A stretch of 64,000 bases of DNA from Mesostigma viride (Eukaryota; Streptophyta; Mesostigmatophyceae; Mesostigmatales; Mesostigmataceae): positions 1,217,167 to 1,281,166 of the forward strand of contig RPFO01000154.1 of assembly GCA_009746045.1 (NCBI GenBank). Reading direction: 5' to 3'. The notes under the pieces are model-generated. The model searched no databases, had not been told where the DNA came from, and saw only the letters and a list, made by a program, of their open reading frames with translations. Below, piece by piece: positions 1 through 64,000 of this stretch (its first letter is position 1; every line of letters begins with the position of its first letter). Position numbers and translations under genes: made by a program.

Positions 1-682
1 CATGGACAGTTGGATTGGCTCATGGCAACTTTCACCACCTATTAGAATGTAACCCCTTAGTAGATAAATGTAAAGGCCCATGTTTCACTCGTGAGAACTC
101 CTACACGCTAAATTGCAAACTACGTGCCACCAAACGAGTCAGCATTCTGTTAGAAAGTGGTGAGCATGTCGCTAGATGTGGTCATTGACTCTAACACGTT
201 TCCATCGGTACCAACTTACACAAGTTTCAATGTATCTGCTTCCAACGTACCGACAAGTTATTGTCGGTGCGTAGGCGTCGCCGTGCAGACGTTAGTCTCG
301 CAGCTCGACGCCGGAAAATGCCACGATGCCTCGCCTGTTGCCCACGTTGTCATTTAAACAAAGCGTAATTTGACTTTCGCTTGATTATAGGACCCACGGA
401 TGGATGGGTAGCCACTAACAGGAGCGTGCACCTTTTGAATGCCGGAGTAGTACCTGCTCCATTCAGGGAAATATTAGTTAGGCGTTAGGAAAATGCAAAG
501 GAATGAGTAACGTTGGATCCGTCAACACATTCGTAAACACAAGAAGAGGTGCAGCTCTTTTTATTTTGCATTACACAAGGCAAAACAAGTCGTTGAGCTC
601 TGTGAAACATTGGCCTTTACATTTATCTACTTAGGGGTTACATTCTAATAGGTGGTGAAAGTTGCCAATCCAACTGTCCATG
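1..682. mobile_element. MITE-like element with about 80-bp terminal inverted repeats
   Basis: Bases 1-87 and 603-682 are inverted copies: both ends read CATGGACAGTTGGATTGG inward and match on through the GTTTCA region. The left arm has a 7-base insertion (TCATGGC) near position 19. The interior has no credible coding frame. The left end falls exactly at the window edge, so a target-site duplication cannot be tested and the arm may extend further. The length and long TIRs suit a MITE or small foldback element; no family can be assigned. Confidence 0.75.
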
Positions 683-1030
683 TAATACCAATGACCATGT
701 TTAGGACTTACTATGACTAACTAAAAGATAGCAATCGCAAACTATTAGTGTCCAAAAGCCTGCAAAAAGTCCTAAATTTAGGACAGTGGGGAATGCGTAT
801 CTAATCATGTAAACAATAATATTTGACCATGGCATTTGTACCACTGATAAATAATATAGCCTTTTAATTTCTATCAAAGACCTAAGGTTCAAATAACGAC
901 GTTTAGTACCAAAACTGGCCCTAACCCATGGCAGACCTCGAACGAAAAAATGGCCTTAAATTGAAACTAGGACTTTTTAGGACCACCATGTATATCACAC
1001 ATCACCACGCCACCCACACAGTCCCTTAAG
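683..1030. other. AT-rich intergenic DNA, no gene seen
   Basis: No supported coding frame. It contains a perfect 16-base palindrome GTCCTAAATTTAGGAC at 769-784, which recurs at 3808-3823. Confidence 0.5.
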
Positions 1031-1237
1031 CTTCTTACCCAGGTTGGCCAATACATCGGTACGTCAAATACGCCTAAAAATACCAGTATTTTACGTGGAG
1101 CCTGGTAGAATACGTCACCAGAATACGTGGCAGTGTGCAGCATGGTTATGAATGGGCCTTTAGTTAGGGTTTAGGCCTTAGGGGCATAGTTATGCATGGA
1201 TATAAGTAAATTATGGTGGAAGGCATTTAATCTGCAC

Positions 1238-1370
1238 CATTCCTTGCACTTATTCCCTACCAACCTGCCACCATAATTTACCCATTACTGCATGAGCACA
1301 TTCCTTGCACTTATTCCCTACCAACCTGCCACCATAATTTACCCATTACTGCATGTGCACATTCCTTGCA
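1238..1370. repeat. 61-bp tandem duplication
   Basis: A 61-base unit starting CATTCCTTGCACTTATTCCC at 1238 is repeated at 1299 almost without change, and a third partial copy begins at 1360. It lies inside the hAT element. Confidence 0.85.
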
Positions 1371-1414
1371 AGCATTCATTGTGCATGCCAAGTCCGGGAG
1401 CAGTGATCAAACCT

Positions 1415-2278
1415 TTAATTGTACTGACTAAGGCCGGTAATCATCGCCTTGAAAGCGCGGCTCTGAGCCACGTGAAAGGAAATAGCATTCTCAACAAAGA
1501 AGTTCGCCACCAGGAGATGGCATGCCTCTTCGTTTATGGGGCTCACAAACCTCGTGATTGTCTGCTGGCGAGGATCTCCTGCACCGGCCGAACCCGAAGC
1601 AAGGCCGTGGCCGCTCTCCGCCATTGTCCTGAAGCTAAGGTGCTGCTGCTTCCTCGCCTTCAGCACCGGCCTTCTTGCTCCACAACTCCTGGAATTCTAA
1701 CCTCCATTTCTGCCCAATCTTTGCGTCAGGGCAGGCATCTATGCCCTGCCCTGCGATGCCCGCAATGATGTGCGCGCATCCGGGTTCCACTCATCTGCTT
1801 ACCATCGCCAGTGGTACCTAAAATTGTGGCCGCAAAATGAGCAGCTAAACTTCAGCTGCGAAACCGTTTTCCCCAGATTATCCTTCACCAAGACAGTTCT
1901 TTTCGTTACCAAATTATGCTCTGGCCCTTTTTCTGGCATGGCTGCAAAAACACGTTTGCCCTTGGCGACGAAATCCAATGGCACACCGCCATGCAATATT
2001 AATGATACAGGCTGTGTTATAAGTACCACGTTCCCAGCACAACTGGCATTTTCAACGTGCTGGCACTCTCTCCGTGTAATTTCAGCTAGCTTGCCAACTG
2101 CCAAGTCATTACTGGACTTGCGAAAGCCTAGTTCATAGTAGAAAATCTTGGTGAAGGTAGGCGCCGCGCCACGGTCCGGTTGGCCTGGCGCCAAGCGCTG
2201 CCCCAGCTCGAACCTCGAAAATTTCCAAGTCCGAATCACGTATTCCTGACAAAATACGCGTATAGTACGTCGGGGCAA
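1415..2278 (-). pseudogene. BED-finger hAT transposase N-terminal remnant
   Basis: The minus-strand frame ending near 1799 contains KFSCSFCGHNF, the CxxC half of a BED-type zinc finger. One frame away the sequence continues with MRAHHCGH, the histidine half, so a one-base shift lies near 1815-1825. The frame at 1666-1415 then reads TITRFVSP, ANFFVENAISFHVAQS and FKAMITGLS. This resembles the region after the BED finger in plant and animal hAT proteins, where a short helix precedes an 'in-PF-xVes-xF' motif. At least two frame changes and a terminal stop make it non-functional. The hAT assignment agrees with the TIR and 8-bp TSD of the enclosing element. Confidence 0.72.
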
Positions 2279-2342
2279 AAAAAACGCGTATAGCCGTATT
2301 TATTTTGACAATACGCACGTATTTGCCAACCTGGCTTCTTAC

Positions 2343-4785
2343 CAATCCTCAGGGCCCCATGGGACCCTACGCGGCCTTGGGGAGGTGGGGCAGCGTATAA
2401 CAAGGCCGTACCGTGCTGTGGCTGCACGTATATTTACGCGTGCCTAACGGTGTCACAGATGGAGCAGATCATGCAATATAAGGTTGTATGGTTGCTGAGG
2501 TTGCCTGGCTTGAACATGACCCACCCCTTACGGCAAACTCTCTCTAAGCATATACCATAGCTTGTTTAATGACACTGGCATGCTGGCCACCACCCAGGAA
2601 GGAGAGGACACAACATTTGTATGGCAACTTACATAGGATAGCAGCCAGATGAAGTTGTTAAAGAGCACTATCCAACATGCCACACATTGCATGCATTCTA
2701 GGGGGGGGGGGGGGGGAGGGCTGTAAAGCATCACGTATAAGCAGCACAAGAACAGCTAGAACAACTGCAAGCAATGGGCCCATGCTTGATAATGAACGCA
2801 ACCCTAACACAGCTGGGAAGCATGCGTAACTTATCAGCAGCGAAGAAGGAAGATTGCGACGATAGAAGGTACATGCCGTAAACCAACTACGTAAGCCATG
2901 TAAATGCACAGAAACTGTCCTGTCTTTCAGGCATAGCCGACTGACACTTACTGCTACGACTACGCTACCCCTTACACCTAACCACGGAGAGAACCCGGCA
3001 CGCACCTGTTTGTTACGTCGCCAAGTCCATGTGGATGCATTAATTAAGAATCGCGGATATCCGCAGCCAGCCAGCTTTCCGGCACAAGAACGCAGCCAAA
3101 CTTACAAAATGGTTCGAAAGTAACGTAAGACACGCCGGAGCATTGTTCTAGGCCCAAGATAGATCGAAAGACAAGTCATGTCACGTGCGCTCGCTACCCG
3201 GCCTTAATGTTCTGCAAAATGGTCGACAGTAAACTTCGGGCAAGAACACCCAGGCCCGGGCGCTCCCTTGTCAGATATACCGTTTCCAAACTCTATACTA
3301 CGATTAAAATCATGCGCAAAAACTGCCTGGCCTGGTGCGGGCAACGTTTTCTCACGCACTGACATGTTTGTGCTCAAAATCGACCATCCGGGCGCAGGCG
3401 ATCTGTGATCTACTCATGTCGAGCAGCCGTGCTACACATGCAAACGCAAATAATTTCGCAACCAAATTCAGGACCTTTACGCATAAGTATCAAGCCTTCG
3501 TTCTTGCTACCGGGCGCCCAAAACGATTGGCTCACGTGCGAATGCCGCCCATAATTGTCAGGTCGCCATATCCGCCGCACATCATTCCCGCACCCACTTT
3601 TTTGGCCCAAAATCATTGTATTTTTGGTCGAGGTACGTACATTCCCGCGCATCTACCCGGTACCCGGTACAGAATCCGGGTACGATGTACCGGTATCACG
3701 GGTAGAGTACATCTTGGAGGTCACGGTCCACTAGGGGTATGGACCATATAGTGATCCCCCCTGCCCGGTACCTCGGTTATAGTGACCTTAGGACCTTTTT
3801 GGACCAAGTCCTAAATTTAGGACGGCCGGCTGATTGACATTAGTAGATACTACAAAATAACGCTGCCGTGCTTACCTGGAAAAAGTGTTAGAGATGAGCC
3901 CAGGCCATAAACACGATAAGCCTGGATAAACGGAGTTCAAGACCTGCACATGATATTGCCACATAGGATGATGCGGCAGGGCATCAAGGCAATGCCGCAA
4001 TGCAGGTCATCGAAGAAGATGAAATCGTGTCAGGATAGAAAAGCATGAAATTCTGCTGCATTCTCCTTCATGAAAATATTTTGAACAGCGATGTATCGTA
4101 CACACAAAATGCTCTCAGGTCTTTGTCATGTAACCATGATGGGTGCAATACGCTCCGAAAAGATAGCGATGACCATATAGTGTTGGCTGTTTTCATTCAG
4201 TGACCATTCAGCGCTGGCCATGGATTTTTCCCTTTCACTACTCGTCATCGCTCTCATCCAACAATGATGACCTGATGTGCATCCTACATTACAGGCATAC
4301 TTAACAGCACTCTACCCATTTTCACCACCCCCATCCATACACAAATCCCTTATAGCCGGGAGCACAACACGAGTTGGCCTTGGATTGAAATTGCGGGTAA
4401 ACTATAATGCCACAAGATGTGTTGTGATCACAACCCCTTACCCGAAAATACACATAACGGCATGGACCAGGTAATCATGCTGTTTGAGGTTATGATCCAA
4501 CAAAATATCCGCTTGCGAACAACTTGCAGTTTTGCATTATTCCCACATAGGTACTGGTGGCACATTTGCGAATTCGGCCCCTCAAGGAAGCATTGAAATT
4601 ATTACACCCAGAATGATAACAGCAGCAAAATAATAAACATACTAGTATATGCACCAGGCGTTGTCTACTGTCGCGCCTAAGATACGTGGGTGCACCCTAA
4701 GCAACAGTACGTGGAAAGAAACCTGCAAGCTGTCCTTTATATTCATCCTAACTCCAATGCCATTAGCGAGCGTACTTCCACATAA
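2343..4785. other. Intergenic DNA without a supported gene
   Basis: Only short, non-conserved frames on both strands. Landmarks are a poly-G run near 2701-2717 and a second GTCCTAAATTTAGGAC palindrome at 3808-3823. No RNA gene or transposon end was recognised. Confidence 0.4.
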
Positions 4786-4940
4786 TTAGCAGCTTAACTC
4801 AAAGGATGAGGGTACAGCATGCGGACTCTTCACTGTACAGACACTCGCCTGCTCAATCAAGGCATGCAAGAAATAGGCTCTGAAGGAGCACGCATATATA
4901 CTACACCCAGAGTTCACTTTCAGGTTCATGCTCAACTTAC

Positions 4941-5177
4941 CAAAACCGTCGTATTCCAGGTCAATTAATTTTGACCACAGAAGATCAATCAGCTGCCTCA
5001 CTTGGCCTGTGCGGCCGGCAACTTTCATCCCCTGCGCAGCAGAATCCCAGGCTTCTTGGTCGTGGACACACTTCACATCGTCCTTGGTCACCCGTTCCAG
5101 GGCCGACTTGGTGAAGGATGCACAGTCGCCAGCCGAAGACACGTTCTGCAAGGGCGATGACCAGCGGAAACCTGCAT
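4941..5177 (-). CDS. Candidate internal exon of an unidentified gene
   Basis: A minus-strand open segment is bounded by an acceptor (CCTTTCGCAG, exon from 5177) and a strong donor (GGTTTTG then GTAAGT, exon end 4941). Its translation looks globular, with AGFRWSSPLQN near the start and RQLIDLLWSKLIDLEYDGFG at the end. Further upstream on the same strand (about 5210-5520) an open frame reads ALPYVLDHCIKRL and RRDNKVFVRKRFPS, possibly an earlier exon whose donor I could not fix. Another protein-like stretch, GNATKVKRVLTDIYDIEDLL, lies at about 6420-6510 beyond the minisatellite. I do not recognise the family. Whether the three segments form one gene is a guess. Confidence 0.4.
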
Positions 5178-5559
5178 CTGCGAAAGGTAAAGTGAATGGA
5201 ATAGGGCGCACATGGCGCATGGCAGAGAGCAAAGGCAGTAAGTCGCGAACATTATTGCATGATCTACAATCTATCCCATTGAACACAGCAATACTAGAAA
5301 GGTTCTTGCCGGGTGGCCCCTGCGGCCAGTAGCTGTTCAGCCCGCCTATTTGCTGCAGAATTTTTGCGCTGTCAACGTCCGCCCTCGGCAGGTCTTGTAT
5401 AATCTTAAGGCGGCTGCTGCCATGGGATGGAAACCGTTTGCGAACAAATACTTTGTTATCTCTCCTTGCCCCCGTGAGGCGTTTGATACAATGATCAAGC
5501 ACGTAGGGGAGGGCGCAGCCGATCAGCCGCAGGGAAGGTGGCATGAGCCGCACGGAAGG

Positions 5560-6275
5560 TGGCATGCATGCGTGTGTGTGTGGGGGGGCTGGCATGCATG
5601 CGTGGGTGTGGGTGGGGGCTGGCATGCATCCGTGGGTGTGGGGGGGAGCTGGCATGCATGCGTGTGTGTGTGGGGGGCTGGCATGCATGCGTGGGTGGGT
5701 GTGGGGCTGGCATGCATCCGTGGGTGTGTGGGGGGTGGCATGCATGCGTGGGTGTGGGGGGGGCTGGCATGCATGCGTGGGTGGGGGTGGGGGCTAGCAT
5801 GCATGTGTGTGTGTGGGGGGGGCTGGCACGCATGCATGCCATCCCCCCCCTCACACACACGTGCGTGGGTGTTTGGGGGAGCTGGCATGCATGCGTGTGG
5901 GGGGGGGGGGGCTGGCATGCATGCGTGCTTGTGGGGGGGGGGGCTGGCATGCATGCGTGGGTTTTGGAGGGGGCTGGCATGCATGCGTGTGTGGGGTGGG
6001 GAGCTGGCATGCATGCGTGGGTGTGAGGGGGGGCTGGGATGCATGCGTGGGTGTGGGGGGGGGAGGCATGCATGCGTGGGTGTGGGGGGGGCCTGGCATG
6101 CATACGTGGGTGTGGGGGGAGGCTGGCATGCATGCATGGGTGTGGTGGGGGGATGGCATGCATGCGTGGGCGTGGGGGGGGGAGCTGGCATGCATGCGTG
6201 TGGGGGGGGGGCGGCTGGCATGCATGCGTGCGTGTGGGGGGGGCTGGCATGCATGCGTGGGTGTGGGGGAGGGCA
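5560..6275. repeat. GCATGC-rich G/C-skewed minisatellite
   Basis: About 20-25 units of roughly 28-35 bp, each TGGCATGCATGCGTG followed by GGTGTG and a variable run of G. Unit lengths differ mainly in the G run. The GCATGCATGCGTGTGTG parts are alternating purine-pyrimidine and the complementary strand is C-rich. All reading frames are open because stop codons are absent from the unit, giving spurious proteins of His/Pro/Met/Cys or Gly/Trp/Cys. One unit cluster near 5840-5870 is inverted. Confidence 0.95.
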
Positions 6276-6606
6276 TGACCATGGTAGAAAATGTTATCTT
6301 GAGGGACCACTCTCCATGGGAAGTAGATGCCCAGGTGGCTAAGGGGGGCACAATAACAGAAAGAGTGCAATCCCCCATCACCCTAACCCCTGCCCACACT
6401 GTGGCTACGTTGCTGGTGTCACCTTCCCTCAACAGGTCTTCTATGTCGTAAATATCCGTTAACACACGCTTGACCTTCGTTGCATTTCCCTTGAAGGTGC
6501 CCCCCTCACACCCACGCATGCGGATGGGCGCCTGGCCTCGAACAAGAAGGGCAAGACCAAGGGTGTGCTGCTGCAAGTAGTGACAATGGAGCAGCGCAGG
6601 ACTCAA

Positions 6607-7331
6607 CTAGATCACATGCCAGGCCTCCAACGCAGCCCAAGTAGGAGAGACAGACAGATGATAAAGCGGCAGCGGGCTGTACCAATGCTGGAGTCTTAGG
6701 CAGTGGCGTGGTGTTTTATACATGATGGTGTGCTCTGACTCACTCCTTATTGCTGCCATGATTGGTAGCCCGTCACCGTCAGCCCTCTGGAGCGCCCCGG
6801 CAACCGCGCCAAGGAAGTAAACAGGGCGCGTGCAGGAAGACAAGAATGGTCACAATGGGTAACGTTTCCAGTGTTTTAGCGACCTAGCTACATCAGCCCC
6901 GACAGAAACTAGACGTCAAAGAAACATGGGGAGCGTACCAGGATTATCTGGCATTCCGACAACTGAAATCATGCCGATGATGAGAATTATTGACATCATT
7001 CTCGAAATCGTCGACATCATTCCCGAAATTAGCGCCCGCAGTCCCCGCACCTGTTTTTATTTACTGCCGAGGCTTTTGAGATTTTTTTTTCCCGGGTAAA
7101 TGGGTATTTTTTATTAACCAATACGAATATCGTTAGGATATACATATAATAGGGATATCGTTAGGCCGAGGCTTTTGAGATTTCAAGGCCGAGCAGTGGT
7201 TCCGAAAATGGGCTCCGCCAGATTATGTAGTTGCCAAAAAAGTTCCCTCGGCCGATATGATATGATTGATACTGTCGGGGTACTGACACGTGTATCCGCC
7301 ACCAACGGGCACAAAGGCTGGGAGTATACAG
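6607..7331. other. Intergenic DNA with a direct repeat
   Basis: No supported gene. GCCGAGGCTTTTGAGATT occurs at about 7066 and again at about 7164. AAATGGGCTCCGCC at about 7207 recurs near 14154, so small dispersed repeats are present. Confidence 0.4.
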
Positions 7332-7986
7332 TAGGGTTGTACCGAATAGTGTTCCGAATACCGAATATCCCCCGAATACCGAACCGAACACCGAATATGT
7401 TCAGTATACGGCGAACGGTCTGTCCGTCTGAACATATTCGGTATCGGTATCGGGAGGCAAGCTCTACTTACGAATATGTTCGGTATCGAAATCGGGACAC
7501 CCTACTATTCGACGAATATATTCGTAGTTCCGAATATCGAATAGTAGTACCCCTACTAGCGGGCGGCGCAGCCTCCAGCCTCCACTCACCAGCTGGCGCG
7601 GTCATGCCTCCGCCGACTCAGAGTTAGGCCAACGCCCAAAAGCTGAATGCACTATGCCGGGAAGGCAACTGTGTGTGTGTGTGATACAAAAATTAAATTA
7701 AAATTTTAATTTAATTTAATTTGAATAAGTCTCATTAATATAATTGATACAAGTTGTCTACCTAATACGTTGTAGTGAAATTAGTAGCTACTGTCGTCAT
7801 TATTCGATCGGCGTCCGAATAGTTCGGAGAACTATTCGGTGTTCGATTCGGGAAGGGCCCTTCAGCTCCGAACATATTCGGTATCGGTATCGGGAGGCTC
7901 CAAATATATTCGGCATCGGGTTCGGGGCACCCCCCTGGTCCGAGTATCCGATTCGGCAAGCCAAAACGCTATTCGGTACAACCCTA
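7332..7986. mobile_element. hAT-like MITE built of ATTCGGTA sub-repeats
   Basis: Left end 7332 reads TAGGGTTGTACCGAATAG and right end 7969-7986 is its inverse. The interior is packed with direct and inverted copies of GAATATGTTCGGTATCGG and shorter relatives (7430-7460, 7470-7490, 7870-7900). Left flank GTATACAG (7324-7331) matches CTATACAG (7989-7996) in 7 of 8 bases, two bases off the right terminus, so an 8-bp TSD is likely but imperfect. The 655-bp length, TAGGGTTG terminus and lack of a coding frame suit a non-autonomous hAT-type element. Confidence 0.7.
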
Positions 7987-8076
7987 GACTATACAGTACA
8001 ACAACAAACACGCAACGGCAGGAAAGGCGCGGCGCTCCATGAATGGCGCGGCGCTCAGGTACATTACTTACCAACT

Positions 8077-8895
8077 ACACCGTCCGCATTGGAAGTTTGT
8101 TATTATGGGTCAATTTTTGCCGTATTTGCATTACGAATAACCCTGGATTGTTTGTTGGGGAGCCAGTTAGAGTCCCGGGTTTTTATTATTTAATCAAAAC
8201 CTTTTGTTTGTTTGTTTGTCCTGCAGCCGTTCAAGGCACGTGGGTACTTATTTAATTAAATTTCTTTTGTTTGTTTGGTAGATATGGTACACGCCGTCCC
8301 CAACCTGGCCCGCCTTTCGGCGGCGGCGGCGGCCCCCCTTAGTTCGGCGGCCACAGGCTATAGTCAGTGGAGGTCTCAGGTCAGTGATACCCTATTTAAT
8401 TGCTCAAGGCCCATAAGTATCGCACATGAGTAGTACATCTTACATGTACATCTGTAGACATGACGCTCAGTCAGGCCTCAGCCTCTACTGAGTACCGACC
8501 GACGTGCCCTGCCGAGGCAGTAGAGCATGGATTGCTGGATGCAAAAGCGGTTCACTTCATTGGTTCGCGCCTCACCCCGCGCTCGGCCTGCGTCTCGCGG
8601 GTTTTTTTCGATTTTCACGATATTTCATGTTCCCCGCCTGTCCAAGGTATTTCCGAAGGTTTTATGTACTTTATATTATATAATATAAAGTGTTTGTTTG
8701 TTTTCTCACAGGGCGACGACCCCGTGCCCACTGCCCACATGAGTTAATTAATTAATTTTGTTTGTTTGTTTGTTGAGTCCAGTCCTCAGCCCCCGGAGTT
8801 AATTAATTAATTTTCTTTTGTTTTTTTTATGGTTTTCAGCCAGAACATTTTCCAGAAGCTAATTATTTATTTAAAACTTCCAATGCGGACGGTGT
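8077..8895. mobile_element. TIR-flanked block with mini-intron-like modules
   Basis: ACACCGTCCGCATTGG begins an inverted repeat at 8077-8098 whose partner lies at 8874-8895. Between them are five GT...AG segments: 8179-8226 (48 bp), 8244-8281 (38), 8647-8711 (65), 8743-8782 (40) and 8798-8839 (42). Each is AT-rich, most have a TTAATT core, and each has TTTGTTTGTTTG-type pyrimidine before its terminal AG. The interspersed DNA is GC-rich and open; one frame reads HVDMVHAVPNLARL across the first splice pair. Whether this is a spliced gene in a mobile element or only a composite repeat cannot be settled here. Related ends occur at 16573-16595 and 22958-22984. Confidence 0.5.
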
Positions 8896-8923
8896 ATCTT
8901 CTCACTTACCAATTTCTGGTAAG

Positions 8924-8954
8924 CAGCTGAAACAGTTGGCGGCGGACCGGTCTA
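8924..8954. repeat. Left arm of a 31-bp inverted repeat (partner 13859-13889)
   Basis: The 31 bases starting CAGCTGAAACAGTTGGCGG are perfectly inverted at 13859-13889, about 4.9 kb away. The enclosed DNA holds the Penelope-like remnant, a second inverted pair and a TTAA-flanked element, so this could be the shell of a nested transposon. Confidence 0.8.
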
Positions 8955-9582
8955 TTACAGCCGAAAATGCACTTTTGGGATAATTATTTAATTTCGAGGG
9001 TAGACCGTAGACCCGTACCGGAATCTGCCCTAGTTTAGCCTACGGTCACCGTACAGTAGCACGCATCCGCCCCAGCAAAAACACGTTTTTCCCGCCTTTG
9101 AGGCCGAAGCGCGGGCAGAATGAAATTACCATGAAGTCCGAGCCGGCCGCACTGTGGTGGTTGCCCACACACCAGCTGTGCTCAACATTGAATTTCGACC
9201 AGTCCGGATGGCTGACCCTCCTCAGCCTAGATCAACAGTTCAGCGTTGTTGGTGTTGCTCCACTCACAATTGGTGCCGTTGCTACGGGTAGTTCGGAGAT
9301 GATTTATTTTATGGTAGCCATACAGTAATATTCATCTTAATAATATTCATTAATTAATTACAAAGCGGTAAGCATGGATTGATATATTTTGCTGTTCCAT
9401 CCTTACCTTAATTATTTAATTAATAAGTCATCATGCCGTATGCATAATTATCAAGCTTGTGCTAGTTAATTAATTAATTATTCGCGTGTCCCAACTGAAT
9501 TGTGCTAGTTGTCTCATTCATAGTTGTCAAGCTGATTCACAAAACAGGTTGGATCATTTTAACGGCATGATTGTCAAAGAGA

Positions 9583-9800
9583 CAACCAGCGCAGGCCAGA
9601 AATCGGGAGAATCCGGACCATGGTAGCTCGAGCCTGCCGTTATCTTTTCCGCGTTTTCGAGTCGTTCAGGATGATGAAGATGAATGGTGATGGAAATGTG
9701 TATCCTTGTGCATTGAAATTATGGCTGGCTTACGTGTGGAGCGACTAGATGACCTAGACGGTGGGGCCGGAAACAGCATGCTTGATCAGGGCGTGTGTTT
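9583..9800. repeat. Dispersed repeat, copy 1 (copy 2 at about 37275-37500)
   Basis: The stretch from GACAACCAGCGCAGGC through GGTAGCTCGAGCCTGC, CGAGTCGT, CAGGATGATG and TGATCAGGGC is collinear with 37275-37500 in the same orientation. The first 45 bases recur alone at about 18183-18225, and a weak copy lies near 48205. No coding frame or termini were identified. Confidence 0.7.
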
Positions 9801-10130
9801 CTAGCCTAACTGGCCGGGAGTGTCTAGTGGTGAGCACCATTGCTGCGATCGCTCTCCCACCATTTACGAGGAAATACCCGCAAATGGAAAACCACTGAAA
9901 AGGTCTAGCTAGTCAGTCATCACGTTAGCCATGCCATGATTCCAAACGTCCAAGAACTGCACACGGTGCAAAGGCAAAAAGCCGGAGGACAGCACTTTCA
10001 AATGTGCGGCGGGAACCAAAAGCCCGCGGATGCCAGAAAACATCGTGTTGCGGCAGCGACGCGACGATGTGGACAACGAATCCAGTGCCAAGCTCGGAAC
10101 GGCCGCAAAGGAGATCTGGCATCACAGGGT

Positions 10131-10493
10131 TCAGATGTGCGGAGATACTATGCGATCCAGCCGGTCCACGACCTGTTTGTAGAGCTTGTGCCAAGGGGCA
10201 GCACCGAACAGATGTGGGTGACGTTGCAAAAAACATCGGACTTGACGGAGCATAATGGCTCGGTCATAGTCTTTGACCAATAAACGCTGCAAGAGTTCAA
10301 CAAGAGTCGTGATGAAATCAACACGATAAGAACAAAGACGGGAAAAACGATGTAACTGAGAAAGAACAACACCATATTTTGCTGTGTGGGAAAGGAGACT
10401 GTGAATATCGGGGTAACGAATAAAAGGAATTTGCTGGTATTTAGGATCCTTGCGCCGCTTATCATAGATAGCCGTACGCCAGCCCTTCTTCAC
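10131..10493 (-). pseudogene. Penelope-like reverse transcriptase, C-terminal fragment
   Basis: An open minus-strand frame of 120 codons reads IRYPDIHSLLSH, GVVLSQLHRFSRLC, VDFITTLVELLQRLL and DYDRAIMLRQVRCFLQRHP. The pattern (a sulphur- or serine-rich start, SQL-xRxxRxC, DF, then LxxRxY) is typical of the region following the RT catalytic core in Penelope-like elements and relatives. It sits downstream, on the same strand, of the YIDD-containing fragment at 10936-11205 but is separated by unrelated repeat DNA. No GIY-YIG endonuclease was recognised. Element type is inferred from pattern alone. Confidence 0.6.
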
Positions 10494-10509
10494 TACAATA
10501 CGCTTCCGC

Positions 10510-11905
10510 GGACACCTTTTTCAGCGGGGAAAGTGCCCCCGGGCTTCCGGGGCAAATTCAGCAAGCGCTGCGGAACTTAGATACTAAAATTTCGTTTTTG
10601 GTTCGTACCGTACAGCCAATCATTTTGCGCCCGGATCAAATTGTGATCTGGGCACTGAACACAAAAATTTCAGCGGAACGTACGAAAAACCAACGCAACT
10701 ACAGAAAATTTTCAGTGACGAAACTGTAGTACCGTGTACCAAGCAAAGTGTAGTAGGACTTCGCTAAAATCACGTTCGGAATTTTTCCCCGCAAGATTCC
10801 CCCGCAAGATTCCCCCGCACGATTCCCCCCGCTAGGTTCAGGCTCCAGTCGATGCTCGCCAAATGGCGCAAAAAAAGAAACATATGTTAAAATCAACGGT
10901 GCAAATCCTCGTTACCGCTCGGGTAACATTCTCACTCATTTCGCGTCTCCTACGAACCGTATTGTAGTGTTGTTATGGGTAATGTTAAGATCGAGGTAAT
11001 TGCAATGAGTATCCTCCGACGTGAGCTTTAATGTGAGGGACGCTTGCGGGTAGATGCCAGGCAGACCAGCGGTGATATACAAATGGGTTGCGAAATCAGG
11101 GTTGTCGAAAGCGATGACATCATCAATGTATCGACATGTATGGATAAAACGCCTGATGAGAACATCATCGTTTGAGGCAATGAGATTCTCCTTGAGGCAT
11201 GATTGTATTCAAGTAATACAACTTTATTATGTCCTATGTATGTGAAAGTGCATTTATTAAGCAATATTGAGGTAATTATTTAGTGAGACAATCATGTTAT
11301 GATTGTCATCATGGCATGAATAATGTTGTCCCACTCACACTACATTTCGCCACCGCGGAAACCCAATTTATGCGAGAATGTGGTTCCGTCAATACGGCGG
11401 GGGTTACAAATTCAATTTCGAAGTTCGGCACCGTCGGATACCAGTAAAGCAACACTTGTTATCTAGAATCGCGCCATTTGGCATCAATTGGCCAGTTCTG
11501 AAAATTTGATGAAATCTCTAGTCCTTGGTCGAAGATTTCCCTCCGATTCCGATGACGAAATTTGAGTACGAATTTCTTAGTACAGTCCACCGTTTTGTTC
11601 AGTTCAGTATATTCCCACGCCGCTTGCTGACCTGACGGAGGCCGAATTCGTACTGAACACTAGCGCAAGTGCGCTCGATACTAAAAATTGCTACTTCCGA
11701 GATGTCTGACGGAATTTCTGCTAGGTCCATGCTTTGGTACTGGACGGATGCTGATATTCACTGTGGCTCTGTCCGAACGAGGAAAATTGTCAGAAATCTA
11801 CTCTCGATACGAACGTAACGAAATTTCCAAGTATCTGACGCTCGGAGACCTGCCACCGTTTTCCCCTACTTGACCGACCCACATTCCCCGCTAAAAAAGG
11901 TGTCC
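10510..11905. repeat. Diverged long inverted repeat arms
   Basis: GGACACCTTTTTCAGCGGGG at 10510-10529 is inverted at 11886-11905 with one mismatch. Homology continues inward for about 110 bases at lower identity, for example GATACT followed by AAATTTCGTT and GTTCGTA in both arms. A 14-bp tandem array of CCCCGCAAGATTCC lies at about 10785-10830. The pair encloses the YIDD fragment. It may be one TIR element that captured RT sequence, or two MITE copies in opposite orientation. Confidence 0.55.
10936..11205 (-). pseudogene. Reverse transcriptase catalytic-core fragment (YIDD)
   Basis: A minus-strand frame ending with TGA at 10936-10938 reads FIHTCRYIDDVIAFDNPDF, then GIYPQASLTLKLTSE and YLDLNITH. 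YIDD is the metal-binding RT motif; the IYP-x-L-x-L and YLDL-x-I motifs follow it in Penelope-like and related non-LTR enzymes. A TGA lies upstream at about 11208, and the fingers region was not found. The fragment and the piece at 10131-10493 probably derive from one element, broken by the DNA at 10494-10935. Confidence 0.65.
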
Positions 11906-12122
11906 TAGGCGGCGAAATGTAGCGCACAGTTATGGCAATAATTAGCTGAGCACCTAGAATTAGTGGGTACCGCACACCATGGGGGGTTCCCACACATCAG
12001 ATCAGGGGGGGGAAGAGCGTGGATTTTTGCCACGTGTTTTTCCCTGAAAGTACTTTCCAGATCCTCAAGGTCAGATCGGTTTCAGATTCCCCTCGGTGAG
12101 ATCTGTCGATTGCGCTACTTAA

Positions 12123-13811
12123 CCCCTAAATGGTCTTGCTGCCGATTTTCCGCCAAAAATCGAGTTCCAGCCGATGCATCGGCCCCTTCTCGGGGGACCA
12201 GATGCCGCGAAATCTATTGAGAATTAGGAAAAGTTTAGCTGAGAAGATCGAAAGTTTATAAAATTCTTCACAGCATGGTACTAGGGTTTGCATACTTTTG
12301 ACAAAGTTATAGAGGTGTTCTGGCCGGTCAAAGTACAAGGGGTCAGGGTACTTTTTCACGTACAACGTGCATTCCGGAAAACGACGACCTGGCCATGGCG
12401 GCTTGCGCCCACGCATGGCATTTACGTTTGCGTTCGAATTTTCTGTCCAAACTTAGGAAATTGATTTTATACGTCCTAAAGATCATACAGGCCAATTTTT
12501 GGTTCGCGGGAATGCCATTTGATAGGTGTCGGCAGCGTTCTTGCTGGAAATAACTGCGATCAGGCCGGACGATAGAAACGTTGACAGCAATACCTTTCCG
12601 GCGTATTTTAAAGGATACATTGGTTTCTTTGTACTTTTTATGATACATAGTAGTCGTAAACGTGCAAGGGTGGCCAGAAATCGCCGGATCCAGCGACCAT
12701 GCTGCACAACTTTGGTGTGCCGAAATGCGCCATTTTGCGGCCACCGCCTGGGCCAAGGTAACGCCATCCATGCCTGGTAAAGCTTAATCATCGTTTTCCT
12801 ATCGATGTTTGACGTTTATATATACGTTCTAGCTTGTGTAGCACATTCTTTTTTCATTATTCATGCTCTTTCTTGACCCTGGCCTGGCCCCTTTCTAAAA
12901 CATCCTTCTTAGATGCTTCCCTCAGTCAGTTGACCTGCCACAGGGTGATGGTGATAAGTTTTAGAGGCTGTATGGGTTTGAATACCTCCATATATGTTTG
13001 TTATACATTTCCCATACACATATTGCATGAGTGTGAGGCAGTTGGCTGGTCTCTGTGGCATCATCAAGCACGTAACTGGTGAGTAAAAGCTTCCCATTGA
13101 CAGCATCTGCCACCAGGTGTGCTGGCCATCACCTGGCAAGCTATAGCAGCTTAGGCCTAGTTTATCCTTGCTAGGGCAGGCTGAAATAGGCTCAACATCA
13201 CTAGTTTGTTGGTGGCTGCCTCCTAGAATGCATGCCTTGCGTAGGGTATCCGTACCACGTTACCTACGTGCATGGACAAGGTGGCACCTGCACATAGGTG
13301 CCATGTAAGGGCAGTGTGATGATGCAGTTATGTTTCCCCATCATTGTGGAAGGGAAATGTATTGTTTGGCATGGTTCGTGGCCATATTAGTAGGTAGTAT
13401 GCCCACCCCTACCCCCTTGGTTGCTTTTTACCAACGGTACCCCTATGGGCTGTACTGAGTGTAACTGCTGGTATACCCACCCAAATGATGACCCCAATGG
13501 CTCAAACTGTTCAGGAACTAATTTTTTATCATCCCTGAAGTGGTAGGTGCCTAGGTCTTATAACATAATTCAAAATGCACATTCTACCAAAAATGAAAAC
13601 GCGCGTCATGACCCCCCTGACTTTGACGGCAGTTATATATGGCCTACCCTGCATATATGTGAGGTTGTGATATACCAACCCGAAGGGCAACTCATGGACA
13701 TGCTTGGCCCCCAAGGACAGCCATTGGATATGGGTAGGTTGGATGGCATCTGGTTTGCAAAATTGTGAAGATCCAGCCGATTTATCGGCAGGATCTCAGA
13801 CCATTTAGGGG
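12123..13811. mobile_element. piggyBac-like TTAA-flanked element, copy 1
   Basis: TTAA at 12119-12122 and 13812-13815 flanks inverted ends CCCCTAAATGGTCT; a second inverted match, CTGCCGAT, lies just inside. TTAA target sites and C-rich TIR starts are the hallmark of piggyBac. The interior, from about 12330 to at least 12790, is clearly homologous to 18590-19090 inside the second TTAA element. On the minus strand both copies share fragments such as GRKPPWPGR, VKKYP and LYFDR, but stops interrupt every frame. No transposase could be named. Confidence 0.7.
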
Positions 13812-13889
13812 TTAAAGTTTGATTCGGGGTTGATCTACATGACCGGGTCTACTCTAGGTAGACCGGTCCGCCGCCAACTGTTTCAGCTG

Positions 13890-14528
13890 GTAATTCCCCC
13901 GATACAGGTCTGGGTTTCGTGCGGCGTGGGCAACAACATCAACAACCTCCGCCGTAGAGGTTCAACGGGCAAGTTGCAAACACGCACGTTACTTGATATC
14001 CGAAGGCAAAATGAAAAAAGTTAAAACGTTAGCCTCCGACAATCTGGAGCGTCCGATGATGGATCCAACGGCCGCGATAAACCCGCTAAGTTATCTACCT
14101 ACATAATTAGAAGACCATAATTAATTTTTTATCCCAGGATTATCCCAATGAAAATGGGCTCCGCCCCTGCTCCGCCAGATAATCCCAAAATCCCACGCCA
14201 CTGACGCCAGAATCAGAGACAGGATGGATCCACCGGCATGGCCGTGACAAGGAAATCGTCGTAATTATGATCACACTAATCGAAAGAGGGATAATTATGG
14301 GAATGGCTGCATTCCTCTTGCTTTGTTAAGGTTGTATCACTGGTAAGTACATGATTGACAGCCCATCAATGCGTAGATGTGCGCAGCGAGTGCACAGTGG
14401 TGCTACCGATACATTATCCTAGCATTGCAATGTTAGGTTCACTGATTTTGCCGAGACGGAATATTATGTAAGACGACTTTCGGAAATTTACCGATACGTC
14501 GACATCCCCCGCGGACATTGCAGAATCC
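13890..14528. other. Intergenic DNA upstream of the TTL-like gene
   Basis: No coding frame. It contains AAAATGGGCTCCGCC (about 14153), related to about 7204. No promoter motif is distinctive enough to call. Confidence 0.4.
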
Positions 14529-16392
14529 ATGGTGTTTCTGCCCGCAAATTGCAAGGAGAAAATGTATTTTTCGTGGTGTCATCCCGGCCGTCCTATCTTC
14601 GTGATCGGTATTTTGGCGACCCTCTTCCTTTCTGCAATGTCTGGGGAATGCCTGGCGAGAGATTGGGACTCACAGCATGCGATGGTGGACGCGGTCAGGG
14701 CCTTTTGCCGGTGTGCTGACAACCTGCCCTCTCACAACATCCCGCCAGAACAGCTTTACAAATAGGAGTTGCATGCTACCGACAATCCCTTCGAAAAACT
14801 TATCGGCGGCATGGTGACCTCCCTCGGAATTCGAAGTGCATCGCAAGTTCGGAAGTTTTGCCGGGAAGAATCTGCCCGACTGTCGACCATATCTGGGGGC
14901 TCGGAGGGCAACTGCACCGGTCTGTTCCATATTCAAACCATTCATAATAAAGCTCTTCGAAGCGCCGTCTCTCTAGAGCTGTGCCGGCGAGGCTGGGTCT
15001 ACTGGGACATGCGAAGACCACGCCCCGATAGCATACCTGGGATTGCGGAGTGTGCCGACACGGTTCCGACATTGCTATATAGTCGTTTCGAGGTTCCCTA
15101 CGACCCCGAGCGGGGCTTGCGGGGCCATATCTTTGACATCTATAATTCGCTTCCTGTTAATATAAAGTTGACCGACAAGGGGAACTTGTACAGCAACATG
15201 GTGCAGCGAGCCGCGGGCGTCTCCCCCCAATGCCTGGATTCCGTGTCCGCGGTCCTTCCAAGGACATTTCGGTTGTACGATGCGGAAGAATGCAAGCAGT
15301 TCTTCTCGTCAGAATTAATGAAAGGCGAACCGCGGCGTGACGAAAGGACACATGGGGATCCCGGTCCCAGCACGCGAGACCTTTCCACGGTCGAGGGCCA
15401 TTCATGCCCCTCAGTGGTGGAGGATGTTTCCATGTCTGCAGACATGCAGGCAGTGTGCCAAGATGCCGCGAACGAGACCTGGTGGCTTGTCAAAGTCACG
15501 CAGTCCAACCAGAGCATTTGAAGGTCATGGCATCGTCGTCCCGTCCCTGTACTTCAAACACCTCGAGTCGCCCGGCCCAGCATCCCCATGCATGAGCGGC
15601 GTATGCCAGAACGACAAAGTTGGTTCAGAAGGTCTCGCAGGACGGGACGGGAAGGTGACCCAGAATCGCCTGAGTGCGTACGGCCCCTTTGGCGAGCTCT
15701 GCAAACAGGTCGCTGCCGAGGGCAAGGTGCGGGAGATTGTGACCGAGTACATCCGACCGCCGTTGTTGGTGGAGGGGCGCAAGTTCCACCTGCGCGTATA
15801 CGTAGGGGTCGTCAGTTTCGAGCCGCTGACTGTGTTTTTCCACCCTGGCTATGTAAAGTTTGGCCAGCGGGCGTATGATGACTCTGCCGAGAACGCCTCG
15901 GACCCGTATCGCCACTTCACAAACATCCCCAACCCGTTATCATACGAGGCGAACGTCCTGTGGGCGTATGACGAGCTCGATTGGTACTTGTCTGCGGTGG
16001 CCCGCCGGGTGGCCCCGGGGTATGTGAACGCCACCCTCATGCCGTTGTTGAAGCGGGTGGCCGTGTTTTCGATGCGGCTCCTCCATGCGGTCGTCCCTGC
16101 GGGGCATGAGGGCCGCTTCTACCACGAATACTCGCTTGACTTTTTCCTGGATGACCTGCTCCGGGTCTACCTTTTGGAAATTAATGCAAGAACGGGCACC
16201 CAGCTGGTCGACATGGCTTTCTTCAAGGCCTTCATAAACGCCGTGGAAGACCTGCGAATTGCAATGGAGAGGGGTGTGTGGCCAAGCGAGGTAAATGGAG
16301 GCGCGACGTTGCCAGAGGGGATGGACGTTGGACCGATGGAACTAATCATTTTAAAGGACTGGGACTCAGGAACGCTAGAGGGCTGTGACTGA
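14529..16392 (+). pseudogene. Tubulin-tyrosine-ligase-like protein, intronless, disrupted
   Basis: The frame from ATG 14529 begins with a hydrophobic segment (PIFVIGILATLFLSAMSGEC) like a signal peptide or anchor. It meets an in-frame TAG at 14763-14765, then stays open from 14769 to 15521. It carries LPRTFRLYD and ETWWLVK, matching the 'lP-x-TF-x-L' and 'W-x-vK' steps of TTL ATP-grasp domains. At about 15508-15520 the reading frame shifts by one base. The new frame continues EGHGIVV (ATP-grasp G-x-GI loop), FHLRVYVGVVSFEPL, YHEYSLDFFLDD and YLLEINARTG (metal-ligand E-x-N) to TGA 16390-16392. TTL proteins ligate amino acids to tubulin or other acceptors. The lack of introns, the stop and the frameshift suggest a decayed retrocopy or a transferred gene; a sequencing error could explain one lesion. 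Confidence 0.72.
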
Positions 16393-16899
16393 TCACAGGT
16401 AGTCTTCTTTGAATAGAAACAACAATTAATCAAATCAAATTGCTACGTCACAGGGTACTATCCACCGTTCACTCTTTTTTTTTTTTTTTTGCAAGCGATC
16501 GCGTCAGATTAATTAATTAATTGAAATTAGCGCGCGACTGTGTCACGTGGGTGCCATTAATTAATACAGAGTACACTGTCCGCATTGGTAATTTTAATTC
16601 GGTTCAGCCGAAAGGCTCTTTATAAAATTAGACAATAGCGTTTTATTGGTTGCAAGTGCTACTGTGCCCGTCTAATTTTATATAATTATTAGTTTGTTTG
16701 TTTGGTTAACGAACAACCGTTGAACTGGCTGCGCAATTCAATAATGCTTTGTTTGTTTTGTATCACCTAGCCGTCTGCAATGCTGTTACCGCCAGTAAAA
16801 GCACATTTGTCAGCCAAAAATTACATATCTCTTTGTTTTTTACCGCCAAAGAAGCGCTTTTGGCAGTCAAAGGATACTTATCAGGGAGACTCTGGGCTC
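16393..16899. other. AT-rich spacer with TIR-like end
   Basis: It contains a poly-T run (about 16478-16491), TTAATTAATTAATT at about 16510, and ACACTGTCCGCATTGGTA at 16573. The last is related to the TIR at 8077 and, inverted, to 22958-22984. Several TTTGTTTGTTTG stretches lie at 16690-16760. No gene is supported. Confidence 0.4.
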
Positions 16900-17607
16900 A
16901 CCAACTCACCGCCGCCCCTCTATCTCCTAGACGGCTCTCGAGTCCTGTATCGGGACCGCGTTAAGCTGCTGGGCAGCCTGCTCCCCAGCTGCGAGGTTGA
17001 TGTGGACCATCGCATCTCCCTCGCCTGGCACGCTTTACGCCAGTACCGGGCCCTGTGGCGCAAGCCCCTGGGCAAGATCGAGAAACAGGACCTGTTCAAG
17101 GTCCTCGTGCTTCCTGTTCTCACGTATGGAGCCGAGACGTGGACCCTCACCGCCGACCTGGCCCGCAAGCTGGACGGCGCGGTCACCAGCATGCTGCGTT
17201 CCATTTTCAGAGTAGGATATGCTGCTCATGTCCGCAATGAGGACCTGTACCAGGGCATGCCCTATATCACCAGCACCATTAAGCAACGACGCCTGCAGCT
17301 AGTAGGGCACCTAGCTCGCACCAACCAGGTAGACACCTCACGTGGCCCCCCCACAGGACTGCGACCAGCCCAGCCTGGCCGGCACCTCCTGACGGCTGAC
17401 GTGGGCTGGGCCCAGTGATGTTACGGACGCCGCAAGGCCCGCACCTTCAAAGAACAGCTAGTAGAGGACATGGGGGGCCTAGGCCTCTCCGTGATTTGGA
17501 AGAAGATGATGGACAAGGCCAAGTGGGCCCAGGTCATAGAGGACAACGAGCCCCCCCCAGTGGGGAAGCGCCCGCGTGTGCAATCCCATGGGAGGCACGC
17601 CAGATAG
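16900..17607 (+). pseudogene. LINE reverse transcriptase C-terminal end
   Basis: The frame reads VKLLGSLLPSCEVDVDHRIS, AWHALRQYRALWRK, LFKVLVLPVLTYGAETWTLT, LRSIFRV and IKQRRLQLVGHLAR. This is the classic region after the RT catalytic core in non-LTR retrotransposons (YLG, W, LLYGaEtW, LR-x-I, RRL-x-x-GHL-x-R). A TGA at 17416-17418 interrupts it, but the same frame continues RRKARTFKEQLVEDM and KWAQVIED to TAG 17605. The RT catalytic core and endonuclease are missing, so this is a 5'-truncated dead copy. The 3' sequence runs to a hairpin near 17745-17765 and a GAATT-repeat tail. Confidence 0.85.
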
Positions 17608-18372
17608 CTCCCCTAGGGCAGCGTGCGGCTGCCTAGACAGATGTTGTAGTTAGAATATGCTGTTAGATAGATGTAGTATTTAGCCAATGTAGATAGATTA
17701 GACCGGTAGGACTGTTTGCACCCATCCATCCATCCATCGGGGTTAATGCTCCGTGACTCCCCAACGGGAATCGGAATTGAATTGAATTGAATTGTAACAT
17801 AACTCCGTTGGGAGTATATGTAGCACATAGCCCTTGAGAGGGGGCGTATGGCCTATCATACATCCTAAGCTACTTCCTGCAAGGGTGGCGGGGATGTAAA
17901 GGCTCTAGTAGGTGCACCAGGGCACTTGCATCCCCATGATCTTCAAGCTATGCCCAGCGAAGGGGGAGCCTGTCATGGGGGGGAAGATCAGCATAGCTAT
18001 ACAAAGAAGCTAGGGCATGGCGTCTCAGCAGAGAGTTATTCCCTGCATAGGCACAACAGAACTAAATAAAGCTAGGCATCATCTGGGGTGTGGCTCATCA
18101 TAGGCACACATTACATGATTAAGTAAAGCGCGTGGCTTAGCTGGGCCCAACGGGAGCACGAGTCTAATTAATTAATTAATCAGGGAGACATCCAGCGCAG
18201 GCCAGAAATCGGGAGAATCCGGACAATTAATTAGGAACAGAACTCCGTTGGGAGTATCTGTAGCACATAACCCAGAGAGGGGGCATTAAAATAAATTAAA
18301 TTAAATTATAACATGCCTCCGTTGGGAGATCATGTCATCAGAGGGGGCATTAATTAATTAATTAATTAATTA
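17608..18372. repeat. LINE 3' tail and nested tail-only copies
   Basis: After the RT stop come a CATC run (about 17726), CTCCGTGACTCCCCAACGGG (about 17748) and a (GAATT)n tail at about 17774-17793. Directly abutting in inverse orientation is ACTCCGTTGGGAG (about 17801), the 3' hairpin of related copies. Further hairpins lie at about 18241 and 18321, each next to TTAA or ATTTA microsatellite. A 45-base piece of the dispersed repeat (GACATCCAGCGCAGGC) sits at 18183. Confidence 0.7.
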
Positions 18373-18377
18373 ATTAA

Positions 18378-20098
18378 CTCGTCGTCTGTCCCACTACCTC
18401 TGGAGAGGACTGAGTTTTTCTCAGTCCTCTCCTGAGGACCGAGTTTTGAGGTTCTGTACAAAATTCGTCCCGGTCAGAATGTTTGACAAAAAAATTCTCT
18501 CAAAATTTATTCAAATACTACGTGAAAAGATCTTTCTTGGACATATTTTTGGGATTTTTTTGGATTTGGTATGAGCGGCTAAATGTACGGTCAAAGTACA
18601 GGTGGTAAGGGTACTTTTCCACGTGAAACGCGAGTTCCGGAAATGCACGACCTAGCCATGGCGGCTCGCGCCCATGCATGCAGTTTACGTTTGCGGACGA
18701 GTTAGCTGTCCAAACTCAGGAAATAGATTTTATATGTCCTATAAATGATAAAGCCTAATTTTTAGCTCGCGGGGATGCGATTTACCCGGTGTCGGCCCTG
18801 TTCTTGCTGGAAAAAACTGCGATAAGGCAGGTCGACGGAATTGATGACTGCGCTCGCTTTCCGGCCCAATTTCAATGGCTGATGGGTTTCTTTCTACATT
18901 TTAACATGTATTGTATTAGAATAAATTGAGTGACAGTATAGATTTGATGATTTCGACCACTCTGTCACGTCATGGTCTATGTGCCGCAAAGTGCCACTTT
19001 TGCGGGCACCGCCTGGGCCAAGGTAACGCCAGCCGTGCCAGGTAAAGCCGGATAATCGTTGCCTCTTCGTTTCTTGATGTTCTTACATAAGTTTAAGCTT
19101 GCCAGGCGTTGTCAGGTTCAAGTCTTGATGCTCTTTCTTGACCGTTGCCTGCCCCTCTCTAAACCCCCTTTTCAGATGATGTTAGCAGGCATTTGCCTTG
19201 ACCCAGTGTAGTTGTGCAGGGTTTTAGGAGCTGTGCAGGTTTATACACCTTCATAGATGTTAGTTATTCTTTTGCTACGTTCATACTGCATGATTGTGTG
19301 GCCACGGGCTGCGTCAAGGGTGCTTTCAAGCTTATTATACGGGTGAGTGAAAAGTCTTGGTGACAAACCACTGCCATCATGTGCCAGCAACTATGTTGGC
19401 CACATCATGGCAAGGCAAAACAGTTATAGTCATCTCTATTGTTGTTAGAAACAATGGAAAGATGCTAACCTACCCATTATATTGGTGGTTGACACTTATA
19501 ACATAACCCTTTGTTGGTAGGTATCCAAGCCCATTCCCTACGTGAATGCATAGGCTCTCACTACATGATAAGGTATGATACAACTGCAGTATGATGATGC
19601 AGGTGTGTTGTCCTGTTACGCTTGAAGGGAAATGAGGTGATTGGGATGGTTGGTGGCCATGGTGGTGTGTAGTATGACCGCACTTACATGCTAGCAAAGT
19701 TAGCAAAAGCCCCATTCCTCTCCTGAGGACTAGGAGTTTTTTCATTGTTTCAGGCAGTGGCAGTGGCCAAATTGAGCCCAGTTTTTTGCCACGTTTCAAG
19801 AACTATATTGTTTACATGCCTATATTTTTCTAACGTGCACCATGATTTGATTAAATTTTCCCCACTCGCTCTTATCCCGAAAAATGCAAATTCGCCGAGG
19901 GTGTCATATGTCCGAGTAATTTCCAGGTGTTTGGGTCAAGTTTTCACTAACGCAGTATTTTTTCCAGCAAAATGACATCAAATACACCCTCGATCCACAT
20001 CAAAACATTTGGGATGGACCCCCCACCTAGTCGCTACACGCGGTTGAAAAAGGTCAACTCAGTCCTCTTTTGAGGACTGAGTTGGGACAGACGACGAG
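18378..20098. mobile_element. piggyBac-like TTAA-flanked element, copy 2
   Basis: The ends CTCGTCGTCTGTCCCA (18378) and its inverse (to 20098) abut TTAA on both sides, within longer TTAATT runs. A second inverted motif, CTCAGTCCTC, is repeated near both ends. The core from about 18590 to 19090 is collinear with 12330-12790, yet the TIRs are unrelated to those of copy 1. The length (1,721 bp) is similar to copy 1 (1,689 bp). Stops interrupt all frames, so both are non-autonomous. Confidence 0.7.
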
Positions 20099-22310
20099 TT
20101 AATTAATTAATTAATTAATTAATTAATTAATTAATTAGGAACATCACTCCGTTGGGAGTCCATGTAGCACATATCCCTGAGAAGGGGCATATGGCTTTTA
20201 ATACATCCTAGGCTACTTCATGCAAGGGTGGGAATGTAAGCTACCCTTGCTCTAGGTGCACCAGGGCACCGGCACCACCATGCTGTCTCAGGTTCAACCC
20301 GCCTAAGGGGGGGATCCTGGCACGGGGGAGGAAGATCATCATGGCTATACAAGGGCTAGGGCATGGCAGAGGGGGCATATGAGCCTATAATACATTCTAA
20401 GCTACTTCCTGCAGGGGTGGGAATGTAAACGACCCTTGCTCTAGGTGCCCCAGGACACCTGCAGCCCCATGATCTATCAAGCTATGCCCAGCTAAGGGGG
20501 AGCCTGTCATGGGGGGGAAGATCAGCATAGCTATGCAGGAGCTAGCTAGGGCATGGCTTCTCAGCAGAGAGTGACTCCCTGCATGGGCACTGCATAATTA
20601 AATAAAGCTAGGCATCATCCGGGGTGTGGCTCATCATCATCAGTAGGCACACATGTACATGACTAAAAATGCTAGGCCTCAGCTGGTATATAGTGCCTGT
20701 AGTAGGCGGGCATGTACAAGGCCACCACGGTCTAACTATTCTACACTACTGCTGCTGTATTCCCCTAGGCTGGTGCGTCTGGAGTCGCTGCCCAGGGCCG
20801 CAGTGGTCGAGGGGGGCGCCTGCCAGGGCTTGTGGCCGACGTAGATGGTCGCCCCCTTCCAGTACACCGGCTGGCCCGCCTTGGTCTGCCGGCCGGAGCT
20901 GGAGGTAGGTCGGCCATAGCTCCCGTCGCCGTTGTTGCTGCGCCAGGGTCAAGTCGTCGTCAAGGGTGAAGTGAGTCTTCTCGAGCCGCTTGCGGCATCC
21001 GTGAGAAACGAAATCTTGTCCGCTGGGCTCTCAAAGATGAGAAGAAGCGGAGGCGCCCCTGCCTTACCCCGCGCGCGGGGGAGGCGGTGGGCGGTCAGCT
21101 TAATCTCACCTAGGAGGCCCATGCGATCAAGGATTTTGCTCTCAAATGCACGTGCACTGAGCTTCTCGGAATTCTCACCTGAAGTCCTCCATGTCAAAGT
21201 TCTTGAGTATGGCGTTGAGGCTGCGCTTGGTGAGCTCGGCCTCCTTGCGGAGGTCAAGCGTCTGCCGCTGGAGCTGGGCTGCGACGGCGGAGGTGGTGGA
21301 GGTGGTGCACATGTTGTCCGCCCAGGTCGTGATGGGCCGGAGGAGCATCGCCGGGCAGGCCAGCAGGGGCTGGCTTGGCGGTAATGTCCTTCACTGCCTG
21401 GGCGGTGCATGAGGCCTGAGGTGTTCTGCAGGACCTCGATAGCGATGGCATTGTCCTTAAGACGCTGGTCGATGTCGCGGAGCTGGGCGGTGATGGAGTC
21501 GGTGGAGGCGGAGGGGGGGGGGTGCATGTGGAGGCGAGGACCGGTGGCGGTGCATGGCGGTGGCGTTGGTGGGGAGCTCAGCAGCCAGCGTGCGACCCAC
21601 AGCTGCCACATGCCCACATCTGCAGTTAGGGGCGTCACGTGCTGTGAGATGGCTTCTTGGAGGTACTAGAGGAGGAAGGTGGATTCGGTCAAGGGGGACG
21701 GGGCCCAAAGGTCCGCGGCTGAGCGCTGAAGGATGGAAAAGAGGGCGGCGAGCTGAAGGCGGGGGCGGTAAGGCCAGTTGGTCAGGTTCTCAGGTCGGTG
21801 AGAAAACCGGCCGTCAGGTCCGGTGCGGAGGCGATTAAGGCTTTGAAGGCGCCGGCACAGGTCGAAAATGGAGGCGTGCGACCCATAAAACACGAGCTCC
21901 AGTATCCGGATGGGTGGCATGTCGAAATAGCTGGGTCTGGCGTCGTCGAAGGTGGAAAATAACCCGTCGACGTCAAAGTCGCGCTCAGACCAGCTCGGTT
22001 CGGTTGGGCGGCTGCGTTTGGGCTCAGGCGAGGCTGAAGGCGAGGCATGAAGCCCGGGAGGTTGCTGCATGGACGACCACCAGTGCGCGACTAGTGTCAC
22101 CGCTGCCTGCCGGGCTTGTTGAGGGCGAAGATGCAGCCGGAGCTGCAGACGTATTTCATTTTTTTTTCATTGCCGAGCGCAGCCGGCCGCCAGGCTGCGT
22201 TGCGTCGAGGGGCGTTTGCTCGCCATATATATTGCGTAATAGCTTCGGAAAATTATATCAGCATGTGCGTCTTAGAAAGACGAAGCGATTGTGATATTCA
22301 CGGCTAAATT
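20099..22310 (-). mobile_element. ORF1-only LINE derivative (HAL1-like), copy A
   Basis: On the minus strand an ORF1-type coding region (22100 to about 20746) is followed by about 600 bases of non-coding repeat. The element ends in ACTCCCAACGGAG (about 20150) and a long TTAATT tail (20099-20138). No RT lies between ORF1 and the 3' end. L1-derived elements that keep ORF1 but lose ORF2 are known in mammals as HAL1. The 5' limit is uncertain; it abuts the tail of another LINE copy at about 22342. Confidence 0.6.
20746..22100 (-). pseudogene. LINE ORF1 (L1 ORF1p-like), frameshifted
   Basis: The minus-strand frame opens near 22100 (SWSERDFDVDGLF), stops around 21666, and resumes with a coiled-coil-like stretch (STDSITAQLRDIDQRLKDN). 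Next comes an RRM-like part: SKILDRMGLLGEIKLTAHRL, then PPLLLIFESPADKISFL. One frame over it continues LEKTHFTLDDDLTLAQQQ and RRRELWPTYLQLR. Coiled coil, RRM and a C-terminal domain with DDL-x-x-xxxRR-x-LWP is the layout of L1 ORF1 proteins, which coat the element RNA and act as nucleic-acid chaperones. At least two frame changes make it non-functional. Confidence 0.7.
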
Positions 22311-22341
22311 CGGTGCTCAAACGTGAAAGTTATGAGGTCCG

Positions 22342-22780
22342 AAAATTAAATTAAATTATAACATGCCTCCGTTGGGAGATCATGTAGCACATATTCCTTG
22401 ATGGATGGGTGGGGTGGAAGGAGCCGCGTAATCGAACTAACCTAACTCTAATCTAGCTAGTCTAGAAAAATCCTAACTACCCTACTCATTAAAACGCCTC
22501 CTCCGCTTGGGGGGAGGTGGTTTGCCCACAGGGTCGGGCGTGTGAGCCTTGACAATCCTCTTCCACCGCGTCTTGTTCTGCATGGCAGTCCAAAGAAGGG
22601 AGAGAGAGTGGATGCGGTATTCAAACTAGCTGGCCGGGCTGTAGGTCATCCAGCAACATCTGTACGTAGTTCGTGACATGTTTCCCTACCTTTTTGGCAA
22701 TGCCCTTGGGGCCAGGCCAGGTCAGAATGTGCCGCCCTGGCTGGCCAAGGGCTCCGCTGGGGGCCGGCCAGACCAAGGGC
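22342..22780 (-). pseudogene. LINE RT extreme C-terminus with 3' tail
   Basis: The minus strand reads PGPKGIAKKVGKHV, NYVQMLLDDLQPGQL and, in a shifted frame, MQNKTRWKRIVKAHTPDP and GKPPPPKRRRRF. This parallels the end of the 16.9-17.6 kb copy (EQLVEDM, KWAQVIED, PPPVGKRPR). Downstream lie CTCCCAACGGAGG (about 22366-22378) and an ATTTA-repeat tail (22342-22360). This copy directly links the RT gene to the hairpin-plus-tail repeats scattered through 17-26 kb. Confidence 0.65.
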
Positions 22781-22995
22781 GGTGTCGACCTGGCTGGTGC
22801 TCCGGACCATGCATGGACTTATTTATACTTTCTTTGTTAATTGTTTGGTAGCTAGAAAAACCACAAGGGGACTACACTCGCGAATCAGTTATTTGAAAGT
22901 ATTTTGTTTTATTTATCGTTTGCAGGTGGTCGGCGCCCAGCCTCATAATTATTTAGTAAAACTACCAATGCGGCTCACACAGTGAGGCGTTTGAG
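22781..22995. other. AT-rich segment with a 38-bp intron-like module
   Basis: 22888-22925 is a 38-base GT...AG segment (GTTATTTGAAAG ... CGTTTGCAG) like those at 8.2-8.8 kb. It is followed by GGTGGTCGGCGCC and then ACTACCAATGCGG (about 22961-22973), the inverse of the TIR-like end at 16573. Confidence 0.4.
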
Positions 22996-22999
22996 AAAG

Positions 23000-23455
23000 A
23001 AGGCAGGGGCGCCCCCGCTTCTTCTCAAGCCCGGCGGACAAGATTTCTTTTCTCAGATCGACTCCACAAGTGGCTCGAGAAGACTCACTTCACCCTGAAG
23101 GACGACTTGACCCTGGCGCAGCAACACCGGCGTCGATCGGGAGCTATGGCCCACGTACCTCCAGCTCTGGCAGACCATGCACAGCGGGGAAGCCGGTGTA
23201 CTGGAAGGGGGCGGCCATCTACGTCGGCCACAAGCCCTGGCACGCGACGGCGCCCGCGGCCGGCCAGCGACTCCAGACGCCCATGCAGCTTATTAGGGGA
23301 ATACAGTAGTAGTGTAGAATAGTCAGGCTTAATTAGCCACTGTGGCCTTGTACATGTACGCCGTTTCTCCTGTTGTGCACACTCAGGGATTAAAAGCACT
23401 TCGGTGCTCCGTGACTCCCCAACGGGAGCACGAGTTTATTTAATTAATTAATTAA
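23000..23455 (+). pseudogene. LINE ORF1 C-terminal fragment with tail, copy B
   Basis: The DNA is homologous to the end of copy A. GAPPLL and GSRRLTSP occur in one frame, DDLTLAQQHRRR in another, and GKPVYWKGAAIYVGHKPW in a third, ending at TAG 23307-23309. CACTTCGGTGCTCCGTGACT, CCCCAACGGGAGCACGAG and a TTAATT tail follow (23398-23455). The block is severely 5'-truncated and frameshifted. The fragment GKPVYWKGAAIY shows how the ORF1 C-terminal domain ended before decay in copy A. Confidence 0.65.
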
Positions 23456-23465
23456 TGTACGCCTA

Positions 23466-23834
23466 CTACAGGCACTATACCAGCTGATGCATGTGCATTA
23501 TTCAATTAATTAACTAAACACGTGCTCCCGTTGGGGAGTCACGGAGCACCAAAGTGCTTTTAATCCCTGTGTGTGCACAACAGGAGAAAGGGTAGAGACC
23601 CCCATTCTCCTTCATGCCAAAGGCATGCCACAGCTGCACTCGGACACGCTAAACTTGTGTAAACGATCCGCGGCAATCTGTGGGTGACTGGGTGCAATAA
23701 GACCCATGTGAGCATGGCATAACAAGCTAGGAGCGTGGGCATGCAAGTAATTAGCATTATTTAGATGAGCATTATTTAGTCGTGTCGGTACATGTGTGCC
23801 TATGATGTGCCGCACACCCGATGATTAATGTTAA
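23466..23834 (-). repeat. Tail-only retroposon copy, minus strand
   Basis: GTGCTCCCGTTGGGGAGTCA (about 23521) is the inverse of the hairpin at 23405 and lies tail-to-tail with copy B. It is followed by CCTGTGTGTGCACAACAGG and a 140-base stretch (CTCCTTCATGCCAAAGGCAT ...) that recurs at about 24440. Confidence 0.6.
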
Positions 23835-24330
23835 TTAATTAATTAGGAACAGAACTCCGTTGGGAGTACATGTAGCACATATCCCTGAGAAGGGGCATAT
23901 GGCATTAATTCTGGGCTACTTCCTGCAAGAGTGGGAATGTAAGCTACACCAGCACCCCCATGATCTATCAAGCTATGCCCGGCCCAGCTAAGTGAGGGGG
24001 CGGAGCCTGTCATGGGGGGGAAGATCATCATGGCTATACAAGAGCTAGGGCTGATGGCTTCTCAACAGAGAGCATCTCTCTGCATAGGGCAAAGCATGGC
24101 TAAATTCTTAGTGCAACATCCATGGGAGGTCCCATTATAGGCATGGCGTGGCTAAGTGTTGAAGGCAACACCCGATGATGACTAGCTTTATTTAGCTATG
24201 CTGTGCCCATGCATGCAGGCAGGCAGTTACTCTCTGCTGAGAAGCCATGCCCTTAGTAGCTCGCCTTGTATAGCCATGCTGATCTGCCCCCCAGCTATGC
24301 CAGCACCTATCGGTGGGTGCTAGGATAGCC
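23835..24330 (-). repeat. Tail copy of the GGAGT-hairpin family
   Basis: A TTAATT run, then AGGAACAGAACTCCGTTGGG (about 23845), then the family body CATGTAGCACATATCCCTGA, AAGGGGCATATGGC and GGGGGGAAGATCATCATGGC. As plus-strand text the tail comes first, so the element is inserted on the minus strand. Related bodies lie at about 20140-20640 and 25200-25680. Confidence 0.6.
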
Positions 24331-25110
24331 ATTAATTAATTACTCCGGTGCTCCCGTTGGGGAGTCACGGAGCATCGAAACTTGTGCTTTTAATCCCTGT
24401 GTGTGCACAACAGGTAGAAAAGGCAGAGACCCCCTTTCTCCTTCATGCCAAAGGCATGCCACAGCTGCAATCGGACTCGGTAAACGATCCGGCAAGATCT
24501 ATGCAAGATCCGGTAAGACCCATGTGAGCATATATCATATGTAATAACAAGGAGCGTGGGCAAGTGATCTAAGCATAGCCAGGATGTAGCATGGCTGTAC
24601 AAGGACTAAGCTAAGTCTATGGCTTGTTGTGTACAGTGTGTTAGCGGTGCGCGTGACTAGGTATGGTGGCACAGACAGCTAGGCATGCAAGCCGATTCTA
24701 AGCATGGCTGCCATGGCGGCAGTGAGTACCAATGGAAACAAGCTAGGGCTATTAGCTATTCTAGCCCGCAGGGGGCGTCCACATCTTGTGGTTGATCATC
24801 AGGTCCCCGCCCCTCCAGCACACCTTGGGCTTCTGGGGGTCCTGCTTGTGGCGGAGGTATTCTGGCCACAGGTCGCGTCGCTGCTGCTGCTGAGCGGGGG
24901 TCAGGGCGTCGTCCAGTGTCCAGGTGAGGTTGTGCAACCTATTGCGACGAGAAAGGTACCGATGCTTGCCCTCCCGTGAGTCACGGGAGGGGAAGGTGAG
25001 CAGGACTGGGGGGGGAGCCGCCTTGTCCCGTATGTGGAGAAGGCGGTGGCACCCACGCAGTTCTACCTCACCTACCAGGCCCATGCGGGTAAGGAGCTGG
25101 TCCTTGAGCT
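24331..25110 (-). mobile_element. ORF1-only LINE derivative, copy C
   Basis: The minus-strand frame 25084-24761 is uninterrupted for 107 codons: MGLVGEVELRGCHRLLHIRD, PPPVLLTFPSRDSREGKHR, TLDDALTPAQQQQRRDLWP and VCWRGGDLMINHKMW. This is the RRM-to-C-terminal part of an L1-type ORF1 protein, cleaner than copies A and B and from a different subfamily. Downstream come the GTGCTCC ... GGGAGCAC hairpin (about 24350-24376) and a short TAATTAAT tail. No RT is present between ORF1 and tail. Confidence 0.65.
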
Positions 25111-25199
25111 CGTCGGCAAGGTGGTTGACGTCTCACCGGCCTGGCTTCTGGGGGAAACGACGCAGCACCACCCGGCAGTCGCGGCGGGCGCGGTCAGGA

Positions 25200-26040
25200 T
25201 AGCCATAGTGGTGTGCAGGTGCACTTTGTGCACCCATCGAGCAGGTGTAGTTTACACCCTACCCTTGCAGGAAGTAGCCCAGAGTGTATTAAAACCCATA
25301 TGCCCCTTCTCAGGGATATGCCTTTTTGTATAGCTATGCTGATCTTCCCCCCCATGACAGGCTCCCCCTTCGCTGGGCATAGCTTGAAGATCATGGGGAT
25401 GCAAGTGCCCTGGTGCACCTAGAGCAAGGGTCCTTTACATCCCCACCCTTGCAGGAAGTAGCTTAGGATGTATGATAGGCCATATGCCCCGTCTCAAGGG
25501 CTATGTGCTACATATACTCCCAACGGAGTTATGTTACAATTCAATTCAATTCAATTCAGGGATATGTGCTACATATACTCCCAACGGAGTTATGTTCCAA
25601 TTCAATTCAATATCTCCGTTGGGAGTACATGTAGCACATATCCCCGATCGAGAAGGGGCATATGCATGGCTTACATTCTGGGCTACTTCCTGCAACGTAC
25701 ATGGTAGGGTGTAAACTACTCCTGCTCGGGGTGCACAAGGGGCACCTGCACCACTACATGTATTCCGGCACCTAAGGCGCAGACAGAGGGTGGAATTAAG
25801 ATCATCATGGCTAAACAATGGCTGGGGCTTGGCTTCTCAGCAGAGCAGGCATGCGTTAGGCATGAAGGAGACTGGGGGTCTCTGCCCTTTCTCCTGTTGT
25901 GCTCACACAGGGATTAAAAGCACTTCGGTGCTCCGTGACTCCCCAACGGGAGCACGTGTTTGATATTAATTAATTAATTGATTCTCAGCAGAGAGGAGCT
26001 CTCTGCATAGGGAAGGCTGGGCTAAAAATTCTTCGTCTAG
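25200..26040. repeat. Mosaic of LINE 3' tails in both orientations
   Basis: CATATACTCCCAACGGAGTT occurs twice on the minus-tail side (about 25510 and 25571), each followed by a (CAATT)n tail. The opposite orientation starts at about 25613 (CTCCGTTGGGAGTACATG). A GTGCTCCGTGACTCCCCAAC hairpin with TTAATT tail ends the cluster (about 25928-25980). Confidence 0.7.
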
Positions 26041-26339
26041 GTATATATAATAAGCCTCCCCTTTATTTGGAGAAATTAATGGATGACAAGTTGGTATGGC
26101 AACGTTGGGTAGAGAGATGCCAACGCCCCCCCCCCCCCCCCCCCCCCCCCGCGGTGGGGATCTCGAGAAGGCGCGCGCATCAGCCTCCAGGGTGCAACTG
26201 AGCCACTTAGGGGCCTTCCCCCCTAGTGTACAAAATCCATAACTCAGTCCATTTATAGATGTCCTTCTGATTCCAAGGGCACGCCGCAAAGGTGAAAACC
26301 ATGTGCGTTCAGTGCCGGTCCGCGGAAAACGCGATCTGC
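26041..26339. other. Non-coding, with a long poly-C run
   Basis: Poly-C occupies about 26127-26150. No gene is supported. Confidence 0.4.
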
Positions 26340-26440
26340 AAATGAATCCAGGCCGGAATCGAACTGGTGACCTCTCGCACCCACTTTTGCTGACTATAGG
26401 AGGGACGTCTCCTGATCCTAAGGCATCGCCAGCTGACACC
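26340..26440 (-). other. tRNA-like or SINE promoter-like segment
   Basis: On the minus strand, AGTTCGATTCC (26355-26365) fits the RNA polymerase III B box and the T-loop GTTCGATTC. About 65 bases upstream, GCTGGCGATGCCTTAGG loosely resembles an A box. The flanking T-stem has mismatches, and no cloverleaf with a clear anticodon closes. It may be a decayed tRNA or a tRNA-derived SINE head; a chance match is possible. Confidence 0.3.
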
Positions 26441-26816
26441 TACAGTCCAACCGCAAAAGTTCTCCTTTCCGGGGAGTGATGCAAGCCATTCGGATTTTGT
26501 ACTAGATAAATCATTCGAGATCTGTGTGTGTAGGAGTACTACACACGTGTCCACTAGATGTCCTTATCTAGTTGTCAACCACATTTAGATCATCATTGTC
26601 TCAACTAATAATTAGAAGGATTGGAGGAACTTTCAGCAACGGACCTGTATAGACGTGACTAATGAACTAATCATCGGAAAGAATAATTGATCACATGCTG
26701 CATCAGGCTTGTGTTTACCACTGGCCACTGCGGTTACCACTGTAAACTACAAGCCCCCCGAAGGGCTACCGCTCCTCGGAGTAAACAGCGGCACGCCCTG
26801 TGCGCCCTGGTACGAC

Positions 26817-27067
26817 CTGTGCCGGCTCCAGTGGCTCCGCCCCGGGCTCGTCCAGGGGGTTCACAAGCCCCTGGTAGCTGCGCCGTTGCTGCAGGAACTG
26901 AGCCCCCGAGTGCACCTCAACCACGCCGGGCCCGACAAAGGACAGCACGCCCTGCATTGTGCCGAGGGACACGTCCCTCCTAGGAGGGCCTGACAGGGTG
27001 AGGTCCGTCGACCCAGGGAAACGCTCCACGATGCTCTTTGTGTCCGCAGCGTCAGCCGGGTGCTCGC
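26817..27067 (-). CDS. Candidate exon, unknown protein
   Basis: A GC-rich minus-strand open segment between an acceptor (GGGTGGCAG) and a donor (GGCACAG then GTCGTA) reads ADTKSIVERFPGSTDLTLSG, DVSLGTMQGVLSFVGPG and SYQGLVNPLDEPG. The composition contrasts with the surrounding AT-rich DNA. I do not recognise the protein, and no partner exon was found. The call rests on splice-like borders and composition only. Confidence 0.3.
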
Positions 27068-27544
27068 CTGCCACCCAAGGGCCATGGGTTCAACAAAGTG
27101 TGTGGGGCAAATATTAGGGCCAAATCTTATCAAGGAGGGCAACCAAGGAAGCTCGACCAGAGTCGCATGCTGCACAAAACACAACAGCTGGGCAAAGGGT
27201 CTTTCGGCGGAGTCAACATGGACATGAAAAAGCAATCATTTCAGGCACTAACCATTGATAGGCATGAAATTAGCTAGGATCTCGTAAACATGGAAGGAAC
27301 CACCTGACACTGAGATAGCATTCATGAGCTCTGACCATGACGCGGAAACCTTGCCCTAGGTTAGCGACGCGACCCTGTTGTCTGTTTATTAGGGCGACGA
27401 CCCAACACGGATGGTTGCTAATTGTTGGCACACATGGATGTCTACATCCAGGGAACGGGAAATGCCCGCAACTGTACAATCAGTCAATCGGTCAGTCAGT
27501 TTATTCCCACGCCATCATTCCTAAGCAACGAGCCAGGCAACAAC
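27068..27544. other. No gene seen
   Basis: Only short frames on both strands without recognisable content. Confidence 0.35.
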
Positions 27545-27695
27545 TACTAGCAGCCGTAACCAGGCAAAATTAGCTGCGCTCACTAGCAGCCAGGCAAGGT
27601 ATAGCTGTGCGCACTAGCAACCGTAACCAGGCAAGATTAGCTGGCAACGATTACTAGCAACCGTAACCAGGCAAGGTATAGTTGTGCACTAGCGA
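27545..27695. repeat. Degenerate 35-40-bp tandem repeat
   Basis: Four to five imperfect units contain ACTAGCAACCGTAACCAGGC followed by AAGATTAGCTG or AAGGTATAGCTG. Confidence 0.75.
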
Positions 27696-28229
27696 GTAGC
27701 TATGGTGGCAAGGCAAGATTGGCACGTTAACCAGGGCCCACAACCATGCAACATTCGCAGGAACGTCCCTCCTACACACACGATCCCACAACCCCAGCAT
27801 CCACGCACCACCCCCTTCCATATCGTGCCGGACGCCAGTCGACAATCTAGCTGCTGGCGTATGCTGATAGCCGCCACGCAGGAGCGAATAGCGAGGCTCC
27901 TCCTCGCCCTCCTCCTCTTCATCCTTTCCACTGGCATCCGCATCGCCACCCACGGCCCCGGTTTGGTTACGGTTGCCAGTACGGCGGGTGGTCTGGCTGG
28001 CGTCGCTGCCTTGCAAAAGCGTGCCGAAGTCAAGCCGGAATTCTCCGGTCCAGGTTTTCCCTCTGCAGCGGACGCAGTAGAAAGAAATCGGCGAGCAGGG
28101 TGGAAAAGGGCCACGACATCAAGTACATCAATATAGACGCAAGGGGGGGGCAAAGTGCAAACGTACAGCAACGTAGAGTACATTACACCATTCATTGTAG
28201 AAAAACACATGCCTCTACGGCACACTCTA
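27696..28229. other. GC-rich segment of uncertain coding status
   Basis: Open frames occur on both strands at about 27860-28120 (plus strand ARLLLALLLFILSTGIR; minus strand an acidic GKDEEEEGEEEPRYSLLRGG). Neither has convincing splice borders or a recognised family. Confidence 0.3.
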
Positions 28230-28450
28230 AGCATGGCCTCCCTCGGGGGGCCATGGGAGGAGCCATGGGGGGAGCCATTGGTGATTGGGGAATGGTGTGG
28301 CCATGGGAGGGCCATGCGGGGGGGGGGGGGGGGGGGGGGTGCGGCCATTGGCGGGTCCATAGGGGGGGCCGTCGGCGGGGCCATGGGTGCAGCGATGGGG
28401 GGGCACGTGGGGGGGGGGCGGGGGTGTAGCCATGGGTGGTGCCATAGGTA

Positions 28451-28503
28451 ATGGAGGCTATTAATTAATTAATTAGGAACATAACTCCTAATATGGAGGC
28501 TAT
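28451..28503 (-). mobile_element. 31-bp tail-only LINE insertion with 11-bp TSD
   Basis: ATGGAGGCTAT occurs at 28451-28461 and 28493-28503 around a 31-base insert of TTAATT repeat plus AGGAACATAACTCC, the last bases of the LINE-tail family. The corresponding place in the inverted arm (about 33045-33060, GGCTATTATGGGTAAG on the minus strand) lacks the insert, so it serves as the empty site. Confidence 0.8.
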
Positions 28504-28673
28504 GGGTAAGGGTAAGCAGGTGGCCATGGCAGAGAACTCGGAGGGTGACATGCTGGAGTGGCAGGAGGAGTACCGAGGCAGGGGAGGAGATGCTGTTTAG
28601 GGTGAGAGGAGGAGGAGTACGAGGAGGGGGAGGGGGAGGAGATGCTGGACCAGCAGCAGCAGCAGGGTGTTGT

Positions 28674-29077
28674 TTACGATACGGGTGATGGAAAGAGGCT
28701 GCAAGCAGTCGTCCAGTGTGCACGCCATAACTCCTTTGCGTACGAGGCAGCTCGGTCGATCTTGCACAAGACATCGGGTACCTCGTACAACGCGTGGTGC
28801 ATGCTAGTAGTGTGGAGCAATGAGGGCTGCAAATAGCTGCCCGCTCACGCGGACATGACACCAAATATCCGCAGCTTTGGTGGTTCGTCTTTTTTATGAT
28901 GTCATCGCGGTAGAGCCCAACACTCACCTTGTTAGCTACAACTGCAGCCTGCAGTAGATCGGCCTTTTTGAGAACTACGGCGTGACGATCCATTGTGATG
29001 GGATAGAGCAGCTGGTCACGATGGATTGTGGCAATGTGCTCCTGTGGCACGGAGCACATGTTCATGTTGGGCGGCAT
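28674..29077 (-). CDS. Small two-exon gene, intact copy, unknown function
   Basis: Exon 1 is 29077-28928 (ATG first, MPPNMNMCSVPQEH, then IHRDQLLYPITMDRHAVVLK, ending VVANK) with donor AAG then GTGAGT. Exon 2 is 28826-28674 after acceptor TATTTGCAG (PSLLHTTSMHHALYEVPDVL, KIDRAASYAKELW, stop TAA). Exons of 150 and 153 bases join in phase to a 100-residue protein. Support comes from the inverted copy at 32547-32930, where exon 2 is also open, ends at the same stop and keeps the acceptor. I recognise no domain; it could be the surviving end of a longer gene. The opposite strand has a 64-codon frame that is not kept open in the second copy. Confidence 0.55.
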
Positions 29078-32000
29078 ACCCTGACGGGGATGACCGCCGC
29101 ATCTTTTTCAAGGCATTGTGCACTCAAAGACTCATGGGCACACAAACCTCAAGCAACACAATGTTTCTCGTGTTCTTTAGGCACCCGGCACTCACTGCTC
29201 CATGCACTTGTTGAGCTTCGCTCATTTGATATATGACGCGTGGACGGGCTCGAAGGGGACCGACCTGCCCTAGGTAGCGTAAGACTAGCGCTTGTCACGA
29301 GGGTACTGCACCGGCCGGCCCCTTTTGTGCCGATGCTGAGTGTGGTTCCGAAGTGCAGGCCTAGGTAGCTTCTAACGTACGTCACTAGACCTTGTACCTG
29401 CGCCAGCCGCCAGGTGTGGCACAATTGAGATGGGCAGTCAGTACACCTTGTACCTGCGCCAGCCGGCAGGCCTGCGTGGCGCAATGTGAATGATAGTCAG
29501 TACTTAAGAGTGGTATAGGGGACGTACGGAGGCCTCTTTTCAGCTTCGCAACTTTATCCCAGCATTTGCTGGCAAGGTCGGCTGGCCGGTATGGCGGCTG
29601 CGCTGAATGTAAGACGATGCTATCGGCCTCTCCGGGCGTGGAGAGGCCTAGAATAAAATTCTTTATGTTCGCCACCAACCATTACAGGCCACGGTAATGG
29701 TTGGTGGGTGGGGGATTCTACGATTTGAGTAAAAGGGTGTGATTTCCGGCGCTGGGCCCACTGACGATTCCCCTCTACCCCTGGGTGCGGCAAGCCGCTT
29801 CCTGACACTGGAGGAGCTGCGGCGGACAACGTCAGGGAAGGAGCCATACAGGCCAGGGCGAGCGGCTACAGTGGAAAGAATGACAGGTGGAGGCGAATCT
29901 GCCTTAAGCGTGGAGATGGCTAGCGCGGGGTGCCAGGGTAGCCCATAACTGCCAGGAGCTTGACAGCGGACCCGATCTTTCGGCCGGTGGCCAGACGGGA
30001 GTTTCGGGGATGATGCGGGGCTGGAGCGAATCTTGGTGGGAGGAGCGCGCTCTTCACCATTGCCCAGTTTTCCAGCAAAGAATGGTCCCCTGGCGGGGCT
30101 AAAATTCTGGCCGCTTTATCGCCATTGTTTTTATCCTGTATGATGCGCTATGGGAAAGGCAATAAAGAGTTCGGTTCTGCAAGGCGGGCATATCTATGCC
30201 ATAAAATTTTCCTACCAAATCACAAGCCCTGGTCGGGGCTTTGGCTGAGCAGTTTCCAAGCCAACACCTCGGTAGGGTAGAGGGCCTATCACCACAATGG
30301 CTTCAATGCCGGGAAATCCCAGCCTCAGGAGTGGGGCTGGTGATGGGTCCTGGGCTTGTGAGAGGCGGACCGGGGGCATAAGGCCTAATGAGCAGCCGCT
30401 GGAAACCGCCCCCCTAACGGAGGGAACGACATGGGTGCCGCCCCGCATCCGCCGGGAAACCGCAGCGGCCACACGGGGGCGGCAGTACAGCCGCGGCAGC
30501 GTGCCGGAGGGGGGCCAAGGGCGGAAAGAAACTCGGCACCAAGGTTGGCCATAGCCTTAGTGGCCAGGTAGGAGGTGTGGGGGCAAAACCTTGTGTTCGA
30601 GTATGCTGGACCCAGTGTTTTTGCTAAGGGTTTTTGGGCTGCGGTCGCGGTGACCTTGGCCCCCAAAATCCTGCGGTCGCGGTGACCTCTGCACCAAAAT
30701 CCCGCGGTCGCGCATGATCTTACATTATTAGCTTTGTTGCGATCACTGTGTGTGATGTGTTATACGTTTCAATGCCTCAGCCTAGGCTTGTGGGGGGGCC
30801 AGGGGGGATTATAGGCACGTTGGCTTTAGTCTACTTACATCACAACTTAGTAGTTTGTACTTATGTGGAATTCTTAAAATTAGATGACCCTTCACCCTTG
30901 GGCCTTAAGCCTTGAGCATAAACACAAACTGGCTTACCCTGATGGCGCATTCATAATACACATCAATGATTACACCTGAGACTTGGGCCATGGGGCATGG
31001 TCCAACGGCTATGGAGGTTTAAAAACTCAATTCTACCTGCTTGACTGAAAATGCTACATAAAACAATAGCATACATCCTTAACTGTGTTCTCACTTACTA
31101 GACACCTAGCATCTTCTTGCATAGGCCGAGGGTCATCACGGCGCCCAAATGGCCACAGCTTCCACAAGATTGTGGGTAAGAAAAATCAAAGGAGCAATGG
31201 GTCAGAAGTGGAGTCGTGGCCACTCGCCCCAGACCTCTTCCCCCTGTTCGTCTCGTTAGATTCCAAACGGCGACTAGCTCCGACATTATTCACATTCCCA
31301 GGCGGCTGCAAGTTGCCTGACGATGGCGCCAATTAGGCCTTGCTTTGAGCATGGTGTTGTCAGGAGGGCTGTGGCCACCTGTGCCTGATGACTTTTGCGG
31401 AATGAGCCACGATAATAAACATATGCCCTTAGCTCTGCCTGAGGCCGAGGCCACTCCTAAACTAGACGTTTTTTTTTATTATTGCTGGCCATGTTTGATT
31501 TGTCGTTACCCGACATGTTCGTATTTCATGCTAGGTCAAGCTTTGTGTCCACCCATTATAGCAGCGCTACCTAGACATAAAGCTTGTAATTTTGCTCCGT
31601 TTTTCATAGCGATCATCACACTGCTGATCCCCGGCACTCGATCTAGAGAACGAGCATAATGTTTGCGACGTCGTAAGCCATCAATGAGTGTCAAGAATGC
31701 AGGGAATTCATTTATCAGGTATTTTGTAACGCGAAAGCCCTAAGGTAGGTAGGTCCTCAACGTCGCTGATGTCTGCTTCAGAACTGAAAATAGACTACAG
31801 CCGACTTTCTGACTGACATCTTTTTAAGTGGTAACTACTAAATACCTACCTACCTTGTTGAGTAAACCCGATTCGAAAATCTGATTCTGACGAAACCTGT
31901 ACACCCCCAGGTTCAGGTTTAAGAATGGGTCCTGACCGATCCAGGGCTGCGATCTTAAACCTAAAATCAAATCCAGGGCTGACGATCTCAAAGTTGAGAG

Positions 32001-32539
32001 CGGTAGGATCTTAAATCTGATGCGGTATACATGAGTACATAATCTGTATCGCATACATGGCATTGTGATCAAATATGTTGGCCCGGTCCCGAGAGCAGCC
32101 CGCAACACACTCGTTTCGGACACCCTGATTTTCGTAGTAATGCAACCCTTTCCAGGTGACATCAGCTTGGCACATGACACGAGGGTCATCGTCGTTGATC
32201 ATGCTGAAACGATGACAATACTGACGATTTACGCCTGTCGGACAGCCGCCCTGTTGGTCAATATTCAACCCAGTTTCCCTCAAACAGTACAACCAAAACG
32301 AAACGCCGACCGATCCCTAGCAGTTAGGTGAGCACGCACCTTTCCTGAAAACCAGGCGCCGGGTGTGTTTGCCGAGCGCACTCCGGTTATATTTTCCTAG
32401 CGCCGTCCTCAAAAAGCCAACTTGAGCGCACACCTTTTCAATAATTCTGGCGACGGGGCGGTTTTGGAGCTCGCTCCGCGTCTGCCAGAGCCCCGTCGGA
32501 CCAAACTTGGAGTGGGCAGTTTTGCCGTGACGCCCCCCC
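29078..32539. other. Spacer between inverted arms, no supported gene
   Basis: Two small tandem repeats are visible: a 60-bp duplication with CCTTGTACCTGCGCCAGCCG at about 29390 and 29450, and a 34-bp repeat with TGCGGTCGCGGTGACC at about 30639-30715. GGTAGGTAGGT near 31744 faces ACCTACCTACC near 31844. A minus-strand stretch at 32045-32280 looks protein-like (CQADVTWKGLHYYENQG) but has no recognised family or splice borders. Confidence 0.4.
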
Positions 32540-33360
32540 TCCAAACATGTGCTCCGTGCCACAGGAGCACATTGCCACAATCCATCGTGACCAGCTGTAT
32601 CCCATCACAATAGACCTTCACGCCATATTTTTCACAAGAGAATAGCCGCTGCAGGCTGCGGTGTAGCTAACGAGGTGAGTGTTGGTTTCTACCGCGATAA
32701 CACCAGAAAAAAGGAGGAAATTTCTCAAAGCTGCGGATATTTGGTGTCATGTCCGCGTGTTGGGCAGCTTTTTGCAGCCCTCATTGCTCCACACTACTAG
32801 CATGCACCACGCGTTGTACGAGGTACCCGATGTCTCGTGCAAGATCGACCGAGCTGCCTCTTACGCAAAGGAGTTATGGCTTGCACACTGGATGACTGCT
32901 TGCAACCTCTTTCCATCACCCGTATCGTAAACAACACCCTCCTCCTGCTGCTGCTGCTCGTCCAACACTCCCTCCCCCTCCCCCTCCTCTCACTCCAACA
33001 CGTCACCCTCCTCTTCGTTCTCTGCCATTTTCATCTCCTTCCTCTTACCCATAATAGCCTTCACCAGGGACCCACCCATGGTGACCCCCGCAGCCGCCTC
33101 AATGGCTCACCCCATGGCTTTCCCCATGGCATCACGGCCATCACCCATGGCTACACCCTCGCTCCCCCCCGCACGGTCCCCGCCATGGCTCCCCCCATCG
33201 CTACACCCATGGCCCCGCCTACGCCCCCCCCCGATTGCCCCCCAAATTGCCCCGCCAATAGACGCACCCACGCCCCCCCCCCATGAACCCCCCCATGGCT
33301 TCCCCTTGCATGGCCCACCCCATGCTCCCGCCATGGGGCCCGCCATGTTCCCCCCCCCAT
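32540..33360. repeat. Right arm of the inverted duplication
   Basis: Partner of 28230-29077. The outer part is a CCATGG/C-rich minisatellite (about 33075-33365) that has diverged in unit order from the left arm. It ends about 10 bases before a hAT-type MITE. Confidence 0.85.
32547..32930 (+). pseudogene. Small two-exon gene, broken copy
   Basis: Exon 1 starts at ATG 32547 (MCSVPQEHIATIHRDQL) but runs into an in-frame TAG at about 32643 after small changes. The donor GAG then GTGAGT (32674/32675) is kept. Exon 2, 32778-32930, is fully open after acceptor TTTTTGCAG and ends at the same TAA as the other copy. Differences between copies in exon 2 include L/S, R/L, T/M and S/N replacements, so constraint is weak or lost. 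Confidence 0.55.
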
Positions 33361-33373
33361 GGCTCCTCCCATT

Positions 33374-33944
33374 CCAGGTTGGCAAATAGGGCACGTGCGT
33401 TGATATGTGGGGCCTGAAAATACGAGTATACACGTCGGGCCTGAAAAATACGCCGGGCAAAAATATGTGTCTCGTGATTATAAAGTCAAAGAACTTTGAG
33501 GCAATTTGCATGGAAAGACATGAAAAAAGATTGTTATGAACAGAGATAGCGATAATGATCAATATGAGCGTAGTGACATGCCCTCAAGAGGCATATCCAT
33601 GCCCAGCACACCGGCACACCTACAAACAGGCATGTTGGTCCGTTACCATCTACCCCCCCCCCCCCCCCCCCCCCCCCCCTGATGCCAGGAAATTGAAATG
33701 GAGGTGGGAGTTTATCTACGTCATATACAACCATGGCCAATTGTAGAGAACCTGAAGACCTTTCTTTTGAGCCAAAGAACGGGTCAATTCTGATAAGTAT
33801 TGAGAAAGTTATAGCAGTTACAACGCTGCAGTTTTGCCCAAGTCCGGAAGACGTATGTTTAGAAATACGTGTATTTTTGACGGGCCGCAAGGGTACGCGT
33901 ATTCCCATTTTTGGGGGCTCAGTACGGCGTATTTGCCAACCTGG
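33374..33944. mobile_element. 571-bp hAT-type MITE
   Basis: The ends CCAGGTTGGCAAAT and ATTTGCCAACCTGG match the TIRs of the 1039-2334 element. CTCCCATT (33366-33373) and CTCCCGTT (33945-33952) form an 8-bp TSD with one mismatch. The interior shares TACGCGTAT-type subterminal motifs with the larger element and includes a poly-C run at about 33653-33679. No coding frame, so it would depend on a hAT transposase elsewhere. Confidence 0.85.
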
Positions 33945-33952
33945 CTCCCGTT

Positions 33953-34590
33953 ACCCCTGCCGGCTGCCATGGCCCCCCACTCAACAGTGAACAGACCGCC
34001 TGATGTGAATTTCCGACAGCTGAGCCTCAGGCATTGTATGAATTTTAATGCATTACAGTGAGGAGGGGAAGATATGACAATGGGTCGTCATTCCTGGGGG
34101 CGACATTGCATTGGTTTGAGTTTGCCCTATCGGCACAAGTAGCTCAGGGCGGTTCAAGCGGGGGGCAAAGCAGGTGGGCTTTTCCCCCCTTTTGAATGCA
34201 TGGACATGTCAAGGCATTTTTTGCACACTGAATATTTGCCAGCTGAGCAAAATCTGTGCGTCTCGACAAACGCGTGCTATGCCCGCTGTATGTCTGTTCG
34301 CTGGAGTCCGCCAAAGCTTAGAACCTCAGAAGGCAGTATAGCCGTGGCCCGTGGGAGTGTACTCACGCTTACTTTTCTTGAAGCAACAACAAGGCCCCAA
34401 CGGCGTGTCTCCCCGAAAGTCACGAAAACCCTCTCGCAAGGATTCAGGCTTCAGCACATGTAAGATTTGCCCTCCTAAAAAACACTTCGTTTCGTACTTA
34501 ATAATCGTTGAAGGGGTTACGGGCGTCTTGACTCTTGAGAGTCCTAGTCTGCATTGAAGCGGGGATCATAAAGTCGGACACATCCGTAAA
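33953..34590. other. No gene seen
   Basis: Short frames only; no repeat ends recognised. Confidence 0.35.
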
Positions 34591-34890
34591 CAGTCACTAC
34601 CGCGTTAAGTCGCGATCGACGCCTGAAATTCGGTGTCACAACTTAACGCGGTAACCGTTAAGTTTGCGCGCCACTGGAGCTTGCGTATATTTTGCCGCCT
34701 AAAAAAGGTCACATAGCGGGTCCAGACTTGGCCAAAAAGGGCCTCCTGCGCGGCCAAAAATGGCCTGACACCCATAAATTGAGTCATTATTGTGTTAAGT
34801 TGCGATGGCACCCAGGCTTAAGTTGCGGTCGCCGCCCAAATTCGGCGTCGCAACTTAACGCGGTGACCCAACTTGACGCGGTAATGACTG
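34591..34890. mobile_element. 300-bp MITE with internal TTAAGT repeats
   Basis: CAGTCACTACCGCGTTAAGT at 34591 is inverted at 34871-34890 (ACTTGACGCGGTAATGACTG). Internal inverted copies of ACTTAACGCGGT lie at about 34641 and 34852, so each end carries a double stem. No clear TSD or coding frame. Confidence 0.7.
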
Positions 34891-35055
34891 TACATACCCG
34901 CGACATTGATAAACACAGCCGTGAAATCCGCGTGACATACCCGTAATGATAAGTAACCTGTCGATTCCCACAACCAAAATGCAGCTATTCTTAAATCTGC
35001 TTAGACCTGGGCCTACCTGACAAACCCAGCCATTCGCTCCTTCTAGCTCTACTCC

Positions 35056-43947
<8,892 letters not shown>

Positions 43948-45169
43948 GGAATTTAATCGAAATTACAGACGACGTTCCGCGTATACTCGAGACGATATTT
44001 TGTTGAAGGTATCATACAATGTGCTCATCACAGCATCAGCGCCTGAGGACAAAAGCTGCAAATATGTGCCCCCATTACTATACTCGTCTTTCTTCGCTAT
44101 GCAAATAGTGGCACTTAGTCAAATAATTCACAAAGCTCGCAAAACCAGAACAGCCATGGCTGGTGCGGCCGTGCAGCAAAATTTTTACTGTGACCAGTCA
44201 GGACTGGAAAGGCTGACAGAAGAAGCCTTGAGCCTGGGTATGAATTATTTGTTGCTCCTTTGAAAGTCCCGCCTGCCTAATTCGAGCAGCTCGTTTTGTT
44301 CAATGTAGTTTCCGGAAGTCGGGGGGTGTCCCTACTAGCCTCCAGTACGGCATGTTTCACAAGAAATCCATAGCGGACATTGTAGTACAGGTCTGCAGCG
44401 ACAACAACAACAACCGGTTCAGCATGTTCCCATCAGCTGCTATCTACAGTGCCGTAAGCGGAACCGCCCACACAACAACAACCGGTTCAGGGTTGAATCA
44501 ACCGATTCAGGGTTTCACGCGATATTTTTTAGACCAGGCGTTCCTGGGTGTTTCAGGGAGGCCACGTGGCGCTGGAAGAAAACGCGCGAACGACCGTCGT
44601 CAGCGTCACCGCCGAGCCATTTTTTTTTGCTCGAGCATGTTGGGTCCGGCTGGAAGTTGGCGTTGGCGAACAATAACAGCGTGGCTGCTCGCTGGCTGCC
44701 GGGGCGGGGGCCCATTCTTTTGAGGCAAAGACCGGAGATTTTTTAGCCACGATGGGGTCTTCCTGTTTATTGAACCCGCCTTGTTTGAAATCGCGCGTGT
44801 CGCTGCTTTGTTCGAGCCGTGCTGCGCCACGGTATGGACTTGTCTGGGTTTGCCGCAGATTGCCGGCGACGGCCTACACTATTTACGATTCAGCCTAGAT
44901 TATTTGTGGAAATCCACCGAACGTCGAATGCCTTGATGGTTTAATAGAACACAGCGTCTCAGTCCTGTGGTGATGCATTTTGGTTACGGCATGACCGGGC
45001 TGCTGCGTTTGGCCTGGAAATCGCATGTTTCTGCCTTGTCTGTTTTCAGAGTCTATTGTGCATCCTGTTCTTCTTCCAAGACCAACACAAAATAAATGTT
45101 CAACTTAGTCGTATAGTTTGCCAAATTTTAAATGTGCTGTGTAGATGCTTTTGGTAGTTGCTAACGGTT
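43948..45169. promoter_or_regulatory. Divergent DPH2-PFAS intergenic region
   Basis: The DPH2 start (43947, minus) and the PFAS start (45170, plus) point away from each other, so this 1.2 kb should hold both promoters. ACAACAACAACCGGTTCAG occurs at about 44404-44422 and 44472-44490, with a third relative CAACCGATTCAGGG at about 44499; AACCGGTT is palindromic. No TATA box or initiator is clear. The repeats are the only candidate shared elements, and a regulatory role is inference. Confidence 0.4.
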
Positions 45170-45415
45170 ATGTTACTTTCTCTGTTCCCGGCCGACTGTG
45201 ATGCTTGCAGGAATTGTGTTACCCCGTCGACCAACTTACGGCCAGTTAACTCAGCTCTGCCTAATGTGTCTGGCCTGCGCGCCCGTTTAAGCTACGGGCG
45301 GCTTGCCGGCTCAGCCAAGCCATGTGAAGGGTTCGTGCCTGTTCCACGTACAAAGTCCGCGTCTCAGGTCTCGCGCACGGTCACTGCGAGTGCTGCTCCG
45401 TCCACCGACAAAAAG
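45170..45415 (+). CDS. PFAS: PFAS exon 1: putative organelle transit peptide
   Basis: ATG 45170 gives 82 residues rich in R, S, A and P ([28 protein letters not shown]) ending at donor AAG then GTAATT. The conserved enzyme starts only in exon 2, so this region is an N-terminal extension. Plant PFAS enzymes carry plastid or mitochondrial leaders, and the composition here agrees. An alternative reading is that CTTGCAG at about 45210 is an acceptor and the true start lies further upstream; the frame would be the same. Confidence 0.6.
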
Positions 45416-48400
45416 GTAATTTCACGTAAACACCCCTATGTGCCGCGTTTCACTGCAAATAGACAAAATAGAATGTCTTGCACAAAGCGTCTGCTTTGTG
45501 CATTGTCCTTTTCGTTGTCCCCGGCCAGGTCAGCTTGTAAGCAAGCAATGCCTCATGTTTTTTCCCGCCCATTGTCCATGCGTCTTCCTTGCCGAGGCAT
45601 TCACATATTTCATGGAACTAGTAGTTTCCACTTTTCCACTTGTGTTCCAGTGATCTGCGTGTGTGCCTTCAAACTATTTATGGCATGGGGTGGCCAGCCA
45701 ATGGGAGGGGGGGGCGGGGGGTGTATTTTTTAGTTCACAGCGTAGAAACTAGTTTTTATTTGATTGCCATCACTTTCACAGCCAGAAAACCATTGTCAGG
45801 CGCATTGCCTCGTTTACTCTTTGGTGCAAAAATGCTTTCTATGGTCCATTCATGTGGGCTGTGTGTTTGGCATTATAGGTGTGCCAGAACTTAACCAGTC
45901 ACCCTTTCCGGTCACCCTTTCTGGTCACCTTTTCTGGTCACCCTTTCTTATCACCCTTTCTGGGCACCCTGTCAGCGCCTCTAAGTTACCAGTCACAGCG
46001 CCTGGACCGCCAGTTTGCCTTGTTGCTTTTATCTTGATGCCTATCCCTCCCCCCTCCCCCCCCCCTCCTCCCCTCCCTACTTTTCCTCACCGATTCCTGA
46101 TCCTAGGCACCAGACTTGTTCCTAATTACGTTGTCAGCTACAAAGTGCTACTTAAAAGTTTCTCAAATGTTTACGCGCCCATGCAGAAAACTAAGCGAAG
46201 TCAAATGCAGACTACCAAACTGAATCTGAATCCTGCTCCCATGCTCCCCATTCTCATCCGCGTTGACGTATCCATTTGCATTCCACCTTACCAGAGCCAA
46301 GCGGTGACGGTGGAGGCCGCGCTGACGTCTAGTAGCGGCGAGCTAATCCACTTGTACCGCCGTCCGTTCCTGGGCGCCAATGCCACGGCGACGCTGCTGC
46401 ACCAGGTGAGGGATGCATACTGCATAACTACCCTTTAGTGGCCGTATTGTTGGCCTTTATATGCCCTATAGTTGCCCTATAGCTGCACCACGTTGCCCTG
46501 CAGTTGCCCTATAATTGCCTTCTAATTTCTCTATGATTGCCCTGCAGTAGCCCCATAGTTTCCCTATGCTTGCCCTATGCTTGCTATGTAGTCGCCCTAT
46601 CGTTGCCCCTTACTTCCCCTATAGATCTGCCCCATAGTTGCCAGGTAGTCGCCATATCGTTGCCCCTTACTTGCCCTATAGATCTGCCCTATACTTGCTG
46701 GATTGACAAGGATGGCCTGTGAAGTTGTTGGTCTGCACATCGGCCTAGTTCTGTGAGACCGTGAAGCGTGCTGTTCGCATCCAAGTGCTAGCTCGTCATC
46801 TGGGCTGTTTGGTTGCAAGAAACGGGGCGGGGTTGGACACTTAAACAAGTACCGGATGGCATGTGCTTGCCTTCCGGCATCGCTCGATCTAAACATGCAC
46901 TTGGCCTTTGCTATACCCTGATTATCCGTCTCTGGGGCCCAGTACATAACCCGAACGATGCGTGATGACACTCTATTCGACCCCGCGCGTGGCCATGCAG
47001 GCACAGAGCCGTGTCTCCAAGGACATCACGGGCATTGACACGGAGCAGGTGGGTGCTACCCCTTTGTCCTCTCTCGGTTGAGAGTGTAGTCCTAATATCC
47101 CTTAAGAAGTCATCAGCTCTTGCAGAAATTTGCGATGATAGGGGGTTGTTGTCCTTTGGCTGGAAATCGACTCAGTGTGCGGACTGAGAGGGGCTGCGTG
47201 GCCCTTCTCTACTTGGTCTCTCTGCAGGGTATACAAAGCTGCCGGGAAGGCAACAGATGCACAAAAAAGTCTCGCCTGAGACCGTGTGTGGTGTGTCAAG
47301 CTCGTAAGACGGGGTGCCCAGCTGTAGGCTGCTGCTAAATTGCAGGTCAGCGATGTGTCCTTATGACGTTCTAGTCGATCATCTGTGCAGGGCAGCGATG
47401 TGTCCTTATGGCGTTATAGTCGATCATCTGTGCAGGTCAGCGATGTGTCCTTATGACGTTCTAGTCGATCATCTGTGCAGGTCAGCGATGTGTCCTTATG
47501 ACGTTCTAGTCGATCATCTGTGCAGGTCAGCGATGTGTCCTTATGATGACGTTCTATTCGATCATCTGTGCAGGTCATTGATGTGTCCTTGTGACGTTAT
47601 AGTCGATCATCGTGCAGGTCAGCGATGTGTCCTTATGACGTTCTATTCGATCATCTGTCGTGACTTTGAATGTTTGGTGGCGGCGCACTTGACATGACGC
47701 TCCTCTCTGGTGTGACACTTGTTTCTTGTGTGGCACGTCACTCTTGACGTGGCGCCCACTGGCTCCCCGCCCTCCCTTCCATCCAGCCCTTTCTCTGCAG
47801 CGCTACGACGCAGAGGTGTCTCACAAGTCCAACAGTTTTTTACCTCACTCTCCACCGGACGTGTAGTTTTGCACCCGCTCATGCCCCCCACACAATCCTC
47901 CCTATGTGCATTGCTTGAACACGGTGTTCTCTCGCGAGTCTTGAACCTCAAGCTGCACTGACTACGGATTATCCTTGCACCTGCTGGTGGCCCCCCTCGC
48001 CTGCATCCTTCCCCGTACGACTCCCAGTGCTACAACGTGGATGTCTCGCGGCCCCTCAACAAGGAGCAGGCGGCCAAGGTCGCGTGGCTGCTGCGCGAGA
48101 CGTTTGAGCCGGAACTGCTGACGCCCGCAACCTCCTTCGCCAAGCCCGGCGGAAATGGTGGGTGGCACGCGTGCATCGCAGGCTGTGCGGCATGCACATC
48201 GATGAAACAACCCGCGCAGGCCGGAAATTGGGAGAATATACCATGCCTCTTCTCCGTGATTGGTTGTGCAGCGCTCGGCAGAAAACTTTTGCTGGCTGGA
48301 CATTTTGTTGGCTGGAGGCCGACTGGCACTTTGGTTCAATAATTATGTAAGCTTGGGGTGGCGTCAGGCCATCTATGTAGCTGTCATCCAGCTATCCCGG

Positions 48401-51400
48401 GCGTCACTATTTGCCTTGCCATGCCCTTCCCTCTTCCTTTTAATCACCCCTGCCCGCTTTCCCCTAGAAGGGAGCCTTCGTAAACATGCCCCCCCTCGCC
48501 CCCTCCTCCGTCTTCCCCCTCCTCCGTCTCCCCCCCCCCTCCTCCCCCTCCACCCCTCCTCCCTTCCCCCCCCCCCCCCCCCCCCCCCCCTCCTCCCCTC
48601 CCCTCCTCCCTCTCCCCCCCCTCCCCCCCGTCTTACGGCTTTGCAAGGCAACTCCCTCGGTGATCATCTTCGTCCCCTCCCCGCATTGCGTTCAACACCA
48701 ATGGCTCTGTTATCATTTTTTGTCGCGTAATCATGCAATTGACACCTCTCCCGTGCTACTTTTCCTCCCTCCGGGTGTGCAGAGGTGATCATCGAGGTGG
48801 GCCCCCGCATGGCGTTCACCACCGCGTGGTCCACCAACGCTGTCTCCATCTGCAAGTCGTGCGGCGTGGACCCCGTCACACGCATCGAGCGCTCGCGGCG
48901 CTTCCGCCTCACGTCACGCCGACCGCTCGCGCAGGACGAGATCACTGCATTCGCCGCGCTGGTGAGCGAGGGGCGTTCAGAGATGCTGGATGGGTAGAAG
49001 AGGAGTATGTTGTCAGACGAGTAGAGGAATGTGTTATAAGAGGGCGGAGAGGGTCTTGTGTGCAGATGCTGGATGGGTAGAAGAGGAGTATGTTGTCTGA
49101 CAAGTAGAGGAATGTGTTATAAGAGGGCTGAGAGGGTCTTGTGTGCAGATGCTGGATGGGTAGAAGAGTAGTAGGTTGTCAGACGAGTGGAGGAATGTGT
49201 TATAAGAGGGCGGAGAGGGTCTTGTGTGCAGATGCTGGATGGGTAGAAGAGGAGTATGTTGTCTGACAAGTAGAGGAATGTGTTATAAGAGGGCGGAGAG
49301 GGTCTTGTGTGCAGATGCTGTATGGGTAGAAGAGGAGTACGTTGTCAGACGAGTAGAGGAATGTGTTATAAGAGGGCGGAGAGGGTCTTGTGTGCAGATG
49401 CTGGATGGGTAGAAGAGGAGTATGTTGTCTGACAAGTAGAGGAATGTGTTATAAGAGGGCGGAGAGGGTCTTGTGTGCAGATGCTGGATGGGTAGAAGAG
49501 GAGTATGTTGTCTGACAAGTAGAGGAATGTGTTATAAGAGGGCGGAGAAGGTCTTGTGTGCAGATGCTGGATGAGTAGTAAAGGAGTATGTTAGGGGAGT
49601 AGAGGAAGAAGAGGGTGGAGAGGATCTTGTGTGCATGACGAGTAGAAAAGGAGTACATCAGAGGGGAGAAAAGGAAGGAAGGTATTAGAAGAATGCAGAG
49701 AAGGTCTTGCGGGGGCGAAGGCTTAAAGGCCAAGGAGGGTCTCGGGTGTGAGTGGTTTAATAAGGATTTGTCAAGAGAGGGCAGTGTTTCTGTATATCTG
49801 TTATGTAGCTTCGCTCGAATGTGGTATCAGCTCCCGCGGTTATAAGCTGTCCGTTCTCATCTGTCCACTGATTCTCCGCCCCGTCACTGCCACCACTACT
49901 GAATTCTTTAAATGGCACGTTTGGAACAGAATCCTGTAGCTTTCTTGGCCCGCGGTCTCCTCATTGCCATCTGCCCACCTTCCCATGGATGTACTGTTGC
50001 CTTTCCATCGCGGCCAGGTGCACGACCGCATGACCGAGTGCCTGTACCCCAAGCCGCTGCCCGCGTTCACCGTGGACGCGACACCTGCCCCCGTGGAGCT
50101 GGTCCCGGTGATGGCTCAGGGCATCGACGCGCTGCGCGCCATCAACGACAAGATGGGGCTGGCCTTTGACGAGTGGGACCTGCAGGTGTGCACGGAGAGT
50201 AGTAGACAGGGGGGGGGGAGAGTTCAATGGCCGGTAAGATAGTCAAAACTTCTTCCATCAGCAATGGACAGTGCTGGCCTTTGACGAGTGGGACCTAGAG
50301 TAGACGAAGGTGACCTAGAGTAGATCCTGCTAACTTTACTGCCATGTTCCTCTCCTCACTTGATATGTCCGTCTTCATCACCCCCCCCCCCCCTTTCTTT
50401 CATGTTCAGTACAGTACTACACGCGCCCATTCCAAATGCTTTGCTGTTAGTCATACGTTTGTGCCTTTGTTCTTGACATTTTCCTCCTCTGCCACCCTCA
50501 CTATCCCACTACCTAGCCACCATTACTCACGACCGCGGTACTGCACATGCCTCTCCTTGATGATGTCATCACCATCACATATCTGCCTTTGCCCTGTATT
50601 TATCTCTTCCTCCCTTTATTCTTCCCCACCCCTCTCTTCCTCTCACAGTACTACACCCGTCTCTTCCGCGACGACATCAAGCGCGACCCTACCACGGTGG
50701 AGCTGTTTGACATGGCGCAGTCCAACAGCGAGCACAGCCGGCACTGGTTCTTCAAGGGTGGGATGGTGATCGACGGGGATAAGAAGAGCGAGACGCTGAT
50801 GGACATCGTGCGCGACACGCTGGACGCCAGCCCGCACAACAGCGTGATCGGGTTCAAGGACAACAGCAGCGCCATCCGGGGGTAAGGGCATTCAGGGAAG
50901 GTTGCGTTTCCACGATTGGACGATGTGGGTGTGGGACTGGAGATGTGGCAGCTACGTGCAGTGTGGGTTCAAGGAAAACCGCAGCACCAGTTCCAAGGTA
51001 GAAGGCAGGGGGGAAGCTCAAATGGGGTGCACTTACCTGGTTAGAGTACATGCTGGATGCCAACCCGCACAACAGCGTGATCGGGGTTTCAAGGACAACA
51101 GCAGCGCCATCCGGGGGCGAGGAGGGCACGATCCTGGAGGGGGAGGGGGGGGAGAATGGTAGAGGACGGTGGTTATGGGGCTGCAAGGTGGTGCATTGGC
51201 GTCATGGATGCGCTTGCATGGTTCCCGTGACTGTGGCGGTCATACATTAGTACGGGGTACACCACCCTCATGCCTATTTTGTCTCAAGGCGAATAGCCCC
51301 GTTTGAGAGTAAGGAGTGATGGTGGTTGAAAGCGTAAGTATATTTTTTCGGAGCAGTGGATCTATGCGTCTGCGAGCAGTGGACTTGTGTCATCTACTTT

Positions 51401-54400
51401 CGCCCATTCAGCCTTGCTCTCATGGCCCTCGGTGCCGTACGCCCCCCTCCCAGTCTTACGTGTCGTCCTACCCCTGCTTTTTCACTCATGCCTCGCCCCC
51501 CTGTCCTCTCCATGAAGCCCTGAAAAATTCCCTGTCTTAACCCTCCGTTTACCGTTCTTCCTCCTCTTCCCCCCCCCCCCCCCCCTCCCGCCCCACCTCA
51601 CCCATCCATGTACTTCGCCTCCCCGCCCCCCCTTAAACCCCCTTACGCCCTCCTGATCCACCCCCCCACCTCCACCCCCCCCAGTGGCCCCATCTCTGTG
51701 CTGGTCCCGAGCGAGCCCGGCAAGCCGTGCGCGCTTAAGGCGGCCCCCAAGGACTACGACCTGCTGCTCACGGCCGAGACGCATAACTTCCCCTGCGCGG
51801 TCGCGCCGTACCCGGGCGCTGAGACCGGCGCGGGTGGTCGTATCCGGGACACACACGCGACCGGGCGCGGGTCGATGGTGATCGCGGCCACCGCCGGGTA
51901 CTGCGTGGGCAACCTGCAGGTGAGATAGGGGTCGTGCTTCTCTAATTCCTCGGGGTGGTGTGATGTGCATCCGTGGCCTGGCATTTGTCCTGCATTCGCA
52001 ATTTGTTTCGCAAGAGCGTTCTGCGGTAGTTCCCCGTTGGTTGTGGAGATGTCCGTGGCCTGCCAGGGGATGTCAGTGGCCTGCATATTTTCCCCTTTTT
52101 TTCCGTACGATGGTTATAGAATCCTGCCGATGTTCTTAGTATCCTGCCCACCTTGCCAACGCGCCCCGCACAGGCCAAGTACGGGTATAACTTTGAGCAG
52201 AGATGCATCGCAAGCAATCCCCTGGGCACCGTCTCTGCCCGTTTGTGTTCCTTTTAGCCTCGCTTATTGTCCCCGCTAGGGAGTGCAGCCCATGCACAAG
52301 AGTACAGACTTGCACGCTAGGAATAGCTTGAGTTTTTGTTTTCCCTTTTTTTCCCTCCGTTGGTCCCCCCCTGGAATGCCCCCCGCCTGTAGATCCCCCC
52401 CATTCTCACGCCCCCCATCTCATGCCCTTTTTCTCATTCCCGCCCCCCCCCCCCCCCCCCCCCGTCCCGCAGATCCCCCAGTACCCCCAGCCGTGGGAGC
52501 ACCCCGAGTGGGTGTACCCGCCCAACCTGGCATCCCCCCTCCAGATCCTGATCGACGCGAGCAACGGCGCGTCCGACTATGGCAACAAGTTTGGCGAGCC
52601 GCTCATCCAGGGCTACACGCGAACGTTCGGAATGCGCCTCCTGAATGGCGAGCGCCGCGAGTGGCTCAAGCCCATCATGTTCAGCGCGGGCGTGGGCCAG
52701 ATCGACCACACCCACCTGGAGAAGGCGGAGCCTGAGATCGGCATGCTCATCGTCAAGGTAAGTGGGTGTTGAGGTTGTAAATAGTTCTTTGTTTAATATG
52801 TGTAAGGGAAGGGTTCTACGTGATTATTTAATCCCATTTTAGTCAGCTTCTCCTTCCCCCATTTCCCCCCATTTTCCAATATTTGATCCACCCTTTCTCC
52901 CCCCCTTCTCTCTTGTCTGTTATCTCTTCTCCTTCCCCCCCCCCCCCCCCCCCGCCTCTTTACTCCATCGCTATCTGATCGGCAGCCCTGCTTGTTAGCT
53001 TGTTTTTGTCTTTTTCTCTTCCACCCACTCCTGGCCACCCACCAAAACACCCACCCCCATTGCTTGTCGTCTTTCCCCCCGCCCCCACCCCATTGCTCGT
53101 CATCTCTTTTGTCCCCCCCCATCCCACGCAGATTGGCGGCCCTGCCTACCGCATCGGCATGGGCGGCGGCGCGGCGTCCAGCATGGTGAGCGGGACACGC
53201 GACGCGGACCTGGACTTCAACGCGGTGCAGCGGGGCGATGCTGAGATGGCGCAGAAGCTTTGGCGCGCCGTGCGTGCGTGCGTGGAGCTGGGGGATGCCA
53301 ACCCGATCGTTAGCATCCACGATCAGGTAGGGGAGGTTGATTGCTCAGGTAGAGGAGGTTGATCCTTCACCTGCGATCAGGTAGGGTAGGTTGGTTCTTC
53401 ACCCACGATCAGGTTGGGTAGGTTGGTTCTTCACCCACGATCAGGTAGGGAAGGGTCGTGTTTCTTCCTATCTTTTCTCTGTTTTTTTGTTTTAGTTCTT
53501 CACTGGATCGCTACGGGTGTGTTCTCCTTTCAGTACATACTTTGTCTCCTTCAGTACATACTTGGCCCCGTCAGTACATACTTATCATCGTCAGTGCAAA
53601 CTTGTCTAAATCCCGCAAACTTGTCCTTTCATCTTTTCATGACGCACCTTGTGTCTAGCCTTTTTGTACGGGTCAGCGCCCTAGACATCGTGAGCATGGC
53701 CAGGTTGATCTCTTTTGTAGCTGCTGTTGTCCGTGCTTTTCTTTGCCACGGTTAGAGCAAGTTACATCCACAGTTTTCCTTGTCGCTCTCCGCTGTTGAG
53801 CGTATGTGCATGGATACGTGCGCCCGGGCCACATGCTTGTCAACATCACTAATACAACAAGTGGGACCTTTGCTCTTCCTTGTACTTTTCCTCGTGCTGG
53901 TGAGCCCGCATGGCTAGGTGCATATGCCCGCGCCACATGCTTGTCAACGTCAGCAATGATGGAGGTTACACCGGTGGACTTTCATGTCCCTCGTTGATGG
54001 CAAATCTGCGTGACTGGGTGCGTGTGCCAGGGCCACATGCTTGTTTGTTCATGGTACTTACGAAGTCAGTTGCGCCGCTCTTCTCTCTCGCCCCTTGTAC
54101 TTGTGTGCACCAGGGCGCGGGCGGCAACTGCAACGTGGTCAAGGAGATCATCTACCCGCAGGGTGCGGAGATCGACATCCGCAAGGTGCCCGTGGGGGAT
54201 ACTACAATGTCTGTGCTGGTGAGTAAAGCTCATGACCAAAGCTCATCAAGGGTGTGAGTAAGGCACTTCAAGTACCATACACATACAAGGTGAGTAGGTC
54301 ACTCCAAGGCCGCAAATGGTGCTCCTCTCATATCCTTGCTGGTGAGTAGGGCTCGTGACGGATGCGGGTGATTGTTTCCTTCATGTCGGTGCCGGTGGGT

Positions 54401-55579
54401 GGGGCTCGTCAAGGCTGCTCGAGTAGTTTTATCCATGGTTGGTGCGTGTGAGCAACAGTCGGCTCAGAGTCGGGGAGTAGTGGTTGTGTCCTTGGTGTGG
54501 GTGAGCAACAGCACAGCTCACCCAGGCTGTCAGGTAGTTTTATCCGGTACGTTAAGTAGGCGTACGATGTGCAATTCTTCTTGGAATTCGCTGCTGCCAT
54601 ACGCATCTCTGAGTTGTCATATCTGTTTAGCTTCTTCTCGTTCTTCGCTCCCCACTCATGTCCTCCTTCTATCCATGAGACAACCACTGTCCTTATGTGT
54701 CCTCTCTTCCCTTTCTTGCTATCGTGCCCTCTTGTCTGGCGTCCTCAGGAGATCTGGGGCGCCGAGTACCAGGAGCAAGACGCGCTGCTGATCAAGGTGT
54801 GTGGTAAAAAACACTTTGGTTTCTTATGGTGGTACAAGGGAGGAGGGACAAGGGGAGGAGCATGATGCACCGATCATCAACGTGCGTGGTCACCAACACT
54901 TGGTTTCTCACGGTGGTACAGGGGAGGAAGGGAAAGGGTGGGGAAAGGGCGCGCGACTGATCCAGGTGCGTGGGGGCTGTACAAGGGGGTTGAAGAGGAT
55001 AGAGAGGGGGGAGGGGGGGGAGTGAACAGGGGAGAGCGGAGAGGGGAGAGGGAGAGGGAGAGGGGAGAGGGAGAGGGGAGAGGGGAGAGGGAGAGGGGAG
55101 AGGGGAGAGGGAGAGGGGAGAGGGAGAGGGGAGAGGGAGAGGGGAGAGGGGAGAGGGGAGAGGGAGAGGGGAGAGGGGAGAGGGGAGAGGGGAGAGGGGA
55201 GAGGGGAGAGGGGAGAGGGGAGAGGGGAGAGGGAGAGGGAGAGGGGAGAGGAGAGGGAGAGGGAGAGGGAGAGGGGAGAGGGGAGAGGGGAGAGGGGAGA
55301 GGGAGAGGGGAGGGGAGGGGGAGGGGGGAGGGGGGAGAGGGGAGAGGGGAGAGGGGAGAGGGAGAGGGAGAGGGGAGAGGGGAGAGGGGAGAGGGGAGAG
55401 GGAGAGGGGAGAGGGAGAGGGGAGAGGGGAGAGGGAGGGAGAGGGGAGAGGGGAGAGGGGAGGGGAGGGGAGGGGAGGGGAGGGGAGGGGGAGGGGAGGG
55501 GAGGGGAGGGGGAGGGGGGGAGGGGAGGGGAGGGGGAGGGGGGGGGGGGAGGGGAGGGGGGAGGGGGGAGGGGAGAGGG

Positions 55580-55643
<64 letters not shown>

Positions 55644-55646
55644 GGG

Positions 55647-55690
<44 letters not shown>

Positions 55691-58600
55691 GGGGGGAGGG
55701 GGAGGGGGAGGGGGGAGGGGGGAGGGGGGAGGGGGAGGGGGGAGGGGAGAGGGGAAGCGGGAGAGGGGAGAAGTGTAGTGTAAGAGGAGAGGGGAGAGAG
55801 ATTCCCCAAGCAGGAAGAAGGGGGGATAGAGCACGCGGGATGTCAATGATCAGCAGAGACATGGACAGCCAGTGCCTGCAGAAAGGAACAAGAGGGGTCC
55901 TTGACGCCCATGGAAGCCCATGCGCGGTTGTCAGTACACGGAGTCATGTGCACGCACCCTTATGTGTCCATCACAGCTCTTTTGTTGCACTTGTCATTTG
56001 TTTCACTTGTCATGTAAGAACAAATGCTGCCTCCCGAGACAGCCATCTCCTTCCTTGCCTTGGGTATCCGTCCGATGGATGCGATGTCAAGACCCTTTAG
56101 AAGTCTCTACGCACGACTCTTAGCAGGCAAATTTCAATAAATCTTCAAGTTCCATTTTAATTTCCCATCCACCACGCTTACCGACGTTCTGGTCCGCACC
56201 CATGTATGCTTCCCGATCCTAGTCCGGCCTGGTCGCTGCTTCGTTTCCGCTTTTGGTAATGATTCCTTGCCCTCGCCTTCACCCTTGTTCCCGTCCCTAT
56301 GATCATCATCACTATAACAACTCATGATTGTGTCCCCGTCCGTGCCGCCCATCGCTTGGTTGCTTGCAGCCGGAGAGCGAGGCCCTCATGCGCGCCATCT
56401 GCGAGCGTGAGCGTGTGACCATGGCCGTCATCGGCACCATCAGCGGCAGCGGTGAGCGGGTGCTATCTATATACCAAACCTTCCCATAAAGAATTACCGG
56501 CAGCTGTGGGTAGGCATGTGTCAAGTCTTAAGTATTGTAGTCGCGGCAGCAGTGAGTGGCTACCTGCGTAATTCCGGCAACTCTTACAGTACCCCCCTTG
56601 TGCATCGCATTAGCAGCAGCAGGGAGGTTTACCTCTTGCGTCCGTTAATACCATACCAGGTCCATTTTTACCTCCCACCCACCCACCAACCCACCCGCCC
56701 ATCCACCCACCCACCCACCCACCCGCCCATCCACCCACCCACCCACCCACCCACCCACCCACCCACCCACCCACCCACCCACCCACCCACCCACCCACCC
56801 ACCACCCACCCACCCACCCACCCACCCACCCACCCACCCACCCATCCACCCACCCACCCACCCACCCGCCCATCCACCCACCCGCCCACCCACCCACCCA
56901 CCCACCCACCCACCCACCCACCCACCCACCCACCCACCCACCCACCCACCCACCCACCCACCCACCCACCCACCCACCCACCCACCCACCCACCCACCCA
57001 CCCACCCACCCACCCATCCACCCACCCACCCACCCGCCCATCCACCCACCCACCCACCCACCCACCCACCCACCCACCCACCCACCCACCCACCCACCCA
57101 CCCACCCACCCACCCACCCACCCACCCACCCACCCACCCACCCACCCACCCACCCACCCACCCACCCACCCATCCACCCACCCACCCACCCACCCGCCCA
57201 TCCACCCACCCACCCACCCACCCACCCACCCACCCACCCACCCACCCACCCACCCACCCACCCACCCACCCACCCACCCACCCACCCACCCACCCACCCA
57301 CCCACCCACCCACCCACCCACCCATCCACCCACCCACCCACCCACCCGCCCATCCACCCACCCACCCACCCACCCACCCACCCACCCACCCACCCACCCA
57401 CCCACCCACCCACCCACCCACCCACCCACCCACCCACCCACCCACCCACCCACCCACCCACCCACCCACCCACCCACCCATCCACCCACCCACCCACCCA
57501 CCCGCCCATCCACCCACCCACCCACCCACCCACCCACCCACCCACCCACCCACCCACCCACCCACCCACCCACCCACCCACCCACCATGTCCTTTATCCT
57601 TCATGTTTGGCATGCAACGACCCCCCCACCCCCCACCCCACCCCAAGGTAAGGTGGTCTCCCGCGACTCGCCCCATTACTCATGCATGGCCCGGGCCCCC
57701 CCATCTTATATCGTGCATATCCGCACCCCCCCGACCCCCAGGCAAGCTAGTCTTGCGCGACTCATTTTTTCGCTCACTTTTAAACCTGTCCCCACACATT
57801 TTATTTCCTTACACTCTGCCCCTCCCCCCCCCAAGGCAAAGTCGTCCTGCACGACTCATCCCATTCCTCACAGTATATCCTTAACATGTGCAACAAACAC
57901 ACACACGTGCACACACAGGCAAGGTGGTCCTACGCGACTCCATCGAGGAGGAGCGTGCGGCCGCCGAGAAGCGCAAGCCATTGGTTGCGGTCGACCTGGA
58001 GCTGGAGAAGGTGCTGGGCAGCATGCCACAGAAGACGTGAGTGGTTACGGTTGGTAGGAGCGTGGCATGATCCCCCTAGTGGTCGTTGCGGTGGTGGTTG
58101 TTATAGGTGCTGGTTGTAGTTGGTGTGGCCGGTGCTGGCAGCGGTAGTGGAGCGTTTCGTGGATCGATGGCAAGAGAGGTTAGGCTGTTTTTTCCCTCCG
58201 GTTGGTGCCCTCTCCTTGTTAACAAAGTCTCACCCACCTAGTACCCCTACCCCTACCATATTCCGACGTTACAATTTACACAACTGCAACCTGGTCTAGC
58301 CCGCACCAGATCCTTGCTACGACGACCCGCACGCTGCCCCATGGGCTACACTAGCCCGCGCTATAACCATGCGCTATAGTGAACCTCATGGAATCTGCGT
58401 GACAATGACACACACCATGTTGCCCTGTGATGTGATGACGCACCTGAATGATATCATGATATATTCCTACTACTGTTATGATACTAGTATAATGATAGTA
58501 GTACTGTAGTATAATTATAGTGTGATAGTGGTACTGTAATGTAATGATAGTATGATAGTGGTATAATGACACACATTCAAGCCATGCTACCCCAACCCCC

Positions 58601-59335
58601 CGCCTACACGGAGACCCTTTGCTCTGGTACTGGCGACCCGCACTTAACTGAACAGCACTATTAACTGCCCTTACTGTATAACCTTGTGCAACAATATAAT
58701 GACAACGCCCCGCAGCTACACGTTCACCCACCGGCCCGTCGAGTCCGCCCCCATCGCCCTCCCGCAAGGCACGTCGCCGGCCGATGCGCTCGCCCGCGTG
58801 CTGCGGCTCCCCGGCGTGGGTTCCAAGCGCTTCCTCACCAACAAGGTGGACCGCTCCGTCACCGGGCTGGTCGCGCGCCAGCAGTGCGTTGGGCCGCTGC
58901 AGCTGCCGCTGTCGGACGTGGCGGTGATCGCGCAGGTAGGGAGTGGGGGCGCTTTTTCTATACCATTTGTGGATGTAAGCCTAAGTGCAGGGCTGTTTTG
59001 GGTGAAGGGATCATGCCAGCTGTCGGGCCCTGCCATCATGGTGCAGGTAGAAATGGGAAGCACCCTTCCCCTTCTGCATAGCGTTCTTTGAATAACATTC
59101 TATTTTTTGGATATAAATCTAGCTGTCATCATGGGGGCGGTGGTGTCTTCAAGTCAGGTTACATGTATGGGACGTACCAAACATGTGTGGAGGGCATGGC
59201 ATGACATACGTACCCCTATATGCCGCCCCTCCCACCCCACACACCCCACCAGAGCCACATGAGCACCACTTGCATCGCATTTACTCGGACATACCTTACC
59301 TACACACTCCCCCTCCCCCATTTACCCCATCTCTG

Positions 59336-59366
<31 letters not shown>

Positions 59367-61260
59367 CCCCCTTTGATCACCCCCACCAGAGCCACATGAG
59401 CACCACCGGCATCGCATTTGCCATCGGCGAGGCGCCCATTAAGGGCCTGCTGGACTCCAAGGCGATGGCGCGCGTGGCGCTAGGGGAGGCGCTGACCAAC
59501 CTCGTGTGGGCGCGCGTGAGCGGGCTGCGCGACATCAAGTCGTCAGGCAACTGGATGTACGCTGCCAAGATGGAGTACGAGGGGGCCGTCATGTTCGACG
59601 CCGCCGTCGCGCTCCGGTGAGGAGGTGGTGATGACATTATACCCTAACAACATGCAGACCAGAATGGGCTATGATGCTCATGCGGTGGTCGCCCTCCGTT
59701 GAGGTGGTTGTGATGTATGCTAGCATTCATCATCTTGAATTGCCGTATGCCAGCATTAAAAAAAAGCCGTTGCCTCTACGACCACCCACCCACCACGCTT
59801 GCCCGGCCATGCAACATCCACCATACTTGTCCCGTAGCAAGTATTCTCCATCACGCAGTATGATATATACTAGTATGGTGGGGCGGCAGCAAAGGAGGCC
59901 AGGAGATTGCACTAGTACTATCTACAGGGTTGTCCGGCAGCACAAGTATTATACATACTCTAGAGGCCAGGAGAGTGGGGCATAGATCCACGAGTACCGC
60001 ATGCTGCACCCACCACCCACGGTGCCCCTCACCGCCTGTTTGTGTGTATCGAGGCGATGGCCACCCTGGGCATGTTCCAACACATGCATGCTCCACATGC
60101 ATGCTCCCTGGGTGTGGTCCCACCACTTATGCATACGGCACCCACCAATTCACAATACACCTATCGCCACCTGTCACGCAGGGAGGCCATGATCACGCTG
60201 GGCGTGGCCATCGACGGCGGCAAGGACAGCCTGTCCATGGCCGCCAAGGCGGGAGGCGAGGTCGTCAAGTGCCCGGGAAACATGGTCATCTCCGCCTACG
60301 TGGGATGCCCGGATATCACTGCCACCGTCACGCCGGACCTCAAGCTGGGTGACGACGGGCGGCTGCTACTGGTGGACATCGCTCAGGGCCGGCGCCGGCT
60401 GGGTGGCTCCGCGCTCGGCCAGGCGTACAGCCAGGTGGGTGGTTTACTTTACTGGCATTGTGAACGGCGAACTTTCAGCGTTGTGAGTGGTAAGTGTACA
60501 GCCAGGAGGACGGCACGTTGGCAGGTATGTGAATGGTGAGTTTTACAGCCAGGTCTCCCGATTGACTCCCTAGTTGGGTGACTCAGTGCCCCTAATTCAT
60601 GCACCTTTGGTGTGACCCTTATTCGTGACCCTTGTTCACCCCCCTTCTTCATGCCCTTATTCGATCCAATTGTTCATTGCGTTTGCTCATGCCCCTTATT
60701 CATCCCACCCACCCACCCTTGTTCTTCCCCTCTTCCCGCTCTTCTCCCCACAGCTGGGCGACACGGTGCCCGACAACGACGACTGCTGACTCCTGTCCAC
60801 GTTTGCCCGTGAAAAAAGCAGAACTCTCAATTCAATTTTGTCACACCTGTGCCCGCTGCTGACTCGTGTCTCCTAGGCACCTCCCCCTTCTCCTTTTGTT
60901 CCCCTATTCCCGCTCTTCTCCCTATTCCCCCTGTTCCCCCTATTCTCCCTATTCCCCCTATTCTCCCTATTCCCTCTATTCCCCCTATTCCCCCTAATCC
61001 CCCTATTCCCCCTCTTCTCCCCCCAGCTGGGCGACACGGTGCCCGACATGGACGACCTGGCAGTCATGCGCTCCGCGTTCGAGACCACGCAGGGCCTGAT
61101 CGCGGCCAAGAAGATCTCGGCGGGCCACGACGTGAGCGACGGCGGCGTGGTGACTAGTTTGCTGGAGATGGCGTTTGCGGGCGACTGCGGGATCGACGTG
61201 GACCTGCCTGTCACGGGGAGCAGCGCGGATGGGAAGGAGAGCCAGGTGTTCCGGTACGTT

Positions 61261-61356
<96 letters not shown>

Positions 61357-64000
61357 TTTTGCGGGGGTGATGGGGGTCGCTGAGGTGTTGCGGTGGGGGG
61401 CAGGTGTTCCGGTACGTCGGTGTGATTCTTTGCGGGGCTTGGAAGGAGGCGTTTGGTGGGGGGTTGCGAGGTATGTTTTGGGGGCCTTTGGGTGTGGGGT
61501 GTGGTGGGTATGTGGGCTCTCAGAAGGGGCAGGGGGAGGAGACATTTTGAGGTCTAATTAGGGCTTTGGGATGGGACGAGGGGGGGGGGGGGGGGGATCG
61601 GGGACGTGTGTGGCTTATCGAGTGTGGGTCTGCAGGATAAGGCTGTTTGTGCCTTGGGCTCTGATGGACGGTTTGTGCCTGGTTGTTTCTTTGGCTGAAA
61701 TGGTGCGATGCAAGCAAGCTAACATGGTTGCATGTTCCGCGTTATCAACACAATTCACAATCCCGCCATTAAACCATGCACAATCCCGATATTAACACCG
61801 TGCTGTGATGATGGTTAGAGCTCTGCCCTCACCTTTTCTCTTTCCCTCGCGCCGTGTCACTGTGTGTGGATGGCGGCATGGGGTGTGCTATGCTTGCTCC
61901 GCGGCCCCTTGGGTGACGTCTGACAGGACGCTCTTTGCCGAGGAGCTGGGCCTGGTGATCGAGGTGTCATCTGCCAACGTTAAGGAGGTGAGGCCACGCG
62001 CTGGATGAGGCATGCTTGATGAGCTATTCGCGCATTTAGTTGCGAGATAGGTACATTTCGGCGGGCTCAAAGGGGTTCAATCTGCCGCCTGTAGCAAAGC
62101 TCTATCGTACGTCACTTGAACGATGTGAGGTGCTTGTGCTACATACGACTAGATTAGCGGGGGGCAGTTGTTGCGCTGGTACTAGTGCCTACTGTCACCC
62201 GTGCCTGCCCTTTTGTTGTGCTCGTATGAGTGCCAAAGAGGGGGCCGCGGCGCCTTGATGCCATGTGATCTGTGATGCATGTGCACACATATCTAGGGTG
62301 GTGCGGTGAACGTAGGGAGGCCTTGTTGCAGCTTTTTATTTTCCTGCAGCACACCTCCGTTCAGCCCTTCTGTGCCTCATTTCCAGATGGGCCGATGCCA
62401 TGGGTATCTGGTATCAACCTAAGTCTTGGCTCTTTGTGTGGCAGAGGTTATGGACGCATTTAGACGTTGCTCACGTCAGGCCATGGCTGTTTCCTACACC
62501 CTGCCACGCATGTCACGGCCACGTCCAATACCCTATTTACATGGAGCCATGCACGCTCTGCACCTTGTCACCCTGTCGCCTTGTTTCCTTGTGTGACGCA
62601 GTTTATGGCCGCGTTCTACTCCTTATTCGCCTTCAGCCATCTCGCTCTGCACCTTGTCCCCACGACCTGTCTCTCGTTCATAGGTCATGGCTGTGTACGC
62701 CCCTTCAGTCCTTTACCGCTGTCTCATCCACCTTGCATGTCCCTTGTTTCCTTGTGTGGCGCAGGTCATGGCCGCGTACGCCAGCAAGGGTGTGCCCTGC
62801 CTGAGCATCGGCCGCGTGCGCAAGGCCAAGGGGCCTGGCTCAGTCAAGGTGGCGGTCGGCGGCAGCGCCGCCATCCAGGTGAGCCGGCGCTCGAGCGTGA
62901 TCTCCCAACCAGAGGGTGAATGCCAACATTTGATCTGGTTCATCCATTGGTTTATTCACTTGTTTATCCACCATGTGGAGGGCAGAGCGTGATCCCCCAG
63001 CCAGCAGGTGCTTGGGAATTCGGTTTCGAGGTAGTGCTGCTAACACCACGTGTGAATTCGAATCGATTTTAAAAGTTTTTGTTCACACTTAAACTGAAGT
63101 TAACATCCAGTGCTGAAGTACGTTCTTTGCAAGGTGTCCCCTGTGCATGTGCTACCCCGTGTTCCCCTGTGTTCGTTGCGGTTGGTGTTGGTAAAGCAAA
63201 GCTTTCTTTGGGACTTTCTCTTTTTTAGGTATATGGAGGGGGTGGAGTGCGCTGTGCCTTTTGTCACCTGCTATTGCTTTCCTTCACGTTTTCTTTTTCC
63301 CCCGTCCTTCCCCGTAGCTTGCCCCTCTGTGCCTTAGCATGGCCTGGTTTTTACTGGAGTTGTTTCCTCGTGAGCGCTCTTTGCCACCATGGCCTATCCC
63401 ATGCCTATGCCTTGACTCACTTATCGCTCCTTCGTGGATTTGGCGTTGTGTTGCACAATGCACGCCTAATCCACTTCAAGCTCTCTCTCCTTGCCACGGG
63501 AGGGGGTTGCACACGCCTCCCGCCAAGACGACGTGGCGGCCCTGCGCGTCTACCCTTGTCTATACTTGCACGCCTACACTAGTTGTTCTTGTCCCTACTA
63601 AACTCGTCTCTTTCTCCTGTCGTAAAAGTTGCGTGGTCTTGCCTTATGCTGGCCCTCTCTTGTCGTCGGGACCGCGCTCGTATCATCAACCTCCCTCTCT
63701 CCTTGTCGTCGGCGTTGCACTCCTGTCATTAACCTCTCCCTCTCGATTTCGCGCCGCCGTTCCCTCCCCGACAGGACGACGTGGTGGCGCTGCGCGATGT
63801 GTGGGAGGAGGCGAGCTTTGTGCTGGAGACGTTCCAGGCCAACGAGGCGACCGTCAAGGAGGAGAGGGAGGGGCTCAAGAAGCGCCACGGTGAGGGGACC
63901 CCCTTAGGTTCTAATCATAAGATAAATACCAGTAATAAGACTAGTAAAAATTAGAATACACGGGTGAGGGAGGGGCTCAAGCAGCGCCACGGTGAGGGGA
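45170..64000 (+). CDS. PFAS: Phosphoribosylformylglycinamidine synthase, 21 exons, 3'-truncated by window
   Basis: This enzyme converts FGAR, ATP and glutamine to FGAM, the fourth step of purine synthesis. Exons: 45170-45415, 46295-46405, 47001-47048, 48028-48157, 48783-48961, 50018-50185, 50649-50881, 51685-51919, 52473-52757, 53132-53326, 54114-54218, 54749-54796, 56370-56451, 57919-58036, 58716-58935, 59390-59616, 60182-60434, 61027-61253, 61927-61987, 62765-62878, 63775-63889. All 20 introns are GT-AG and every phase fits, giving 3,400 coding bases (about 1,133 residues). Landmarks: ELIHLYRRP (PurS-like part), [37 protein letters not shown] then [95 protein letters not shown]. The class-I glutaminase domain lies beyond 64000. 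The first exon is basic and Ser/Ala-rich, as in an organelle leader. Confidence 0.95.
46442..46700. repeat. Degenerate TTGCCCTATAG repeats in PFAS intron 2
   Basis: About 15 loosely spaced copies of GTTGCCCTATAG and CTTGCCCTATAG variants. Confidence 0.75.
47341..47665. repeat. 45-bp minisatellite in PFAS intron 3
   Basis: Seven units of GTCAGCGATGTGTCCTTATG, ACGTTCTAGTCGATCATCTG, TGCAG. Each unit boundary reads TGTGCAG then GTCAG, a combined acceptor/donor-like CAGGT. Confidence 0.95.
48530..48628. repeat. C-rich tract in PFAS intron 4
   Basis: Poly-C and CCTCC runs, including an uninterrupted C run at about 48567-48590, roughly 150 bases before the exon 5 acceptor. Confidence 0.9.
48982..49640. 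repeat. 83-bp minisatellite in PFAS intron 5
   Basis: GATGCTGGATGGGTAGAAG occurs at 48982, 49065, 49148, 49231, 49313, 49397, 49480 and, varied, 49563. The array starts 20 bases after the exon 5 donor. Units differ by single substitutions, such as ACGAG/ACAAG. Confidence 0.95.
55007..55790. repeat. GGGGAGA tract with long poly-G in PFAS intron 12
   Basis: (GGGGAGA)n and (GGGGA)n pass into an almost unbroken poly-G region (about 55588-55690), then back to GGGGGA. The whole tract is G-rich on the sense strand and would form G-quadruplexes in the pre-mRNA. It encodes only Gly/Glu/Arg or Pro/Ser frames. Confidence 0.97.
56674..57586. repeat. (CCCA)n array of about 0.9 kb in PFAS intron 13
   Basis: About 225 tetranucleotide units. 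A variant block with CCCGCCCATCC recurs at about 56865, 57032, 57192, 57345 and 57501, giving a higher-order period of 153-167 bp. Confidence 0.97.
60890..61020. repeat. CCCCCTATT repeats before PFAS exon 18
   Basis: About twelve CCCCTATTC/CCCTATTCT units make up the pyrimidine-rich DNA just before the exon 18 acceptor. Confidence 0.85.
61260..61354. repeat. (GT)n microsatellite in PFAS intron 18
   Basis: About 45 GT dinucleotides begin a few bases after the exon 18 donor (CCG then GTACGTTG). Confidence 0.97.

Follow-up and report, generated by a model that had tools for sequence, protein, structure and literature searches.

Intronic minisatellites are built of head-to-tail direct units, and introner elements are repeated sequences within introns that appear as near-identical introns at many sites. 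Zhuo et al. in 2007 reportedly linked human introns to tandem arrays, in a study that, going by its title, concerns the origin of introns. For the novel introns of Drosophila (PMC2891723), a segment containing splice signals was duplicated in tandem, and in the potato RdRp case (PMC4974935) the segment duplicated in this way crosses an intron–exon boundary. The introns of Mesostigma viride are long, with a mean of 1142 bp, and repeats make up 30% of the intron space, according to a genome report on this species (PMC6947507). Here we describe copies of exon edges, hereafter echoes, inside the existing introns of this alga.

The PFAS gene and the comparison genes

The window, that is the whole stretch of 64,000 nucleotides analysed, carries on its plus strand the PFAS (FGAM synthase) gene, of which exons 1-21 lie at 45170..63889 and which extends beyond the window end. 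Translation of exons 1-21 gave residues 1-1133 of protein P0001 (jgi/Mesvir1/5187/Mv15320) with zero mismatches, and the joined exons 6-21 matched P0001 at 100% identity over 895 aa. Head-to-head with PFAS, about 1.6 kb away, is a DPH2-like diphthamide gene on the minus strand (predicted exons 35072-43535; PF01866, E=6.5e-61). The window also contains a fragment of the tubulin-tyrosine ligase family (PF03133) at 15325-16389, and the reading frame at 16930-17196 resembles what we take to be the end of a retroelement reverse transcriptase.

For comparison, an arbitrary 200-kb stretch of the same genome was fetched separately. Two annotated genes were found in these 200 kb, encoding a HAC-type histone acetyltransferase (P0121), the exons of which were mapped except for residues 1-47, and sphingosine-1-phosphate lyase (SPL; P0241). 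PFAS, HAC and SPL, all annotated, form the three-gene pool with 40 donors and 40 acceptors. The set used for permutation consists of 54 introns from five genes, in two of which, the DPH2-like gene and one further gene (the fourth gene), the exons were predicted in this analysis. The exon predictor recovered exactly 20 of 21 exons of PFAS, 10 of 14 of HAC and 5 of 8 of SPL, these three genes being also its training set. Two further segments entered no count: 40 kb upstream of HAC (C1 1.96-2.00 Mb), in which only retroelement-looking frames were recognized by eye, and 40 kb of C2 with zero predicted gene chains. A severe low-complexity mask, employed early, left 17 donors and 11 acceptors, with echoes at a score of at least 11 in five and two of them, respectively; a milder mask was used afterwards.

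Echoes of exon ends in PFAS introns

A first-pass annotation of this DNA had proposed that the ends of PFAS exons plus their donors are repeated inside the following introns, and all the exon-end echoes that it named were located by alignment, partly by eye. At a score of at least 11, a copy of the exon end was identified in its own following intron at 10 of the 21 PFAS donors. All the echoes described for PFAS lie on the plus strand.

The end of exon 6 (source 50158-50181) recurs at 50273..50296 with 24 of 24 bases identical (score 24 versus at most 10.5 in other introns). The true end of this exon is 50185 (CTGCAG/GT), not 50181, and in the copy the final four bases of the exon are missing, as is the donor. 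The end of exon 7 (source 50815-50882) recurs at 51048..51117 with 93% identity over 70 columns and with GC as the donor; the two substitutions and the 2-base insert noticed earlier were confirmed within the shorter span considered then. A second, weaker echo of exon 7, absent from that annotation, lies at 50965..50989 (88% over 25; source 50850-50874). Within 50815-51117, the longer exon 7 copy looks young, yet it stops at the junction, is unrelated to its source beyond that point and does not fit a simple tandem unit.

Three echoes of the exon 10 end and donor are located at 53374..53454 (53374-53386, seen by eye, 53400-53424 and 53432-53454), inside a 32-bp tandem array that adjoins the donor (TRF array 53345-53454). 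For exon 11, the end and donor recur at 54337..54348 with 12 of 12 bases identical, a borderline case with a score of 12 versus at most 11 elsewhere. The two echoes of the exon 12 end and donor (54856..54890 and 54950-54973) belong to an 84-bp array detected by TRF at 54771-54973, which begins within exon 12. Exon 13 has an echo of its end and donor at 56543..56559 (score 12), which had been overlooked. The echo of the exon 16 end at 59688..59708 carries TT in place of the donor GT. Two short echoes of the exon 17 end are present at 60496-60509 (GA) and 60544-60554 (GT), with scores of 11.5 and 11.0. The end and donor of exon 18 are repeated at 61401..61417 (17 of 17 identical), past a (GT)n run, and those of exon 21 at 63963..64000 (score 32-33), where the window end cuts the copy. 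The description of an echo as exon end plus donor thus fits several copies, but GT is missing in those of exons 6, 7 (GC) and 16 (TT) and in the first of exon 17 (GA).

Simple repeats are also present in these introns. An 83-bp minisatellite with 7.4 copies (48981-49592) starts about 20 bp past the exon 5 donor, and its unit contains no exon sequence as judged by eye. Intron 12 includes a very long purine (GAGAGGG-like) simple repeat at 55004-55771, intron 13 a simple repeat of CCCA x 228 at 56674-57586, and intron 18 a (GT)47 run at 61262-61355 that almost adjoins the donor.

Echoes of exon starts in PFAS introns

The acceptor side, which the first-pass annotation did not mention, gave a similar picture: the start of the next exon is copied in the preceding intron at 8 of the 20 PFAS acceptors at a score of at least 11, and at 6 of 18 in the permutation set at a score of at least 12. 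The start of exon 5 recurs in intron 4 at 48659..48699 (score 16-17), where AG is lost, and that of exon 7 in intron 6 at 50411..50433 (score 13; best in other introns 12). Three echoes of the exon 14 start, at 57646-57669, 57739-57763 and 57834-57857, have scores of 14-15, keep AG and are separated by steps of about 83-94 bp. The exon 16 start is found again in intron 15 at 59244..59282 (39 columns at 95%, score 34), and the exon 18 start in intron 17 at 60751..60783 (33 bases, score 28). A weak echo of the exon 17 start, without AG, is located in intron 16 at 60051..60074 (score 11.5; best in other introns 11). The exon 20 start has three echoes, 62435-62457, 62590-62614 and 62682-62701, with scores of 13, 17.5 and 15 and offsets of 318, 163 and 81 bp, respectively. 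Finally, the exon 21 start is repeated in intron 20 at 63519..63548 (score 20), with AG changed to AA.

Tandem arrays and ladders of copies

The clearest case of an echo is intron 2 of the DPH2-like gene, which opens with a 79-bp tandem array (41658..42466, minus strand; TRF, 10.2 copies). Predicted exon 2 contributes its final 10 nt to the first unit of this array. The exon end plus donor occurs 11 times, the real one counted, at a spacing of 79-80 bp, with the donor 9-mer identical in 11 of 11. Donors 2 and 3 would lead to a frameshift if used, and read-through from exon 2 meets a stop about 210 nt in. At a score of at least 12, this gene has echoes at four of seven donors and at none of seven acceptors.

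Ladders of copies were also observed in the annotated genes. Donor copies in HAC intron 12 lie at 131, 253 and 372 bp, in addition to a weak copy at 61, and acceptor copies form ladders in PFAS intron 13 (83, 177 and 271 bp) and intron 19 (81, 163 and 318 bp). Direct units arranged head-to-tail with a near-constant period, as in minisatellites, make up the arrays of DPH2-like intron 2 and PFAS introns 10 and 12, and each of the remaining echoes, outside arrays, is represented by one or a few diverged copies.

Excess of echoes in the own intron

In the three-gene pool, 16 of 40 donors have an echo at a score of at least 11 in their own intron, versus 34 of 1560 comparisons with other introns (about 2%); for acceptors the numbers are 13 of 40 and 28 of 1560. 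When the score was raised to at least 13, echoes remained at 11 of 40 donors and 11 of 40 acceptors, versus a single match in 1560 comparisons with other introns on each side. Split by gene at a score of at least 11, PFAS contributes eight of 20 donors and as many acceptors with echoes to this pool, HAC 7 and 3 of 13, and SPL 1 and 2 of 7, respectively. The fourth gene, for which exons were predicted only, has echoes at 0 of 14 junctions. The exon-edge echoes in introns are real and above chance.

Comparison of junctions with other positions in introns

Probes of 40 nt were slid over the exon–intron border in one search direction. Matches in the own intron peaked at the donor (14 of 37), fell to 0 of 31 at 80 nt inside the exon, and amounted to 22 of 147 at 60-140 nt into the intron (8-18% depending on position). 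Exon-interior probes stayed at background (3 of 222 in the own versus 7 of 888 in other introns), and intron-body probes, searched in both directions, matched the own intron in 123 of 563 cases versus 12 of 2252 for other introns. Duplication is thus common also inside introns away from junctions. Strong copies, with a score of at least 20, are as frequent in the intron body as at junctions (38 of 430 versus 8 of 73, p=0.5), whereas at a score of at least 12 junctions are in excess (25 of 73 versus 93 of 430, p=0.02).

For the permutation, random 48-nt windows were drawn within the same introns, intron by intron. Donor echoes at a score of at least 12 numbered 18 of 52, versus 10.0 expected (p=0.0015); at higher scores the difference narrowed to 9 versus 5.3 (at least 16, p=0.045), 6 versus 3.4 (at least 20, p=0.08) and 3 versus 2.5 (at least 24). 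Acceptors showed no significant excess at any score, with 11 of 49 versus 8.4 expected at a score of at least 12 (p=0.17) and fewer than expected at a score of at least 16. Intronic GT sites with a strong consensus were employed as another control. Against the 18 of 52 donors (0.35), echoes were found at 71 of 167 such sites when pooled, a rate that is inflated because arrays add sites, and the per-intron mean of 0.23 stays below that of donors. After the nine consensus bases were neutralised, the rate for donors decreased to 6 of 53 (0.11), versus 63 of 167 GT sites and a per-intron mean of 0.21, and the central donor peak in the sliding test shrank from 13 of 36 to 8 of 36.

The tests of junctions rest on fifty-odd introns, a small sample. 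Within this sample, the suggestion that junctions are special is not supported: random windows drawn from these introns have copies about as often, and acceptors are without significant excess. It had been stated beforehand that a junction rate no higher than the intron rate would speak against the proposal; such a rate was found for strong copies and for acceptors, whereas weak donor copies keep an excess, which is largely explained by the splice consensus. We consider it likely that frequent local tandem duplication takes place throughout introns, that the copies are neutral afterwards, and that no junction-specific process is needed.

Two readings give the exon edge a larger role. In one of them, which we hold to be unlikely, exon edges would seed tandem arrays, and introns would grow outward and fill with copies of their own donors and acceptors, up to eleven identical donors; for correct splicing, the position of a site (first donor, last acceptor) or the exon context would then have to count, not the sequence of the site, and some echoes might perhaps be used. 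In the other, exon–intron borders would be preferred sources of duplication, for instance through breaks linked to transcription or splicing, again with introns growing outward from their edges. The own-intron peak centred on the donor, the donor excess in the permutation, the plain-scored donor rate, which exceeds the mean that matched GT sites show per intron, and single junctions with several copies (PFAS exon 7, HAC intron 12) all point to such targeting. It is nevertheless distinctly unlikely, since acceptors are without significant excess, the donor excess is non-significant above score 16, donors drop under matched GT sites once the consensus is neutralised, and the central peak shrinks at the same time. 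Because of the permutation and consensus controls, a junction hot spot was rejected as the leading reading.

Orientation and spacing of the copies

Junction echoes at a score of at least 12 are direct at 25 of 73 junctions and inverted at 0 of 73; at a score of at least 11, inverted echoes occur at 2 of 73, near the rate in other introns (55 of 2847). Among repeat pairs inside introns, 46 are direct, 25 of them from two PFAS arrays, and none is inverted. A strictly tandem arrangement is seen in 14 of these 46 pairs; in 28 the tract spans less than half the offset, although units that lie far apart in the same array are also scored as spaced. Repeat pairs in bases 1-44000 of the window number 46 direct and 13 inverted. 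Local duplication was detected outside genes in 16 of 168 search windows of the same bases, versus 4 of 143 at a 5-kb gap, and in the 200-kb stretch in 91 of 674, versus 22 of 611 at a 5-kb gap.

Source and copy are 0.72 alike in the exon part, a value that drops to 0.49 at the beginning of the intron and to 0.34 deeper inside it, against a null of 0.21, and in 18 pairs of copies the exon-like parts are 0.70 alike and the intron-like parts 0.39. Both comparisons are biased because the copies were chosen by exon similarity. A frozen exon with two decaying intron copies would yield such a falling gradient.

The earlier inference that tandem-type duplication recurs over exon–intron borders and that its products survive when they stay in the intron agrees with the direct copies, the near-constant ladders and the background level of exon interiors. 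Instead of tandem duplication, the copies might be templated insertions made in break repair (polymerase theta-like, 20-70 nt from nearby DNA). Some copies, among them those of the ends of PFAS exons 6 and 7 and of the start of exon 16, are bounded tracts of 24-70 nt that lie farther away than their own length, which is the form expected of such insertions; the 28 of 46 direct pairs with a tract shorter than half the offset point the same way. Polymerase theta-type templated copying is, however, expected to give copies in both orientations, and the absence of inverted echoes at a score of at least 12 and of inverted pairs in introns makes templated repair insertion quite improbable as the source. 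Direct orientation together with raised local duplication fits better with tandem duplication, whether through slippage or through unequal exchange. Several observations run counter to the favoured reading: some young copies, such as that of exon 7 and a similar one in HAC intron 13, stop at or near the exon end and are without the intronic flank expected of a simple tandem unit; 28 of the 46 direct pairs are spaced in the sense given above; exon-like parts are more alike than intron-like parts between the copies, chosen as these were by exon similarity; weak copies are in excess at junctions, and donors exceed matched GT sites per intron, under plain scoring; intergenic DNA does have inverted pairs, the 13 in bases 1-44000; and one sampled gene has no echoes at its 14 junctions.

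Strength of the copied splice sites

The splice signal is part of the duplicated unit, and the donor or acceptor is kept in many, not all, of the copies. Of the 22 tabulated donor copies (identities 0.77-1.0), 13 have an unaltered GT. For the three genes, 14 of 21 donor copies score at least 5, a level reached by 95% of real donors; GT is present in 17, nine of which score lower than the corresponding real donor, and if used, all 17 would lead to a stop or a frameshift. Among the 16 acceptor copies, 12 retain AG and 8 an acceptor score of at least 4, and use of those with AG would result in a stop or a frameshift in 12 of 13. The exception is the acceptor copy 81 bp upstream in PFAS intron 19, which keeps the frame without a stop but is a weak site (3.1 versus 8.5). 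Strong-consensus GTs are plentiful, 167 being counted within 45 introns.

The proposal that echoes could supply decoy donors accordingly holds with respect to the strength of many copies, but strong GTs are available anyway and the 17 GT copies would all give a stop or frameshift if used; use of the copied splice sites is unsupported. It is very improbable that the echoes are selected decoys, retained for a regulatory effect of additional donors or acceptors on the splicing or expression of these genes. The retained donor and acceptor scores, the in-frame though weak acceptor copy of PFAS intron 19 and the 11 identical donor 9-mers of the DPH2-like gene would agree with selection; against it, the donor is gone from several copies, nearly all the copied sites would give a stop or a frameshift, strong GTs abound in these introns, and the identity of the DPH2 donors is a property of the whole young array unit. 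That the echoes are chance matches or assembly errors is scarcely conceivable: the shortest ones (exons 11 and 17) are close to the background maximum, but the own-intron excess at a score of at least 13 is large (11 of 40 versus 1 of 1560), the copies are mostly diverged (identity of 0.77-1.00 to the source), unlike assembly duplicates, and echoes recur in genes of the separately fetched 200-kb stretch.

Discussion

Frequent local tandem duplication, the reading preferred here, would act as follows. Introns of M. viride would undergo frequent short-range, orientation-preserving (tandem-type) duplication, with copies typically 30-370 bp apart, and the duplicated units may sometimes be amplified into minisatellite arrays. 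Replication slippage or unequal exchange is the probable molecular step. Whenever a unit overlaps an exon edge, an extra edge with a donor or acceptor would be left in the intron, tolerated because the intron is removed by splicing, copy included; the edge copies would then decay, presumably neutrally, the annotated or predicted sites being taken as those spliced. Copies of exon edges are more conspicuous than other intron repeats because selection freezes the exonic source and the splice consensus adds matches.

Such duplication may offer a simple route for intron lengthening and for the build-up of decoy splice sites in an early-branching streptophyte. The first-pass annotation had considered the duplications a possible step in intron growth or gain. 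Of the two, growth is plausible, although the greater median length of introns with echoes (795 versus 676 bp) is not significant (p=0.087); intron gain from these duplications is unsupported. DPH2 intron 2, with its eleven identical donors, and PFAS intron 18 are natural test cases for the choice of the spliceosome among identical sites. A caution follows for gene prediction and for studies of intron gain: in this genome an exon edge and its intron can be expected to resemble each other even if no process acts specifically at junctions.

In a literature search over titles and the starts of abstracts, with few subscription journals covered, no report was found that treats intronic echoes of exon edges as a class. 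Introner elements resemble the present case in being repeated sequence within introns, and were rejected as an explanation, as the edge probes, on which the comparison was made, match other introns at background (34 of 1560 donor comparisons at a weak threshold). Three arrays are like intronic minisatellites, with units of 79 bp in DPH2 intron 2, 32 bp in PFAS intron 10 and 84 bp in PFAS intron 12. The arrays of DPH2 intron 2 and PFAS intron 12 differ from plain minisatellites in that their first unit enters the exon, so that the units carry an exon edge with its splice site. The Mesostigma arrays sit in existing introns, unlike those of Zhuo et al. as far as the title of that study tells. The potato RdRp and the novel Drosophila introns share with Mesostigma a duplicated segment with splice signals, which in potato spans the intron–exon boundary; the difference is that the Mesostigma copies lie inside existing introns and leave the coding frame intact. 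What is added here is how common edge remnants are in the existing introns of a single alga, at exon ends as well as exon starts, and that the same-intron controls explain most of them without a junction-specific process.
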